Assembly: GCA_014360205.1 (NCBI GenBank)
Contig: JACIXZ010000001.1
Span: 152,137 to 216,136, forward strand
From: Tissierellales bacterium
Lineage (GTDB): Bacteria > Bacillota > Clostridia > Tissierellales > Tissierellaceae
DNA length: 64,000 bases
Reading direction: 5' to 3'
Made by a program: the position numbers and the translations under genes. The notes beneath the pieces were generated by a model that was not told where the DNA came from, did no database searches, and was given only the letters and a program-made list of their open reading frames with translations. Every line of letters begins with the position of its first letter. The first letter of the stretch is position 1. This document shows positions 1 to 64,000 of this stretch, in pieces.

Positions 1-205
1 AGGCGTACCTGGAGCGGGTACTATCATGCTATCTATGGTGCTTCAATCTGTAGGACTACCACTAGAAGGTATTGGACTTATCATGGGAATAGACAGAATA
101 ATAGACATGGGGAGAACAACACTAAATGTTACAGGAGATGCAGTATGTACTGCTATTATAGCTAAACAAGAAAAAGAATTTAATGAAGAAATATTTAATT
201 CATGA
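1..205 (+). CDS. Dicarboxylate/amino-acid:cation symporter, 3' end (partial)
   Basis: The reading frame is open from base 2 to the TGA at 203-205, so only about 67 C-terminal residues are present. The translation begins [15 protein letters not shown] and continues with [19 protein letters not shown]. These are the conserved C-terminal signatures of the DAACS (SDF, GltP/GltT) family, covering the re-entrant loop HP2 and the NxxGD-like segment of the last transmembrane helix that binds cation and substrate. The family imports glutamate, aspartate or C4-dicarboxylates with Na+ or H+; the exact substrate cannot be told from this fragment. A strong terminator overlaps the stop codon, so this gene ends its transcription unit. 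Confidence 0.9.
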
Positions 206-230
206 GAAGTTGTTTTCAACTTCTCTTTTT
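204..230 (+). terminator. Rho-independent terminator after the symporter
   Basis: A 9-bp stem GAGAAGTTG / CAACTTCTC with a TTTT loop is followed directly by a run of T. It starts inside the symporter stop codon. Confidence 0.9.
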
Positions 231-277
231 ATGTCTACCCAGCATGGGTATAAATATTAAAAAGGAGGATTAGATTT

Positions 278-934
278 ATGAAGAAATTAAAAATAGATTT
301 TTTTCATGATGTATTATGAGCTTGGTGCTATGCACTATCGCCTAGGTTGAGGCAATTAAGAAATGAATTTATGGAAGAAGGCATAGAAATCGAGATATAT
401 CATCATAGTTTTGCTTTAGCAAAAGAAAAAATAAATCTAGCACAGATGTTTGGTGACAAAGAAAGGGCAAAGAAAGAGATATTAAACCATTGGAAAGCAG
501 CAAATGAGAATTCTGATGAAAAAAACATCAATTATGAATTAATGGCTACACGAACACATGATTATCCATATTCTATGCCAGGACTTATAGCCTGTGAAGC
601 TGCAGCGATAATGGGTGGAGAAGAAGCTCATTGGGATTATTTTGACAGAATTCAAAAAGCTCATTTGACTGAATGCTTAGATATAACACAAGAAGACGTC
701 CAGCTAATGTGTGCAAGAGATATTGGACTAGATGAAGAAAAGTTTAAACAGTTAATCTCAGATGAAAACACTATAAAATTAGTTGAAAAGGATTTAAAAC
801 TAGCTAGAGAATGGGGGATAACAGCAGTTCCAAGTTTAGTTTTAAATGAAAGATATCTAATTTCTGGTGCTCAGAAAAAAGAATATTTGAAGCAACAATT
901 CTTAAAAGTTGTTAATGAAGAAGATATTTTATAG
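278..934 (+). CDS. DsbA/FrnE-family thioredoxin-fold oxidoreductase, probable selenoprotein (UxxC)
   Basis: Reading from the ATG at 278, which has a good AAAGGAGG eight bases upstream, gives MKKLKIDFFHDVL, then an in-frame TGA at 317-319, then AWCYALSPR and an uninterrupted frame to the TAG at 934. In this family the same place holds the CxxC redox motif, so TGA replaces the first, nucleophilic cysteine: U14-A-W-C17. The length (218 residues), the helical insert domain and the cis-proline loop (TAVPS, Pro185) fit the DsbA-like FrnE/COG2761 group of dithiol-disulfide oxidoreductases. A hairpin placed like a bacterial SECIS follows the TGA. The frame downstream alone would start at TTG 347 and lack the active site and first beta strand, so an automatic call there is probably wrong. 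The alternative is a one-base nonsense mutation of TGT/TGC. The substrate is unknown. The family is clear; selenocysteine is inferred. Confidence 0.85.
317..357 (+). promoter_or_regulatory. Candidate bacterial SECIS element (UGA plus hairpin)
   Basis: After the TGA at 317-319 lies a hairpin with stem GCCT (340-343) / AGGC (350-353) and apical loop AGGTTG (344-349). It extends weakly below a C-A mismatch through T338-A355 and A337-T356. The loop lies about 25 bases after the UGA. It opens with A-G-G-U, like the AGGUCU loop of E. coli fdhF, where G and U contact SelB. A second possible hairpin (TGGTGC/GCACTA, 323-334) lies between. Position and loop fit bacterial SECIS rules; function is inferred. 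Confidence 0.6.
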
Positions 935-1024
935 TTGAAGATGCTCCTTTTAAAAATAATCACTTAAAACAAAAAAAAAAGTAACGATATATAAATAGTG
1001 ATTATGTTTAAGGAGAGTTAAACT

Positions 1025-1181
1025 ATGAGAATTAAAAAATCAAAAGATAATAATAAAAAACAGATAAATCAGAAGCACTTAAGAAGTTACAGCACTAACA
1101 AGCAACTTCTTGGAATATGCAGATAAATTGAAAGAATTATCTAATGAACTGAGTAAATTGATACAGATATTTAAAATTTAG
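1025..1181 (+). pseudogene. Small basic protein gene, apparently frameshifted
   Basis: A good ribosome site (AAGGAGAG) precedes ATG 1025, which opens a lysine-rich frame (MRIKKSKDNNKKQINQ) ending at TAA 1124-1126 after 33 codons. From about 1083 the +1 frame is open and reads like real protein (ALTSNFLEYADKLKELSNEL) to TAG 1179, right before a strong terminator. The two halves together would be a roughly 50-residue protein with a basic start and an amphipathic helix. A one-base insertion around 1083-1091 would explain this. It could be a decayed gene, a sequence error or just a 33-residue peptide. No function is recognised. Confidence 0.35.
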
Positions 1182-1207
1182 AGCTAGATTTTCTAGCTCT
1201 TTTTTTT
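1180..1207 (+). terminator. Rho-independent terminator
   Basis: A perfect 9-bp stem AGAGCTAGA / TCTAGCTCT with a TTT loop is followed by eight T. It closes the unit holding the selenoprotein candidate and the small frameshifted frame. Confidence 0.9.
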
Positions 1208-1263
1208 TATTTAAAGTGTATAATATATTATGGCAATACAATTAGCTTAAGGGGGAAAAACTA

Positions 1264-2259
1264 TTGGAAATAGGTAAATTATCAAATGAAATGTTAGAAA
1301 AAATCATAATAGAAAACATTAAATATAAGCGAAAAGAAATCTTAGTAGGTTCAAAAATAGGGGAAGATACTGGAATAATTGATTTTGGGGATAATTATTG
1401 TGTTGTGAGCACGGATCCTATAACAGGTGCAACTAAGAATTTAGGAAAACTCGCAGTGTATGTATCATTAAACGATGCTGCCACAAAAGGAGCAGAGGCA
1501 GTAGCTATTTTGATAACTTTACTATGCCCAGAAGGTACATCTATTGATATCATAGAAAATATAATGAAAGATATTTCTGATACTGCTAAAGAAGAAAAAG
1601 TAGAAATAATTGGAGGACACACTGAGATAACTGATGCTGTAAATAGAGTAATAGTTAATGCTACAGTTCTAGCCAAGTTGAATAGAAAATATCTCCCTGA
1701 TTATTCTCAAATTAGGGAAGGTGATAAAATAATAGTAACAAAATGGTTAGGAATGGAGGGCACAAATATATTGGTAAATGAGTTAGGAGATAAAGCCTTT
1801 AAAATATTAAATGAAGATGAAGTAATAAATTCTAAGAAATTGATAAATAACATTTCTGTAACAAAAGAAGGTGCTATTGGAATAAAAAATGGTGCACTTT
1901 ATATGCATGATATAACTGAAGGGGGATTATTTGGTGCTTTATGGGAGGCTTCTATAGCGACAAGCAAAGGACTTTTAGCTTATGAAAACAAATGTCCGTT
2001 ACTTGATGTTACAAAGAAACTGTGTGATTGGTTTGATATAAATCCATATAAATTGATATCAAGCGGGAGCATGTTAATGATAGTTCCAAGAAACAAATTT
2101 GACATATTACTTTCTAAACTAAATGAAGAAAATATATTTGCTTCATGTATTGGTGAAGTAGTTGATAGAGGAGTATTTTTCGTAAACAATGGAATTAAAG
2201 AACCAATAGAATCCCCCAAAAGTGACGAATTATATAAAGCTCTAAAACTCATATTTTGA
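1264..2259 (+). CDS. AIR-synthase-family (HypE-like) protein
   Basis: The 331 residues look like the PurM/HypE/SelD/ThiL superfamily. There is an N-terminal ATP-binding half with VSTDPITGATKN (about residues 49-60), SLNDAATKGAEAVAI and a GGHTEITDAV motif, and a C-terminal half with HDITEGGLFGALWE. It lacks the catalytic Cys/Sec region of SelD and the C-terminal cysteine tail of true HypE, so neither selenophosphate synthesis nor hydrogenase maturation can be assigned. Clostridial genomes carry many such proteins labelled only 'AIR synthase related'. The start is TTG 1264, behind AAGGGGG. Terminator-like or promoter-like DNA on both sides suggests a single-gene unit. Confidence 0.75.
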   Translation: MEIGKLSNEMLEKIIIENIKYKRKEILVGSKIGEDTGIIDFGDNYCVVSTDPITGATKNLGKLAVYVSLNDAATKGAEAVAILITLLCPEGTSIDIIENIMKDISDTAKEEKVEIIGGHTEITDAVNRVIVNATVLAKLNRKYLPDYSQIREGDKIIVTKWLGMEGTNILVNELGDKAFKILNEDEVINSKKLINNISVTKEGAIGIKNGALYMHDITEGGLFGALWEASIATSKGLLAYENKCPLLDVTKKLCDWFDINPYKLISSGSMLMIVPRNKFDILLSKLNEENIFASCIGEVVDRGVFFVNNGIKEPIESPKSDELYKALKLIF

Positions 2260-2291
2260 TGTTACATTATCATTACAAATTCTCAAATTGC

Positions 2292-2320
2292 TTGAAACCA
2301 TTTTTCTAAAGTGATATATA
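2292..2320 (+). promoter_or_regulatory. Sigma-A-type promoter for the amidase gene
   Basis: TTGAAA (2292-2297), 17-base spacer, TATATA (2315-2320), about 55 bases upstream of the amidase start. Confidence 0.6.
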
Positions 2321-2374
2321 TTATTTTAAAGGAAGGATATTCGTAACTAGAAATTTTGAGGAAGGAGCTTTAAA

Positions 2375-4456
2375 ATGAACAAGAAACTAATATCATTATT
2401 ATTTATAATGTTTTTTATAATTATGAGTAAAAATGCATATGCCAGTGAATTTTTCACTGTAGGAATTGATGGGAATAGCACTAAAGTTAGACAAGTTTCA
2501 GTCCTTGTGGATGGGAATGAATTAGATTCTAAAGTTCCTTCATTTATACTAGGAGATAGGACTCTAGTCCCTTTAAGATTTGTAGCTGAGAGTTTTGGAG
2601 CGACTGTTGGATGGGAAGCTGACACCAAAAAAGTTACTGTAGTTAATGGGCCAACAGAAGTTATCTTGACGGTTGATAGTAATAAAGTATTAGTAAATGG
2701 GGTTGAAAGAATTCTAGACAAAAACTCTGTCCCCAAATTAGTTACTTATAATATTGATGGAAAGCCTGATGGAAGAACAATGGTACCGGTTAGATTCATA
2801 TCTGAGGTGTTAGGATATGAAGTATTATGGGATCAAAACAATTACACTGCACAAATTAATACATCAACAATAGCTTCTATAACAAACATTAGAACTGTTT
2901 TTGACTCAAATGGAAACCATAAATTAGCAATTGATAGTGATAAGGAATTAGAATATCAATTAAATTATGATTCAAATCAAAAGGTTTATAATTTAGTGTT
3001 CAAAAATGCTAAATTAAATATAATGGGGAACAATCAACTTATCTATGAGAATGATATTGGAGGCACATTGATTAATAAGGTTGTAGCTGAACAATCATCG
3101 CTACCTCCAAATCCCTATGAAATTAAAATGACAATTATTATGAACTCAGAAGGGAAAGAGGTTGTTGAAAAAACTCCTGATGGAAAAACACTAATATTTT
3201 CTTTTAATCCAAATACACCTAAAGCAACTGTCAATAATATATCAAATATTAGCATGGGTTTTATGGACGGAAAAGAAGCAGTAGTCATAAAAGGAGTAAA
3301 TGGGAATGAATTCAATAGCTTTACATTAAACAATCCAACTCGTTTTGTGGTAGATATTAAAGATGCAGCTTTATTGGGAAATTCTTCCCAAATATATAAC
3401 TATAAATTTGGATTTGTTAACTCTGTCAGAGTTTCACAGTTTACATCTGATACCAACAATAGTCAAAATGAAAAGATAGTTAGAGTTGTTTTAGACATAA
3501 ATTCTGGAGTTAATCCTAAAGTCGATATTATTAAGAGTGGGGATGAACTATACATAGTTCCTGAAAACACTTTATTTAATTATGTTTCTTATACTAGCAA
3601 TCAAACTTCATTTGATCTTAGTATCCCAGGGATTCCAAATAATCTAGTAATAACTGATTATATTGCTCAAAACAACCAATTGATAATTTCATTTGATAAT
3701 ACTTTAATAGATATTCCAATTGGTAAATATAATATAAATGATAACTTTATAAGTACTATTGAAATAGAAAAGACAGCAAATACATCTATATTGATTATAA
3801 ACTTGAATAAGAAAATTATATATAATAGAGAAGAAAGTAGTCCATATTATAAAATCAACGCAACATCTGAAAATACAACTCCTTTGAACCCATCAACAAA
3901 AACGATTGTAATAGATGCTGGGCATGGTGGGAAAGACCCGGGTGCTATTTCTGTATTTGGGGATAAAGAAAAGGATATAAATTTATCGATCGCTTTAAAA
4001 CTTGAATCTTTATTAAAACAAAGAGGTTATAACGTCATCATGACTAGAAGAAATGATGTATTCGTTGACTTGTATGAAAGACCCAAGATTGCAAATGATA
4101 TAAATGCAGATTTATTTATAAGCATTCATGCTAATTCTACACTTTCTAACTCGGTAAACGGTTTAGAAGTGCTATATTGTCCGGCTACAGAAAGTTCAAA
4201 TAAATCAACTGACCAATATCCTCTTGCAAAAACAATACACGACTCAATAATAAGTTCTACTGGGATAAATTCTAGAGGAATAAAGAAAAGATCAGATTTA
4301 GTAGTGCTAAGGCTTACTAATATGCCAGCAATACTTATAGAGACTGCTTTTTTATCGAATCCAGATGATGCTCAAAGATTAGTTGATAACTCATTTCAGG
4401 AGAAAGTAGCTTTAGGAATTGCAAATGGGGTTGAAGAATATTTTAAACAGTATTAA
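2375..4456 (+). CDS. Secreted N-acetylmuramoyl-L-alanine amidase with stalk and AMIN domains
   Basis: This 693-residue protein cleaves the amide bond between muramic acid and the peptide stem of peptidoglycan. A signal peptide covers residues 1-24 (MNKKLISLLFIMFFIIMSKNAYA). Residues about 45-160 match the copper-amine-oxidase-N-like stalk repeat (LVPLRFVAESFGATVGWE and VPVRFISEVLGYEVLWD). AMIN-like beta domains that target cell wall follow (about 165-275 and 285-395). A C-terminal Amidase_3 domain (about 505-690) carries the zinc ligands and catalytic residues in DAGHGGKDPG (His about 517), FISIHANS and AILIETAFLSN. The order of domains is typical of clostridial wall hydrolases. It acts outside the cell, probably in division or daughter-cell separation. 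The gene has its own promoter and is followed by a hairpin. Confidence 0.93.
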   Translation: MNKKLISLLFIMFFIIMSKNAYASEFFTVGIDGNSTKVRQVSVLVDGNELDSKVPSFILGDRTLVPLRFVAESFGATVGWEADTKKVTVVNGPTEVILTVDSNKVLVNGVERILDKNSVPKLVTYNIDGKPDGRTMVPVRFISEVLGYEVLWDQNNYTAQINTSTIASITNIRTVFDSNGNHKLAIDSDKELEYQLNYDSNQKVYNLVFKNAKLNIMGNNQLIYENDIGGTLINKVVAEQSSLPPNPYEIKMTIIMNSEGKEVVEKTPDGKTLIFSFNPNTPKATVNNISNISMGFMDGKEAVVIKGVNGNEFNSFTLNNPTRFVVDIKDAALLGNSSQIYNYKFGFVNSVRVSQFTSDTNNSQNEKIVRVVLDINSGVNPKVDIIKSGDELYIVPENTLFNYVSYTSNQTSFDLSIPGIPNNLVITDYIAQNNQLIISFDNTLIDIPIGKYNINDNFISTIEIEKTANTSILIINLNKKIIYNREESSPYYKINATSENTTPLNPSTKTIVIDAGHGGKDPGAISVFGDKEKDINLSIALKLESLLKQRGYNVIMTRRNDVFVDLYERPKIANDINADLFISIHANSTLSNSVNGLEVLYCPATESSNKSTDQYPLAKTIHDSIISSTGINSRGIKKRSDLVVLRLTNMPAILIETAFLSNPDDAQRLVDNSFQEKVALGIANGVEEYFKQY

Positions 4457-4462
4457 AATGAT

Positions 4463-4487
4463 AAGGGAAGGGATACCTTCCCTTATT
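4463..4487 (+). terminator. Terminator-like hairpin after the amidase gene
   Basis: A 9-bp stem AAGGGAAGG / CCTTCCCTT with loop GATA is followed by ATTTATT. The T-run is weak, so partial read-through into the next gene, which starts 24 bases later, is possible. Confidence 0.6.
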
Positions 4488-4510
4488 TATTGAAAGGAGA
4501 TACAAAAAAA

Positions 4511-5032
4511 TTGGAAGCTTTTTTAGGTTATGCTATTATTTTTTTTGCTAGAGTACTTGATGTCTCATTAGCTACTATTAGAACTTTGATGGTAGTTCAA
4601 GGAAGGAAAGTGCAAGCTGCTGCAATTGGATTTTTTGAGGTTGGAATATATGTCACAATTCTTGGTAGAGTTGTTACCAGCTTGGATAACCCATTAAATT
4701 TACTTGCATATTGCTTAGGATTTGCTACTGGAAATTATGTTGGTATAATTCTTGAAAATAGGATAGCTTTAGGAAATCTTTTTGCTCAAATAATCCCAGG
4801 GGTTGATAAAAAAGAAGAATTACTTAAGGCTTTAAGAGAAAATGGATTTGGGGTTACGGTTATCGTAGGAGAAGGACTAAAAGGAAGTAGAGAAATTTTC
4901 AATGTGGTATTAAACAGAAAAGATTTAACAAAACTTAGAAAAATAGTTGAGAGCATTGATAAAAATGCATTTTTGACAATAAATAACATTAGTCCAATAA
5001 GAGGTGGATACTTTAATGCTGTTAAAAAATAA
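4511..5032 (+). CDS. UPF0316/DUF2179-type membrane protein
   Basis: About 173 residues. Three hydrophobic segments lie in the first 90 residues (YAIIFFARVLDVSLATIRTL, FFEVGIYVTILGRVV, LLAYCLGFATGNYVGIILE). A soluble C-terminal domain (about 100-170) resembles the DUF2179 ligand-binding-like fold and contains a TVIVGEGLKGSR motif. This arrangement matches the UPF0316 family, whose function is not established. I place the start at TTG 4511 because the ribosome site AAAGGAGA (4494-4501) would overlap the alternative TTG at 4490. A strong terminator follows directly, so it is probably monocistronic or transcribed by read-through. Confidence 0.75.
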   Translation: MEAFLGYAIIFFARVLDVSLATIRTLMVVQGRKVQAAAIGFFEVGIYVTILGRVVTSLDNPLNLLAYCLGFATGNYVGIILENRIALGNLFAQIIPGVDKKEELLKALRENGFGVTVIVGEGLKGSREIFNVVLNRKDLTKLRKIVESIDKNAFLTINNISPIRGGYFNAVKK

Positions 5033-5057
5033 ATCTCCTAAAGGAGATTTATTTTTT
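5031..5057 (+). terminator. Rho-independent terminator
   Basis: A perfect 8-bp stem AAATCTCC / GGAGATTT with loop TAAA is followed by ATTTTTT. It overlaps the stop codon of the UPF0316-type gene. Confidence 0.9.
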
Positions 5058-5107
5058 AACATACTAACTGTTTTTTTTAATAATCTATAAGAATAGGGGA
5101 GATTTAA

Positions 5108-5842
5108 TTGAGAATTGACAACAGAGATTATGATGAATTAAGAAACATTAAAATAACTAGGGATTATTTAATGCATCCATATGGTTCAGTGATGATAGAA
5201 GTAGGGAATACAAAAGTAATATGTACAGCCATGATTGAAGAAAAAGTACCTTTCTTTTTAAAAAACACCGGAACTGGGTGGATAACGAGCGAATATGCAA
5301 TGTTGCCAGCTAGTACTTCTGTGAGGAAAGTAAGAGACTCTGTAAAGGGCAAAATTGATGGAAGAAATCAAGAAATCCAAAGGCTCATTGGAAGGTCTTT
5401 AAGAAATGTAATAGATTTAAAAGCACTTGGAGAAAGAACTATTTGGATCGACTGCGATGTAATTCAAGCAGATGGAGGAACAAGGACTGCTTCAATCACA
5501 GGAGCATATATTGCTATGGTAGATGCTTTATATAAACAATTCAAGGATAAAGGGAATAAACTTCCGATAAAGGACTACTTAGCTGCAGTTAGCGTAGGAA
5601 TTATAAAAGAGGGACCTGTATTGGATTTATGTTTTGAAGAAGATTCCAAAGCATTAGTCGATATGAATGTAGTAATGACAGGAAAGGGAGAATTTGTTGA
5701 GATCCAAGGGACAGGTGAGCATAAACCATTTTCTAGAGAAGAACTAAATATTTTATTAGATTTAGCTTCAAAAGGGAATAATCAAATTATAGAGTTAGAA
5801 AAATCAATTTTTGGGGAAATAAATTCATATATAGGGGAATGA
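5108..5842 (+). CDS. rph: Ribonuclease PH
   Basis: A phosphorolytic 3'-5' exoribonuclease that trims tRNA 3' ends. The 244 residues match the family length. Recognisable signatures are [10 protein letters not shown] near residue 60, the RNA-contact region [15 protein letters not shown] near 86-100, and [18 protein letters not shown] near 117-134, followed by the phosphate-site region. The start is TTG 5108 behind AGGGGAGA. The stop overlaps the ATG of rdgB by four bases, so rph, rdgB and the phosphoesterase gene form a tightly coupled operon, the usual order in Firmicutes. Confidence 0.95.
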
Positions 5843-6459
5843 ATATGAGAAAACTAGTAATAGCTTCCGACAATCAAAACAAAGTTAATGAAATCAAAGA
5901 AATACTTAAGGGATTGCCCCTTGAGATCTTATCAAAAAATGAAGTAGGGCTAAAAAACTTAGTAGTAGAAGAAGATGGTGATACTCTTTTGGAAAATAGT
6001 TTCAAAAAAGCTAGAGAGATAGCAAAACAAATTGATTGGATAGTAGTTGCAGACGATACTGGGCTGTTTGTAGAAGATCTTTGCGGAGAACCTGGTATAT
6101 ATTCAGCACGATATGCAGGAGAAGATGGTAATGATAAAAAAAATGTAGAATTGCTTTTGAAAAAACTAAACGGCAAAGAGAGTAAAGCATATTTTGAAAC
6201 AGTAATTTCTTTGATCACCGAAGATAAAAAAGAGTATACAGCTTCTGGGAGATGCTATGGAAAGATAGTTGCAACCCCTAGGGGAGAAAGCGGATTTGGA
6301 TATGATCCAGTTTTTCAGCCAGAAGGATTTGATAAAACTTTTGGGGAAATGGATCTAGACACTAAAAATAGGATAAGTCATAGAAGAAAAGCTTTAGAAA
6401 ATTTAAAAGAAATTTTGGAAGAGATACTTGGTGAAGATTATGAAAATATTAGTAATTAG
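5839..6459 (+). CDS. rdgB: XTP/dITP pyrophosphatase (HAM1/RdgB)
   Basis: It hydrolyses non-canonical purine nucleoside triphosphates (XTP, dITP/ITP) to monophosphates, keeping them out of DNA and RNA. The 206 residues begin [19 protein letters not shown], the family's SxNxxK nucleotide-site motif. [26 protein letters not shown] near residues 70-95 and [11 protein letters not shown] near 153 are diagnostic. The start ATG 5839 overlaps the rph stop in an ATGA; a second ATG two codons later is also possible. It overlaps the following phosphoesterase gene by about 20 bases. Confidence 0.95.
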
Positions 6460-6922
6460 TGACACTCATAGAAAAATTTCACCTCTTATTAAAACTGTAA
6501 ATAAAGAAAAATTTGATTGCATATTTTTCTTGGGAGATAATGTTGAAGATGGTGAAGAGATAGCTAACAGATTAAAGATTAATGAAAAATATATAGTTCG
6601 AGGCAATGGAGATTTTTATGCTGATTATCCAGATAAATTATTAATTGAATTATTAGGGCATAAAATTTTGTTGGTACATGGACATAAAGAAGGCGTAAAG
6701 ATGGGATTAAGAGAGTTGGAAAATCAAGCAAAGAAAGAAAATGCTCAAGCTGTATTCTTTGGACATACACACATACCATTTATTGACAAAATAGAAGATA
6801 TCCTATTTTTAAACCCTGGAAGCCCTACTTATCCTAGGGGAGGAGAATTTAAGAAAACTTTTTCTGTAGTAGATATTACAAAGGATCATTTATGGGCTGA
6901 CATTAGATATATAACAAAATGA
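6440..6922 (+). CDS. YfcE/MJ0936-family metallophosphoesterase
   Basis: About 160 residues of a small calcineurin-like phosphodiesterase. The metal ligands appear in order: ISDTH (residues 6-10), LGDN, GNGD, and later the HGHK and GHTH motifs. Members hydrolyse small phosphodiesters or phosphomonoesters in vitro; the physiological substrate is mostly unknown. I chose ATG 6440, because the protein then begins with the beta strand leading into SDTH; TTG 6428 and GTG 6431 are upstream alternatives in the same frame. It is the last gene of the rph-rdgB unit. Confidence 0.88.
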   Translation: MKILVISDTHRKISPLIKTVNKEKFDCIFFLGDNVEDGEEIANRLKINEKYIVRGNGDFYADYPDKLLIELLGHKILLVHGHKEGVKMGLRELENQAKKENAQAVFFGHTHIPFIDKIEDILFLNPGSPTYPRGGEFKKTFSVVDITKDHLWADIRYITK

Positions 6923-6964
6923 GAGTATATGCAAAATTTTTTGAAAACTCTTTTAAATTATATT

Positions 6965-6993
6965 TTGATTAATTAGAAAATTCGTGTTATAAT
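6965..6993 (+). promoter_or_regulatory. Sigma-A promoter for the EF-G-like gene
   Basis: TTGATT (6965-6970), 17-base spacer, perfect TATAAT (6988-6993). The start codon lies 62 bases downstream of the -10. Confidence 0.75.
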
Positions 6994-7055
6994 TTAAAAG
7001 CGTGGAACTATTTTGATAAATATTTAATTTATAAAATTCTAGTTAGGGGGAATGC

Positions 7056-9128
7056 ATGTTGAAATCGTATTCAACAGACAAAATTAGAAATGTATCTTTA
7101 TTGGGGCATAGTAGCAATGGTAAAACAACATTGACAGAAGCTTTCTTATTCCAAGCAGGAGTAACCACTAGACAAGGAAAAGTAACAGAAGGAAACACAA
7201 TTTCAGATTTTGATAAGCAAGAGATAGCTAGAAAAGTTTCGATAGCAACCTCTGTTATTCCAGTAGAATGGAATAATGTAAAAATAAATATATTGGATAC
7301 ACCTGGATATTTTGATTTTATCGGAGAGATGTATGGGGCCAAAAGGGCTTCCGAAAGTTCAATAGTCTTAGTAGATGCGTCTTCTGGCATAGAAGTAGGT
7401 ACAGAAAAAGCATGGAAGAATGTTGAAAAATATCAAACCCCTAGACTTATTTTTTTAAACAAAATGGATAAAGAAAATATAAATTTCGATAAAGTGATGG
7501 AAGAATTACAGACAAAATTCGGGGAAAAAATCATACCTTTTGCATTCCCAATCGGTGAAGCTGAAAGTTTCAAAGGATTTGTAAACGTAATAGAAGAAAA
7601 GGCATACGAATATTCTGGTAAAACAAGGAAAGAAATTCCTCTAACTGATGAGCAAAAGGATAGAATAGAGGAAATAAAAGAAAAGATTATAGAAAAAGTT
7701 GCTGAAACTGATGAAACATTGATGGAAAAATATTTTGATGGATTGGAATTCACTCCTGAAGAGATCGAAAAGGGCATAAGATTAGCTGTTAAATCTGCTG
7801 ATTTGGTACCTCTAGTATTGGGATCAGCTGAAAAAGCAATAGGAGCCGATTTTTTATTGGATTTAATCATTAAATATTTGCCTTCTCCAGCTGATTTAGT
7901 AAGTGTAAAAGGGAAATGGAATGATAAAGAAGTCGAGAGAAAAATAGATGTAAAGGAACCGTTTTCAGCGATTGTATTCAAGACTATTGCCGATCCATTC
8001 GTAGGAAAAATTTCAATTTTTAAAGTGTTATCTGGCAAGATAACCAAGGAAACTGAAGTTTTCAATTCTACAAAAGAAAAAAGCGAGAAATTAGGGAATC
8101 TGTTTTTCTTAAGAGGGAAAAATCAGATTGAAGCAACTGAGATTTTAGCTGGAGATATAGGAGCAACATCAAAACTTAATTTTACTCAGACAGGGGATAC
8201 ATTGTGCGACAAAAATAATCCTGTGTTATACGATACAATAGAATATCCTCAACCAACATTGTTTATGGCTATAGAACCTAAAAACAAAGGTGATGAAGAA
8301 AAGATATCGGCATCTTTAGCTAAACTAATGGAAGAGGACCCTACTTTTGTAATACAAAGAAACTCTGAAACAAAACAACTTTTGATAGGTGGACAAGGAA
8401 ATGTTCAACTTTCAGTAATAGTTGATAAATTAAAACAAAATTTCGGAGTAGATGTAGTATTAACAAGTCCTAAGATAGCATATAGAGAAACAATAAAAGG
8501 GACAGCATCTGTACAAGGAAAGCATAAAAAACAATCTGGTGGAGCAGGTCAATATGGTGATGTACACATTAGATTTGAACCATGCGAAGAAGAATTCGTG
8601 TTTGCAGAAGAAATATTTGGTGGGTCTGTGCCGAGAAACTTCTGGCCGGCAGTTGAAAAAGGGATTAGAGAGTCTTTAGAACACGGCGTTCTGGCAGGTT
8701 ATCCAGTAGTAAATATTAAAGCTGTATTGTTTGATGGATCTTATCATGATGTGGACTCAAATGAAATGGCATTTAAGATAGCTGCTTCATTAGCATTTAA
8801 AAAAGGTATGGAAGCAGCAAAGCCTGTACTTTTAGAACCTATTGTCAGAGTAGAAATAGTTATTCCCGAAGAGTATATGGGAGATGTAATGGGTGATATG
8901 AACAAGAGAAGAGGAAGGATACTAGGTATGGAACAACTTCCAGATGGTAGCCAAAAGATAGTAGCAGAAGCCCCTCATGCTGAAATGTTTGAATATGCAA
9001 TTGATTTAAGAGCTATGACTCAAGCTAGAGGGAGTTTCACAATGGAATTTGTAAGATATGAAGAAGTTCCATCTATGATAGCTGAAAAAATAATTGAACA
9101 GGCAAAAAGAGAAAAAGAAAATCACTAA
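7056..9128 (+). CDS. Elongation factor G-like GTPase (paralogue of FusA)
   Basis: A 690-residue translational GTPase with the full EF-G layout: a G domain with GHSSNGKTTL (G1), DTPG (G3), NKMD (G4) and GSA (G5), then domains II-V including the RGSFTMEFVRYEEVP C-terminal block. It differs from the true FusA at 41321-43387, which has the usual GHIDAGKTT and DTPGHVDF. Here G1 is GHSSNGKT and the G3 loop reads DTPGYFDF, without the catalytic His of DTPGH. This sub-family (often labelled EF-G2 or 'elongation factor G-like') is common in Clostridia and Actinobacteria. Its role is unclear; it may act in a non-canonical ribosome step. It has its own promoter and terminator. Confidence 0.88.
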   Translation: MLKSYSTDKIRNVSLLGHSSNGKTTLTEAFLFQAGVTTRQGKVTEGNTISDFDKQEIARKVSIATSVIPVEWNNVKINILDTPGYFDFIGEMYGAKRASESSIVLVDASSGIEVGTEKAWKNVEKYQTPRLIFLNKMDKENINFDKVMEELQTKFGEKIIPFAFPIGEAESFKGFVNVIEEKAYEYSGKTRKEIPLTDEQKDRIEEIKEKIIEKVAETDETLMEKYFDGLEFTPEEIEKGIRLAVKSADLVPLVLGSAEKAIGADFLLDLIIKYLPSPADLVSVKGKWNDKEVERKIDVKEPFSAIVFKTIADPFVGKISIFKVLSGKITKETEVFNSTKEKSEKLGNLFFLRGKNQIEATEILAGDIGATSKLNFTQTGDTLCDKNNPVLYDTIEYPQPTLFMAIEPKNKGDEEKISASLAKLMEEDPTFVIQRNSETKQLLIGGQGNVQLSVIVDKLKQNFGVDVVLTSPKIAYRETIKGTASVQGKHKKQSGGAGQYGDVHIRFEPCEEEFVFAEEIFGGSVPRNFWPAVEKGIRESLEHGVLAGYPVVNIKAVLFDGSYHDVDSNEMAFKIAASLAFKKGMEAAKPVLLEPIVRVEIVIPEEYMGDVMGDMNKRRGRILGMEQLPDGSQKIVAEAPHAEMFEYAIDLRAMTQARGSFTMEFVRYEEVPSMIAEKIIEQAKREKENH

Positions 9129-9130
9129 TA

Positions 9131-9165
9131 AATATAAGAGGTGTTAACACCTCTTATATTTTTTT
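9131..9165 (+). terminator. Rho-independent terminator
   Basis: A perfect 30-base palindrome (AATATAAGAGGTGTT and its complement) is followed by a T-run. Confidence 0.93.
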
Positions 9166-9174
9166 AAAAAAATA

Positions 9175-9204
9175 TTGATTACAAATTAATATTTGTGATA
9201 TAAT
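9175..9204 (+). promoter_or_regulatory. Sigma-A promoter upstream of the c-di-GMP riboswitch
   Basis: TTGATT (9175-9180), 18-base spacer, TATAAT (9199-9204). Transcription from here would include the complete aptamer. Confidence 0.7.
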
Positions 9205-9215
9205 ACAGTTGACAA

Positions 9216-9332
9216 TTACAAAAGAGTTTTTGTTTTGTAAACTGTCAAACGATAAAGGCAAACCTGTTGAAAAGCAGGGACGCAAAGCTATAGGGCCTTA
9301 AAGGGCAGCCAGCTACCGAAAGGAGAGTTTAC
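9216..9332 (+). promoter_or_regulatory. Cyclic-di-GMP-I (GEMM) riboswitch with possible translational expression platform
   Basis: The aptamer lies at about 9245-9319. It has the conserved GGCAAACC (9257-9264), a GAAA tetraloop stem CCTGTT-GAAA-AGCAGG, the core GGGACGCAAAGC (9278-9289), a second arm and the closing CAGCTACCG. The G just before CAAACC is the base typical of c-di-GMP rather than cGAMP aptamers. No terminator lies between aptamer and gene. GTAAACTGTC (9237-9246) can pair with GAGAGTTTAC (9323-9332), which covers the ribosome-site edge. A competing hairpin TTACAAAA (9216-9223) / TTTTGTAA (9233-9240) uses the same upstream strand. Aptamer identity is strong; the switching mechanism and its direction are inferred. 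Confidence 0.88.
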
Positions 9333-9333
9333 T

Positions 9334-10113
9334 ATGTGTAAAAGACTCGTTTGTTTATTTTTGTCCTTATTTTTAATGTTTAACTTTTATGGGGTGGTTT
9401 CGGCAGAATCTCAATTTAGTGTAACTGCATTATATAATCGGATGAAAGTTGAATCATCAGAATATGGGCAAGGGGTTAGAGTTGCTGTACAACATGGAGA
9501 AAACAAATACTACTACAGCATGTCAAACTCAACCATATATCTCCCGATGCAACTAGGCACAGGAAATTATGAAGTAAAACTTTTAAAACATATCGAAGGC
9601 AATAGATATAGAGTCCTCGATAAAAAGTATATGTATCTTTCTGAAGAACCAGTTGATGCGTTTCTTGCTTCTGCACAGCCAGTTGATTGGGAAAACAATG
9701 AGAAGCTTGTGGCTTTGAAAAAAGAGGTAATAGCAGATAAATCTACTGACGAAGAAAAAATTATTGCAGTTTATGAATATATTGTTAAAAACATGAAATA
9801 TGATAGAGCCAAGATAAAGAATTTAAATGATGATTATGTTCCAGATTTAAATTCCACAATAGACTCTAAAAAAGGCATCTGTTATGATTATTCTTCATTA
9901 TTTGCCAGCATGTTGAGATCTGAAGGTATACCATGTAAACTTGTAAAGGGTTATAAAAATGATCTTAAAAGTTACCATGCTTGGAATGAAGTATTTATAG
10001 ATGGGGAATGGAAAATTATCGATACTACTTATGATAGTGCATTTGTAAATAAGAGACAGAAAGTATCGATGTTTAAAGATGACTCAGAATACAATAAAGT
10101 TAGAGAATATTAA
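9334..10113 (+). CDS. Secreted transglutaminase-like protein, riboswitch-controlled
   Basis: 259 residues. A signal peptide is evident (MCKRLVCLFLSLFLMF, ending near VVSAES at about 24-26). An N-terminal beta-rich part (27-120) is followed by a transglutaminase core: KGICYDYSSLFASMLR (catalytic Cys), SYHAWNEVFIDGEWKIIDTTYD (His, then Asp). The Cys-His-Asp triad is complete, so it may be an active protease or cross-linking enzyme on the cell surface. Its substrate is not known. The c-di-GMP-I riboswitch directly upstream ties production to the motile-sessile signal, as for other clostridial surface proteins. It is closed by a terminator, so it is probably a single-gene unit. Confidence 0.88.
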   Translation: MCKRLVCLFLSLFLMFNFYGVVSAESQFSVTALYNRMKVESSEYGQGVRVAVQHGENKYYYSMSNSTIYLPMQLGTGNYEVKLLKHIEGNRYRVLDKKYMYLSEEPVDAFLASAQPVDWENNEKLVALKKEVIADKSTDEEKIIAVYEYIVKNMKYDRAKIKNLNDDYVPDLNSTIDSKKGICYDYSSLFASMLRSEGIPCKLVKGYKNDLKSYHAWNEVFIDGEWKIIDTTYDSAFVNKRQKVSMFKDDSEYNKVREY

Positions 10114-10138
10114 TTAAGCCTTTAAAGGCTTAATTTTT
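10113..10138 (+). terminator. Rho-independent terminator
   Basis: The palindrome ATTAAGCCTTTAAAGGCTTAAT is followed by TTTTT. It lies between the transglutaminase-like gene and ctsR. Confidence 0.88.
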
Positions 10139-10147
10139 CATCCCATA

Positions 10148-10164
10148 AGACAAAGAAAGTCAAA
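10148..10164 (+). promoter_or_regulatory. Probable CtsR operator
   Basis: AGACAAA-GAA-AGTCAAA is a direct repeat of the CtsR heptad (consensus RGTCAAA-NAN-RGTCAAA) with one mismatch. It lies just ahead of the ctsR ribosome site. This supports autoregulation of the ctsR-clpC operon. The promoter itself is unclear; a weak TTTAAA-17-CATAAG at 10121-10149 would overlap the upstream terminator. Confidence 0.65.
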
Positions 10165-10182
10165 GTCAAGGAGGTAGCTGTT

Positions 10183-10644
10183 ATGTCTGGGCTAAGCAAT
10201 ATAATTGAAGAATTTATCAAAAATCTAATCGATGAAATGAATGGTGTTGTCGAAATACAAAGAAATGAGTTAGCGAATTATTTTGATTGTGCACCATCGC
10301 AAATAAATTATGTACTAAGCACAAGATTTACTCCGTATAAAGGATATTATATTGAGAGTAAAAGAGGCGGCGGTGGGTATATAAAGATAGTAAAAGTTGA
10401 TTTCAAAGAAAGGCAAGGTTTTGACTTTGAACATATAATCAATGACTTAATTGGGGAATCAATTACAGAGTCTAAAGCTGTGGATATAATAAAGACATTT
10501 TATGAAGAGGGTCTTATATCTAAAAAAGAGGCAGATTTGATTAAAGCTGCTACCAGTGATAGAGCTTTTGGGGTTGAAGTGGAAGATAGAAATAGACTAA
10601 GGGCTAATATATTGAAAAACATTATACTAATACTTGTTGAATAG
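10183..10644 (+). CDS. ctsR: Transcriptional repressor CtsR
   Basis: Heat-shock class III repressor of clp genes, 153 residues, the usual size. The N-terminal winged helix-turn-helix (residues 1-70) includes RNELANYFDCAPSQINYVLSTRF and the glycine-rich wing ESKRGGGGYIKI, whose arginine is the target of arginine phosphorylation by McsB and the DNA contact. The C-terminal dimer domain (80-150) is present. It is the first gene of ctsR-mcsA-mcsB-clpC, and a matching operator lies directly upstream. Confidence 0.96.
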   Translation: MSGLSNIIEEFIKNLIDEMNGVVEIQRNELANYFDCAPSQINYVLSTRFTPYKGYYIESKRGGGGYIKIVKVDFKERQGFDFEHIINDLIGESITESKAVDIIKTFYEEGLISKKEADLIKAATSDRAFGVEVEDRNRLRANILKNIILILVE

Positions 10645-10655
10645 AGGGATAAAAA

Positions 10656-11159
10656 ATGATATGTGAATCATGCAAAAAGAGAGATGCTAAAATTCATTAC
10701 AAAACAGTCATAAATGGAGTAGTGGAAGAACATCATTTATGCGAGATTTGTGCGGCTGGATATAAGGAAGATTTAATAAACAAGTTCCCGTTGCATAAGC
10801 TATTTGGAAGTATTTACTCTACACCTGATGTTAAATGTAAAAATTGTGGATTGAGTTATGAAAAATTTAGATCAACAGGAAAGCTAGGATGCTCAGAATG
10901 CTATGATGCATTTGGAGATGATTTAAAGAATATCATTAAGGGTATACATGGGCATACTAAACATACAGGGAAAATGCCCAAGAGGGCTTATCCATTATTG
11001 TTGATTGAAAAAGATATCAATAGGCTAATTAGTGAACTAGATACAGCAGTAAAGAATGAAGAATATGAAAAAGCAGCTCTATTGAGGGACGAGATTAAGG
11101 AATTAAAAAACAAATTGGAGCTAGCTGACAGGAGTGATAATAATGACCAAATGGATTGA
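10656..11159 (+). CDS. mcsA: McsA, activator of the McsB arginine kinase
   Basis: 167 residues with paired zinc-binding CxxC motifs: CESCKKRD and CEICAAG at the N terminus, then CKNCGLSY and GCSECYDAF near residues 67-90. A UVR motif (YEKAALLRDEIKEL) near residues 138-151 is the part that contacts partner proteins. McsA binds and activates McsB and modulates CtsR. The gene sits between ctsR and mcsB and overlaps the latter by 17 bases, consistent with coupled synthesis. Confidence 0.95.
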   Translation: MICESCKKRDAKIHYKTVINGVVEEHHLCEICAAGYKEDLINKFPLHKLFGSIYSTPDVKCKNCGLSYEKFRSTGKLGCSECYDAFGDDLKNIIKGIHGHTKHTGKMPKRAYPLLLIEKDINRLISELDTAVKNEEYEKAALLRDEIKELKNKLELADRSDNNDQMD

Positions 11160-12159
11160 AGATAGTCAAATAGACCCTGTTGTGGTGAGTTCAAGAATTA
11201 GATTAGCCAGAAATTTAAAAAACGATACTTTTCCATTGTATTCATCAAAAGAAGAGGCAATTAAGACTTTGGAAAAAATCAGACAAGCTGTTGATGAATT
11301 ACTTCCTAATGGGGAATATGTATACTACAACCTTGAGCAATTGGAACCACGTGAAAAAATGAGATTTATGGAAAATCATTTGATAAGTCCAGGGTTGGTT
11401 GAACAGACTGGGAAAAGTGCATTCTATTTGAGAAATGATGAAAAGGCAACAATAATGATAAATGAGGAAGATCATCTAAGACTTCAAACATTATATCCTG
11501 GATTGAAATTGAATCAAGCATGGGAAGAATGTGAGAAAATTGATGACTTGTTAGAATCTAAATTAGATTATGCATTTCATAATGAATATGGATATTTAAC
11601 TTCTTGTCCAACTAATGTTGGGACTGGCTTAAGAGCATCAGTGATGCTTCATTTACCAGCAATGACAATAACAGGTTATATCATGGGATTAATGGATGCT
11701 CTAAGAAGAATAGGACTAACAATTAGAGGTATATATGGCGAAGGGACAGAAGCAGTTGGACATTTATATCAAGTTTCTAACCAATTAACACTTGGAGAAA
11801 CAGAAACTGAAATCATCAAAAAAATTGACGAAGTAGCAAATGAAATTAGAAACAGAGAGCAAAATACGCGAAACTTTTTATTGGAAAATAAGAAATTGGA
11901 GATTGAGGATAAGGTATATAGAGCTCTAGGGATTTTGCAAAACGCAAGAATGATATCATCTAATGAAGCTATGGAGCAGATATCTATTGTTAAGCTGGGG
12001 CTTGATTTAAAGCTTATAGAGGATGAAAAATATAAGGATTTGATAAAACTGATGATAGATATTAAACCGGGGAATATTCAAAATAGATCAAATAAAGCTA
12101 TGAATAGAATTGAAAGAGATATAATGAGAGCAGATATAGTCAGAAATTATTTTAGTTAA
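11143..12159 (+). CDS. mcsB: Protein-arginine kinase McsB
   Basis: About 338 residues of the guanido-kinase fold. SSRIRLARNL near residue 19 and CPTNVGTGLRASVMLHLP near 153-170 are the nucleotide and active-site signatures. McsB phosphorylates arginines on CtsR and on damaged proteins, marking them for ClpC-ClpP. I place the start at ATG 11143, eight bases after AGGAG; a GTG three codons earlier overlaps that site. The C-terminal dimer domain with the KPGNIQNRSNKAMNRIERD segment is intact. Confidence 0.95.
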   Translation: MTKWIEDSQIDPVVVSSRIRLARNLKNDTFPLYSSKEEAIKTLEKIRQAVDELLPNGEYVYYNLEQLEPREKMRFMENHLISPGLVEQTGKSAFYLRNDEKATIMINEEDHLRLQTLYPGLKLNQAWEECEKIDDLLESKLDYAFHNEYGYLTSCPTNVGTGLRASVMLHLPAMTITGYIMGLMDALRRIGLTIRGIYGEGTEAVGHLYQVSNQLTLGETETEIIKKIDEVANEIRNREQNTRNFLLENKKLEIEDKVYRALGILQNARMISSNEAMEQISIVKLGLDLKLIEDEKYKDLIKLMIDIKPGNIQNRSNKAMNRIERDIMRADIVRNYFS

Positions 12160-12172
12160 TGGAGGGTTTTAT

Positions 12173-14608
12173 ATGGGTATGAATGGCAGATTTACTGAAA
12201 GTGCACAGAAAGCAATTTTGTTGTCTCAAGAAGAAGCTAAAAAGTTCAACCATAATTATATAGGAACGGAGCATTTACTCCTAGGATTAATGGCAGAGGA
12301 TCAGGGTTTAGCTGCTACAACATTAAAAGAGTTCGGTGTAACATTAGATAAAATAAGAACAGAAGTATATAATATAGTAGGAATGGGAGAAGAAGGCTCT
12401 GAGGTTTTAGGATATACACCTAGGACAAAGAGAGTATTTGAATTATCATTTCAAGAAGCAAGAAATTTAGGACACAACTACGTTGGTACTGAACATTTAT
12501 TGTTAGCATTAATAGTCGAAGGGGAAGGCATTGCTACAACTATACTAAAGAGATTAGGCATAGATCCTCAAAAATTAGCACAAAGGATTGTTACTAAAAT
12601 CACAGACCCAGCAAATTACAACAAGATGAACGAAGAGGAGAAAGAAACACCAAATCTTGATAAATATACAATTGATTTAAATAAAATGGCTCAAAATGGA
12701 GAAATAGATCCTGTAATAGGCAGATCCAAAGAAATAGAGCGAGTTATACAAGTTTTAAGTAGAAGGACTAAAAACAATCCAGTGCTCATAGGAGAGCCGG
12801 GAGTTGGTAAAACCGCTATAATTGAAGGACTGGCACAAAAGATAGTTGAAGGCACGGTGCCGGAAGTTATTAAAGACAAGAGAATATTGACACTAGATTT
12901 ACCTGGGTTAATAGCAGGTGCTAAATATAGGGGAGAATTCGAAGAAAGGTTAAAAGCCGTTATGAAAGAATTGAAAGAAGCTGGAGATGTCATATTGTTT
13001 ATAGATGAACTCCACACTATAGTTGGAGCTGGTGCTGCTGAAGGAGCAATTGACGCCTCAAACATTCTTAAGCCAACACTTGCAAGAGGGGAATTGCAAA
13101 TAATAGGAGCAACTACAATTGATGAGTATAGAAAGTATATTGAAAAAGATTCTGCACTAGAGAGAAGATTGCAACCTATTATGGTAGAGGAACCAAGTGT
13201 AGAAGACACAATTAAAATTCTCCAAGGATTAAGAGATAGATATGAAGCTCATCATGGTGTAAAAATAACTGATGAAGCTATACAAGCGGCTGCTGAATTG
13301 TCATATAGATATATAACCGATAGGTTTTTGCCAGATAAGGCAATTGACTTGATTGATGAGGCTGCGTCAAAATTGAGAGTAAATAATTACGTTGCTCCTT
13401 TAGAGTTGAAAACATTAGAAGAAAGATTAGAAGAACTTCAGCATGAAAAAGAAGAAGCTATCAATACTCAGAACTTTGAAAAAGCAGCTCGCATAAGGGA
13501 TGAAGAAAAAACAATAAAAGAAGAAATGGAAAACAAAAAAATACAATGGGAAAAGAAAAGACATGATACAAATCTAGTAGTTGGTTACAATGAAATAGCT
13601 GAGATTGTATCTCAATGGACCGGAGTGCCTGTTACAAACATGAGCACTGAAGAAAGCGAAAGACTATTAAACTTAGAAAAAGAACTTCACAAGAAAGTTG
13701 TTGGTCAGGATCAAGCAGTAGAAGCTGTTTCTAAAGCTGTAAGAAGAGCAAGAGTAGGATTAAAAGATCCAAACAAGCCAATAGGAAGTTTTATATTTGT
13801 TGGACCAACTGGTGTGGGTAAAACATATTTAGCAAAGGCTCTAGCACAAGCACTATTTGGCGATGAAGATGCAATGATAAGAATAGACATGAGCGAGTAT
13901 ATGGAAAAACATTCAGTATCAAGGCTTGTAGGATCTCCTCCAGGATATGTTGGTTATGAAGAGGGAGGCCAATTAACTGAAGCAGTTAGAAGAAAACCTT
14001 ATTCTGTCGTTTTGTTTGACGAGATTGAAAAAGCACACCCAGAAGTATTCAACATGCTTCTGCAAATTTTGGATGATGGTAGATTAACTGACTCTAAAGG
14101 AAGGACAGTAGACTTTAAAAATACAGTTATAATCATGACATCAAATGTAGGGGCTACTTCAATTAAAAAGCAAAATATTCTTGGATTCTCAACAAATGAA
14201 GAAAATGACAAAAAAGAATATGAAAGAATGAAAGAGATTATAACAGAAGAACTAAAAAGGACTTTTAGACCTGAATTTTTAAATAGAATTGATGAGATAA
14301 TAGTTTTCCATGGACTTGAAGAAAATCAAATATATGCAATAGTTGACTTGATGGTACAAGGACTAGAAGAAAGATTAGGTAGATTGGGAGTAAAGGTAAA
14401 GATTTCTGAAGATACAAAGAAATATATTGCAAAACAAGGATTCGATTCTGTATTCGGAGCTAGACCACTAGAAAGAACAATCAGAAAAATGATTGAAGAT
14501 AAATTAGCTGAGGAGATATTAAAGGGGAATATCCACATAGATGATGAAGTCGAAATTGATTATGACGGAGAAAATTTAGTTTTCAAAAAGACTGCATTAA
14601 AACAATAA
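12173..14608 (+). CDS. clpC: ATP-dependent Clp protease ATP-binding subunit ClpC
   Basis: An 811-residue Hsp100 unfoldase that feeds substrates to ClpP. Two Clp_N repeats occupy residues 1-145. The first AAA+ module has Walker A GEPGVGKT near 208 and the second GPTGVGKT near 545. The middle region (410-480) holds a UVR/coiled-coil segment (FEKAARIRDEEKTIKEE), the McsB/MecA docking part. A ClpP-contact loop and the C-terminal D2-small domain follow. ATG 12173 is used behind GGAGGG; a second ATG two codons later is possible. It is the last gene of the CtsR-controlled operon before radA. Confidence 0.97.
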   Translation: MGMNGRFTESAQKAILLSQEEAKKFNHNYIGTEHLLLGLMAEDQGLAATTLKEFGVTLDKIRTEVYNIVGMGEEGSEVLGYTPRTKRVFELSFQEARNLGHNYVGTEHLLLALIVEGEGIATTILKRLGIDPQKLAQRIVTKITDPANYNKMNEEEKETPNLDKYTIDLNKMAQNGEIDPVIGRSKEIERVIQVLSRRTKNNPVLIGEPGVGKTAIIEGLAQKIVEGTVPEVIKDKRILTLDLPGLIAGAKYRGEFEERLKAVMKELKEAGDVILFIDELHTIVGAGAAEGAIDASNILKPTLARGELQIIGATTIDEYRKYIEKDSALERRLQPIMVEEPSVEDTIKILQGLRDRYEAHHGVKITDEAIQAAAELSYRYITDRFLPDKAIDLIDEAASKLRVNNYVAPLELKTLEERLEELQHEKEEAINTQNFEKAARIRDEEKTIKEEMENKKIQWEKKRHDTNLVVGYNEIAEIVSQWTGVPVTNMSTEESERLLNLEKELHKKVVGQDQAVEAVSKAVRRARVGLKDPNKPIGSFIFVGPTGVGKTYLAKALAQALFGDEDAMIRIDMSEYMEKHSVSRLVGSPPGYVGYEEGGQLTEAVRRKPYSVVLFDEIEKAHPEVFNMLLQILDDGRLTDSKGRTVDFKNTVIIMTSNVGATSIKKQNILGFSTNEENDKKEYERMKEIITEELKRTFRPEFLNRIDEIIVFHGLEENQIYAIVDLMVQGLEERLGRLGVKVKISEDTKKYIAKQGFDSVFGARPLERTIRKMIEDKLAEEILKGNIHIDDEVEIDYDGENLVFKKTALKQ

Positions 14609-14624
14609 TTTGGAGGAAAGCTAA

Positions 14625-15992
14625 GTGCCTAAGAAATCAAACATATATAGATGTAAAAGCTGTGGATATGAGATGGTAGGGTTTTTAGGTAAATGTCCAC
14701 AGTGCAATGAGTTTGGGACTATGGAGATTGTTTCGGTAGAGTTATTTGAAAAAACAAAGACAAAATCAACAATCACTCCGTTTAAATTATCTGAAGTAGA
14801 CTCTAAAAATAGTGAAAGGATAAAAACGCAAATAAATGAATTCGACAGAGTAATGGGGGGAGGGATAGTCAGAGATTCTGTGACTATCCTTACCGCAAAG
14901 CCCGGTGCTGGGAAATCTACTCTGCTATTGCAGATTGCCAATATACTAGCAAAAAAAGGAACCAAGGTTTTATATGCATCTGGAGAAGAGTCCAGCTCAC
15001 AAATAAAATCTAGAGCTTTAAGAATATTAACTGATATAGATGAAAATTTATTTGTGATTTCGGATAATAGCTTAGATAGAGTGGTTGAAGTAGCTAATAA
15101 TTTAGATGCTGAATTTATTATAATTGATAGCATTCAAACATTTACAGTAGAAGAAGCGTTACCTTCTCGTGCAGGCTCTCCTACTCAGACAATGGGATGT
15201 GCAAATGAACTTGTCAAATTAGCAAAAGAGAGCAAGAAACCAAAAGTAGTTTTCATAGTAGGACAGATGACTAAAGAGGATGAGTTAGCTGGAGTTAGAG
15301 CACTTGAACACCTAGTGGATTGCGTTCTTGTTATAGAAGGAGAATCAGGAGAAGAGCTAAGAACTTTGATTACTACAAAAAACAGGTATGGATCTACTGG
15401 GGAAATTGGCTTTTTCAGTATGACTGAAAGAGGAATGCTTTCTATAGACAATCCCAGTGAGTTTTTTATGACTAGAAGAAACAAAGATAACAACGTATCA
15501 GGAAGCTCATTAACAGTAGTGAAAGAAGGTACCAGACCTATAATCTTAGAAATAGAATCACTAGTATCTCATTCGTTCACACCATATCCTTCAAGAATTA
15601 GCGATTCATTGAAGAGAGATCATTTAAATACCTTGATATCAGTTCTAGAACAACGTGGGGGAATAAATTTATATGACAAAAATGTTGTAATTAAAACTAC
15701 AGGAGGAATCAGATTAAAAGATCAGGCTTCAAATTTGGCTATTATAATGAGTATTGCTTCTTCATTTTATGATATAGCCATAGATACGGACACTGTTTTT
15801 TTAGCGGATGTGGGACTAACTGGAGAACTTAAAAAAATACCTTCTTTAGAATCAAGATTAAAAGAAGCCGAAAGAATGGGTATAAAAAAAGCTTATATTC
15901 CCTATGATGTTATAATGAATACAAAATTTAAGAACTTGGAGATTGTTAAAAATAAATTGCTTAAAGATGTACTTAAGGAGTTTTTTAAATAG
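14625..15992 (+). CDS. radA: DNA repair protein RadA
   Basis: A 455-residue RecA-like branch-migration helicase for recombination intermediates. An N-terminal C4 zinc finger (CKSCGYEMVGFLGKCPQC) is followed by Walker A KPGAGKST near residue 91, the RadA-specific KNRYG motif near 252-256, and a C-terminal Lon-protease-like domain (about 285-450). The start is GTG 14625 behind GGAGG. It follows clpC by 16 bases, as in many Firmicutes. The usual next gene, disA, is absent here. Confidence 0.96.
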   Translation: MPKKSNIYRCKSCGYEMVGFLGKCPQCNEFGTMEIVSVELFEKTKTKSTITPFKLSEVDSKNSERIKTQINEFDRVMGGGIVRDSVTILTAKPGAGKSTLLLQIANILAKKGTKVLYASGEESSSQIKSRALRILTDIDENLFVISDNSLDRVVEVANNLDAEFIIIDSIQTFTVEEALPSRAGSPTQTMGCANELVKLAKESKKPKVVFIVGQMTKEDELAGVRALEHLVDCVLVIEGESGEELRTLITTKNRYGSTGEIGFFSMTERGMLSIDNPSEFFMTRRNKDNNVSGSSLTVVKEGTRPIILEIESLVSHSFTPYPSRISDSLKRDHLNTLISVLEQRGGINLYDKNVVIKTTGGIRLKDQASNLAIIMSIASSFYDIAIDTDTVFLADVGLTGELKKIPSLESRLKEAERMGIKKAYIPYDVIMNTKFKNLEIVKNKLLKDVLKEFFK

Positions 15993-16014
15993 TGGGGGAA
16001 TACCCCACTATTTC
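15988..16014 (+). terminator. Hairpin between convergent radA and the minus-strand gene
   Basis: A 10-bp stem AATAGTGGGG / CCCCACTATT with loop GAATA sits on both stop codons. It probably ends transcription from both sides, though the T-runs are short. Confidence 0.65.
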
Positions 16015-16412
16015 ATTGTATATATTCCGAGAATTTTGTCTCTCTCTAATTCTTTTTTTATTGTATCAGATAGATTAAAGCCGAGAGTTTCAGCTAAAGA
16101 ACTCAAAAAAAAGATATATGCTCCGATTTCTTCTTCTAATTTTTCCTTACAAACATTACAGATATTTCCTCTGACATGGGAATCTAACGTTTGAACTAAT
16201 TCCTCAAGAGTGTCAGAATCAAAATCCTGTTTTTTAGCTACAATCTCTATGCACCCGCAGTTTGTTACTGATTTTGCTACGGCTCTATTAATTCTTGCGT
16301 TATATTCATCTAACTTTGTCATTATATCCAATATACTTTTATGTCTAATTGAAACTCTACTTGATAATGTTTGCAAATCATCTATAATATTTTTTTCATC
16401 TAGTGTATCCAT
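16008..16412 (-). CDS. Conserved clostridial protein of unknown function (possibly DUF1573-labelled)
   Basis: The only convincing minus-strand gene in the window, 134 residues. It begins MDTLDEKNIIDDLQTL behind AAAGGGTGA. The in-frame ATG eight codons upstream lies inside the -10 box of its promoter, so it is not the start. The body is helical (RHKSILDIMTKLDEYNARINRAVAKSV) with TNCGC near residues 50-54 and a GNICNVCKEKLEEEIGAYIFF segment near 83-104, giving four cysteines that could bind metal. I recall related proteins near radA/carD in clostridia labelled DUF1573, but am not certain. No function is known to me. It converges with radA and diverges from carD. Confidence 0.8.
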   Translation of the reverse strand: MDTLDEKNIIDDLQTLSSRVSIRHKSILDIMTKLDEYNARINRAVAKSVTNCGCIEIVAKKQDFDSDTLEELVQTLDSHVRGNICNVCKEKLEEEIGAYIFFLSSLAETLGFNLSDTIKKELERDKILGIYTMK

Positions 16413-16434
16413 AAAATCACCCTTTCTTACATTC

Positions 16435-16464
16435 ATTATAAAAAAAGTCTACGGGGTTTGTCAA
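16435..16464 (-). promoter_or_regulatory. Sigma-A promoter of the minus-strand gene
   Basis: On the minus strand: TTGACA (16464-16459), 18-base spacer, TATAAT (16440-16435). Both hexamers are perfect. Confidence 0.8.
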
Positions 16465-16529
16465 ACATTATGAAATAAGATTAAAAATTTTCTTTAAATT
16501 GTGTAAAATTACAATGAAATAAAAAATAA

Positions 16530-16558
16530 TTGACTCTAAATAATGGTTATGATACTAT
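16530..16558 (+). promoter_or_regulatory. Sigma-A promoter for carD
   Basis: TTGACT (16530-16535), 17-base spacer, TACTAT (16553-16558). The untranslated leader is about 60 bases and contains no obvious terminator. Confidence 0.75.
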
Positions 16559-16626
16559 ATAAACTTTACATTCTCCATTAGTTGGGTTATACTTAAAATG
16601 TAGAATCTATAAAAGGAGGAAATCCT

Positions 16627-17115
16627 ATGTTTAAAATTGGCGATAAGATTGTGTACCCAATGCATGGCGCTGGAGTGATAGAGGATTTAGAAATTAAAGA
16701 AGTGTTGGGAGAAAAAAGAAAATACTTTATATTGAGAATGCCAATCGGAGATATGAAAGTAATGGTACCTGTGGAAAATATAGAAGAAGTCGGAGTAAGA
16801 GATATAATTACAGAAGAACAAGTAAAAGAAATTTTTGATATATTAAGAGATAATAAATCAAAAATGCCTGATAATTGGAATAGGAGATATAGAGCAAATT
16901 TAGATCACATAAAAACCGGAGACATATATAAAATTGCAGAAGTCGTTAGGAACTTAAGTATTTTAGATAAAGAAAAGGGTCTTTCAACAGGTGAGAGAAA
17001 AATGTTGAATGATGCAAAAAAAATATTATTTTCTGAATTAGTGCTTGCGGCTAATTTATCAATTTTAGAGATTGAGAGATTAGTTCAGGAAGCTATTTTT
17101 AATGAGCAAACATAA
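16627..17115 (+). CDS. carD: CarD/CdnL-family transcription regulator
   Basis: 162 residues. An N-terminal RNA-polymerase-interacting Tudor-like domain (FKIGDKIVYPMHGAGVIEDLEIKE, residues 2-60) is followed by a helical C-terminal domain with the conserved NWNRRYRANLDHIKTGD and GLSTGERKMLNDAKKIL blocks. CarD/CdnL binds the RNA polymerase beta subunit and stabilises open complexes, especially at rRNA promoters. The gene has its own promoter and is divergent from the minus-strand gene. Confidence 0.93.
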   Translation: MFKIGDKIVYPMHGAGVIEDLEIKEVLGEKRKYFILRMPIGDMKVMVPVENIEEVGVRDIITEEQVKEIFDILRDNKSKMPDNWNRRYRANLDHIKTGDIYKIAEVVRNLSILDKEKGLSTGERKMLNDAKKILFSELVLAANLSILEIERLVQEAIFNEQT

Positions 17116-17122
17116 AAATATC

Positions 17123-17151
17123 TGGAAAGTTTAGGCAAATACAGATATAAT
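17123..17151 (+). promoter_or_regulatory. Candidate promoter before the PIN/TRAM gene
   Basis: TGGAAA (17123-17128), 17-base spacer, perfect TATAAT (17146-17151), 25 bases upstream of the start codon. Confidence 0.55.
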
Positions 17152-17176
17152 ACTTTTAAAAAGAGGAGGTGAAAAG

Positions 17177-18262
17177 ATGGTAGAAAAAATAGTCAGAGCT
17201 ATCATCACTTCATTTGGAATGGCATTAGGATTTCTTTTATATAGTATATTAGATAATTTAAATTTGATTAATTTTAGTGGAAGCAACTCAATCATAGCTA
17301 TTATTTCTTTTGTTATAATATTTGGAATTATATTTTTCTTTTTATCCCCTAAATTCATACAATTTGCTAAATATTTAGCAAAAAGAATTGAACATGAATT
17401 GCAGAGATTTACTTTGCAAAGCATAATATTTAGTTCAATAGGCTTAATCATAGGCTTGATTATAGCGTATCTATTAAGCCAACCTCTATATATGATAAAA
17501 ATACCATATATTGGGCTTGCTGGATCAGTATTGCTATATATATTCTTTGGATATTTAGGGATAAGAATTCCATTTAGGAAAATAGACGATATCAATGCTA
17601 GCATTAAAAATTTTACAACAGACAATGACTTAATAAAGAGGAGTTCAAAAGACAAATTGAAATCTTTTAAGACTTCTCCAAAGATATTAGATACAAGTGT
17701 TATTATTGACGGCAGGATTGCAGATATTGTAAAAGCTGGTTTTATAGAAGGACCACTAGTAATTCCTGAATTTGTTTTAGAAGAACTTCAGCACATAGCT
17801 GATTCCTCTGATCCTTTAAAAAGAAATAGAGGTAGGAGAGGGCTTGACATATTAAACAGAATTCAAAATGAGCTAGATACCGAAATTATTATTCATGATA
17901 AAAAATTTGAAGATATAACAGAAGTTGATTCCAAGTTGTTAAAGCTTACTCAAATGCTAAATGGTAAAATAATAACTAACGATTATAATTTAAATAAGGT
18001 CGCAGAAGTTCAACGTATAGAAGTGCTTAATATAAATGATTTGGCAAATGCTGTAAAACCAGTTGTATTGCCGGGGGAAGAGATGCTAGTGCAAGTTGTT
18101 AGAGACGGAAAAGAGTCAGGGCAAGGATTAGCATATTTAGATGATGGTACAATGATTGTAGTGGAATCTGGCAAAAAATATATAGGCGAGAACATAGACG
18201 TAGTCGTTACATCGGTGCTTCAGACCTCTGCTGGCAAAATGATTTTTGCAAAGCCTAAATAA
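17177..18262 (+). CDS. Membrane-anchored PIN/TRAM-domain protein (YacL type)
   Basis: 361 residues. Four hydrophobic segments fill the first 130 residues (including IIAIISFVIIFGIIFFFL and SSIGLIIGLIIAYLLS). A PIN nuclease-like domain (about 170-285) starts at ILDTSVIIDGRIADI, with the conserved acidic residues and NRGRRGLDILNRIQ. A TRAM domain (about 300-360) at GEEMLVQVVRDGKESGQG completes the YacL architecture. PIN plus TRAM suggests an RNA-directed nuclease at the membrane; the natural target is unknown. In Bacillus the gene also sits just before ispD, as here. Confidence 0.9.
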   Translation: MVEKIVRAIITSFGMALGFLLYSILDNLNLINFSGSNSIIAIISFVIIFGIIFFFLSPKFIQFAKYLAKRIEHELQRFTLQSIIFSSIGLIIGLIIAYLLSQPLYMIKIPYIGLAGSVLLYIFFGYLGIRIPFRKIDDINASIKNFTTDNDLIKRSSKDKLKSFKTSPKILDTSVIIDGRIADIVKAGFIEGPLVIPEFVLEELQHIADSSDPLKRNRGRRGLDILNRIQNELDTEIIIHDKKFEDITEVDSKLLKLTQMLNGKIITNDYNLNKVAEVQRIEVLNINDLANAVKPVVLPGEEMLVQVVRDGKESGQGLAYLDDGTMIVVESGKKYIGENIDVVVTSVLQTSAGKMIFAKPK

Positions 18263-18288
18263 AATTAGCTTAGATAGAGGTGATGATA

Positions 18289-19026
18289 ATGTATAATGGC
18301 AATTTTGTATCAGTCATAATCGCTTCAGCCGGAATGAGCAACAGAATGGGCAGCGGTGTAAACAAACAGTTTATTTTGATCGACAATAAACCAATACTAG
18401 CTCATACAATTGAGAAATTTGACAGATCAAAATATATAGATGAAATTGTAGTTGTTGCAAGAGCAACAGAAATCGAATATTGTAAAAAAGAAATAATTAA
18501 GAAATATGGGTTTAAGAAAGTTACAAATATAGTTAAAGGTGGAAAGGAAAGACAAGACTCAATATATAATGGGATATTGGCATTGAGCGAGAAATCAGAT
18601 ATTGTACTTACTCACGATGGAGCAAGACCTTTTTTAAGAGAAGAGCTTATATTAAAAGGAATTGAAGGAGTAATTAAATATGGTGCTTGTGTCATTGGAG
18701 TACCAGTGAAAGATACCATAAAAGTAGTGGATGAAAACAATAAAGTGCATCATACTCCAAATAGAGCGTTGTTGTGGGCTGCTCAGACACCGCAGTGTTT
18801 TAAAACAGATCTATTAAAAAAAGGCTATGAATATGCTAACTTCGAAGGTATAGTAGCAACTGATGATAGTTCTTTAGTCGAAAAATACGGACATCCTGTC
18901 ATGATGATTATGGGAAGTTATGATAACATAAAGATTACTACACCAGAAGATTTGATTATTGCTGAGTCAATACTAAAAAATATTGAGACCAACAAATCGA
19001 ATGATGATTTTGGAGGTGTACTATGA
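18289..19026 (+). CDS. ispD: 2-C-methyl-D-erythritol 4-phosphate cytidylyltransferase
   Basis: Third enzyme of the MEP isoprenoid pathway, joining CTP and MEP to give CDP-ME. About 245 residues. The nucleotide-binding start [15 protein letters not shown] with the downstream NKQF is the IspD signature, though the usual P-A-A-G is here A-S-A-G. Further blocks are [36 protein letters not shown] and the C-terminal [11 protein letters not shown] choose ATG 18289 because the ribosome site AGAGGTGA overlaps the upstream GTG 18280 and ATG 18283. Its end overlaps ispF by four bases. Confidence 0.95.
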
Positions 19027-19520
19027 GAATTGGATTTGGTATGGATGTTCATCAATTTAACGAGCATAGAGAGCTTATACTAGGGGGAGTTAAAATTCAG
19101 CATGAGAAAGGATTGTTAGGCCATTCTGATGCAGATGTCTTAGTTCACAGTATAATGGATGCTATTTTAGGAGCTTTGGCATTAGGTGACATTGGGAAAC
19201 ACTTCCCAGACACCGATATGGCATATAAAGACATTTCTAGTATGATCCTATTGAAAAAAGTGTATGAGCTTATGAAAAATAGCGGATATAAAGTAGGCAA
19301 TATAGACGCTGTTATAGCTGCTCAAAATCCAAAACTAGCTCCATATATTAATAAGATGAGAGAAAATGTGGCAAATGCTTTAAACACTAACATTGAAAAC
19401 ATAAGCATAAAAGCAACAACCACTGAGAAACTTGGGTTTGAAGGCAGAGAAGAAGGAATGACTAGCTATTGTGTTTGCCTGCTTGAAAAAGATGTTGACA
19501 ATAAAAATATTTTTGTATAG
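19023..19520 (+). CDS. ispF: 2-C-methyl-D-erythritol 2,4-cyclodiphosphate synthase
   Basis: Fifth enzyme of the MEP pathway, a trimeric zinc enzyme. The 165 residues show GMDVHQF near residue 5, the metal-site signature [26 protein letters not shown] (about 36-62), and the C-terminal [15 protein letters not shown]. The start overlaps the ispD stop (ATGA), so the two are translated together. A candidate promoter for the next unit lies in its 3' end. Confidence 0.97.
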
Positions 19521-19523
19521 ACT
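19495..19523 (+). promoter_or_regulatory. Candidate promoter for the T-box/proS unit
   Basis: TTGACA (19495-19500), 17-base spacer, TAGACT (19518-19523). The -35 is perfect and the -10 four of six; it lies inside the end of ispF. Confidence 0.5.
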
Positions 19524-19534
19524 ATAAAATTAGT

Positions 19535-19755
19535 AGCGATGAGAGGAAATAGTAGTTAATTATGGTACTTAGAGAGGAAACTTATAGCTGAGAGGTTTCT
19601 TGCCCAATGATTGACGAACCCACCCTAGAGCATTTAGCGAAAGCTTAACGTTTGGCTCGTTATAGCCTATGAGTGAATCCAATGAAACTTGGATTAACAA
19701 GAGTGGTACCGCGGAGTTTGCCTTTCGTCTCTTTATGTAGATGAAAGGTTTTTTT
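19535..19755 (+). promoter_or_regulatory. T-box riboswitch (tRNA-Pro sensing) with terminator
   Basis: The classic leader parts are in order: Stem I beginning AGCGATGAGAGGA, a specifier region GAACCCACCCTAGAGC (CCC at 19619-19621, overlapping CCA at 19620-19622), a Stem III hairpin AATCCAA/TTGGATT, and the T-box core TGGTACCGCG (19704-19713). An intrinsic terminator follows: CCTTTCGTCT (19721-19730) / AGATGAAAGG (19739-19748) and seven T. Uncharged tRNA-Pro would pair with the specifier and favour the antiterminator. A proline codon at the specifier agrees with the downstream proS. Confidence 0.95.
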
Positions 19756-19781
19756 ATTTATTCAAAGAGGAGGAATAATCA

Positions 19782-21500
19782 ATGAAAATGTCAAATCTTT
19801 ATATGCCAACTTTAAGGCAAGTGCCAGCTGAAGCTGAAATTCCAAGTCATCAACTACTTTTAAGAGCTGGTATGATTAGAAAATTAGTTAGTGGAGTTTA
19901 TTCATACCTACCTTTAGGGTATAGGTCGATTAGAAAGATTGAAAATATAGTCAGAGAAGAGATGGATAAAAAAGGGGCTCAAGAGTTATTGATGTCAGCA
20001 ATTCAACCAAGAGAACTATGGGAAGCATCTGGCAGATGGGACAACTTCGGTCCAGAAATGTTTAAACTCAAAGATAGAAATGACAGAGAGTTCTGCTTAG
20101 GGCCAACACATGAAGAATATTTTACAAATTTAATTAAAGACGAGGTAAATTCATATAAACAACTTCCTCTTATAATATACCAAATTCAAACAAAATATAG
20201 AGATGAAAAAAGACCAAGATTTGGAGTTATCAGAGCTCGCGAATTTATAATGAAAGATGCATATAGTTTTGATGTCGATGAAGAAAGCATGAAATTATCT
20301 TACCAAAAGATGTGGGATGCATACGATGCGATATTTACTAGGCTCAAATTGAACTATAAAGTTGTTCAAGGCGATACAGGAGCAATGGGAGGAAAAATTT
20401 CTCACGAATTTATGGCAATGAGTGATGTGGGAGAAGGCAGAATTGCATATTGCAAAGACTGTGATTACGCTGCAACAGATGAAAAAGCAGATGTAGTAAT
20501 TAAAGTAGAAAACAATGAGCCTATGATGGAAATTGAAAAAGTATATACACCAGATATAAGGACGATTGACGAACTAACAGAATTTTTGAATATTGATAAA
20601 AATAGATTTGGAAAAGCAATTATTTATAAAGCATCTGGCAAACCTATTGTAGTATTGATTCCAGGGCATAGGGAACTAAATGAAACAAAACTGATAAACT
20701 ATTTAAAAATAGCAGAACATGAATTGGAAATGGCAGATGAAAATACAATAAGAGAAATTAGTTTAGCAGATAAAGGATTTACAGGCCCTATTGGGATTAA
20801 AGATGCTAGAATAATAGTTGATAAAAGGATTACTTTTATGAGAAACATAGTAGTAGGAGCTAACGAAACTAATTATCATTTAAGAAATGTAAACTATGGG
20901 AGAGACTTTGAAGCTGAGGTAGTTGAGGATCTACTTTTGGTTGAAGAAGGAGATATTTGTCCAAAATGTGGTAGTAAGCTCTATATAGATAGAGGTATTG
21001 AAGTAGGGAATATATTTCAACTTGGTACAAAATATTCGAAGAGTTTAAATGCAACATTTCTAGATGAGAACGGCAAAGAAAGAGAATTTGTCATGGGAAG
21101 CTATGGAGTAGGAGTATCGAGATCATTAGCAGCAATAGTTGAACAGTATCATGATGAAAAAGGTATAGTTTGGCCATTTGTCGTTGCTCCATACCATGTG
21201 ATAATAACTATAATCAACACAAAAAAAGAAGAACAATATGCCTTAGGACAGAAATTATATGATGAATTGACGAAAAAAGGCATAGAAGTTTTATTGGATG
21301 ACAGAAACGAAAGTGCTGGAGTAAAATTTAATGATAGAGATTTGATTGGAATACCTGTTAGAATCACAGTAGGCAAGTTTGCAAATGAAGGCATAGTAGA
21401 GTTTTCTTTAAGGAAATCCAATGAAAAGGAAGATTTAAAAGCAGAAGAAGTTTATGATAGAATAATAACGGCATTTAAAGAGGAAGGATTTGAACAATAA
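19782..21500 (+). CDS. proS: Prolyl-tRNA synthetase (bacterial type)
   Basis: A 572-residue class II synthetase that charges tRNA-Pro. Motif 1 lies near [16 protein letters not shown], motif 2 at [26 protein letters not shown] (about 138-165), and motif 3 near the [13 protein letters not shown] block at about 436. The long insertion at about 225-390 with the GxxGP motif (GFTGPIG) is the editing domain that clears Ala-tRNA-Pro. The anticodon-binding domain is at the C terminus. It is controlled by the T-box directly upstream. Confidence 0.97.
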
Positions 21501-21518
21501 TTATCAAGGGGGATTAAT

Positions 21519-23009
21519 ATGGATAATGTAAGAGTAAGGTTTGCACCCAGTCCTACAGGTTATCTTCATATTGGTGGATTAAGAACTGCATTATATAATT
21601 ATTTATTCGCAAGGCAGAACAAAGGGAATTTTATTTTAAGAATTGAAGACACTGATCAGACAAGGTTTGTAGAAGGTGCAATTGAAAATCTCATAAATTC
21701 ACTACTCTGGGCAGGTATAAGCTATGATGAAGGAGTTTTCATAGAAAATGGTAAAATCGTTGAAAAAGGAGAATTTGGACCTTATATACAGTCAAAGAGA
21801 CTTGATATTTATCAAAAATATGTTGATGAACTAATAGAAAAAGGTCATGCTTATTATTGTTTTTGCACTAAAGAAAGGCTTGATAAAGTAAGAGAAGAGC
21901 AAAAAATTAGCGGGCAGATACCTAGGTATGATGGTTTTTGCAGGAATATTCCGCTAGAAGAAGCAAAAGAGAGAATAAAAAAAGGTGAAGAATATGTAGT
22001 TAGATTAAAACTTCCTCTTAATAGAGACATTAACTTTTATGACATGGTAAGAGGACATATAACTATTAACACTTCAGATATGGACGATCAAGTCCTGCTA
22101 AAATCAGATGGATTTCCAACTTACCATCTAGCAGTCGTAGTGGATGATCATTTAATGGGGATTACCCATATAGTAAGAGGTGAAGAATGGCTGCCATCTA
22201 CACCAAAACATATATATCTATACGAAGCTTTTGGATGGGAAAAGCCAACATATGTTCACCTGCCAACAGTTTTAAATAAAGATAGAAAGAAATTATCTAA
22301 AAGGCAGGGCGATGTTTCGGTTGAAGATTTTAGAAATAAAGGATATTTGCCAGAAGCTTTAGTAAATTATTTAGCTTTAGTCGGTTGGAGCCCAGAAGAC
22401 AATCAAGAAATAATGAGTTTAGAAGAAATGGTAGAAAAATTTTCATTTGAAAGGGTTTCGAAAACTGGCGGGATATTTGATATCGATAAATTAAATTGGA
22501 TAAATTCTCACTATATACGCACTTCTTCCACAGAAAGAATCAGAGAATTAGCTATTCCTTATTTGATAAATGAAAATTTAATAGATGAAAAATTCGCAAA
22601 AGAAAATGAATATTGGCTTGATTGTCTAGTTGATACATTGAAAGAAAATTTAAACACAATAGCTGAAATACCCCAAAAATCTATGTTTATATTTGCAGAA
22701 CAAATCGATATAGATAAGGATTTATTCGATCAACATTTAAACAACGATAATACTCCAATTCTTATGAATGCCATAATTGAAGAAATACAAAATATTGACA
22801 ACTTCAACATAGATGAAGCCAAGACTTTCATGAAAAAGATTCAGCAAAAGACAGGCATAAAAGGTAAAAACTTGTTTATGCCAACTAGAGTAGCATTAAC
22901 AGGAAGCGAACACGGGCCTGAGCTTGTTAACATACTTTTTTTACTAGGAAAAGACAAAATAATCAATAGGGCAAGAAATGTTTTGAAAATCTATTCAGGT
23001 ATTATATAA
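21519..23009 (+). CDS. gltX: Glutamyl-tRNA synthetase
   Basis: A 496-residue class I synthetase. The HIGH-type motif is in PSPTGYLHIGGLRTALYNYL (residues 9-28) and the KMSKS-type loop is KKLSKRQGDVSVE (about 257-269). A CFCTKERLDKVREEQ region matches the insertion of the bacterial enzyme. The C-terminal anticodon-binding helices are complete. In bacteria of this kind it often charges both tRNA-Glu and tRNA-Gln, with GatCAB correcting the latter; nothing in this window tests that. cysE, often between gltX and cysS, is missing. Confidence 0.97.
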   Translation: MDNVRVRFAPSPTGYLHIGGLRTALYNYLFARQNKGNFILRIEDTDQTRFVEGAIENLINSLLWAGISYDEGVFIENGKIVEKGEFGPYIQSKRLDIYQKYVDELIEKGHAYYCFCTKERLDKVREEQKISGQIPRYDGFCRNIPLEEAKERIKKGEEYVVRLKLPLNRDINFYDMVRGHITINTSDMDDQVLLKSDGFPTYHLAVVVDDHLMGITHIVRGEEWLPSTPKHIYLYEAFGWEKPTYVHLPTVLNKDRKKLSKRQGDVSVEDFRNKGYLPEALVNYLALVGWSPEDNQEIMSLEEMVEKFSFERVSKTGGIFDIDKLNWINSHYIRTSSTERIRELAIPYLINENLIDEKFAKENEYWLDCLVDTLKENLNTIAEIPQKSMFIFAEQIDIDKDLFDQHLNNDNTPILMNAIIEEIQNIDNFNIDEAKTFMKKIQQKTGIKGKNLFMPTRVALTGSEHGPELVNILFLLGKDKIINRARNVLKIYSGII

Positions 23010-23057
23010 TATGATTAACGTTATATGTTCGATAAGGCTTAAACCAAGGAGGATACT

Positions 23058-24455
23058 ATGAATTTATATAATTCCCTTACCAGAAAAAAAGAAGAGTTTA
23101 TTCCTTTAGTAGAAGGAAAAGTAACTATGTATAACTGTGGACCAACTGTATATAATTATATACATGTAGGGAATGCAAGACCTTTGGTAGTCTTCGACAC
23201 ATTGAGAAGATATTTTATTTACAAAGGGCTAGATGTTAAAATGGTTATTAATTTTACTGATATAGATGATAAGATAATAAATAGAGCAAAAGAAGAAGGA
23301 AAAGAAACCACTGAAATTGCTCAGACTTATATAGATGCATTTATGGAAGATGCAAAAGAATTAAACTTGTATGAATATCCAACCATCCACCCAAGAGCAA
23401 CAGAATACATCGATAAAATGATAGAGTTTATTGAAGGATTAATTGCAAAAGGGGCAGCTTATGAAGTAAATGGAAATGTGTATTTTAGGATAGATAAAGC
23501 TAAAGACTATGGAAAATTGAGCAAAAAAAATATCGATGAGCTAATTAGCGGAGCAAGGATTGAAATCAACGAAGACAAAGAAAATCCATTGGATTTTGTT
23601 TTATGGAAGAAAGAAAAACAAGGAGAACCATCTTGGGATAGTCCTTGGGGAAAAGGTAGACCCGGGTGGCATATAGAGTGTTCAGTTATGGCTAGAGCCT
23701 TATTAGGCGAAACTATAGACATCCATTCGGGAGGAGAAGATCTGCAATTTCCACATCACGAAAATGAAATTGCTCAATCTGAGACTTTGACAGGAAAACC
23801 ATTCGCAAGATATTGGCTTCACAATGCCATGTTAACAGTTGACAACAAGAAAATGTCCAAATCACTAGGGAATTTCTTTACACTCAAAGATATAAAGAAA
23901 AGTTATGATTTAGAAGTATTAAGATTCTTTCTATTGTCTGCGCACTATAGATCTCAAATCAACTTTAGTAAGGAAGCTATGGATCAGTCCAAAAGCGCAT
24001 TAGATAGACTGTATAATGCAAAAACAAACCTTGAATATTATATTGAAAATGCTAGCCTAAATGACGACAAAAAAGAATATGAAGAAATCAAAGAAAATGT
24101 AGATTTTTACAAAAATAAATTTATAAATAGCATGGAAGACGATATAAATACAGCAGATGCAATAGCATCAATATTTGAACTCGTAAGATATATAAATCAA
24201 AACTTAGATGAAAGTAAACCTAAAGAAGCATTAGAATATGTATATAAAGTATTTATGGAACTTAATAGAGTTTTAGGGATATTATCTAAGAGAGTAGAAA
24301 TCTTGGAAGAGGACATTTTAAAATTAATAGAAGAAAGAAATAATTATAGAAGAAACAAAGAATTTTCCAAAGCAGACGAGATAAGAGATGAGCTTAAAAA
24401 CAGAGGGATAATTCTAGAGGATACAAAAGATGGTGTAAAATGGAAAAGGATATAA
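23058..24455 (+). CDS. cysS: Cysteinyl-tRNA synthetase
   Basis: A 465-residue class I synthetase. YNCGPTVYNYIHVGNARP (about 24-41) carries the first zinc-ligand Cys and the HIGH-type motif. PGWHIECSVMA and SGGEDLQFPHHENEIAQ hold the remaining zinc ligands. KKMSKSLGNFFT (about 266) is the KMSKS loop. The start ATG 23058 follows AAGGAGG. Its end overlaps mrnC by 16 bases, the standard Firmicutes pairing. Confidence 0.97.
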   Translation: MNLYNSLTRKKEEFIPLVEGKVTMYNCGPTVYNYIHVGNARPLVVFDTLRRYFIYKGLDVKMVINFTDIDDKIINRAKEEGKETTEIAQTYIDAFMEDAKELNLYEYPTIHPRATEYIDKMIEFIEGLIAKGAAYEVNGNVYFRIDKAKDYGKLSKKNIDELISGARIEINEDKENPLDFVLWKKEKQGEPSWDSPWGKGRPGWHIECSVMARALLGETIDIHSGGEDLQFPHHENEIAQSETLTGKPFARYWLHNAMLTVDNKKMSKSLGNFFTLKDIKKSYDLEVLRFFLLSAHYRSQINFSKEAMDQSKSALDRLYNAKTNLEYYIENASLNDDKKEYEEIKENVDFYKNKFINSMEDDINTADAIASIFELVRYINQNLDESKPKEALEYVYKVFMELNRVLGILSKRVEILEEDILKLIEERNNYRRNKEFSKADEIRDELKNRGIILEDTKDGVKWKRI

Positions 24456-24877
24456 ACCATATTTTTAAATCGACAAATAATAAACTTGTTATAGAAGATA
24501 TAGAAAGGCTTCACCCACTTCAATTAGCATATATAGGAGATGCTGTATATGAATTGATGGTAAGAAGCGCAATCTTAGATGTTGATTTAAATGTAAATAA
24601 GTTGAATGAAAAAGCTAGAAAATACGTTAAGGCTACATCTCAAGCTAGTGCGGTTAAGATTTTAGAGGGAATATTTACAGAAAAAGAGTTATCCATAATT
24701 AGGAGAGGGAGGAATGCAAAGATAAATTCCTCCCCTAAGAACACAGAAATCATAGACTATAAGTATGCAACTGGGTTGGAATGCTTAATTGGATATCTTT
24801 ATTTAACTGAACAATTTGAAAGGTTAGGAGAAATCTTTAATAAAATATTTGATTTGGATAAAGGAGCATTCATATGA
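24440..24877 (+). CDS. mrnC: Mini-ribonuclease 3
   Basis: 145 residues, an RNase III catalytic domain without the double-stranded-RNA-binding domain. It matures the 3' and 5' ends of 23S rRNA in Firmicutes. The catalytic block is [19 protein letters not shown] (residues 26-44), with the Asp of GDAVYE. The second acidic block is near the C terminus ([13 protein letters not shown]). It overlaps cysS upstream and thyX downstream, so it is translationally coupled to both. Confidence 0.93.
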
Positions 24878-25641
24878 AAGTAGAGTTGTTAAGATATACG
24901 CCCGATGGAGAAAAGTTGATAGCCTCTGCAGCAAAACTATGCTATTCACACGTTGGAATTGGAGAAATTGAACAAAGTCAAGATGATGAAAAAATAGAAT
25001 CCTTTCTCAACATGTTAGTAGAACTTGGACATGAAAGTCCAATAGAACATGTAAGCTTTACATTTGGAATTGAAGGAGTTTCAAGGGTTTTGACTCATCA
25101 GCTTGTTAGACATAGATTAGCAAGTTACTCACAACAATCTCAGAGATACGTAAAATTAGATCAATTTGAATACATAGTGCCACCTAGTATATTAGAAGAT
25201 GAGGAAGCATCTGAGATTTTCTTAAAGATGATGGAAGAAGATCAAAAAGCATATAATAGAATAACTCAAATTTTAACCGAAAAGAAAACTAAACAATATA
25301 TATCTGATGGAATGAGCGAAAAAAAGGCTAGGTCAAAAGCCGAAAAAGAATCCATAGAAGATGCAAGATATTTATTCCCGAATGCATGTGAAACTAAAAT
25401 TGTCATGACTATGAATGCAAGGAGTCTTATGAATTTTTTTAGTTTAAGAACTTGCAATAGAGCACAATGGGAAATTAGAAACTTAGCTATAGAAATGTTA
25501 AGGGAAGTTAAAAAGGTATATCCTACATTATTTAAAAATGCAGGACCTAATTGCATAAAAGGCCCATGCAAAGAAGGAAATATGACCTGTGGGAAAATAA
25601 ACGAAGTAAGACATTTTTTCAAAGAACTAGACAATAAATAG
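24874..25641 (+). CDS. thyX: Flavin-dependent thymidylate synthase
   Basis: It makes dTMP from dUMP using FAD, NADPH and methylene-tetrahydrofolate, without sequence relation to ThyA. 255 residues. The ThyX signature RHRx7S is seen as [11 protein letters not shown] (about 78-88), preceded by [12 protein letters not shown] second conserved block is [21 protein letters not shown]. The C-terminal tail is cysteine-rich ([16 protein letters not shown]), a variation seen in clostridial ThyX and possibly metal binding. It overlaps mrnC in an ATGA. Confidence 0.96.
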
Positions 25642-25656
25642 AGTGGAGATATTTAT

Positions 25657-26406
25657 ATGAATGATAAAAATTCAAATCACATAATAGGCAGAAATCCAGT
25701 CCTTGAACTTTTAAAATCAGACACACAAATTGATAAACTTTATGTACAAAAATCTGAAAGCAAGGGCTCTATCATCAAAATAATCAATCAGGCTAAAGAA
25801 AAAAATATAATAATTCAATATGTTGAAAAAGAAAAACTTGATTATCTCTCTAATGGTCTTGCTCATCAAGGGGTAATAGCTGTCGTTAATGATTATACCT
25901 ATAGCGATATAAGTGAAATAATCGATTATGCAAAAGAAATAAATCAAGACCCATTTGTTGTTATATTAGATGGGATAGAAGATCCTCATAATTTAGGTGC
26001 TATTATAAGGACTGCTGAATGTGCTGGGGTTCATGGGATTATCATACCAAAACGAAGAGCAGCAACAGTTAATGAAACGGTAATAAAAACATCGGCAGGA
26101 GCAGCTATTCACATGAAAATAGCTAAAGTCACCAATATTTCTACAGCAATAGAAGAGTTAAAAGAGCTTGGACTATGGATTTATGGAGCAGATATGGATG
26201 GTGAAAGCCTATATTATAAGACCAGTTTAAGAGGGCCAATTGGATTGGTAATCGGCTCAGAAGGCAAAGGGATCTCTAGATTGGTAAAAGAAAAATGTGA
26301 CGGATTATTAAAAATACCAATTAAAGGGAAAATAGGATCATTAAATGCTTCTGCAGCAGCAGCAATATTGATATATGAAGTGGAAAGACAAAGAAATGGA
26401 AACTAA
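25657..26406 (+). CDS. rlmB: 23S rRNA (guanosine-2'-O-)-methyltransferase RlmB (TrmH family)
   Basis: 249 residues of the SPOUT fold. An N-terminal substrate-binding domain begins with IIGRNPVLELLKSD. The knotted catalytic domain has the three TrmH motifs: DPHNLGAIIRTAECAG (about 109-124), GLVIGSEGKGISRLV, and the KIPIKGKIGSLNASAAAAILIYE tail. In E. coli RlmB methylates G2251; the orthologue assignment rests on this domain order and on the location between cysS-mrnC and the NYN gene, as in Bacillus. Confidence 0.93.
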   Translation: MNDKNSNHIIGRNPVLELLKSDTQIDKLYVQKSESKGSIIKIINQAKEKNIIIQYVEKEKLDYLSNGLAHQGVIAVVNDYTYSDISEIIDYAKEINQDPFVVILDGIEDPHNLGAIIRTAECAGVHGIIIPKRRAATVNETVIKTSAGAAIHMKIAKVTNISTAIEELKELGLWIYGADMDGESLYYKTSLRGPIGLVIGSEGKGISRLVKEKCDGLLKIPIKGKIGSLNASAAAAILIYEVERQRNGN

Positions 26407-26917
26407 GAAGAAAGAATATCTTTATGTAGATGGATACAATATAATAAATTCATGGGAAGAACTAAAGGAACTTTCTAAGATTAGCTTGGAAGAAGCCAGG
26501 ATTAGCTTATTGGAAATCCTTTCTGAGTACCTTCACTATTCGAAGATTGACATAACAGTAGTCTTTGATGCATACATGGTCAAAGGTAACATCACTACAA
26601 TCGACGAATATAAAGGTGTAAAGGTTGTTTATACCAAAGAAAACGAGCTAGCTGATCACTACATAGAAAAAGCATTAGATGAGATTGGCAGATTAAAGAA
26701 AGTAACCGTAGCTACATCGGATAAGCTTGAGCAAGACATAATATTGCAAAAAGGAGGGATAAGAATATCTGCATTAGAGCTAAAAGCAGAAATTGAAAAT
26801 GCAAAGAGAGCAGTAGAACGCAAACGCAAGAGAATGAATATGCAAAATGATATTCAAGTAGGAAAACTCGAAGACCTTTTAAAAGATACTCTAGACAAAT
26901 GGAAAAAGGAACAATAA
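26396..26917 (+). CDS. NYN-domain RNase (YacP/Rae1-like)
   Basis: About 173 residues. The start YLYVDGYNIINSWEELK and the later ITVVFDAYMVKG and VTVATSDKLEQD place the acidic residues of the PIN-like NYN nuclease fold. The C-terminal basic coiled coil (ENAKRAVERKRKRMN) matches the YacP group. The Bacillus member (Rae1) is a ribosome-associated mRNA endonuclease; whether this protein does the same is inferred from similarity and place. ATG 26396 is preferred, since ATG 26375 has no ribosome site. It overlaps rlmB. Confidence 0.87.
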   Translation: METKKKEYLYVDGYNIINSWEELKELSKISLEEARISLLEILSEYLHYSKIDITVVFDAYMVKGNITTIDEYKGVKVVYTKENELADHYIEKALDEIGRLKKVTVATSDKLEQDIILQKGGIRISALELKAEIENAKRAVERKRKRMNMQNDIQVGKLEDLLKDTLDKWKKEQ

Positions 26918-26935
26918 CTTCAGGAGGCTTGCCTA

Positions 26936-27583
26936 ATGAAAATTAAGACCGAAAATAATAGCATAAATGAATATTTGCAAATGTCAGATGAACAACTAGT
27001 AAAACTTGCCCAAGAAGAAGATAAAATAGCACTTGAAATTTTGATAAAAAAATATACAGGCATCATAAAACGTAAAGCTGCTAGATATTATATACAGGGA
27101 GCAGAAAATGAAGATTTAGTTCAAGAAGGACTAATTGGATTATATGAGGCTATAAAAGCATATAATCCTGATAAATACACTTCGTTTAAGTATTTTGCGA
27201 ACATTTGCATCACTAGGCAGATCATAACAGCATTTGATTCAGCCAACAGACAGAAAAACTCTCCGTTAAAAGATTATGTTTCATTAAATAAGGAAGTTTG
27301 TGGGCAATATACAGATTTAAAATACGAGGATATGATATCATCGGTTAATAGCCTAGATCCACTAGAAATATGCATTCTTGAAGAGGAAATCACGAATATC
27401 GAAAACAAAGTAAACGCTCTTTTGAGTGATTTTGAAAAAAAGATTTTTTCAATGTACTTGAATGGGTGCACATATAATGAGATGGCTGATAAATTAAATT
27501 GCAAAGTAAAAAGGGTAGATAATGCACTGCAGAGGATAAGGAAAAAAATTGAAACTTATTTATCGCCGATTAAGCAGTATTGA
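26936..27583 (+). CDS. sigH: RNA polymerase sigma factor SigH (Spo0H type)
   Basis: A 215-residue sigma-70 family protein. Region 2 has EDLVQEGLIGLYEAIKAYNP, KYFANICITRQIITAFDSANRQK (2.3-2.4) and the SigH-like KNSPLKDYVSLN. Region 4 contains the helix-turn-helix GCTYNEMADKLNCKVKRVDNALQRIRKKI. In spore formers SigH directs early sporulation and stationary-phase genes. Its place before tuf/secE/nusG matches Bacillus and Clostridium. The stop TGA lies within the -35 of the tRNA promoter. Confidence 0.93.
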   Translation: MKIKTENNSINEYLQMSDEQLVKLAQEEDKIALEILIKKYTGIIKRKAARYYIQGAENEDLVQEGLIGLYEAIKAYNPDKYTSFKYFANICITRQIITAFDSANRQKNSPLKDYVSLNKEVCGQYTDLKYEDMISSVNSLDPLEICILEEEITNIENKVNALLSDFEKKIFSMYLNGCTYNEMADKLNCKVKRVDNALQRIRKKIETYLSPIKQY

Positions 27584-27608
27584 CAAAATGTTAATTATGT
27601 AGTAGAAT
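27580..27608 (+). promoter_or_regulatory. Sigma-A promoter for tRNA-Thr (and probably tuf)
   Basis: TTGACA (27580-27585), 17-base spacer, TAGAAT (27603-27608), about 12 bases before the tRNA 5' end. No terminator follows the tRNA, so the transcript probably runs into tuf. Confidence 0.8.
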
Positions 27609-27620
27609 AGATTACTGTAA

Positions 27621-27696
27621 GCCCACGTAGCTCAGCAGGTAGAGCACTTGCATGGTAAGCAAGAGGTCACCGGTTCAAGTCCGGTCGCGGGCTCCA
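27621..27696 (+). tRNA. tRNA-Thr (anticodon GGT)
   Basis: A 76-base cloverleaf with encoded CCA. The acceptor stem is GCCCACG / CGCGGGC, which pairs except for A5-C68. The D arm contains AGCTCAGCAGGTAGAGC. The anticodon stem CTTGC/GCAAG encloses ATGGTAA, giving anticodon GGT, which reads ACC and ACT. The T arm is ACCGG-TTCAAGT-CCGGT. The A5-C68 mismatch is unusual. It lies directly upstream of tuf, like thrT-tufB in E. coli. Confidence 0.95.
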
Positions 27697-27760
27697 AATA
27701 ACAAGAGACACTAGGACGAGTTTTCTATAAAGACAAAAAATAAATATAGGAGGAATAAAA

Positions 27761-28954
27761 ATGGCAAAACAAAAGTTTGAAAGAAAGAAACCACACGTAA
27801 ATATTGGAACAATAGGACACGTAGACCATGGTAAGACAACACTAACAGCAGCAATCACATTAGTATTAAATAAAAGATATGGCTCAGGTGAATTCGTAAG
27901 CTATGACAACATAGACAAAGCACCAGAAGAAAGAGAAAGAGGAATAACAATCTCAACATCACACGTAGAATACGAAACACCAAACAGACACTACGCACAC
28001 GTAGACTGCCCAGGACATGCTGACTATGTAAAGAACATGATCACAGGAGCAGCACAAATGGACGGAGCAATACTAGTAGTATCAGCAGCAGACGGACCAA
28101 TGCCACAAACAAGAGAGCACATACTACTATCAAGACAAGTAGGAGTACCAAAGATAATAGTATTCTTGAACAAAGCAGACATGGTAGACGACCCTGAATT
28201 AATTGAACTAGTAGAAATGGAAGTAAGAGAACTACTAAACGAATATGAATTTGATGGAGACAACACACCAATCATAGTAGGATCAGCCCTAAAAGCATTA
28301 GAAGATCCAGATGGAGAATGGGGAGACAAGATAATAGAGTTAATGGAAGCAGTAGACAAATACATTCCAGAACCAGAAAGACAAATAGATAAACCATTCC
28401 TAATGCCAGTAGAAGACGTATTCTCAATCACAGGAAGAGGAACAGTAGCAACAGGAAGAGTAGAAAGAGGAACAATCAAAGTAGGAGAAAGTGTAGAAAT
28501 AGTAGGATTAACAGAAGAATCAAGAACAGTAGTAGTAACAGGACTAGAAATGTTCAAGAAACTACTAGACGAAGCACAAGCAGGAGACAACATAGGAGTT
28601 TTATTAAGAGGAGTACAAAGGACCGAAATCGAAAGAGGACAAGTACTAGCAAAACCAAAGACAATAAAACCACACAAGAAATTTGATGCAGAAGTATATG
28701 TATTAAGCAAAGAAGAAGGTGGAAGACACACACCATTCTTCAATGGATACAGACCACAATTTTTCTTTGGAACAACAGACGTAACAGGCAACATTCAATT
28801 GCAAGAAGGAGTAGAAATGGTAATGCCAGGAGACAACGCAAGATTTAGCATCGAGCTAATCACTCCAGTAGCGATGGAAGAAGGACAAAGATTCGCTATA
28901 AGAGAAGGCGGAAGGACAGTAGGAGCAGGAGTTGTAACTAAGGTTTACGAATAA
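27761..28954 (+). CDS. tuf: Elongation factor Tu, copy 1
   Basis: 397 residues. It delivers aminoacyl-tRNA to the ribosomal A site as a GTP complex. [10 protein letters not shown] (G1), the switch I segment [15 protein letters not shown] (G3), NKADM (G4) and the domain II/III barrels are all intact. Codon use is extreme, with nearly all A-ending codons, as expected for one of the most abundant proteins. It differs from copy 2 at only five bases, one changing the protein (Thr288 here, Asn288 there). It follows tRNA-Thr and precedes rpmG-secE-nusG. A strong terminator separates it from those genes. Confidence 0.98.
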
Positions 28955-28982
28955 AAATTAGGTCTTTTGACCTAATTTTTTT
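28953..28982 (+). terminator. Rho-independent terminator after tuf copy 1
   Basis: AAAAATTAGGTC - TTTT - GACCTAATTTTT is a perfect 12-bp stem with a T-run. Confidence 0.92.
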
Positions 28983-29009
28983 GTGAATCTCAAACACTCT
29001 AAAATTTTA

Positions 29010-29038
29010 TTGACATGAATATCGTTTTGTGATAGTTT
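29010..29038 (+). promoter_or_regulatory. Candidate promoter for rpmG-secE-nusG
   Basis: TTGACA (29010-29015), 17-base spacer, TAGTTT (29033-29038). The -35 is perfect; the -10 is weak. Confidence 0.5.
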
Positions 29039-29119
29039 ATATTAGTAGTTTAACAAAATGGGTAAATGTGCCCTGTAGTCTGTTTTCAGATAGATAGCTT
29101 GATTTAGGAGGTGTGGTAG

Positions 29120-29269
29120 TTGAGAGATAGAGTAACTTTAGCATGTACAGAATGCAAACAAAGAAATTATATAACAAAGAAAAATAAGAAAAATACAACT
29201 GAGAGAATTGAACTTAAAAAGTACTGTAAATTCTGCAAAACACATACCGTTCATAAAGAAACAAAATAA
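29120..29269 (+). CDS. rpmG: Ribosomal protein L33 (zinc type)
   Basis: Large-subunit protein L33, 49 residues. TTG 29120 follows TAGGAGGTG by seven bases. The translation [22 protein letters not shown] continues to [15 protein letters not shown], so both CxxC pairs of the zinc form are present. It is in the usual place ahead of secE. An alternative zinc-free paralogue may exist elsewhere in the genome but is not seen here. Confidence 0.95.
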
Positions 29270-29293
29270 TATATACCATAAGGATGTGAAAAG

Positions 29294-29506
29294 ATGGCAC
29301 AACCAACAGAAAAAACAAAAAAAACTAATAGACTCTCTTCTTATTTCAAAGGCGTAAGATCAGAATTAAGAAAAGTTATATGGCCAAATAGAAAAGAATT
29401 AACTAACTACACTGGTGTTGTTTTATTTATGAGTGTATTAGCTGCAATTGTTGTTTATTTGCTTGACCTTATAGTTGGAGGAGCACTATCTTTAATTATT
29501 TCGTAG
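29294..29506 (+). CDS. secE: Preprotein translocase subunit SecE
   Basis: A 70-residue small membrane subunit of SecYEG that clamps SecY. The cytoplasmic amphipathic part FKGVRSELRKVIWPNRKELTNYT (about 18-40) is the family signature. One transmembrane helix follows (VVLFMSVLAAIVVYLLDLIV). The single helix is the normal Gram-positive form, unlike the three-helix E. coli protein. Confidence 0.95.
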   Translation: MAQPTEKTKKTNRLSSYFKGVRSELRKVIWPNRKELTNYTGVVLFMSVLAAIVVYLLDLIVGGALSLIIS

Positions 29507-29520
29507 TATAAGGGAGGGAA

Positions 29521-29535
29521 GGGACAAAAAGTCCC
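29521..29535 (+). promoter_or_regulatory. Hairpin between ribosome site and start codon of nusG
   Basis: GGGAC (29521-29525), loop AAAAA, GTCCC (29531-29535). The only good ribosome site, GGGAGG at 29512-29517, is about 24 bases from the ATG at 29542. No in-frame start is available in between. Folding this 5-bp hairpin would bring the two to normal spacing. Confidence 0.5.
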
Positions 29536-29541
29536 TATTAT

Positions 29542-30096
29542 ATGCCGGAAAAGGACTTAAGCAGGGAAGAACGAGAGAAAAATGCAAAGTGGTATGTTGT
29601 TCATACATACTCTGGGCACGAAAATAAAGTTAAAGCAAATCTAGAGAAAATGGTTGAGAATAGGGGAATGAGAGATGATATATTTGAAGTAGTTGTACCT
29701 ACTGAAGAATATGTCGAAAACAAATCCGATAAAAAGACTGTTAAAGAGAGAAAAAAATTTCCGGGCTATGTCCTTATTAAAATGATCATAAATGATGAAT
29801 CATGGTACTTAGTTAGGAATACCAGAGGAGTTACAGGATTTGTAGGTCCTTCGTCAAAACCAATCCCATTGACAGACGAAGAGGTTAAAGCTCTCGGAGT
29901 TGCTAAAAAAGCTAGAGTGTTGGAATCTGATTATAAAGTTGGCGAGACTGTTAAAATAACCTCTGGACCATTTGAAAACTTTGTTGGGAAAATTGAAAGT
30001 ATAAACTTAGAAAAAGAAAAAGTTAAAGTATTTGTATCAATGTTTGGTAGAGAAACTCTCGTAGAATTAGAGCTAAACCAAATAGATAAGATGTAG
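29542..30096 (+). CDS. nusG: Transcription termination/antitermination factor NusG
   Basis: 184 residues. It binds RNA polymerase and links it to pausing, Rho or ribosomes. The NGN domain begins KWYVVHTYSGHENKVKANLEK (about 16-36) and contains FPGYVLIKM and NTRGVTGFVG. The C-terminal KOW domain has VGETVKITSGPFENFVGKIESINLEK (about 132-157). The start is unusual in that a short hairpin sits between ribosome site and ATG. Downstream are rplK and rplA as usual. Confidence 0.96.
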   Translation: MPEKDLSREEREKNAKWYVVHTYSGHENKVKANLEKMVENRGMRDDIFEVVVPTEEYVENKSDKKTVKERKKFPGYVLIKMIINDESWYLVRNTRGVTGFVGPSSKPIPLTDEEVKALGVAKKARVLESDYKVGETVKITSGPFENFVGKIESINLEKEKVKVFVSMFGRETLVELELNQIDKM

Positions 30097-30100
30097 TTGA

Positions 30101-30125
30101 TTTATAAGCAATTTTGCTTTATAAA
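30101..30125 (+). other. Stem-loop between nusG and rplK
   Basis: TTTATAAGCA / TGCTTTATAAA pairs with a single bulged T around a four-base loop. No T-run follows, so it is probably not a terminator. It may be an RNA-processing or protein-binding site in the L11-L1 leader. Confidence 0.4.
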
Positions 30126-30167
30126 TATATTTATGCATAACGCATTCCATATAAGGAGGTGGAAATT

Positions 30168-30593
30168 TTGGCTAAGAAAGTGATAGCTATGGTAAAATTG
30201 CAGATACCAGCTGGTAAAGCTACTCCGGCTCCACCTGTAGGTACAGCTTTGGGACCACATGGAGTAAATATCATGCAATTTACTAAAGAATTCAATGCAA
30301 GGACACAAGACCAACTTGGAATGATCATACCAGTAGTATTGACTGTATATCAAGATAGATCATTCTCATTTATCACTAAGACACCACCAGTGCCAGTTTT
30401 AATTAAAAAAGCACTTGGGATAGAGTCTGGTTCTAGTGAACCAAACAAGAAGAAAGTTGGAAAACTTACACAAGCTAAAGTAAAAGAAATTGCTGAAATA
30501 AAAATGCCAGACTTAAATGCTGGAAGTCTCGAAGCTGCCATGAGCATGGTTGCTGGGACAGCAAGAAGTATGGGGGTAGAAGTAGAGAAATAA
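30168..30593 (+). CDS. rplK: Ribosomal protein L11
   Basis: 141 residues, exactly the usual length when started at TTG 30168, nine bases after AAGGAGG; an upstream GTG at 30159 would overlap that site. It begins [25 protein letters not shown]. The N-terminal domain carries the proline-rich thiostrepton-site region and the C-terminal domain binds 23S rRNA of the GTPase centre. Confidence 0.96.
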
Positions 30594-30636
30594 TAAGTGG
30601 GAGGAATTTCCGTTAATACCACAAGGAGGTAAATAA

Positions 30637-31335
30637 ATGCCAAAAAGAGGGAAAAAATATCAAGAAAGTGCAAAACTTATCGAAAAAGGTAAGTTGTATG
30701 ATGTTGATGAAGCTTTAGAATTAGTTCTTAAAACTGCAACAGCAAATTTTGATGAAACAATTGAGCTTTCTGTAAGATTAGGTGTTGATCCAAGACATGC
30801 AGATCAACAAGTAAGAGGAGCAGTAGTACTACCACACGGTACAGGAAAAACTAGAAAAGTATTAGTTATAGCTAAAGGGGACAAGCTCAAAGAAGCTGAA
30901 GAAGCAGGAGCAGATTATGTAGGCGGAGAAGAATTAATTGCAAAAATCCAAAATGAAAACTGGTTTGACTTTGATGTTGTTGTAGCAACACCTGACATGA
31001 TGGGCGCAGTTGGAAGAATCGGTAGAATTCTTGGACCTAAAGGATTAATGCCAAACCCAAAATCAGGTACCGTAACATTTGATATTGCAAAAGCAGTACA
31101 AGAAATCAAAGCAGGTAAAGTTGAATACAGAGTAGACAAAGAAAGTATAGTCCACGTACCAATTGGTAAAAAATCATTTGGTGTTGAAAAGCTAAAAGAC
31201 AACTTCGAAACAATAATTGATGCTTTAATAAAAGCAAAACCAGCAGCAGCAAAAGGAAAATACTTAAAATCAGTTGTTGTATCTAGCACTATGGGCCCTG
31301 GGATAAAAATAAACCCAGCAAAACTTAGTGACTAA
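30637..31335 (+). CDS. rplA: Ribosomal protein L1
   Basis: 232 residues. Its signature lies in domain [15 protein letters not shown] (about 135-147), with [10 protein letters not shown] and the domain I RNA-binding face. L1 forms the mobile stalk that guides the E-site tRNA out and commonly represses the L11-L1 unit by binding its mRNA. Confidence 0.97.
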
Positions 31336-31356
31336 TAAAAATTAAAATTTAAAATA

Positions 31357-31440
31357 CCGCAGACAGTAGGTGCATTATGCTTAATATCCTACCGAGGAAT
31401 AAAACCATGAAAATTTGGTCTCTTCACAGTCTGCGAAAGA
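31357..31440 (+). promoter_or_regulatory. L10 leader (autoregulatory RNA for rplJ-rplL)
   Basis: The outer stem CGCAGAC (31359-31365) pairs with GTCTGCG (31429-31435). An inner stem GTAGG (31366-31370) / CCTAC (31388-31392) and a conserved-looking internal segment AGGAATAAAA-CCATGAAAATTTGG resemble the L10-leader family that binds the L10-(L12) complex. It fills the gap between rplA and rplJ. Confidence 0.8.
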
Positions 31441-31476
31441 GGCCTTTATTATTATACACTTTGGAGGTGATGGCAA

Positions 31477-32004
31477 GTGAAGGAACATACTCTTCAAGCT
31501 AAATCACAAATCGTTGAAGAAATAAAAGAAAAAATAAGTTCATCTCAATCAATCATATTAGTTGATTATAGAGGGTTGAATGTAGCTCAATTAACAGAGC
31601 TTAGGAAAAGATACAGAGAAGCTGGGGTAGAATACAAAGTTTATAAAAACACAATGATGAGTTTCGCATTTAAAGACCTTGGCTTAGAACAATTCGATGA
31701 GTATCTTAAAGGACCATCTGCTGTAGCTTTTGGTTTAAACGATCCAGTAGCAGCAGCTAAAGTAACAACAGAATTTGCAAAAACAAATGATAAGCTTAAA
31801 ATCAAGGCTGGAATTGTAGATGGGAAGATCATCGATGAAAATGGAGTTAAGAGCTTAGCAGAACTTCCACCAAGAGAAGTATTAGTAGCACAAGTATTGG
31901 GAGGATTCAACAGCCCAATTCAAGGATTTGCAAATGTATTACAAGGTACAATAAGAGGATTAGCAATAGCGCTTAATGCAATAGCAGAGCAAAAAACAGC
32001 TTAA
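31477..32004 (+). CDS. rplJ: Ribosomal protein L10
   Basis: 175 residues, base of the L12 stalk. SSSQSIILVDYRGLNVAQLTELRKRYREAGVEYKVYKNTM is split here into family blocks VDYRGL (about 26-31) and YKVYKNT. The alanine-rich C-terminal helix (about 150-170) holds the L12 dimers. GTG 31477 follows GGAGGTG by seven bases. An L10 leader directly upstream suggests feedback by its own product. Confidence 0.96.
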   Translation: MKEHTLQAKSQIVEEIKEKISSSQSIILVDYRGLNVAQLTELRKRYREAGVEYKVYKNTMMSFAFKDLGLEQFDEYLKGPSAVAFGLNDPVAAAKVTTEFAKTNDKLKIKAGIVDGKIIDENGVKSLAELPPREVLVAQVLGGFNSPIQGFANVLQGTIRGLAIALNAIAEQKTA

Positions 32005-32033
32005 AAAAATAAAAAATACGGAGGGAAAAATAA

Positions 32034-32420
32034 ATGGCAAGTGAAAAAGTATTAAATTTAATCGAAGAGGTAAAAAATTTAACAGTATTAGAATTATCAG
32101 AATTAGTAAAAGCATTAGAAGAAGAATTTGGTGTTAGTGCAGCAGCACCAGCAGTTGCTGTAGCAGCACAAGTAGGTGGAGCAGCAGCACCAGCAGCAGA
32201 AGAAGAAAAAACAGAATTTGATGTAATACTTCAATCAGCTGGAGCAGAAAAAATTAAAGTTATAAAAGTAGTAAGAGAATTAACTGGTTTAGGATTAAAA
32301 GAAGCTAAAGATCTAGTAGACGGCGCACCAAAACCAATTAAAGAAGGAGCTTCAAAAGAAGAAGCAGCAGAAATCAAAACTAAATTAGAAGAAGTTGGAG
32401 CAACTGTAGAAGTAAAATAA
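32034..32420 (+). CDS. rplL: Ribosomal protein L7/L12
   Basis: 128 residues. An N-terminal dimer domain ([22 protein letters not shown]), an alanine-rich hinge ([22 protein letters not shown], about 38-58) and a C-terminal factor-binding domain ([27 protein letters not shown]) are present. It recruits EF-Tu, EF-G and IF2. It is the last gene before the rpoB leader. Confidence 0.97.
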
Positions 32421-32441
32421 GTTTAAATAAAAAATTAATAT

Positions 32442-32470
32442 TTGACTTACACTAAAAGGTGTGATAATAT
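32442..32470 (+). promoter_or_regulatory. Promoter for rpoB-rpoC
   Basis: TTGACT (32442-32447), 17-base spacer, TAATAT (32465-32470). TATAAT at 32468-32473 is an alternative -10 at 20 bases. No terminator is seen before it, so read-through from rplL is also likely. Confidence 0.65.
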
Positions 32471-32498
32471 AATATATTGCATAATAACGATTATAATA

Positions 32499-32525
32499 GG
32501 CGATATATTATTTATCACGCCTTTT
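32499..32525 (+). terminator. Leader hairpin 1 before rpoB
   Basis: GGCGATA (32499-32505) pairs with TATC-(AC)-GCC (32513-32521), followed by TTTT. It is a terminator-like structure with a two-base bulge, weaker than hairpin 2. Confidence 0.45.
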
Positions 32526-32530
32526 GTAGT

Positions 32531-32580
32531 TTTTGGTTTATTGTATCAATCACCAAAAGCCACGGGCTTTTGGTTATTTT
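32531..32580 (+). promoter_or_regulatory. Putative attenuator before rpoB (antiterminator/terminator pair)
   Basis: The terminator is CCAAAAGCC (32553-32561), loop ACG, GGCTTTTGG (32565-32573), then TTATTTT. Upstream, TTTTGGT (32531-32537) can pair with ACCAAAA (32552-32558), with an inner stem ATTG/CAAT. That would sequester the terminator's 5' arm. The two folds exclude each other, the hallmark of transcription attenuation. The trigger (L10/L12, NusG or other) is unknown. Confidence 0.55.
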
Positions 32581-32604
32581 AGTTTATTGAGGGGTGAAGA
32601 TTTA

Positions 32605-35600
32605 ATGGTACATCCTGTAACATTAGGTAAGCGGGAAAGAATGAGCTACTCTAGGATTCCTGAGGTACTCGATTTACCCGACTTAATTGAGGTACAAAAA
32701 TCTTCCTACAAGTGGTTTATTGAGGAAGGACTAAGGGAGGTTTTTGATGACATCTCTCCAATTCAAGACTACACTGGAAATCTAATCTTAGAATTTGTTG
32801 ACTATTACATTGACAGTGAAGTCAAATATGACGAAATGGAAGCTAGGGAAAGAGACGCAAATTACTCTGCAGCACTAAAAGTGAAAGTCAGGTTAATAAA
32901 CCGTGACTCTGGAGAGGTTAAAGAGCAGGAAGTATTCATGGGAGATATCCCACTGATGACTGACAAAGGGACTTTTATCATCAATGGAGCGGAAAGAGTT
33001 GTGGTCAGCCAATTAGTAAGATCTCCTGGAGTATATTTTGTTGAAAGTATTGACAAGTCAGGTGAAAAAGTTTATTCATCAACACTTATTCCTAACAGGG
33101 GAGCTTGGCTTGAGTATGAATCTGATTCTAACAATGTAATTCATGTAAGAATCGACAGAACTAGAAAAGTGCCTGTTACGACACTATTAAGGGCTTTAAA
33201 AATTTCTTCTAATGCTGAGATTATTGATTTATTAGGAGAAACCGAAGAATTGTTGCGTACTCTTGAAAAGGACACAACAACAAATGAACAAGAAGCACTA
33301 TTGGAAATATACAAAAGATTAAGGCCTGGTGAGCCGCCAACTATAGACAGTGCAAAGACTTTATTAAACAATCTTTTCTTTGACCCACGTAGATACGATC
33401 TAGCAAAAGTTGGAAGATATAAATTCAATAAAAAGTTGAGCCTATACAACAGAATCACTGACAGAAAATCAGCCGAAGATATAATTGATCCAAACACTGG
33501 GGAAATATTAGTTGAAAAAAATGAAATAATTTCTAGACAAAAGGCTATAGAGATTGAAAACACGGGAATAAATTCAGTTAATATAATTTTGGATGATGGG
33601 AAAGTATTAAAAGTATTGTCCAATAATTTTGTAAGTGGAGAAGCATTTAATTTACCATTCTCTTTAGAAGAACTTGGATTAAAGGAAAAAGTATATTATC
33701 CTCTTATGAAAGAATTAGTAGATAATTATGATGATGAAGAAGAATTAAAACAAGCTATAAAAGAGAGGATAAAGGAATTATCGCCTAAACATATATTAGT
33801 AGATGACATAATAGCTAGTGTTAACTATGAGTTTAACTTGTTTTATGGAGTTGGTAATTCAGACGATATAGATCATTTAGGAAATAGAAGGCTTAGAAGT
33901 GTTGGGGAACTGTTGCAAAATCAGTTTAGAATAGGACTAGCACGTATGGAGAGAGTTGTCAGAGAAAGAATGACAATTCAAGACATTGAAGTAACCACAC
34001 CTCAAGCTTTGATAAATGTAAGACCTGTTACAGCAGCTATAAAGGAATTTTTTGGAAGCAGCCAGTTATCTCAGTTCATGGACCAAACCAATCCTTTAGC
34101 AGAATTGACACATAAAAGAAGGATGTCAGCTTTAGGACCTGGAGGATTAAGTAGAGATAGAGCTGGATTTGAGGTAAGGGATGTTCATAACTCTCATTAT
34201 GGGAGAATGTGCCCAATTGAGACTCCAGAAGGTCCAAATATCGGACTTATAACATCTTTAACGACATACGCAAGAATAAATGAATATGGATTTATAGAAG
34301 CTCCTTATAGAAAAGTTGAAAATGGCAGAGTTACAGGGGAAATAAATTATTTAACAGCAGATTTAGAGGATGAGTTAATAATAGCTCAGTCTAATGAGCC
34401 CCTGGATGAAAACAATAGATTTATCAATAACAGAATTGTTGCTAGAGGGAAAATGGGTGTTGTAGACATATTTACCCCAGAAGAGATTGACTATATGGAT
34501 GTATCTCCAAAGCAAATAGTTTCTGTGGGAACTGCTATGATACCATTCTTGGAAAATGATGATGCCAATAGGGCTCTTATGGGATCTAACATGCAACGTC
34601 AAGCAGTGCCGCTTTTAAAAACCGAAGCCCCTATAATAGGCACAGGTATCGAATATAAAGCTGCCAAAGACTCGGGAGTAGTCGTGATAGCTAAAAATTC
34701 AGGAATAGTTGAAAAAGTATCAGCAGATGAAATACTAATCAGAAGAGATAAAGACGGACAGTTAGATAAATATAAATTGCTGAAATTTAAAAGATCAAAT
34801 CAAGGAACTACAATAAATCAAAGACCAATAGTAAAACTAGGTGAAAGAGTAACAGAATCTCAAATCATAGCTGATGGACCAAGTACAGATCAAGGAGAAA
34901 TAGCATTAGGTAAGAACCTCTTAATTGCTTTCATGACTTGGGAAGGGTATAACTACGAAGATGCTGTATTATTGAATGAGAGATTAGTTATTGAAGATGT
35001 CTTGACATCAGTTCATATAGAAGAGTACGAATCAGAAGCAAGAGACACCAAACTAGGACCAGAAGAGTTTACTAGAGATATACCTAACGTAGGGGAAGAT
35101 ATGCTCAAAGACTTAAATGAAAGAGGCATAATAAGAATAGGAGCAGAAGTAAAATCAGGAGATATATTGGTAGGAAAAGTAACTCCGAAAGGAGAGACAG
35201 AACTGACACCAGAAGAAAGACTTTTAAGGGCTATATTTGGTGAAAAAGCTCGTGAAGTAAGAGATACATCACTTAGAGTTCCACATGGAGAAAGTGGAAT
35301 AGTAGTTGATGTAAAAATCTACACAATGGAAAATGGCGACGAACTACCACCTGGAGTAAACGAAATGGTTAGGGTTTATATAGCCACCAAGAGAAAAATT
35401 AACGTAGGAGACAAAATGTGCGGGCGCCATGGAAACAAAGGGGTCGTTTCTAGAATCCTTCCAAAAGAAGATATGCCATATATGCCAGATGGAACTCCTG
35501 TAGACGTTGTATTAAACCCACTTGGAGTACCTTCTAGAATGAATTTGGGACAAGTTCTAGAAGTGCATTTAGGATTAGCAGCTAAAAAATTAGGTTGGCA

Positions 35601-36315
35601 TGTTGCCACTCCAGTTTTTGATGGAGCTAATGAAGAGGATATAATGGAAGCCTTAAGAACTGCTGGATATCCAGAAAATGGGAAAATAGAGCTAAGAGAT
35701 GGAAGAACAGGAGAGAAGTTTGCGAATCCAGTAACTGTTGGATATATGTACATGCTAAAACTTCACCATCTAGTTGACGATAAAATTCATGCTAGATCTA
35801 CAGGACCATATTCTTTAGTCACACAGCAGCCTCTAGGAGGAAAAGCTCAGTTCGGAGGTCAAAGATTTGGAGAGATGGAAGTATGGGCATTAGAAGCATA
35901 TGGAGCTGCACATACTTTACAAGAAATTTTGACTGTAAAATCAGATGATATAGTAGGAAGAGTTAAGGCATACGAAGCTATAGTCAAAGGTGAAAATATA
36001 CCTGAACCAGGCATACCTGAGTCATTTAAAGTTTTAATAAAAGAGCTTCAAAGCTTAGCCTTAGATGTAAAGATAATAGGCGAAGACTTCGGAGAAATTG
36101 AGCTTAAAGAATCTATAGATGATGATATAACAGAATATGATTTCACTGAGAGTGCAATAGATAAAATAAGCATAGAAGATATAGACGAAGATGAAGAAGA
36201 CAATGAAGATGAAGATGCTTTAACTTCACGAAAGCCTAAAGTAGAAGTTCCAGAAGGATTTTTAATAGAAGAAAAAGATGATGATTTTGATGACTTTGAT
36301 GATGAAGATTTTTAG
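32605..36315 (+). CDS. rpoB: RNA polymerase beta subunit
   Basis: 1236 residues from ATG 32605 behind GAGGGGTGA; the frame is open further upstream but only through the leader hairpins. The rifampicin-site region is intact: [34 protein letters not shown] is recognisable in blocks near residues 478-511, and [17 protein letters not shown]-like [13 protein letters not shown] and the C-terminal [16 protein letters not shown] are present. The tail after about residue 1170 is strongly acidic ([27 protein letters not shown]). No resistance-type substitution is obvious. It is cotranscribed with rpoC 36 bases downstream. Confidence 0.98.
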
Positions 36316-36351
36316 TAAATATTTTAATATTATGAAAGGAGAGAGTGCTCC

Positions 36352-39300
36352 TTGTACGAATTAAATGTATTTGATTCAATAAGAATTGGGTTGGCATCAC
36401 CAGAAAAGATAAGGCAATGGTCTAGAGGTGAGGTTAAAAAACCTGAAACCATAAACTATAGAACCCTTAAACCTGAAAGAGAAGGGCTTTTCTGTGAAAA
36501 AATATTTGGGCCAGTAAAAGATTGGGAATGCCACTGTGGTAAATACAAAAGAGTTAGATATAAAGGTGTTATTTGCGACAGATGCGGAGTTGAAGTAACT
36601 AAAGCTAAAGTTAGAAGAGAAAGGTTAGGACATATAGAATTGGCAGCACCTGTTTCTCATATATGGTATTTCAAAGGGATACCAAGCAGAATGGGACTTA
36701 TGCTAGATATGAGTCCAAGAGCTTTAGAAAAAGTGCTTTATTTTGCTTCATATGTAGTACTAGAAGCAGGAGACACACCATTGTATGAAAAACAACTTTT
36801 AACTGAAACTGAGTATAGAGAATACTCAGAGACATATCCTAATAAATTCAAAGCTCAAATGGGAGCTGAAGCAATAAAATACTTGTTGCAAAAAATTGAT
36901 TTAGACAAAGAATCAGAAGAACTTAAAGCTCAGCTTAAAGATGCTACAGGGCAAAAAAGAATAAGGATCACTAGAAGGCTTGAAGTAGTTGAGTCATTTA
37001 GACAATCTGGAAACAAGCCTGAGTGGATGATACTAGATGTAATACCTGTAATTCCACCTGATTTAAGACCAATGGTTCAGCTTGATGGTGGTAGGTTTGC
37101 AACATCTGATTTAAATGACTTATACAGAAGAGTAATAAATAGAAATAACAGACTAAAGAGACTTCTTGATTTAGGAGCTCCTGACATTATAGTTAGGAAC
37201 GAAAAAAGAATGTTGCAAGAAGCTGTAGATGCTTTAATTGACAATGGGAGAAGAGGAAGACCTGTAACTGGACCGGGAAATAGACCATTAAAATCACTAT
37301 CTGATATGCTTAAAGGTAAGCAAGGTAGATTTAGACAAAACTTACTCGGAAAAAGAGTAGACTATTCAGGAAGGTCAGTTATTGTTGTAGGTCCTGAGCT
37401 TAAGTTTTATCAATGTGGACTTCCAAAGACAATGGCGTTAGAACTATTCAAGCCATTTGTAATGAAAAAATTAGTTGAAGACAATCTAGCACACAATATA
37501 AAATCAGCTAAGAGGATGGTAGAAAGAGTAAAACCTCAAGTATGGGATGTATTGGAAGAAGTTATAAAAGATCATCCAGTGCTATTAAATCGTGCACCAA
37601 CACTTCACAGACTTGGTATTCAAGCATTTGAACCAGTTTTAGTTGAAGGAAAGGCAATAAAACTACATCCTTTAGTATGTACTGCATATAATGCCGACTT
37701 TGACGGAGATCAAATGGCAATACATGTACCTTTATCGCAAGAAGCACAAGCTGAAGCTAGACTCCTTATGCTTTCTACAAATAACATATTAGCACCTAAA
37801 GATGGGAAACCTATCACTACTCCATCACAAGACATGGTCTTAGGAAGCTATTATTTGACTGTTGAAAGGGACGGAGAAGACGGAGAAGGCAAGTACTTTA
37901 AAGACTTCGATGAAATGCTTCATGCTTATCAAAACGGCGAAATCGGAATACATGCAAGAGTAAATGTAAGAGTAAAACTAGACAAAGATGATAGAGGGAA
38001 AATAATAAACAGCACAGTAGGTAGATTCATATTTAATGAAAAAATTCCACAAGATTTAGGATTTGTAGATAGGACTAAAGATAAATACTCTCTTGAAATC
38101 GACAGAGTAGTTGACAAGAAATTTTTAGGAATATTGGTAGACAAATGCTTTAGAAAACATGGAAATGCAGCTACTGCAGAGATGTTAGACCATATAAAAG
38201 AAATGGGATATAAATATTCAACCATAGGAGCAATAACCATTTCTATGGGCGATGTAATAGTTCCTGATGAAAAATATACACTAATTAGAAAAGCAGAAGA
38301 AGAAGTAGATAAACTCGAAAGGTCTTATAGAAGAGGTCTTATATCAGAAGAAGAAAGATATGAAAGAGTTATCGAAATATGGAACAATACAACAGATAAA
38401 GTTACAGACGCTCTTATGGACAGCTTAGATCCTATGAACAATATCTACATCATGGCTCTATCTGGAGCAAGAGGAAGTAAAAACCAAATTAGGCAATTAG
38501 CTGGTATGAGAGGTCTTATGGCAAGTGCTTCAGGAAGAACCATCGAGGTGCCTATAAAGTCAAACTTTAGAGAAGGATTATCAGTACTTGAATTCTTTAT
38601 CTCAACCCATGGTTCTAGAAAAGGATTAGCAGATACAGCTTTAAGGACTGCTGACTCAGGATATTTAACTAGAAGACTAGTAGATGTAAGCCAAGATATA
38701 ATAGTCAGAGAAGAAGACTGTGGAACAGATCAATATCTATTAGTTAAAGCATTTATGGATGGAAAAGAAGTCATAGAGGAATTGAAAGATAGAATTGAGG
38801 GGCGCTATGCTTTTGAGGATATCATCAATCCAGAAAATGGAGAGATAATAGTCAGAGCAAATACAATGATTTCTGATGAACAAGCCGAATTCATACAAAA
38901 TATTGGAATTCAAGAAGTAAAAGTTAGATCAGTACTCGGATGCAAAACAAAACATGGAGTATGTTCTCATTGTTATGGAAGAAACTTAGCAACTGGAAAA
39001 GATGTTAACATAGGAGAAGCTGTTGGTATAATAGCAGCTCAATCAATTGGAGAACCTGGAACTCAGCTTACCATGAGAACTTTCCATACTGGTGGAGTAG
39101 CAGCCGCAGAGGACATCACTCAAGGTCTTCCTAGGGTAGAGGAATTATTCGAAGCTAGAAAGCCTAAAGGACTTGCTATGATATCAGAAATCGGGGGAAC
39201 AGTCTCTATAAACGATGCTAAAAAGAAAAAAGAAATAACTATAACTTCTGAGAGTGGCGAAAAGGTCACTTACACAATTCCAAATGGTGCAAGAATCAAA

Positions 39301-39888
39301 GTCAAAAATGGAGATATCATAGAAGCTGGGGATGAGATCACAGAAGGAAGTGTAAATCCTCATGACATATTAAAAATCAAAGGTGTCAAAGGAGTCCAAA
39401 ATTATATAGTAAAAGAAGTTCAAAAAGTTTATAGACTCCAAGGTGTAGATATAAATGATAAACATATAGAAATGATAGTAAGGCAGATGCTTTCTAAAAT
39501 AAAAATAGAAAGTGCTGGAGACACTGACTTGTTACCTGGAGGGCTAGTAAGCGTAACTGAATTTGAAGAAAAAAATAGGATTGCAGAAGAGAAGGGATTA
39601 GAAAAAGCAGTAGGCAGAGTAACTCTTCTAGGAATTACAAAAGCTTCTTTAGCCACAGATTCATTCCTATCTGCAGCTTCATTCCAGGAAACCACAAGGG
39701 TATTAACTGAAGCCGCTACTAAAGGAAAAGAAGACAAGCTAATAGGATTAAAAGAAAATGTAATCATAGGTAAACTAATTCCTGCTGGTACGGGAATGAA
39801 GATTTATAGTGGTATAAAATTGGTAGATGAAGAAAATGTAATCGACCAAGAAGAAAAAGAGGAAATATTAGAAACTATCGCTGAATAA
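36352..39888 (+). CDS. rpoC: RNA polymerase beta' subunit
   Basis: 1178 residues, the compact Firmicutes form without the large insertions of some other phyla. The N-terminal zinc ribbon is [20 protein letters not shown] (about 60-79). The catalytic magnesium motif is [12 protein letters not shown] (about 447-458). A second zinc site is [13 protein letters not shown] (about 864-877). The trigger loop region [16 protein letters not shown] follows. The start is TTG 36352 behind AAAGGAGAG. No terminator is obvious after the stop. Confidence 0.98.
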
Positions 39889-39895
39889 AATATTG

Positions 39896-39924
39896 TTGAC
39901 ACTATTAATAGCAAATGTTAAAAT
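39896..39924 (+). promoter_or_regulatory. Sigma-A promoter of the str operon
   Basis: TTGACA (39896-39901), 17-base spacer, TAAAAT (39919-39924), just after the rpoC stop. Confidence 0.8.
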
Positions 39925-39955
39925 TTTAAGGTAGCAAAATAGCAGAAGGTCTTGA

Positions 39956-39991
39956 CATAAGATTATGTAGTTATAACTACATAATCTTATG
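39956..39991 (+). promoter_or_regulatory. Perfect 36-base palindrome in the str-operon leader
   Basis: The 18-base arm CATAAGATTATGTAGTTA is followed at once by its exact complement. AGCA (39941-39944) and TGCT just outside can add further pairs. It lies between the promoter and the L7Ae-like gene, 14 bases before the ribosome site. The following sequence TGCTGTTTTAAGG is a poor T-run, so it may be an RNA control hairpin, a DNA operator or a weak attenuator. Confidence 0.7.
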
Positions 39992-40013
39992 TGCTGTTTT
40001 AAGGAGGGTCATT

Positions 40014-40262
40014 ATGCTTCAAAAATTAAAGACAGAAAAGAAAGTCATAGGAACAAAACAAGTAAAAAGAGCTATCTCCAAGGACGAAGTAGATTTGGTA
40101 TTTATAGCAAAAGATGCTGATGTTAAACTCAAGAATGAAATTGAAAATCTATGCAAAGAAAAACAAATACCTATTGAATATGTTGAAAAGATGAAAGAAC
40201 TAGGAGAAGCTTGTGGTATTGATATTAATGCAGCTACAGCTGCGTTATTAAATAAAAATTAA
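40014..40262 (+). CDS. L7Ae/L30e-family ribosomal-type RNA-binding protein (YbxF/RplGB type)
   Basis: 82 residues. [24 protein letters not shown] (about 13-36) and the ending [16 protein letters not shown] match the small kink-turn-binding L7Ae proteins located before rpsL in Firmicutes. These bind k-turn RNAs in vitro; their cell role is not settled. It is the first gene of the str operon here and follows a large palindrome in the leader. Confidence 0.9.
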
Positions 40263-40275
40263 AGGAGGTGCTTTA

Positions 40276-40695
40276 ATGCCAACAATCAACCAACTCATTA
40301 GAAAAGAAAGGGAAAAGGTAGTTTACAAATCAAAATCACCTGCATTGGGAGTAAATTTAAACACATTAAAGAAGAAGGAAACAAAATCTAATTCTCCTCA
40401 AAAAAGAGGCGTATGTGTAGCAGTAAGAACAGTAACTCCTAAGAAGCCAAACTCAGCTTTGAGAAAGGTAGCTAGGGTAAGATTAACAAACGGCTACGAA
40501 GTAGCAGCCTATATCCCTGGAATAGGACATAACTTGCAAGAGCATAGTGTTGTTCTAATAAGAGGTGGAAGAGTAAAGGACCTACCTGGTGTGAGATATC
40601 ACATCATCAGAGGTACATTAGATACTGCAGGTGTAGATAAGAGAATGCAAGGCAGATCTAAGTACGGGGCAAAGAAGCCAAAAGTTAAGAAATAA
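40276..40695 (+). CDS. rpsL: Ribosomal protein S12
   Basis: 139 residues. [14 protein letters not shown] at the N terminus, [15 protein letters not shown] (about 57-71) and the decoding-site segment [26 protein letters not shown] are intact. The lysines that give streptomycin resistance when changed (in KKPNS and GGRVKDLPG) have the sensitive-type residues. Confidence 0.98.
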
Positions 40696-40791
40696 CGTGC
40701 TTGAAATGCTTTATATATAGATGCATTTTAAGGCACAACGGTTAACACCGAGTACCAATGAATCTACTACATGGTTAAGGAGGGAAGAAAA

Positions 40792-41262
40792 GTGCCAAGA
40801 AAAGGACCAGTTCCAAAAAGAGAGGTAATGCCAGATCCAATTTATAAAGATGCATTAGTTACTAAACTAATAAATGCTGTAATGTTGGATGGGAAAAAAG
40901 GAATTGCACAAAATATTGTATACAGTGCATTCGATTACATTCAAGAAAAGACAAACGAAGATCCATTAGAAGTATTCTACAGAGCAATGAACAATATCAT
41001 GCCTGTATTAGAGGTTAAAGCGAGAAGGATTGGTGGTGCAAACTATCAAGTACCTATCGAAGTAAGACCTGATAGAAGAGAGACTCTAGGACTTAGATGG
41101 TTAGTAAACTATTCTAGAGCTAGAGGAGAAAAAACAATGGTAGAAAGACTTGCTAAAGAAATTTTAGACGCATCAAATGGCGTAGGAGCAAGTGTTAAAA
41201 AGAGAGAAGATACACATAAGATGGCTGAAGCAAATAAAGCTTTTGCTCACTATAGATGGTAG
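40792..41262 (+). CDS. rpsG: Ribosomal protein S7
   Basis: 156 residues, the canonical length, from GTG 40792 ([18 protein letters not shown]) behind AAGGAGGGA. ATG 40771 is in frame but would overlap that site. The beta hairpin and the [18 protein letters not shown] region (about 78-95) that meets E-site tRNA and 16S rRNA are present. S7 nucleates the 30S head. Confidence 0.97.
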
Positions 41263-41320
41263 TTTATAGTAATTTATGTGGATGGGACCTAAAATTAAAA
41301 GCTATTAAGGAGGATAAATT

Positions 41321-43387
41321 GTGCCAAGACAAGTACCATTAGAAAAAACTAGAAATATCGGCATAATGGCGCATATTGATGCAGGTAAAACAACCACCAC
41401 AGAAAGAATTTTATTTTATACAGGGAAAATCCATAAAATAGGCGAAACCCATGAGGGTGCTGCTCAAATGGACTGGATGGAACAAGAACAAGAGAGAGGA
41501 ATTACTATAACTTCTGCTGCAACTACAGCTTTCTGGAAAGATCATAGAATTAATATTATTGACACACCAGGACACGTAGACTTTACAGTAGAAGTTGAAA
41601 GATCACTTAGAGTACTAGACGGAGCAGTAGCTCTGTTTTGTGCTAAAGGCGGAGTAGAACCTCAATCCGAAACAGTATGGAGACAAGCTGACAAATATAA
41701 AGTGCCAAGATTAGCTTTCATAAATAAAATGGATATAGTTGGTGCAGACTTTTTCAGAGCAGTCGAAATGATGAAGACAAGATTAAGTGCAAACCCTGTA
41801 CCTGTTCAATTGCCTATCGGAAGAGAAGATAGTTTTGTTGGAATAATAGATTTAATTGAAATGCATGCAAAAATCTATCATGATGATTTAGGACAAAACA
41901 TAGAAACTACAGAAATTCCAGCCGATATGCTAGATTTAGCAAATGAATATAGAGAAAAACTATTAGAATCAGTTTCTGAATATGATGAAGAACTGATGAT
42001 GAAATATTTAGAAGGCGAAGATATATCAGCAGAAGAAATAAAGAAAGCTCTTAGAAAAGGTACGCTAGCAGTAAAAGCAACACCGGTATTATGTGGCTCA
42101 TCATATAAAAATAAAGGTGTTCAACTTCTTTTAGATGCTGTATTAGAATATTTACCTTCACCTGTTGATATACCATCAATTATTGGAATAAATCCGCAAA
42201 CTGAGGAAGAAGAAGTAAGACATCCATCAGATGATGAACCTTTCTCAGCACTCGCGTTCAAAATTGTATCAGACCCATTTGTTGGTAAATTAGCATATAT
42301 TAGAGTTTATTCTGGAACATTAAAATCTGGAAGCTATGTTATGAACACAACAAAAGGGAAAAAAGAAAGAGTAGGACGTCTCTTGATGATGCATGCCAAT
42401 AAGAGAGAAGAAATCGATGAAATTTATGCAGGAGATATCGCAGCTGTAGTTGGGTTAAAGGATACCACAACAGGAGATACATTATCAGTTGACACAAATC
42501 CTATAATTCTTGAAAAAATGGAATTCCCAGAGCCTGTAATTCACGTAGCAATAGAACCAAAGACAAAAGCAGGCCAAGAAAAAATGTCTCAAGCTTTAGC
42601 TAAATTAGCAGAAGAAGATCCTACATTCAGAGCATACACAGATGAAGAAACTGGACAAACTATAATTGCTGGTATGGGAGAATTGCATCTTGAAATAATA
42701 GTAGATAGATTACTAAGAGAATTTAAAGTTGAAGCGAATGTTGGAAATCCACAAGTTGCATACAAAGAATCGATAACAAAACCAGCTGAAGCAGAAGGCA
42801 AATACATCAGACAATCAGGTGGTAGAGGACAATACGGACATGTTAAACTAAAAGTAGAACCACAAGAGCCAGGGAAAGGCTATGAATTTGTAAATGCTAT
42901 TGTCGGTGGAGTAATACCAAAAGAATACATTGGAGCAGTAAACGCTGGAATTCAAGAAGCCCTCCAATCAGGAATCCTTGGTGGATACCCAGTCCTTGAT
43001 GTTAAGGTCACATTATTTGATGGATCTTACCATGAAGTTGACTCATCTGAAATGGCATTTAAAATCGCAGGTTCTATGGGAGTAAGAGAAGCTTTAAGAA
43101 AAGCTGATCCGGTATTACTAGAACCTGTTATGAAAGTTGAAGTAACTGTACCTGAAGAGTACATGGGCGATGTAATCGGTGACATAAACTCTAGAAGAGG
43201 AAGAATGGAAGGTATGGAATTGGTAAATGGGGCCCAAATAATCAGAGCATTTGTACCTCTATCAGAAATGTTTGGATATGCAACTGTACTAAGATCCAAC
43301 ACTCAAGGTAGAGGAAACTATGTAATGCAATTTGATCATTATGAACCAGTTCCTAATAGTATCGCTGAGAAAATTCTAAAGAAATAA
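41321..43387 (+). CDS. fusA: Elongation factor G
   Basis: 688 residues. [19 protein letters not shown]-type start is seen as [13 protein letters not shown] (about 17-29), with [26 protein letters not shown] and NKMD. Domains II-V run to the typical end. It drives translocation and, with RRF, ribosome recycling. GTG 41321 follows AAGGAGG. It retains every catalytic feature, in contrast to the paralogue at 7056-9128. Confidence 0.98.
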
Positions 43388-43410
43388 TATTAGGATTAGG
43401 AGGAATAAAA

Positions 43411-44604
43411 ATGGCAAAACAAAAGTTTGAAAGAAAGAAACCACACGTAAATATTGGAACAATAGGACACGTAGACCATGGTAAAACAACACTAACAGCA
43501 GCAATCACATTAGTATTAAATAAAAGATATGGCTCAGGTGAATTCGTAAGCTATGACAACATAGACAAAGCACCAGAAGAAAGAGAAAGAGGAATAACAA
43601 TCTCAACATCACACGTAGAATACGAAACACCAAACAGACACTACGCACACGTAGACTGCCCAGGACATGCTGACTATGTAAAGAACATGATTACAGGAGC
43701 AGCACAAATGGACGGAGCAATACTAGTAGTATCAGCAGCAGACGGACCAATGCCACAAACAAGAGAGCACATACTACTATCAAGACAAGTAGGAGTACCA
43801 AAGATAATAGTATTCTTGAACAAAGCAGACATGGTAGACGACCCTGAATTAATTGAACTAGTAGAAATGGAAGTAAGAGAACTACTAAACGAATATGAAT
43901 TTGATGGAGACAACACACCAATCATAGTAGGATCAGCCCTAAAAGCATTAGAAGATCCAGATGGAGAATGGGGAGACAAGATAATAGAGTTAATGGAAGC
44001 AGTAGACAAATACATTCCAGAACCAGAAAGACAAATAGATAAACCATTCCTAATGCCAGTAGAAGACGTATTCTCAATCACAGGAAGAGGAACAGTAGCA
44101 ACAGGAAGAGTAGAAAGAGGAACAATCAAAGTAGGAGAAAGTGTAGAAATAGTAGGATTAACAGAAGAATCAAGAACAGTAGTAGTAACAGGACTAGAAA
44201 TGTTCAAGAAACTACTAGACGAAGCACAAGCAGGAGACAACATAGGAGTTTTATTAAGAGGGGTACAAAGGAACGAAATCGAAAGAGGACAAGTACTAGC
44301 AAAACCAAAGACAATAAAACCACACAAGAAATTTGACGCAGAAGTATATGTATTAAGCAAAGAAGAAGGTGGAAGACACACACCATTCTTCAATGGATAC
44401 AGACCACAATTTTTCTTTGGAACAACAGACGTAACAGGCAACATTCAATTGCAAGAAGGAGTAGAAATGGTAATGCCAGGAGACAACGCAAGATTTAGCA
44501 TCGAGCTAATCACTCCAGTAGCGATGGAAGAAGGACAAAGATTCGCTATAAGAGAAGGCGGAAGGACAGTAGGAGCAGGAGTTGTAACTAAGGTTTACGA
44601 ATAA
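43411..44604 (+). CDS. tuf: Elongation factor Tu, copy 2
   Basis: 397 residues, in the classical place after fusA. Compared with copy 1 it differs at 43485, 43692, 44262, 44273 and 44337. Only the fourth changes the protein (Asn288 in place of Thr288). The ribosome-site sequence TAGGAGGAATAAAA is shared, but similarity stops outside the coding sequence. This indicates continuing gene conversion limited to the coding region. All GTPase motifs are intact. Confidence 0.98.
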
Positions 44605-44612
44605 AAAAACAT

Positions 44613-44670
44613 ACTAAAAGAAGGAATATCAATTCCTTCTTTTAGTGCTGTATATAAATAATTTTTTTTG
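44613..44670 (+). terminator. Terminator after tuf copy 2
   Basis: A perfect 15-bp stem ACTAAAAGAAGGAAT / ATTCCTTCTTTTAGT with loop ATCA spans 44613-44646. The main T-run (ATTTTTTTT) follows about 15 bases later. Confidence 0.75.
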
Positions 44671-44689
44671 CTTAAAAATAAAAAAACTC

Positions 44690-44718
44690 TTGTAGTATAG
44701 CTATTTTTGGTGTAAACT
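44690..44718 (+). promoter_or_regulatory. Candidate promoter of the S10 operon
   Basis: TTGTAG (44690-44695), 17-base spacer, TAAACT (44713-44718), giving a leader of about 200 bases before rpsJ. Confidence 0.55.
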
Positions 44719-44724
44719 ATAGTA

Positions 44725-44908
44725 GTGTCTAAAATTATGGCATTGCGATGAGGTAAGAGGTTGCTGCAGTTTGTGCAGGTAATTTTTACTGAGAATGTCC
44801 GGTTTGAAATCGGGCGACTTTAAGACATTTCGATAATTAAAAAAAAGCTGGTACACACCCGGCTAGGTTTATCGGAGTCTTAAGTCGCATGTCAAGTAAA
44901 CATGCGAT
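44725..44908 (+). promoter_or_regulatory. Structured S10-operon leader
   Basis: This roughly 185-base leader folds into several helices: CTGCA/TGCAG near 44763-44780, CCGG-type arm near 44800-44817, and a long arm TTAAGACATTTCGATAA / TTATCGGAGTCTTAA (about 44820-44884) enclosing AGCTGG/CCGGCT. A last perfect hairpin TCGCATG (44885-44891) / CATGCGA (44901-44907) sits just before the ribosome site. S10 leaders in Firmicutes are reported L4 targets; whether this one is, is inferred. No gene is seen in this 320-base gap. Confidence 0.6.
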
Positions 44909-44924
44909 AGAAGGAGGGAAATCA

Positions 44925-45236
44925 ATGGCAAACAATCAAAAAATTAGAATTAGGTTAAAAGCTTATGATCATGAACTTTTAGACTCTTCAGCTCAAAAGA
45001 TAGTTGAGACAGCTAAGAGAACAGGTGCGACAGTATCTGGACCTATACCACTGCCAACAGAAAAGGAAATAGTAACAATCCTTAGAGCAGTTCATAAATA
45101 CAAGGACTCCAGAGAGCAATTTGAGCAAAGAACTCATAAAAGACTCATAGACATAATCAATCCTAATCAAAAAACAGTCGATTCATTAATGAAGCTGAAC
45201 TTGCCAGCAGGTGTAGATATTGAAATAAAACTATAG
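44925..45236 (+). CDS. rpsJ: Ribosomal protein S10
   Basis: 103 residues from ATG 44925 ([20 protein letters not shown]), the normal length, behind AAGGAGGG. The loop [18 protein letters not shown] is typical. S10 also serves as NusE in antitermination. It opens the S10-spc-alpha cluster and follows a long structured leader. Confidence 0.97.
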
Positions 45237-45285
45237 AAATTTATATGATTGCTTAGGCAATCCGCTATAAAACGGAGGTGTAATG

Positions 45286-45912
45286 ATGAAAAATATATTA
45301 GGAAGAAAAATTGGAATGACTCAAATTTTTCTTGAAAATGGGGATGTTGTCCCAGTAACAGTTATAGAAGCTGGCCCTGTTTATGTGGTACAAAAAAAGA
45401 CAAAAGAAAAAGAAGGATACAATGCAATTCAAGTTGCATTCGGAGATGTCAACGAGAAAAAAGTAATTAAACCTATAAAAGGACACTTTGACAAAGCAAA
45501 TGTAGCTTATAAGAAATATTTAAGAGAATTTAAAGTTGAAAATCCAGATGAATTTGAAATCGGACAAGAGATCAAAGCAGATGTATTTTCAGTTGGAGAT
45601 AAAGTTGATGTAACTGGAACATCTAAGGGAAAAGGGACACAAGGTGTTATTAAAAGACACGGCTTTGGTAGAGGTAGAGAATCACATGGTTCTAAATTCC
45701 ACAGAATGCCTGGAGGTATGTCAGCAGGAACATATCCTGGAAGAGTTTTCAAAGGCCACAGAATGATGGGTAGAATGGGAAACGAAAGAGTAACAGCTCA
45801 AAATCTACAAGTGGTAAGAGTAGATGCAGATAAAAACTTACTTCTAGTAAAAGGAGCAGTTCCAGGACCTAAAAAGGGTTTAGTTATCATAAAAGAAACA
45901 GTTAAGAAGTAA
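45286..45912 (+). CDS. rplC: Ribosomal protein L3
   Basis: About 208 residues. [15 protein letters not shown] starts the protein; ATG 45286 has seven bases to GGAGG, and ATG 45283 is one codon earlier. The long central extension with [19 protein letters not shown] reaches the peptidyl-transferase region. A small stem GATTGC/GCAATC lies at 45247-45262 upstream. Confidence 0.96.
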
Positions 45913-45936
45913 TTTTTTCAGGAAAGGAGGATTAAA

Positions 45937-46560
45937 ATGCCTAAAGTTAATGTTTATAATATAAACGGAGAAGTAGTAGAAGAAATGGAACTTAGCGATG
46001 ACATTTTCGGAATAGAGATAAATGAACACGCTGTTTATGAAGTAGTCAAAAACCAATTGGCTAACAAAAGACAAGGCACTCAATCTGCTAAAACTAGAGC
46101 AGAAGTAAGAGGCGGAGGAAGAAAACCTTGGAGACAAAAAGGGACTGGTAGGGCAAGACAAGGAAGCATCCGTTCACCACAATGGAAAGGTGGAGGAGTT
46201 GTATTTGCACCAAAACCAAGAGACTATAGCTATAGTGTTCCAAAGAAAGTTAAGAGATTAGCTTTAAAATCAGTATTGACTTCAAAAGTTGTAGAAAACG
46301 AAATGATAGTAGTCGATGATTTAAAGTTAAACGCACCAAAAACAAAAGAAATGATAAATATATTGAATAACTTGAAAGCCGATAAGAAAGCACTCATAGT
46401 AATTGATAAAAGAGATGAGAATGTAATTTTAGCAGCTAGAAATATACCTAATGTTCAAACTGCATATGTAAATACAATAAATGTATATGACATATTAAAA
46501 TACAATTCATTCATAATTACTAAAGAGGCTGTTAAAAAAGTGGAGGAGGTGTATGCATAA
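45937..46560 (+). CDS. rplD: Ribosomal protein L4
   Basis: 207 residues. The extended loop [19 protein letters not shown] (about 65-83) that lines the exit tunnel, next to the macrolide site, is intact. L4 is the known autogenous regulator of S10 operons in several bacteria, making it the prime candidate ligand of the leader upstream of rpsJ. The stop overlaps the rplW start by one base (TAATG). Confidence 0.96.
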
Positions 46561-46850
46561 TGCAAATTCCACACGATATAATCATAAAGCCAATAATAAC
46601 TGAAAAAAGCATGGAAGATATGGAAGAAAGAAAATACACATTTGTTGTCGATAAACATGCAAACAAATCAGAAATAAAAAAGGCCGTAGAAAATATATTT
46701 GGAGTTAAAGTGGAAAAAGTAAACACTATGAACATGCTTGGAAAAGAAAAAAGACAAGGATATACAAAGGGAAGAAGACCAAGTTGGAAAAAGGCAATAG
46801 TGAAGTTAACTGAGGACTCTAAATCTATAGAATTCTTCGAAGGCATGTAA
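46560..46850 (+). CDS. rplW: Ribosomal protein L23
   Basis: 96 residues. [11 protein letters not shown]-type N terminus ([16 protein letters not shown]), [20 protein letters not shown] and the [13 protein letters not shown] tail are typical. It surrounds the tunnel exit and is the docking point for trigger factor and SRP. Translationally coupled to rplD. Confidence 0.96.
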
Positions 46851-46877
46851 TTGTAAAACTAAAAGGAGGGAAAACAA

Positions 46878-47708
46878 ATGGGTATAAGAAAATTTAAACC
46901 TACTTCCCCTGCACTAAGACAGATGAGTGTTTCAACTTTTGAAGAAATTACCAAGACTGAGCCTGAAAAGTCACTATTGGTTAGTTTAAAAAGAGGCAGT
47001 GGAAGAAACGCCCAAGGAAGAATAACAATTCGACATAGAGGCGGCGGAGCTAAGAGAAAATATAGAATAATAGACTTTAAAAGAGATAAAGATGGTATTC
47101 CAGGAAAAGTAGCATCCATTGAATACGATCCAAATAGAACTGCTAATATAGCACTTATAAATTACGCAGATGGAGAAAAAAGATATATTATAGCTCCACA
47201 CAACTTAAAAGTTGGGGATGTAATTTATTCAGGTGAAGATGCAGATATTAAAGTAGGAAATGCACTTAAATTAAAAGACATTCCAGTAGGTACAACTATT
47301 CATAACATTGAATTAAAACCAGGCAAAGGTGCTCAGTTAGTTAGATCAGCTGGAGCTGAAGCTCAACTAATGGGTAAAGAAGGTAAATATGCTCAACTTA
47401 GATTGCCATCAGGGGAATTTAGACTAGTTCCAATTGAATGTAGAGCAACAATCGGACAAGTTGGAAATATAGACCATGAAAATATAACAATAGGAAAAGC
47501 TGGAAGAAAAAGACATATGGGAATTAGACCTACAGTTAGAGGGTCTGCTATGAACCCTGTAGATCACCCACACGGTGGTGGAGAAGGAAGAGCGCCAATA
47601 GGATTACCTTCACCAATGACACCATGGGGAAAACCAGCTTTAGGATATAAGACAAGAAAGAAAAACAAAAAATCCAACCAATATATAATTAGAAGAAGGA
47701 CAAAATAG
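46878..47708 (+). CDS. rplB: Ribosomal protein L2
   Basis: 276 residues. [22 protein letters not shown] (about 50-72) and the peptidyl-transferase-associated region [18 protein letters not shown] (about 221-238, with the conserved His) are intact. One of the best conserved ribosomal proteins; no oddities are visible. Confidence 0.98.
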
Positions 47709-47732
47709 GAAATTGTGAAAGGAGGAAACGAA

Positions 47733-48020
47733 ATGGGCAGATCCTTAAAAAAAGGACCTTTCATTGATGACCACCTACTTAAAAAAGTAGAGGAACTCAA
47801 TAAAAATAATGAGAAAAAAGTAATTAAGACCTGGTCTCGCAGATCTACTATATATCCTCAATTAGTTGGACACACTATAGCTGTTCACGATGGGAGAAAG
47901 CATGTGCCTGTATATATAACAGAAGATATGGTAGGGCATAAGCTTGGAGAATTTGTATTAACAAGAACATTTAGAAGTCATGTAGATAAAACAGAAAAAT
48001 CATCAGGTGTAAAAAAATAA
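47733..48020 (+). CDS. rpsS: Ribosomal protein S19
   Basis: 95 residues from ATG 47733 ([18 protein letters not shown]) behind AAAGGAGG; an upstream in-frame start at 47715 covers that site and is rejected. [29 protein letters not shown] is the family core, in the 30S head with S13. Confidence 0.97.
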
Positions 48021-48038
48021 AGTGAAGGAGGTATAATC

Positions 48039-48374
48039 ATGGAAGCTAAAGCTGTAGCCAAATATGTTAGGATTTCACCACGAAAGGTCAATTTCATTTG
48101 TGCAGAAATCAGAGGCAAGCAAGTAGATGAAGCTCTTTCAATCTTAAAATTTACACCTAAAAGAGGTGCAAGAGAATTAGAAAAAGTGTTGAAATCTGCG
48201 ATAGCAAATGCCGAAAACAATTTTAACATGAACAGAGATGACCTTTATGTATATAAAGCATATGCCAACGATGGTCCAAGATTAAAAAGATATAGACCAA
48301 AAGCTAAAGGAATGGCATACCCTATATTAAAAAGGAGTAGTCACATCGGAGTTGTTGTAAAAGAACGTGAGTAA
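48039..48374 (+). CDS. rplV: Ribosomal protein L22
   Basis: 111 residues. [22 protein letters not shown] opens the globular part. The hairpin loop [18 protein letters not shown] reaches into the exit tunnel at the constriction with L4. It is the first of the tightly packed rplV-rpsC-rplP-rpmC genes. Confidence 0.97.
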
Positions 48375-48391
48375 AAGGAGGGGAATGGTTA

Positions 48392-49063
48392 ATGGGTCAA
48401 AAAGTAAACCCACATGGTCTTAGGGTTGGCATTATAAAAGACTGGGATTCAAAATGGTATGCCAATGACAAGACTTTTAATGAATATTTAGTAGAAGACT
48501 ATAAAATTAGGGAATATCTTAAAAAAGAACTTTTTTTATCAGGTATATCTAGAACTGAAATCGAAAGAGCTGCAAACAAGATTAAAGTAACTATACACAC
48601 AGCAAAACCTGGCATGGTAATCGGTAAAGGTGGAGCGGGAGTAGAAGAATTAAGACAAAATTTAGAGAAAATGACTAACAAAAGCATAGCTGTTAACATA
48701 GAAGAAATTAAAGTACCAGAATTAGACGCTCAACTAGTAGCAGAAAACATAGCTTCTCAATTAGAAAGAAGAGTTACATTTAGAAGAGCCATGAAACAAG
48801 CTTTACAAAGAACAATGAGATCTGGAGCATTGGGAATCAAAACTCAAGTATCTGGAAGACTTGGTGGAGCAGATATGGCTAGAACTGAAGGATATAGCGA
48901 AGGAACAATACCTCTTCAAACACTTAGAGCTGATATAGATTATGGATTTGCTGAAGCAAATACAACTTACGGTAAAATCGGAGTTAAGGTTTGGATATAT
49001 AAAGGAGAGGTTCTTCCTACCAAAAAGAATGAAAAAATAGAAATCGAAGAAGCGACTGAATAA
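48392..49063 (+). CDS. rpsC: Ribosomal protein S3
   Basis: 223 residues. [22 protein letters not shown] begins it. The KH domain [16 protein letters not shown] (about 72-87) and the C-terminal domain with [25 protein letters not shown] are intact. It forms part of the mRNA entry helicase with S4 and S5. Confidence 0.97.
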
Positions 49064-49095
49064 TAAATATCGTCGTAGGAAGGAGGAAAGTAAAC

Positions 49096-49539
49096 ATGTT
49101 AATGCCTAAAAGAGTTAAACATCGTAAAGTTCAAAGAGGAAGAATGAAAGGCACAGCATCTAGAGGAAATCAAATAACATACGGAGAATTTGGGTTACAA
49201 GCACTAGAACCAGCATGGATAACTTCTAACCAAATAGAAGCTGCCAGAAGAGCAATGACTAGATATGTAAAAAGAGGCGGAAACATTTGGATTAAAATAT
49301 TTCCTGATAAACCAGTAACAGAGAAACCAGCTGAAACTCGTATGGGTTCAGGTAAAGGCTCTCCAGAATATTGGGTAGCAGTAGTAAAACCAGGAAGAAT
49401 ACTTTTCGAAATGGGTGGAGTATCAGAAGAAGATGCAAGAGAAGCAATGAGACTTGCTGCACATAAACTCCCAATTAAGACAAAGTTTGTAACACGTGAA
49501 GATACGCAAGATAAGGGTGGTGAAGCTAGTGAAAGCTAA
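49096..49539 (+). CDS. rplP: Ribosomal protein L16
   Basis: 147 residues. [19 protein letters not shown] start, [17 protein letters not shown] and the [10 protein letters not shown]-type segment are present. It organises the A site of the 50S subunit. It overlaps rpmC by 11 bases. Confidence 0.97.
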
Positions 49540-49735
49540 AGAAATTCGCCAAATGTCGGATAAGGAATTAAATGCAAAATTATTAGATTTAAAGTCCGAG
49601 CTATTCAATTTGAGGTTTCAAATGGCAACAGGCCAACTAGACAATCCAATGAGGATAAATTCGGTTAAAAAAGATATAGCTCGTGTAAAGACAATCGCAC
49701 GTGAAAGAGAATTGTCCATAAGGAAGGAGGTTTAA
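49529..49735 (+). CDS. rpmC: Ribosomal protein L29
   Basis: 68 residues if started at GTG 49529 ([14 protein letters not shown]), the family's normal beginning, about nine bases after GGTGG. GTG 49520 is a second possibility; the open frame extends further but inside rplP. Two long helices with [18 protein letters not shown] and [11 protein letters not shown] are typical. Confidence 0.93.
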
Positions 49736-49742
49736 TCTCTAA

Positions 49743-49997
49743 ATGGAAAGAGGAAATAGAAAGGTAAGAATTGGAACTGTAGTAAGTGACAAAATGGATA
49801 AAACTGTTGTAGTTGCCATAGAATCATTAGTTACTCATCCAATCTACAAGAAAAAAATCAGAAAAACTACAAAGTTTAAAGCTCACGATGAAAACAATGA
49901 ATGTAAAGTTGGAGATAAAGTAGAAATAATGGAGACTAGACCACTCAGCAAGGACAAGAGATGGAGAGTCACAGAAATAATAGAAAAAGCAAAATAA
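49743..49997 (+). CDS. rpsQ: Ribosomal protein S17
   Basis: 84 residues. [19 protein letters not shown] (about 9-27) and [20 protein letters not shown] are the OB-fold signatures. It binds 16S rRNA early in 30S assembly. Confidence 0.96.
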
Positions 49998-50024
49998 GTT
50001 ATTTAGCGAAGGGAGGTATTTTGA

Positions 50025-50393
50025 ATGATTCAAACCGAAACCCGTTTAAGAGTAGCTGACAATTCTGGTGCTAAAGAAGTTCTAGTTATCAGAGTATTAG
50101 GAGGCAACAATCAAAAATATGCAAATATCGGGGATGTAGTAGTTTGTACTGTCAAAAGTGCAACGCCTGGTGGAGTTGTAAAAAAAGGCCAAGTTGTTAA
50201 AGCGGTTATCGTTAGAACTAAAAGAGGGGTAAGGAGATCTGACGGTTCATATATAAAATTCGATGATAATGCAGTAGTAATTATTAAAGATGACAAAAAC
50301 CCAGTGGGGACTCGTATTTTTGGACCAGTAACAAGAGAATTAAGACGAGGAAATTATATGAAGATTATATCCTTGGCACCGGAAGTAATTTAA
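50025..50393 (+). CDS. rplN: Ribosomal protein L14
   Basis: 122 residues, canonical. [27 protein letters not shown] and the basic loop [25 protein letters not shown] are intact. It lies at the subunit interface and is the docking site of RsfS. Confidence 0.97.
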
Positions 50394-50408
50394 GAGGAGG
50401 TGTAGAGC

Positions 50409-50723
50409 GTGAACATAAAAAGTGGAGACACAGTAGTTGTAATTTCAGGTAAAGATAAGGGAAAAACTGGGAAAGTAATGAAAGCTTTTCCTAGAGAAAA
50501 TAAGGTTATCGTTGAAGGTGTAAATATTGTAACAAGACATAAAAAACCTCAAGGGCCAACAAATCCTGGTGGAATTGTAAAATTCGAAGCGCCAATAAAT
50601 GCATCAAAGGTTATGTTCTATTGTTCAAAAGATAAAAAAGGAGTTAGAATAGGGCATAAATTTGAAGCTGATGGTACCAAGGTAAGAGTATGCAAAAAAT
50701 GTGGAGAAGTTTTAGATAAATAA
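50409..50723 (+). CDS. rplX: Ribosomal protein L24
   Basis: 104 residues from GTG 50409 behind GAGGAGGTG. The KOW motif GDTVVVISGKDKGKTGKV (about 6-23) is followed by VEGVNIVTRHKKP and a C-terminal CKKCGEV. An assembly initiator of the 50S subunit. Confidence 0.96.
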   Translation: MNIKSGDTVVVISGKDKGKTGKVMKAFPRENKVIVEGVNIVTRHKKPQGPTNPGGIVKFEAPINASKVMFYCSKDKKGVRIGHKFEADGTKVRVCKKCGEVLDK

Positions 50724-50743
50724 CAGTGAGAGGAGGTAAATAA

Positions 50744-51286
50744 ATGACTTCCAGATTAAAGATAAAGTACATGGAAGAAGTAGTTCCTGCCATGATGGAG
50801 AGGTTTAACTACAAAAACGTTATGGAAGTACCTAAATTAGAGAAAATCGTTATAAATATGGGAATAGGGGAAGCTAGAGACAATCCTAAGGTTTTAGAAT
50901 CAGCAGTAAATGAATTAGCACTTATTACAGGGCAAAGACCAGTAGTAACTAAAGCTAAAAAGTCCATTGCTAACTTTAAAGTTAGAGAAGGCATGAATGT
51001 TGGAGCTAAGGTAACACTTAGAGGAGAGAGAATGTACGACTTTTTAGATAAATTTATGAATATTGCCCTCCCTAGAGTAAGAGACTTTAGAGGCGTAAGT
51101 GATACATCATTTGATGGAAGAGGAAACTATGCGATTGGTGTAAAAGAGCAACTAATATTCCCAGAAATAGAGTACGATAAAGTTGAATCTATCAGAGGTA
51201 TGGATATAATAATCGTAACAAGTGCCAAAACAGACGAAGAAGCAAAAGTATTCTTAGAAAAAATGGGGATGCCTTTTAGAAAGTAA
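50744..51286 (+). CDS. rplE: Ribosomal protein L5
   Basis: 180 residues. [42 protein letters not shown] and the ending [11 protein letters not shown] are standard. It carries 5S rRNA and forms the B1b bridge to S13. Confidence 0.97.
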
Positions 51287-51302
51287 AAAGGAGGGAAATA
51301 AT

Positions 51303-51488
51303 TTGGCTAAAAAATCAATGATAGCTAAACAACAAAGAAAACAAAAGTTTAGCTCACGTGAATACAATAGATGCAAGATTTGTGGAAGACCTCATGCTTA
51401 CTTGAGGAAATATGGTGTTTGCCGTATTTGTTTTAGAGAATTAGCATATAACGGGCAAATTCCAGGTGTTAAAAAAGCTAGTTGGTAA
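51303..51488 (+). CDS. rpsZ: Ribosomal protein S14, zinc type
   Basis: 61 residues from TTG 51303. The [20 protein letters not shown] segment gives two CxxC pairs, marking the short zinc-binding S14 rather than the longer zinc-free paralogue. It sits in the usual spc-operon place after rplE. Confidence 0.97.
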
Positions 51489-51516
51489 AACTAACGTTTG
51501 AAAGGAGGTAACAACT

Positions 51517-51912
51517 ATGATGACAGATCCAATCGCAGATATGCTAACGAGAATCAGAAATGCTAACAGTGCAAAACACGATTCAGTTGATATACCAGCG
51601 TCAAAAATAAAGAAAGAAATCGCAAGGATTCTCTTAGAAGAGGGATTCATAAAGGGATTTGATGTTATAGACGATGGAAAGCAAGGAATCATAAGAATAG
51701 ATTTAAAATACGGTAAGAACGGTGAAAAGATAATCAGTGGAATAAAGAGAATATCTAAGCCGGGACTTAAAGTATATGCTAAGAACGAAGAACTACCTAG
51801 AGTTTTAGGTGGACTAGGAATAGCAATTATTTCTACTTCAAAAGGAATAATGACAGACAGACAAGCTAGAAAAGAAAATGTAGGCGGGGAAGTAATCTGC
51901 TACATTTGGTAA
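51517..51912 (+). CDS. rpsH: Ribosomal protein S8
   Basis: 131 residues. [23 protein letters not shown] begins it and the end [26 protein letters not shown] is typical. ATG 51517 and 51520 are adjacent; the second gives the commoner start. S8 is a known autogenous regulator of spc operons in other bacteria; no S8 site was recognised here. Confidence 0.97.
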
Positions 51913-51942
51913 TAAATGATTATTTGAATAGGAGGTGCACTC

Positions 51943-52482
51943 ATGTCAAGAATTGGGTTGAAGCCTATCAATATACCAAGTGGAGTAGAAATTAAAATAT
52001 CTGATAAGAACTTGGTAGAAGTAAAAGGCCCAAAAGGAAAATTAACAGAACAAATAAGTCCAGATATGGAAATAAAAATAGATAATGGAGTTTTGACAGT
52101 ATCCAGACCATCTGATCTAAAAAGACATAAATCTTTACATGGTCTTTCTAGAACATTAATAGCAAATATGATAACTGGAGTAACAGAAGGCTTTGAGAAG
52201 AGCCTAGACATAGTAGGAACAGGATATAGAGCAGCAAAACAAGGGAACAAATTAGTTCTTACTCTTGGTTATTCTCATCCAGTTGAATTAACAGATCCTG
52301 AAGGAATAACTGTAGAAGTACCAGCTCCAAACAAGATCATAGTAAAAGGAATCGAAAAACAAAAAGTTGGTAATTACGCAGCAAAAATTAGAGACTTAAG
52401 AAGACCTGAGCCATATAAGGGCAAAGGTATTAAATACTCAGATGAAGTTGTCAGACGTAAGGTCGGCAAGACTGGTAAGTAG
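51943..52482 (+). CDS. rplF: Ribosomal protein L6
   Basis: 179 residues with two homologous domains. [17 protein letters not shown] opens it; [25 protein letters not shown] (about 88-112) and [24 protein letters not shown] are standard. It sits near the GTPase centre. Confidence 0.97.
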
Positions 52483-52498
52483 AAAGGAGTGAACAGAT

Positions 52499-52861
52499 TT
52501 GCTAAAGAAAATAGATAAAAACGAAAAAAGAAAAATTAGACATAGAAGAGTAAGGCAAAAGGTAAAAGGCACTCCTGTGAAACCAAGATTAAATGTCTAT
52601 AGAAGTACAAGTCATATTTATGCTCAAATAATAGATGATGTAAACGGAAATACTTTAGCACAAGCTTCAACACTTGACAAATCATTAAATTTGACATCAA
52701 CAAAAAACAAAGAAGCTGCTAGAGTAATAGGAGAAACAATTGCAAAAAGAGCAATGGAAAAAGGGATAACAGAAGTTGTCTTTGATAGAAGTGGATATAT
52801 TTATCATGGGAGAGTAAAAGAACTTGCTGAAGGAGCAAGAGAAGCAGGCCTTAAGTTCTAA
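52499..52861 (+). CDS. rplR: Ribosomal protein L18
   Basis: 120 residues from TTG 52499. [37 protein letters not shown] and [25 protein letters not shown] are the L18 signatures. It binds 5S rRNA together with L5. Confidence 0.96.
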
Positions 52862-52878
52862 TAGAAGGAGGGGAATTA

Positions 52879-53385
52879 ATGGAACGTTCATTTATAGATG
52901 CAAGCGAATTAGATTTACAAGAAAGAGTTGTTAGCATAAATCGTGTTACTAAAGTTGTTAAGGGCGGTAGAAACTTTAGATTTAGTGCACTTGTAGTTGT
53001 AGGAGATGGGAATGGTCATGTTGGAGTAGGCATGGCTAAAGCTTTGGAAGTACCTGAAGCTATCAGAAAAGCTGTACAAGACGCTAAAAAACATATAATC
53101 GAAGTACCTCTAGTTGGAACTACAATTCCTCACGAAGTAACAGGGGTATTTGGTGCAGGAAGAGTGCTTTTAAAACCATCAAAAGAAGGTACTGGAGTTA
53201 TCGCAGGAGGCGCAGTTCGTGCAGTTTGTGAGTTAGCAGGAATTAAAGATATAAGAACAAAATCCCTCGGTACTAACAACCCTAGAAATGTTGTTAACGC
53301 TACAATAGAAGCTCTTAGCTCATTAAAAAGAGCAGAAGATGTTGCAAAATTGAGAGGGAAAACAGTAGAAGAATTATTCAGTTAG
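52879..53385 (+). CDS. rpsE: Ribosomal protein S5
   Basis: 168 residues. [42 protein letters not shown] covers the double-stranded-RNA-binding-like domain, and the second domain includes [14 protein letters not shown]. The VTKVVKGGR loop tied to spectinomycin sensitivity is of normal type. Confidence 0.97.
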
Positions 53386-53395
53386 GGGGAGAAAA

Positions 53396-53572
53396 ATGGC
53401 TACAATTAAAATAAAGCTTATTAAGAGTCCCGTTGGGAAACCTGAGAGCCAAAGAAAAGTTGTAGAAGCACTTGGATTCAGGAAAGTTAACCAAGTTATA
53501 GAAAAAAATGATACCCCTCAGATTAGAGGTATGATTAATAAAATTAACTACATGGTTGAAATAATAGACTAG
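53396..53572 (+). CDS. rpmD: Ribosomal protein L30
   Basis: 58 residues from ATG 53396 behind AGGGGGAGA. MATIKIKLIKSPVGKPESQRK, the block ALGFRKVNQVIEKNDTPQIRGMI and the ending MVEIID identify it. It lies between rpsE and rplO as expected. Confidence 0.96.
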   Translation: MATIKIKLIKSPVGKPESQRKVVEALGFRKVNQVIEKNDTPQIRGMINKINYMVEIID

Positions 53573-53589
53573 TAAAGGAGGTGTGCTAA

Positions 53590-54039
53590 TTGAAGCTAAA
53601 TAACATAAGACCAAATGCTGGCGGAGGTACTATGCCAAAGAAAAGACTTGGTAGAGGTATTGGATCAGGACACGGTAAAACATCCGGCAAAGGTCATAAA
53701 GGACAGAATGCGAGATCAGGAGGTGGCGTTAGACCGGGATTTGAAGGAGGTCAAATGCCTTTATTCAGAAGAACTCCAAAAAGAGGATTTACAAATATAT
53801 TTGCTAAAGAATATGCTATTGTAAATCTATCTGATTTAAATAGATTTGAAGAAAACACCGTCGTTACTCCAGAAATTCTATTAGAAGAGGGAATTGTAAA
53901 ATTAAATAAAAACAAAGTTGGAATAAAAATTCTTGGCGACGGAGAATTAGATGTTAAGCTTACGGTTAAAGCTCACAAATTTAGTAAATCTGCTGCTGAG
54001 AAAATCGAAGCTTGCGGGGGAAAGGCAGAGGTGATTTAG
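53590..54039 (+). CDS. rplO: Ribosomal protein L15
   Basis: 149 residues from TTG 53590 behind AAAGGAGGTG. The glycine-rich N terminus ([38 protein letters not shown]) threads into 23S rRNA. The stop is directly followed by the secY ATG. Confidence 0.97.
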
Positions 54040-55314
54040 ATGCTTACTACCTTGAGAGATGCATGGAAAATACCTGAACTTAGAAAGAAAATGATATTCA
54101 CCATGCTTATGCTAGGCGTTGTAAGATTAGGAGCGGCCATACCAGTTCCTTATATGAACAAAGAGATCATAAGAACAATATTTAATGCAAATCAAGGATC
54201 TATCTTGCAATTTTTAGACATGATGGCAGGTGGAACATTTAGTGAATTTAGTATATTTGCTGCTAACATATATCCATATATCACAGCATCCATCATCATT
54301 CAGCTTCTAACTATAGCCATTCCTAGACTAGAGGAATTAGCAAAAGAAGGAGAAGAAGGAAGAAAGAAAATAAATAGAATCACAAGATATAGTGCAATTG
54401 TGCTAGCTTTAGTGACAGCATCTGGTTATACATTCGGATTATTTAGATCCGCTTTAGAAACAACAAATGCAATGCAGAATGTAATTGTAATACTATCAAT
54501 GGTTGCTGGTACGGCATTTTTAATGTGGATAGGTGAATTAATTACAGAAAAAGGGATCGGAAACGGAATTTCACTATTAATTTTCATTGGGATAATAGCA
54601 AAACTACCTTCTGATTTTATTTCCAAATTTAGATTGGTACAAGCAGGACAAATTAGCATTATCTCGATGATTATATATTTAGTAATAATGTTATTGACTG
54701 TAGCATTTGTAGTAGCTCTTCAACAAGGAGAAAGGAAAATACCAGTACAATATGCTAAAAGAGTAGTAGGTAGAAAGATGTATGGAGGCCAAAATACACA
54801 TATACCAATCAAAGTATTAATGGCAGGGGTAATACCAGTAATATTTGCATCATCATTGTTGTCATTGCCTCAAACTATTTCTCTTTTCTGGAGTGGTGGA
54901 GTTTCAAACTGGATAACTAAATATCTTACACCACAAGGTACTGTAGGTTTGATAGTTTATCTAGTACTAAATGTTGTACTAATAATATTCTTCACATATT
55001 TTTATACTACAATACAATTTAACACTGTTGAATACTCAAAGAATTTGCAACAACATGGTGGATTTATACCTGGAATTAGACCAGGAAGGCCAACATCAGA
55101 TTATTTACAAAAGGTTGTAAATAGAATTACATTTGTAGGAGGAGTTTCATTAGCAATACTTGCCTCACTACCAATCCTTATATCGAGATTGATGGGAATG
55201 CAGGTCAACTTTAGTGGGACTGCTGTAATTATAGTTGTAGGTGTAGTTCTTGAAACTGTAAAACAAATCGAATCTCAAATGTTGATGAGACACTATAAAG
55301 GTTTCTTAAAATAA
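54040..55314 (+). CDS. secY: Preprotein translocase subunit SecY
   Basis: 424 residues with ten predicted transmembrane helices forming the protein-conducting channel. Early blocks are LGVVRLGAAIPVPY and GGTFSEFSIFAANIYPYITASIIIQLL; the plug region and the cytoplasmic loop IPVQYAKRVVGRKMYGGQNTHIPIKV and GGFIPGIRPGRPTSDYL that contact ribosome and SecA are intact. No spacer separates it from rplO (TAG-ATG). Confidence 0.97.
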   Translation: MLTTLRDAWKIPELRKKMIFTMLMLGVVRLGAAIPVPYMNKEIIRTIFNANQGSILQFLDMMAGGTFSEFSIFAANIYPYITASIIIQLLTIAIPRLEELAKEGEEGRKKINRITRYSAIVLALVTASGYTFGLFRSALETTNAMQNVIVILSMVAGTAFLMWIGELITEKGIGNGISLLIFIGIIAKLPSDFISKFRLVQAGQISIISMIIYLVIMLLTVAFVVALQQGERKIPVQYAKRVVGRKMYGGQNTHIPIKVLMAGVIPVIFASSLLSLPQTISLFWSGGVSNWITKYLTPQGTVGLIVYLVLNVVLIIFFTYFYTTIQFNTVEYSKNLQQHGGFIPGIRPGRPTSDYLQKVVNRITFVGGVSLAILASLPILISRLMGMQVNFSGTAVIIVVGVVLETVKQIESQMLMRHYKGFLK

Positions 55315-55333
55315 CTAATTAGGAGATGATGAA

Positions 55334-55978
55334 ATGAGGCTAATATTGTTGGGGCCGCCAGGAGCTGGGAAAGGAACACAGGCATCGGCGATTGTTAAAA
55401 GATACAATATCCCCCACATATCTACTGGAGATATATTTAGAATGAACATAAAGGAAAATACTCCTTTAGGGAAAGAGGTTAAACATTATTTGGATGCAGG
55501 CCTACTTGTCCCTGATGAACTTGTAGTAGACATCGTTAAGGATAGAATCAAAAAAAGCGATTGTAAAAATGGTTTTTTATTAGATGGATATCCAAGAACC
55601 ATAAAACAAGCTGAAGTTTTAGATGAAGAATTAGCTAAAATGGGGACTAAACTTGATGCTGCGATAAATATATTTCTGGATACACAGCTTCTAATCGAAA
55701 GAGCAGTTGGAAGAAGACTCTGTAAAAACTGCGGCGCTACTTACCACATTAAATTTCATCCTCCTAAACAACAAGGCATTTGCGATAAATGTGGCGGAGA
55801 ACTTTATCAAAGGGATGATGATAAAGAGGAAACAATAAAAAAGAGGATCGAAGTTTATATCAATCAAACAAAGCCTCTTATAGAGTATTATAAAAATAGA
55901 GAAATCCTTGTTAACATTGATGGATCACAGTCTATCGAGAACACATTTGATCAAATTATAAATGCTTTAGAAAAATAA
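55334..55978 (+). CDS. adk: Adenylate kinase
   Basis: 214 residues. It interconverts ATP + AMP and 2 ADP. Walker A LLGPPGAGKGTQA (about 4-16), AMP-site STGDIFR and DGYPRT are intact. The LID carries a zinc site, CKNCGATYH and CDKCGG, normal for Gram-positive forms. In many Firmicutes map follows; here a KOW-type gene does. Confidence 0.97.
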   Translation: MRLILLGPPGAGKGTQASAIVKRYNIPHISTGDIFRMNIKENTPLGKEVKHYLDAGLLVPDELVVDIVKDRIKKSDCKNGFLLDGYPRTIKQAEVLDEELAKMGTKLDAAINIFLDTQLLIERAVGRRLCKNCGATYHIKFHPPKQQGICDKCGGELYQRDDDKEETIKKRIEVYINQTKPLIEYYKNREILVNIDGSQSIENTFDQIINALEK

Positions 55979-55994
55979 AGAGGTGAAAACTATA

Positions 55995-56276
55995 ATGGAT
56001 TCCACTGATGACTTATCCATCGGGCAGGTGGTTAAGTCTAGAGCAGGACGAGACAAAGGTAGGATCTTCGTCATACTAGAAATAATAGACAAAGAACATG
56101 TCTATGTCGTAGATGGAGATTTGAGAAAATTAGATAACCCCAAAAAAAAGAAAGTAAAGCACTTAGTTGTGTATAATACAATTATTCAAGAAATGAAAGA
56201 CAAGATAGAAAATGAAGTAAAAATAAACAATGCATATATAAGAAAAATATTAGAACCTTTCAATAAGAGTTTCTAA
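55995..56276 (+). CDS. KOW-domain RNA-binding protein (L14e-like)
   Basis: About 93 residues. The N-terminal part [23 protein letters not shown] is a KOW motif and resembles archaeal/eukaryal L14e; [20 protein letters not shown] continues that similarity. Such genes lie between adk/map and infA in many Firmicutes (ylxS-like labels vary). The role is probably ribosome- or RNA-associated but not established. I use ATG 55995 because AAGAGGTG overlaps the upstream GTG. Confidence 0.85.
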
Positions 56277-56302
56277 AAGATAGAACAGGAGGTTCGAATC
56301 CA

Positions 56303-56521
56303 ATGGCTAAAAAAGATGTAATAGAAGTAGAAGGCACAGTAATAGATGCGCTTCCAAATGCCATTTTTAGAGTAAGACTAGATAACGGACATGAGATTTT
56401 AGCCCATATTTCTGGAAAACTCAGAATGAATTATATCAGAATTCTTCCAGGAGACAAAGTTACTGTGGAATTATCACCATATGATTTAACTAGGGGCAGG
56501 ATTACTTGGAGAAACAAGTAG
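56303..56521 (+). CDS. infA: Translation initiation factor IF-1
   Basis: 72 residues, the normal length. The OB fold reads [21 protein letters not shown], with [19 protein letters not shown] and [13 protein letters not shown]. It blocks the ribosomal A site during initiation. It is followed by rpmJ as usual. Confidence 0.98.
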
Positions 56522-56536
56522 CATAGGAGGGATAAT

Positions 56537-56650
56537 ATGAAAGTAAGACCATCCGTTAAAAAGATGTGCGAAAAATGTAAAATAATAAAGAGAAATGGGA
56601 AAGTAATGGTCATCTGTGAAAACCCTAAACACAAACAAAGACAAGGTTAA
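56537..56650 (+). CDS. rpmJ: Ribosomal protein L36 (zinc type)
   Basis: 37 residues from ATG 56537 behind [27 protein letters not shown] is followed by [15 protein letters not shown], giving the C-C-C-H zinc site of the usual L36. It lies in its normal place between infA and rpsM. Confidence 0.97.
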
Positions 56651-56677
56651 TATTTAAATAGGAGGTGTACCAAATTT

Positions 56678-57040
56678 ATGGCCAGAATCGCAGGCGTTGA
56701 CTTACCAAGAGACAAAAGGGTAGAAATCGGTTTAACATATATATATGGTATCGGCAGACCTAGAGCTAATGAAATTCTTAAAAAAGCTGGAGTAAACCCA
56801 GATACTAGAGTAAAAGACCTAACAGAATCTGAAATCTCTAACCTAAGAGCAGTAATAGACACATACAGAGTAGAAGGTGACTTAAGAAGAGAAGTAGCTA
56901 TGAACATTAAGAGATTAAAAGATATAAACTGTTATAGAGGGATAAGACACAAAAGAGGGCTTCCAGTAAGAGGTCAAAGGACAAAGACAAATGCAAGGAC
57001 TAGAAAAGGTCCAAAGAAATTAGCTACTAAGAACAAGTAG
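56678..57040 (+). CDS. rpsM: Ribosomal protein S13
   Basis: 120 residues. [35 protein letters not shown] starts it (in blocks), with [26 protein letters not shown] at the C-terminal tail that reaches the P-site tRNA. Confidence 0.97.
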
Positions 57041-57059
57041 GAAAAGGAGGGAAGCAAAG

Positions 57060-57458
57060 TTGGCACCAAAAAAAGGTAAAACCACACGTGTAAAAAGAAG
57101 AGAACGTAAAAATATAGAAAGAGGACAAGCGCATATATCCTCAACATTTAACAATACAATGGTAACATTAACAGACATGCAAGGAAATGTAATTTCATGG
57201 GCTTCAGCTGGTCAATTAGGCTTTAGAGGTTCAAGAAAATCAACTCCATTTGCTGCACAAGAAGCTGCAGAAGAAGCTGCAAAAAAAGCAATGGAACATG
57301 GATTGAAAACAGTAGAAGTATATGTAAAGGGACCTGGTTCAGGTAGAGAAGCCGCTATAAGATCACTTCAAGCTTCAGGACTTGAAGTAAGCTTAATCAA
57401 AGACGTAACTCCAATTCCTCACAACGGCTGCAGGCCACCTAAGAGAAGAAGAGTATAA
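57060..57458 (+). CDS. rpsK: Ribosomal protein S11
   Basis: 132 residues from TTG 57060 behind [36 protein letters not shown] and the ending [17 protein letters not shown] are standard. It forms the platform with S6, S18 and the mRNA exit. Confidence 0.97.
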
Positions 57459-57476
57459 CAGGAGGTGTACAAATAG

Positions 57477-58100
57477 ATGTCAAGATATACAGGACCAAGC
57501 TGCAGACTATGCCGTAGAGAAGGAACAAAGTTGTTTTTAAAAGGCGACAGATGTTACAGCGACAAATGTGCATTAAATAAAAGAAATTTTGCGCCAGGAC
57601 AACATGGCCAAGGTAGAAAAAAATCAACTGAATATGGTATGCAGCTTAGAGAAAAACAAAAAGTACGTAGATTTTATGGTTTAACAGAATCACAAATGAG
57701 AATGTACTTTGATAAAGCAGATAAAATGAAAGGTATAACAGGGGAAAACTTACTTCAATTATTGGAAATGAGATTAGACAATGTTGTATATAGAATGGGA
57801 TTTGCTTCATCAAGAGCAGAAGCAAGACAACTAGTAACTCATGGGCATTTCTTGCTAAATGGAAGAAAGGCAGATATACCATCACTCATAACTAATGTTG
57901 GAGATACAATAGAAGTAAAAGAGAAAAGCAAATCCAGTGAAAAATTCAAATCATTAATGGAAAACAAAGCTGGAAATACTGTTCAATGGGTAGATGTAGA
58001 CGCTGAAAAAATGAGAGGTACTATAGTAGCTCAACCTTCAAGAGAAGATATAGATCTTCCAGTAGAAGAACACTTAATCGTTGAGTTATATTCAAAATAA
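57477..58100 (+). CDS. rpsD: Ribosomal protein S4 (zinc form)
   Basis: 207 residues. The N-terminal CRLCRREG and [13 protein letters not shown] cysteines form a zinc site. The S4 RNA-binding domain starts at [26 protein letters not shown] (about 95-120). S4 initiates 30S assembly and in many bacteria represses the alpha operon; no S4 site was recognised here. Confidence 0.97.
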
Positions 58101-58160
58101 TAATTGCAAAACTAGTTGCCCTCGTCCATATAAAAACTTTTTTAAGGAGGGTTATTGTTT

Positions 58161-59108
58161 ATGATAGAAATCGAAAGGCCAAAGATAGAAGTTGTAGAGT
58201 TATCAGAAGACGGGAAATATGGTAAATTCGTTGTAGAACCACTCGAAAGAGGCTATGGCACTACATTAGGGAATTCTTTAAGACGAGTGCTTCTATCTTC
58301 ACTACCAGGGGCAGCCATCTCAACAATAAAAATTCAAGGTGTGATGCATGAATTTTCAACCATACCAGGAGTGGTTGAAGATGTTCCAGAAATCATTCTT
58401 AATATAAAAGAAATTGCTGCAATAATGTATTCTGATGAACCTGTGACTATGATAATAGATGAAGTAGGACCAAAAGAGATAACTGCTGGAGATATAAAAG
58501 CTGGTCCTGATGTGGAAATAGTAAATAAAGATCTGCATATTGCCACAGTCAGTGAAGGGGAAAAACTCTACATGGAGATGGAACTAATCAAAGGTAGAGG
58601 TTACAACCTAGCTGAAAAAAATAAAAAGGAAGGGCAAGCTGTTGGAGTGATTCCGGTTGACTCCCTTTTCACACCAGTTACTAAAGTCAATTTTCATGTA
58701 GGAAACACAAGAGTTGGGCAAATAACAGACTATGATAAATTAGAACTCGAAGTTTGGACAAATGGAACTATGAGTGCAGATGAAGCAACTTCTTTAGGAG
58801 CAAAAATACTCATGGAACATTTGAATTTATTCATAGGACTAACAGACAGAGTTAATGATGTGGAGATAATGGTTGAAAAAGAAGAAGAACCAAAAGGCAA
58901 GGCCTTAGAGATGACAGTAGAAGAACTAGACTTGTCTGTTAGAAGCTACAATTGCCTAAAGAGAGCAGGAATTAATACTGTAGAGGAATTGACACAAAAA
59001 ACTGAAGAAGACATGATGAAAGTTAGGAATTTAGGGAAGAAATCTCTAGAAGAAGTACAGAAAAAACTTGCCGAATTGGGACTTAGCCTAAAGAAGAGCG
59101 AGGAGTAA
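58161..59108 (+). CDS. rpoA: RNA polymerase alpha subunit
   Basis: 315 residues from ATG 58161, ten bases after AGGAGG; TTG 58155 is too close to that site. The N-terminal dimerisation domain has [30 protein letters not shown] (about 21-50 in blocks). The C-terminal domain (about 245-315) has [22 protein letters not shown] and [12 protein letters not shown], which bind UP elements and regulators. Confidence 0.98.
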
Positions 59109-59133
59109 TTTTAACAAGCAAGGAGGGAATGAA

Positions 59134-59475
59134 ATGACAACATTAAGAAAACTTGGCAGACCATCTGATCATAGAAAAGCTATGCTTAGAAATCAAGTTA
59201 CATCCCTACTCAGAGAAGGTAGAATTGAAACTACTGTAACAAGAGCTAGAGAAACAAAAAGGATGACTGACCAAATGATAACCTTGGCTAAACGAGGAGA
59301 TCTGCACGCAAGAAGGCAAGCCTTGGCTTATATATATGATGAAGAAGTAGTAAAAAAATTGTTTGATGAGATTGGCCCAAAATACAAAGACAGAAATGGT
59401 GGATACACAAGAGTCCTTAGAGTTGGACCACGAAGAGGAGACGGAGCTGAAATCGCAATACTAGAATTGGTATAA
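59134..59475 (+). CDS. rplQ: Ribosomal protein L17
   Basis: 113 residues. [37 protein letters not shown] (in blocks) and [25 protein letters not shown] are typical. It closes the ribosomal cluster; a hairpin follows. Confidence 0.97.
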
Positions 59476-59482
59476 TGGGAGG

Positions 59483-59510
59483 GGGATTAAGTTAAAGCTT
59501 AGTCCCTTTG
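59483..59510 (+). terminator. Hairpin after rplQ
   Basis: GGGATTAAG (59483-59491), loop TTAAAG, CTTAGTCCC (59498-59506), then TTTG. One G-T pair and a short T-run suggest a leaky terminator. Confidence 0.55.
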
Positions 59511-59536
59511 TGCTATTTATCTTAATTAAACAACAA

Positions 59537-59565
59537 TTGCAATCAAATTAACAATATGTTATATT
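59537..59565 (+). promoter_or_regulatory. Candidate promoter for ecfA1-ecfA2-ecfT-truA
   Basis: TTGCAA (59537-59542), 17-base spacer, TATATT (59560-59565). The -10 covers an upstream in-frame ATG at 59556, which supports the later start at 59601. Confidence 0.55.
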
Positions 59566-59600
59566 TAGTTGAGAATACATTAAGTTCAGAGGAGACTCTA

Positions 59601-60437
59601 ATGGAAAATGAAATTATGATTAAAATAGAAAATGTAAGTTATGAATATAAATCTTATATCGATGATTCTATTCAGCTGGCCGTAAAAGACTTAAGCCTAG
59701 AAGTAAAAAGAGGAGAATTTATTGCTATACTAGGCCACAATGGCTCAGGGAAATCAACATTAGCTAAAATGATGAATGGTATGATATTTCCTACTAGAGG
59801 GGAAGTCTATGTCAATGATATAAACACAAAAGATGAAGATAAAATATGGGACATCAGGAGTAAAGCAGGCATGGTATTTCAAAATCCTGACAATCAAATA
59901 GTAGCGACTATAGTAGAAGAAGACGTAGCATTTGGACCAGAGAATTTAGGGATACCACCTAAAGAAATAAGAAAGAGAGTAGATGAAGCGCTAGAAACAG
60001 TAGGAATGACAGAATATAAAAAACATGCCCCACACTTATTATCAGGTGGACAAAAACAGAGAGTAGCTATAGCAGGCATTCTAGCAATGGAGCCAGATTG
60101 CATAATATTTGATGAACCGACAGCAATGCTAGACCCTTCAGGAAGAAAAGAAGTTATGGAGACTATAAAAAAGCTTAATAAAGAGAAGAACAAAACCATA
60201 GTACTCATTACTCATTTTATGGACGAAGCAGTATTAGCTGATAGAGTTATGATACTACATGATGGTGAAAATGTGCTCATGGGAACCCCAAAAGAGATAT
60301 TTAGTCAAGTAGAGAAGCTTAAAGAACTTGGGCTTGATGTTCCTCAAGTCACTGAATTAGCCTATGAGCTTAGAAAAGAAGGATTTGAAGTAAAGAAAGA
60401 TTGTATAACAATTGAGGAGCTGGTGGAATCGCTATGA
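59601..60437 (+). CDS. ecfA1: Energy-coupling factor transporter ATPase EcfA1
   Basis: About 278 residues from ATG 59601 behind GAGGAGA. Walker [12 protein letters not shown]-loop [27 protein letters not shown], signature [17 protein letters not shown], Walker [14 protein letters not shown] and the His switch (LITHF) are all intact. It pairs with EcfA2 and EcfT as the shared energising module for vitamin and metal S components encoded elsewhere. Confidence 0.95.
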
Positions 60438-61297
60438 TAATAGAAATAGAAAATTTAAATTTTGTTTATAACCCAGGTACCCCCTTTGAGAAAAAAGCAT
60501 TAGATGATGTCTCTGTTTCTATAAATGAAGGGGATTTTGTTGGACTGATTGGACATACTGGCTCTGGGAAATCAACATTAGTTCAGCATTTAAATGGTCT
60601 TATAAAACCAACCAGTGGTAAAGTAATAATTGATGGCATTGATATAACTAATCCTGAAACAAAGATGAAAGAAACTAGAAGAAAAGTGGGATTGGTATTC
60701 CAATATCCAGAACACCAGCTCTTTGAAGAAACTATATTTAAAGATATAGCTTTTGGTCCAAAAAATTTAGGCCTAACTGAAGAAGAAGTAGAAATAAGAG
60801 TAAAAGAAGCAATGGAATTAGTTGGGCTGGATTATGAAACATTAAAAGATAGATCGCCATTTGAGATATCAGGTGGACAGAAAAGAAGAGTTGCAATAGC
60901 AGGTGTAATTGCTATGAAACCGAAAGTTCTAATATTAGATGAACCTACAGCAGGTTTAGACCCTAAAGGTAGAGATGATATATTAGATGAGATTAAGAAA
61001 CTTTATGAAAAAGAAAATATAACGATCATTCTCGTATCTCACAGCATGGAAGATATAGCAAGGCTTGCCAACACTATACTTGTGATGCACAAAGGCAAAG
61101 TAATTATGCATGATAAGACTAGAGAGATATTTAAATCAGCTGACCTTTTAGAAGACATAGGTTTAGATATACCTCAAGTTACTAAATTCATGAAAGCATT
61201 TAAAAAAAGAGGCCATGATGTCAGAGAAGATTGTTTAACTATAGAAGAAGCTAAAGAAGAACTAATTAGATATTTGAGAGGTACTAAAAATGCTTAA
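60434..61297 (+). CDS. ecfA2: Energy-coupling factor transporter ATPase EcfA2
   Basis: 287 residues. Walker [13 protein letters not shown]-loop [27 protein letters not shown], signature [19 protein letters not shown] and Walker [14 protein letters not shown] are intact. The C-terminal part that couples to the EcfT XRX motifs is present. It overlaps ecfA1 by four bases and ecfT by eight. Confidence 0.95.
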
Positions 61298-62087
61298 AGA
61301 TATAACAATAGGACAATACTTTCCTGGAGATACTTTGGTACACAGATTAGATCCAAGAGTAAAAATACTCACATCTATATTTTTTATAATATCGCTATTT
61401 TTTGTAAAAGATTTTTATCCTTATATATTCATCATTTTATTCATAGCAACAGTTATAAAAACTGCCAAATTACCAATTAAGTTCATAATAAAAGGACTTA
61501 AACCTCTCATGTTTATAATCATCATAACATTTGTTATAAACTTATTATTTACTAGAGGAGAAGTCATATTTAGCCTAGGACCAATATCAATCACAAGAGA
61601 AGGTATCTCTCAGTCTGTATTTATGGCTATTAGACTGATTCTACTCATAACAGGAACATCTTTGCTTACATTGACTACATCTCCAATTGCATTGACAGAT
61701 GGCATTGAAAGCCTATTGTCGCCATTTAGAAAGATAGGACTCCCATCACATGAATTAGCCATGATGATGACAATTGCACTTAGATTTATACCAACACTCT
61801 TAGAAGAAACCGACAAAATAATGAAAGCCCAAATGGCAAGAGGAGCAGATTTTGAAAGTGGAAATATACTCAATCGTGCTAGGAGCTTAGTCCCATTACT
61901 AGTACCACTATTCATAAACGCATTTAGAAGAGCAGATGAACTTGCAACAGCCATGGAAGCAAGATGCTATAGAGGTGGAGATGGTAGGACAAGATTAAAT
62001 GAATTAAAATTTGATAAAAAAGATACTACTACTTTTTTAGTGATGCTTATATTTTTTGGATTTATAATGTCTACGAGGTATTGGTGA
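61290..62087 (+). CDS. ecfT: Energy-coupling factor transporter transmembrane protein EcfT
   Basis: 265 residues with several membrane helices ([44 protein letters not shown] and others). The cytoplasmic coupling helices hold the ARG motifs: MARGADF near residue 182 and [10 protein letters not shown] near 218, which dock into the two ATPases. The usual gene order ecfA1-ecfA2-ecfT-truA is kept. Confidence 0.95.
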
Positions 62088-62092
62088 ATAAT

Positions 62093-62839
62093 ATGAAAAA
62101 CATTATGCTAACTTTAGAATACGATGGAACAAATTACTCGGGTTGGCAAATACAAGAAAATGCCAACTCTATTCAAGCAGAGATACAAAAAGCTATATAT
62201 ACCCTTACAAAAAAAGAGGTCACCCTAATAGGGGCAGGTAGGACAGATGCTAAAGTCCATGCCCTTGGACAGGTGGCAAATTTTTTTATAGAAACATCTA
62301 TACCAGGGGAATCGTTTAAATATGCATTAAATGAGTATTTGCCAGAAGACATAAAAGCAGTATACTCAAATGAAGTACCAAAAGATTTTCATGCACGTTT
62401 CAGTGCTATTAAAAAAAGATACAGATATAAGATCTATCTAAGCGATGTTGAAAGACCACTATTACGAAATTATGCCTATCAAATAGATAGAAATTTAGAT
62501 ATAAACAAAATGAAAGAGGCATCTAAGTATTTAATTGGTACACATAATTTTACAAGCTTTGAAGGAAGAAGAAGCTTTACAAAATCTAAAATACGGACAC
62601 TTCACTCAATAGAGATACATAAAAGAGATGAATTTATAGATATAGTAGTAGAAGGCGAGAGTTTCTTGCGAAATATGGTGAGGATAATCACAGGTACCCT
62701 AGTAGAAGTTGGGACAGGAAAGAAGAACCCATCAGAAATAAAACTGATATTAGAAGCACAAGATAGAAGGCTTTCAGGACATACTGCCCCACCACAAGGG
62801 CTTTACTTAGAAAAAGTTTTTTATGACATATTTAAGTAA
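62093..62839 (+). CDS. truA: tRNA pseudouridine(38-40) synthase
   Basis: About 248 residues. LEYDGTNYSGWQIQENANSIQAEI starts the fold and the catalytic Asp lies in GAGRTDAKVHALGQVANF (about 48-65). RLSGHTAPPQGLYLEKVFY ends it. ATG 62093 is chosen; TTG 62081 and GTG 62084 lie upstream in frame. rplM and rpsI, often next, are not found here. Confidence 0.94.
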   Translation: MKNIMLTLEYDGTNYSGWQIQENANSIQAEIQKAIYTLTKKEVTLIGAGRTDAKVHALGQVANFFIETSIPGESFKYALNEYLPEDIKAVYSNEVPKDFHARFSAIKKRYRYKIYLSDVERPLLRNYAYQIDRNLDINKMKEASKYLIGTHNFTSFEGRRSFTKSKIRTLHSIEIHKRDEFIDIVVEGESFLRNMVRIITGTLVEVGTGKKNPSEIKLILEAQDRRLSGHTAPPQGLYLEKVFYDIFK

Positions 62840-62859
62840 AAATTTTTTTTAATTGCTAT

Positions 62860-62886
62860 TAAAATATATCTCATTCTTCCGATACT
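62860..62886 (+). promoter_or_regulatory. Sigma-D (sigma-28) flagellar promoter
   Basis: TAAA (62860-62863), 15-base spacer, CCGATACT (62879-62886). This is close to the Bacillus sigma-D consensus TAAA-N15-CCGATAT and sits ahead of flagellin. Confidence 0.8.
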
Positions 62887-62890
62887 ATAA

Positions 62891-62976
62891 CCAAGAAGGA
62901 AAACTTCTTTGGCCGAGATGATCATAGGCCAAAACAAATGAACACGGAAGTTCATAAAAAATTCAAGGAGGAAGAG
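62891..62976 (+). promoter_or_regulatory. Flagellin leader with candidate CsrA sites
   Basis: A hairpin CCAAGAAG (62891-62898) / CTTCTTTGG (62904-62912, one bulge) carries a GGA at its loop edge. The ribosome site CAAGGAGGAAG has two more GGA motifs. This two-site layout resembles the CsrA control region of Bacillus hag. A GGCC pair (62911-62914 / 62927-62930) lies between. CsrA binding is inferred. Confidence 0.5.
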
Positions 62977-62978
62977 AA

Positions 62979-63911
62979 ATGAGAATTAATCAAAACATTT
63001 CAGCAATGAACACTTATTCAAGACTAACAGCAGCAAACAATGCAAAGAGCAGCTCTTTAGCAAAACTATCATCAGGATTAAGAATCAACAAAGCAGGAGA
63101 TGACGCAGCAGGACTAACAATTTCTGAAAAGATGAGAGGGCAAATCGGAGGACTTAACCAAGCAGTAAGGAATGCACAAGACGGTATATCTTTAATTCAA
63201 ACTGCTGAAGGAGCATTAAATGAAACTCACTCAATTTTAAATAGAATGAGAGACTTAGCAGTGCAAGCAGCAAATGACACTAATACAAAAGATGATAGAA
63301 TTGCTATACAAAGGGAATTAGATCAATTGTTAGATGAAATTGATAGAATAGCTGGAAATACAGAATTTAATACACAAAAATTATTTGGGGAATATGGCGT
63401 AAAGACTACTACAGTAGGCAGTGGCTCTGGAGCTACTACTATAACTGAAGCATCTCATACTCCACTAACAGTTAAATTCCAAATAGGCGCAAATAAAGAT
63501 CAAAATATTGAACTTAAAATTAATGATATGACAACAGCGGGGCTAGGATTAAGAGATTTTACAGTTGTTTCTGGTAAAATTGTAATAGATACCTCATCAG
63601 GAGCTAAAGTAACCGACTTAACTACTCAATCAGGAGCAAATAAAGCAATAACAACTATAGATGATGCAATAAAATTAGTATCAGAAGAAAGATCCAAACT
63701 AGGTGCATATCAAAACAGATTAGAGCACACAATAAACAACCTAACAACAACATCAGAAAACTTATCAGCTGCTGAATCAAGAATTAGAGATGTAGACATG
63801 GCAGAAGAGATGATGAAATTCACAAAGAACAATATCCTAAGCCAAGCTGCAACATCAATGCTTGCTCAAGCAAATCAAATGCCACAACAAGTACTTCAAC
63901 TATTACAATAG
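62979..63911 (+). CDS. Flagellin
   Basis: 310 residues, the main filament subunit, exported by the flagellar type III system. The N-terminal D0/D1 region MRINQNISAMNTYSRL, LSSGLRINKAGDDAAGL and NDGIS-like AQDGISLIQTAEGALNE is conserved, as is the C-terminal NLSAAESRIRDVDMAEEMM and the ending NQMPQQVLQLLQ. The variable middle is short (about 140-220), with a serine/glycine/threonine-rich stretch. It has its own sigma-D promoter and terminator, and is an unusual neighbour for the ribosomal cluster. Confidence 0.96.
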   Translation: MRINQNISAMNTYSRLTAANNAKSSSLAKLSSGLRINKAGDDAAGLTISEKMRGQIGGLNQAVRNAQDGISLIQTAEGALNETHSILNRMRDLAVQAANDTNTKDDRIAIQRELDQLLDEIDRIAGNTEFNTQKLFGEYGVKTTTVGSGSGATTITEASHTPLTVKFQIGANKDQNIELKINDMTTAGLGLRDFTVVSGKIVIDTSSGAKVTDLTTQSGANKAITTIDDAIKLVSEERSKLGAYQNRLEHTINNLTTTSENLSAAESRIRDVDMAEEMMKFTKNNILSQAATSMLAQANQMPQQVLQLLQ

Positions 63912-63936
63912 TTAAAAAACAATTTAAATTAAGTAA

Positions 63937-63968
63937 AATAAGCGATCAAATTGGTCGCTTATTTTTTT
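63937..63968 (+). terminator. Terminator after flagellin
   Basis: AATAAGCGA (63937-63945), loop TCAAATTGG, TCGCTTATT (63955-63963), then a T-run to 63968. Confidence 0.9.
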
Positions 63969-64000
63969 GTGATTTGCTTGACATGCGCCCTTACATGTAT

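Follow-up and report, generated by a model that had tools for sequence, protein, structure and literature searches.

A DsbA-like thiol-disulfide oxidoreductase of Soehngenia with a predicted selenocysteine in its active site

Gene and reading frame

The window, that is, the whole stretch of 64,000 nucleotides analysed here, carries on its forward strand a dsbA-like gene at positions 278..934. The frame is open for all 218 codons apart from a TGA at 317..319 (codon 14); after this TGA there are 204 sense codons, followed by the stop codon TAG at 932-934. A Shine-Dalgarno sequence, AGGAGG, can be read directly on the same strand at 263..268, 9 nt 5' of the ATG at 278. The original prediction had described both the intact frame beyond the TGA and a good ribosome site for the upstream ATG, and both were found. 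When the TGA is read as selenocysteine (Sec, U), the protein begins MKKLKIDFFHDVLUAWCYALSPRLRQL, and the first cysteine of the CxxC motif is replaced to give UAWC (U14-A-W-C17), a UxxC motif. As had also been predicted, a standard ORF search, in which TGA is a stop, returned 347-934 as the sole ORF, with the start codon TTG at 347 and with the active site missing.

In the profile search, the protein was assigned to the Pfam family DSBA (PF01323) with 77.8 bits against the curated cut-off of 25.6 (1.2e-21), and it was the only member of PF01323 found in its own genome; no NCBIfam model scored above its cut-off. The best solved relative by sequence (phmmer) was FrnE of D. radiodurans, whose CxxC aligned with the UxxC, and U14 fell on the first Cys of that motif. 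The claim that the in-frame TGA sits exactly at this cysteine was thus borne out. The only Cys residues of the protein are 17, 106, 133 and 145. According to the translation and the alignment, Cys17 (326..328, forward strand) is the predicted resolving cysteine of UAWC. Pro185 (830..832, forward strand), which varies little or not at all across the subfamily, is the probable cis-proline facing the active site. At the N-terminus, MKKLKIDFFHDV, no signal peptide was visible by eye.

Downstream of the gene, at 1021-1180 of the window, there is a short coding remnant that is apparently decayed. The matching spot in Soehngenia longivitae is longer, and its tail is similar, by eye, to the last part of a methyl-accepting chemotaxis protein.

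Selenocysteine machinery of the genome

All four genes of the Sec system, selA, selB, selC and selD, are present in the genome. In its own assembly, selA (604 bits) sits directly between selD and selB, and the tRNA-Sec with the anticodon UCA lies downstream of selB, so the original prediction passed its own first check, the search for this machinery. The SelD frame of the same genome has a TGA within SGUAAK (L009:468-470) and the GrdA frame (L125:1501-1935) has one in-frame TGA; SelD and GrdA are therefore further likely selenoproteins, and UGA seems to be decoded as Sec at other places in the genome too.

Near-cognate reading of UGA and insertion of Cys at Sec codons are known to occur. For this reason, the UGA at 317-319 might mostly be read as another residue, either as Trp by near-cognate decoding or as Cys via the Sec machinery. 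We believe that this is very improbable, because the Sec system of the genome is complete and the codon stands at the site of the catalytic chalcogen. Cys in place of Sec is possible as a minor product, but it would be unexpected as the main decoding.

A putative SECIS hairpin in the coding sequence

The putative SECIS hairpin, GCCU-AGGUUG-AGGC, was located on the forward strand at 340..353, with its stem at 340-343/350-353 and its loop at 344-349, so that 24 nt separate the UGA from the start of the loop. The bSECIS model allows a loop of 3-9 nt, a stem of 4-16 bp, a G in the first two loop positions, a spacing of 16-37 nt and an energy of no more than -7.5 kcal/mol (PMC13188914). The loop of 6 nt, the stem of 4 bp, the G at loop position 2 and the spacing of 24 all fall within these rules, but the energy of the hairpin alone is -5.6 kcal/mol, short of the limit of -7.5. 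The SECIS-like hairpin with an AGGU loop that had been claimed at this place therefore holds in its loop, stem, G position and spacing, and falls short in its energy when taken alone. The region 317-362 folded with a second hairpin at -11.1 kcal/mol (z -0.43 against shuffled sequences).

Such a hairpin would seldom arise by chance. When the region was randomly recoded synonymously with the window's own codon usage, a comparable hairpin with a GGU loop appeared in 0.16% of the draws; the AGGUNN hexaloop came up in 0.02%. A comparable GGU-loop hairpin followed 0.37% of the codons in the window's ORFs, and one of the 83 Cys homologues had a comparable hairpin, there with another loop. The codons that build it are rare in the genome, where TCG makes up 6% of the Ser codons and AGG 16% of the Arg codons. 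S. longivitae retains the hairpin even where the residue differs, in the loop (Leu24 to Phe). Between the two Soehngenia species, about 5 of the 13 synonymous sites over the hairpin were changed compared with 66 of 103 (P = 0.07), and same-codon conservation over the SECIS codons was not significant (P 0.12-0.27). These comparisons point towards nucleotide constraint over the hairpin but are no more than suggestive, neither being significant. At a permissive threshold, Rfam gave no SECIS match at the site; because Rfam likewise missed the GrdA UGA region of the same genome, this negative result is uninformative.

Conservation within Soehngenia

The gene of Soehngenia longivitae 1933P is 80% identical at the protein level, has TGA at the same codon and likewise lies between a dicarboxylate symporter and an AIR-synthase-like gene. 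GGAGGAGG is also found upstream of its ATG. Over the whole frame, dN/dS between the two copies was 0.08 at a dS of 1.30. Among codons 1-13, which lie 5' of the TGA, four sites differ and all four changes are synonymous, and codons 1-23 encode the same protein sequence in both species despite synonymous changes.

In a third Soehngenia genome (G001; L016:1400-1725), the copy at the same locus is broken: the frame shifts at the TGA, and a large stretch within the gene is deleted. The SECIS-like nucleotides can still be read in this broken copy, and selA has been retained in the genome although its dsbA-like copy is broken. The broken copy indicates that the gene is dispensable in the genus.

These data bear on whether our gene is itself a recent pseudogene, in which the TGA would be a nonsense mutation and the frame downstream would simply be undecayed so far. 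The congener whose copy at this locus is truly broken, and a nonsense change from TGG to TGA in another member of the subfamily (L127), both show that such events happen. However, the TGA of this gene is shared by two species at a synonymous divergence of 1.3, selection acts over the whole frame, every change upstream of the TGA is synonymous, and the TGA sits on the codon of the catalytic Cys. With the TGA conserved and dN/dS so low, the pseudogene reading is strongly disfavoured, and we would give it hardly any weight. The comparison with S. longivitae shows purifying selection on the gene; decay exists in the genus, not in this gene. The original prediction thus also passed the check for random decay among homologues, with one congener copy decayed and the S. 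longivitae copy preserved.

It is also highly unlikely that translation begins downstream at TTG 347 to yield a DsbA-like protein without an active site: TTG 347 opens the sole standard ORF, but this start would leave the predicted fold without its strand 1 and without its active site, the Shine-Dalgarno sequence serves ATG 278, and the protein identity over codons 1-23 would be left unexplained.

Homologues and origin of the selenocysteine state

The subfamily alignment contained 84 members, two of them from Soehngenia. A single-sequence scan of genome contigs gave no matches, whereas the alignment-based scan did find homologues. Outside Soehngenia, the residue at the position of U14 is Cys in 80 of 82 members and Ser in the other two, and both Soehngenia proteins have U, so the alignment of homologues that had been proposed as a check sets the TGA opposite Cys almost throughout. 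The subfamily shares the motif FFHDV-x-[U/C]xxC, with Sec found only in Soehngenia; among the sampled genomes (391 from the class and 398 from the phylum) there was no further Sec case. Both Ser-type members (SxxC; L075 and L082), in which Ser stands for the first active-site Cys, come from one Immundisolibacteraceae MAG. L127, from a genome of another class (G877), was considered as a second Sec case and rejected, for its TGA replaces a TGG (Trp to stop) away from the active site; it is an ordinary nonsense mutation or a sequencing error.

The Sec machinery, the Cys homologues and the purifying selection together support the selenocysteine reading first proposed for this locus, and we believe that the TGA, a stop codon in the standard code, is almost certainly read as selenocysteine.

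On the tree, a single change accounts for the U state. The two Soehngenia proteins cluster with LCAWCYA proteins from Bacteroidota, Ignavibacteriota, Coprothermobacter and one archaeal MAG (support 86/89, not starred), and the FPMS-type proteins of other Tissierellaceae stand apart from this pair; the exact sister group is moderately supported. Since Sec occurs in Soehngenia alone within a tree of Cys proteins, and the pair has such distant neighbours, the simplest reading of the topology is that the gene was acquired horizontally and that Cys then gave way to Sec, with both the transfer and the direction of this change read from the tree. In this study, we speculated that the ancestor of Soehngenia gained a Cys-type (LCAWCYA) gene horizontally, that the catalytic Cys codon became UGA, that the unusual TCG/AGG/AGG codons downstream came to form a minimal SECIS hairpin, and that the gene has since been lost in one of the three species. 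We consider this history somewhat better than an even bet. If such a lineage-specific switch took place, the selenoprotein would be young, and the origin of a SECIS within coding DNA could be dated and tested against the Cys relatives. The genus offers a natural comparison for this purpose, with Sec in two Soehngenia, a broken copy in the third and Cys in nearly all other relatives found.

Predicted fold and mechanism

The AlphaFold2 model, built from a 34-sequence alignment, had a pLDDT of 94.5 and a pTM of 0.92. The closest solved folds were 2in3 (Z 25.7), YjbH (24.4), D. radiodurans FrnE (DrFrnE, 23.7) and DsbM (21.4). In the predicted fold, U14 lies after the first strand and just before helix 15-33, which is the standard active-site position of the thioredoxin fold, and Pro185 comes just ahead of strand 186-189, in the manner of a cis-Pro. 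The role of the cis-Pro is known from thioredoxin-fold proteins generally.

We therefore consider it very probable that the gene encodes a cytoplasmic thiol-disulfide oxidoreductase of the DsbA superfamily (FrnE/DsbM/YjbH-like), with Sec as the predicted nucleophile of U14-A-W-C17 and with the UGA decoded via the hairpin 340-353. In the proposed mechanism, SelB-GTP-Sec-tRNA(Sec), guided by this hairpin, would decode the UGA at 317-319 and insert Sec. The selenolate of U14 would then attack substrate disulfides or other oxidised thiols, and C17 would resolve the mixed selenosulfide. A thioredoxin/thioredoxin reductase-type system or low-molecular-weight thiols would return the enzyme to its reduced form.

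DrFrnE has been described as a cytoplasmic disulfide reductase (PMC8945050) and DsbM as a cytosolic disulfide reductase (title of 5hfg). Because no export signal was seen by eye and these relatives are described in this way, a cytoplasmic selenol-based disulfide reductase is favoured; that the enzyme works as a reductase is an inference, as are its electron donor and its substrate. Many FrnE proteins, though not all, have a C-terminal CX4C motif, and DrFrnE is one that does (PMC8945050). This motif was absent when the sequence of the U14 protein was checked, so an internal regeneration step in the style of DrFrnE is not expected. We considered whether the protein is an FrnE as defined strictly by CX4C, and we do not claim this; the "FrnE-type" of the original prediction stands for the fold and the cytoplasmic class, and does not extend to the C-terminal CX4C of many FrnE proteins.

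Comparison with known systems

DsbA-like UxxC selenoproteins have been catalogued in several surveys. For example, a study of the Sargasso Sea in 2005 reported nine sequences of COG2761 (PMC1088965), such proteins appeared in genomes in 2006 (PMC1794560), and "DsbA 1" and "DsbA 2" selenoproteins were named in 2008 (PMC2398784). They were listed again in 2022, and a list of 2026 gives "DsbA-like protein form 1, PF01323, UxxC" among predicted families whose functions are largely uncharacterised (PMC13188914). A trend from Cys to Sec in thiol oxidoreductases has been described as well (PMC1794560, PMC13188914). The original prediction was right that surveys know Sec-containing DsbA-like proteins; its suggestion that this member may be poorly described was only partly right, since COG2761 UxxC selenoproteins have been on record from 2005 onwards. 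Soehngenia and selenoproteins were not found mentioned together in our literature search. The gene is a well-supported addition to the DsbA-like UxxC selenoproteins catalogued since 2005, and it is neither a new family nor a new mechanism. What is gained is a well-supported selenoprotein that an ORF search with TGA as a stop shortens.

Like the COG2761/PF01323 UxxC family, the gene combines a DSBA domain with Sec in the first position of UxxC; a SECIS-like hairpin downstream and widespread Cys homologues are shared as well. By its sequence, it lies in the FFHDV-x-[U/C]xxC subfamily, in which Sec was found only in Soehngenia. Other Tissierellales have FSDxAUPxC frames (L023-L026, L029, L030, L034, L036), which are also DsbA-like UxxC proteins with TGA in place of the first Cys codon and AGGU a short way downstream. 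However, they are about 22-29% identical to the U14 protein and have another motif context, and in L029, L030, L034 and L036 the AGGUA loop lies 20 nt after the UGA compared with 24 here. These frames form a separate clade, in which Sec looks common.

Among solved proteins, 2in3, a putative disulfide isomerase of Nitrosomonas, is the closest in fold and 18% identical. YjbH/SpxH, which acts with Spx, is near-closest and 21% identical; its likeness to the U14 protein is stated for the fold. FrnE of D. radiodurans and DsbM of Pseudomonas share the fold and a cytosolic thioredoxin-fold active site with the U14 protein, but they have Cys where it has Sec. With the present gene, a predicted Sec occupies the catalytic position in the cytoplasmic FrnE/DsbM-like group. 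The less ordinary part is that, within the subfamily, the Sec state seems to be restricted to the genus Soehngenia, while its relatives use Cys.
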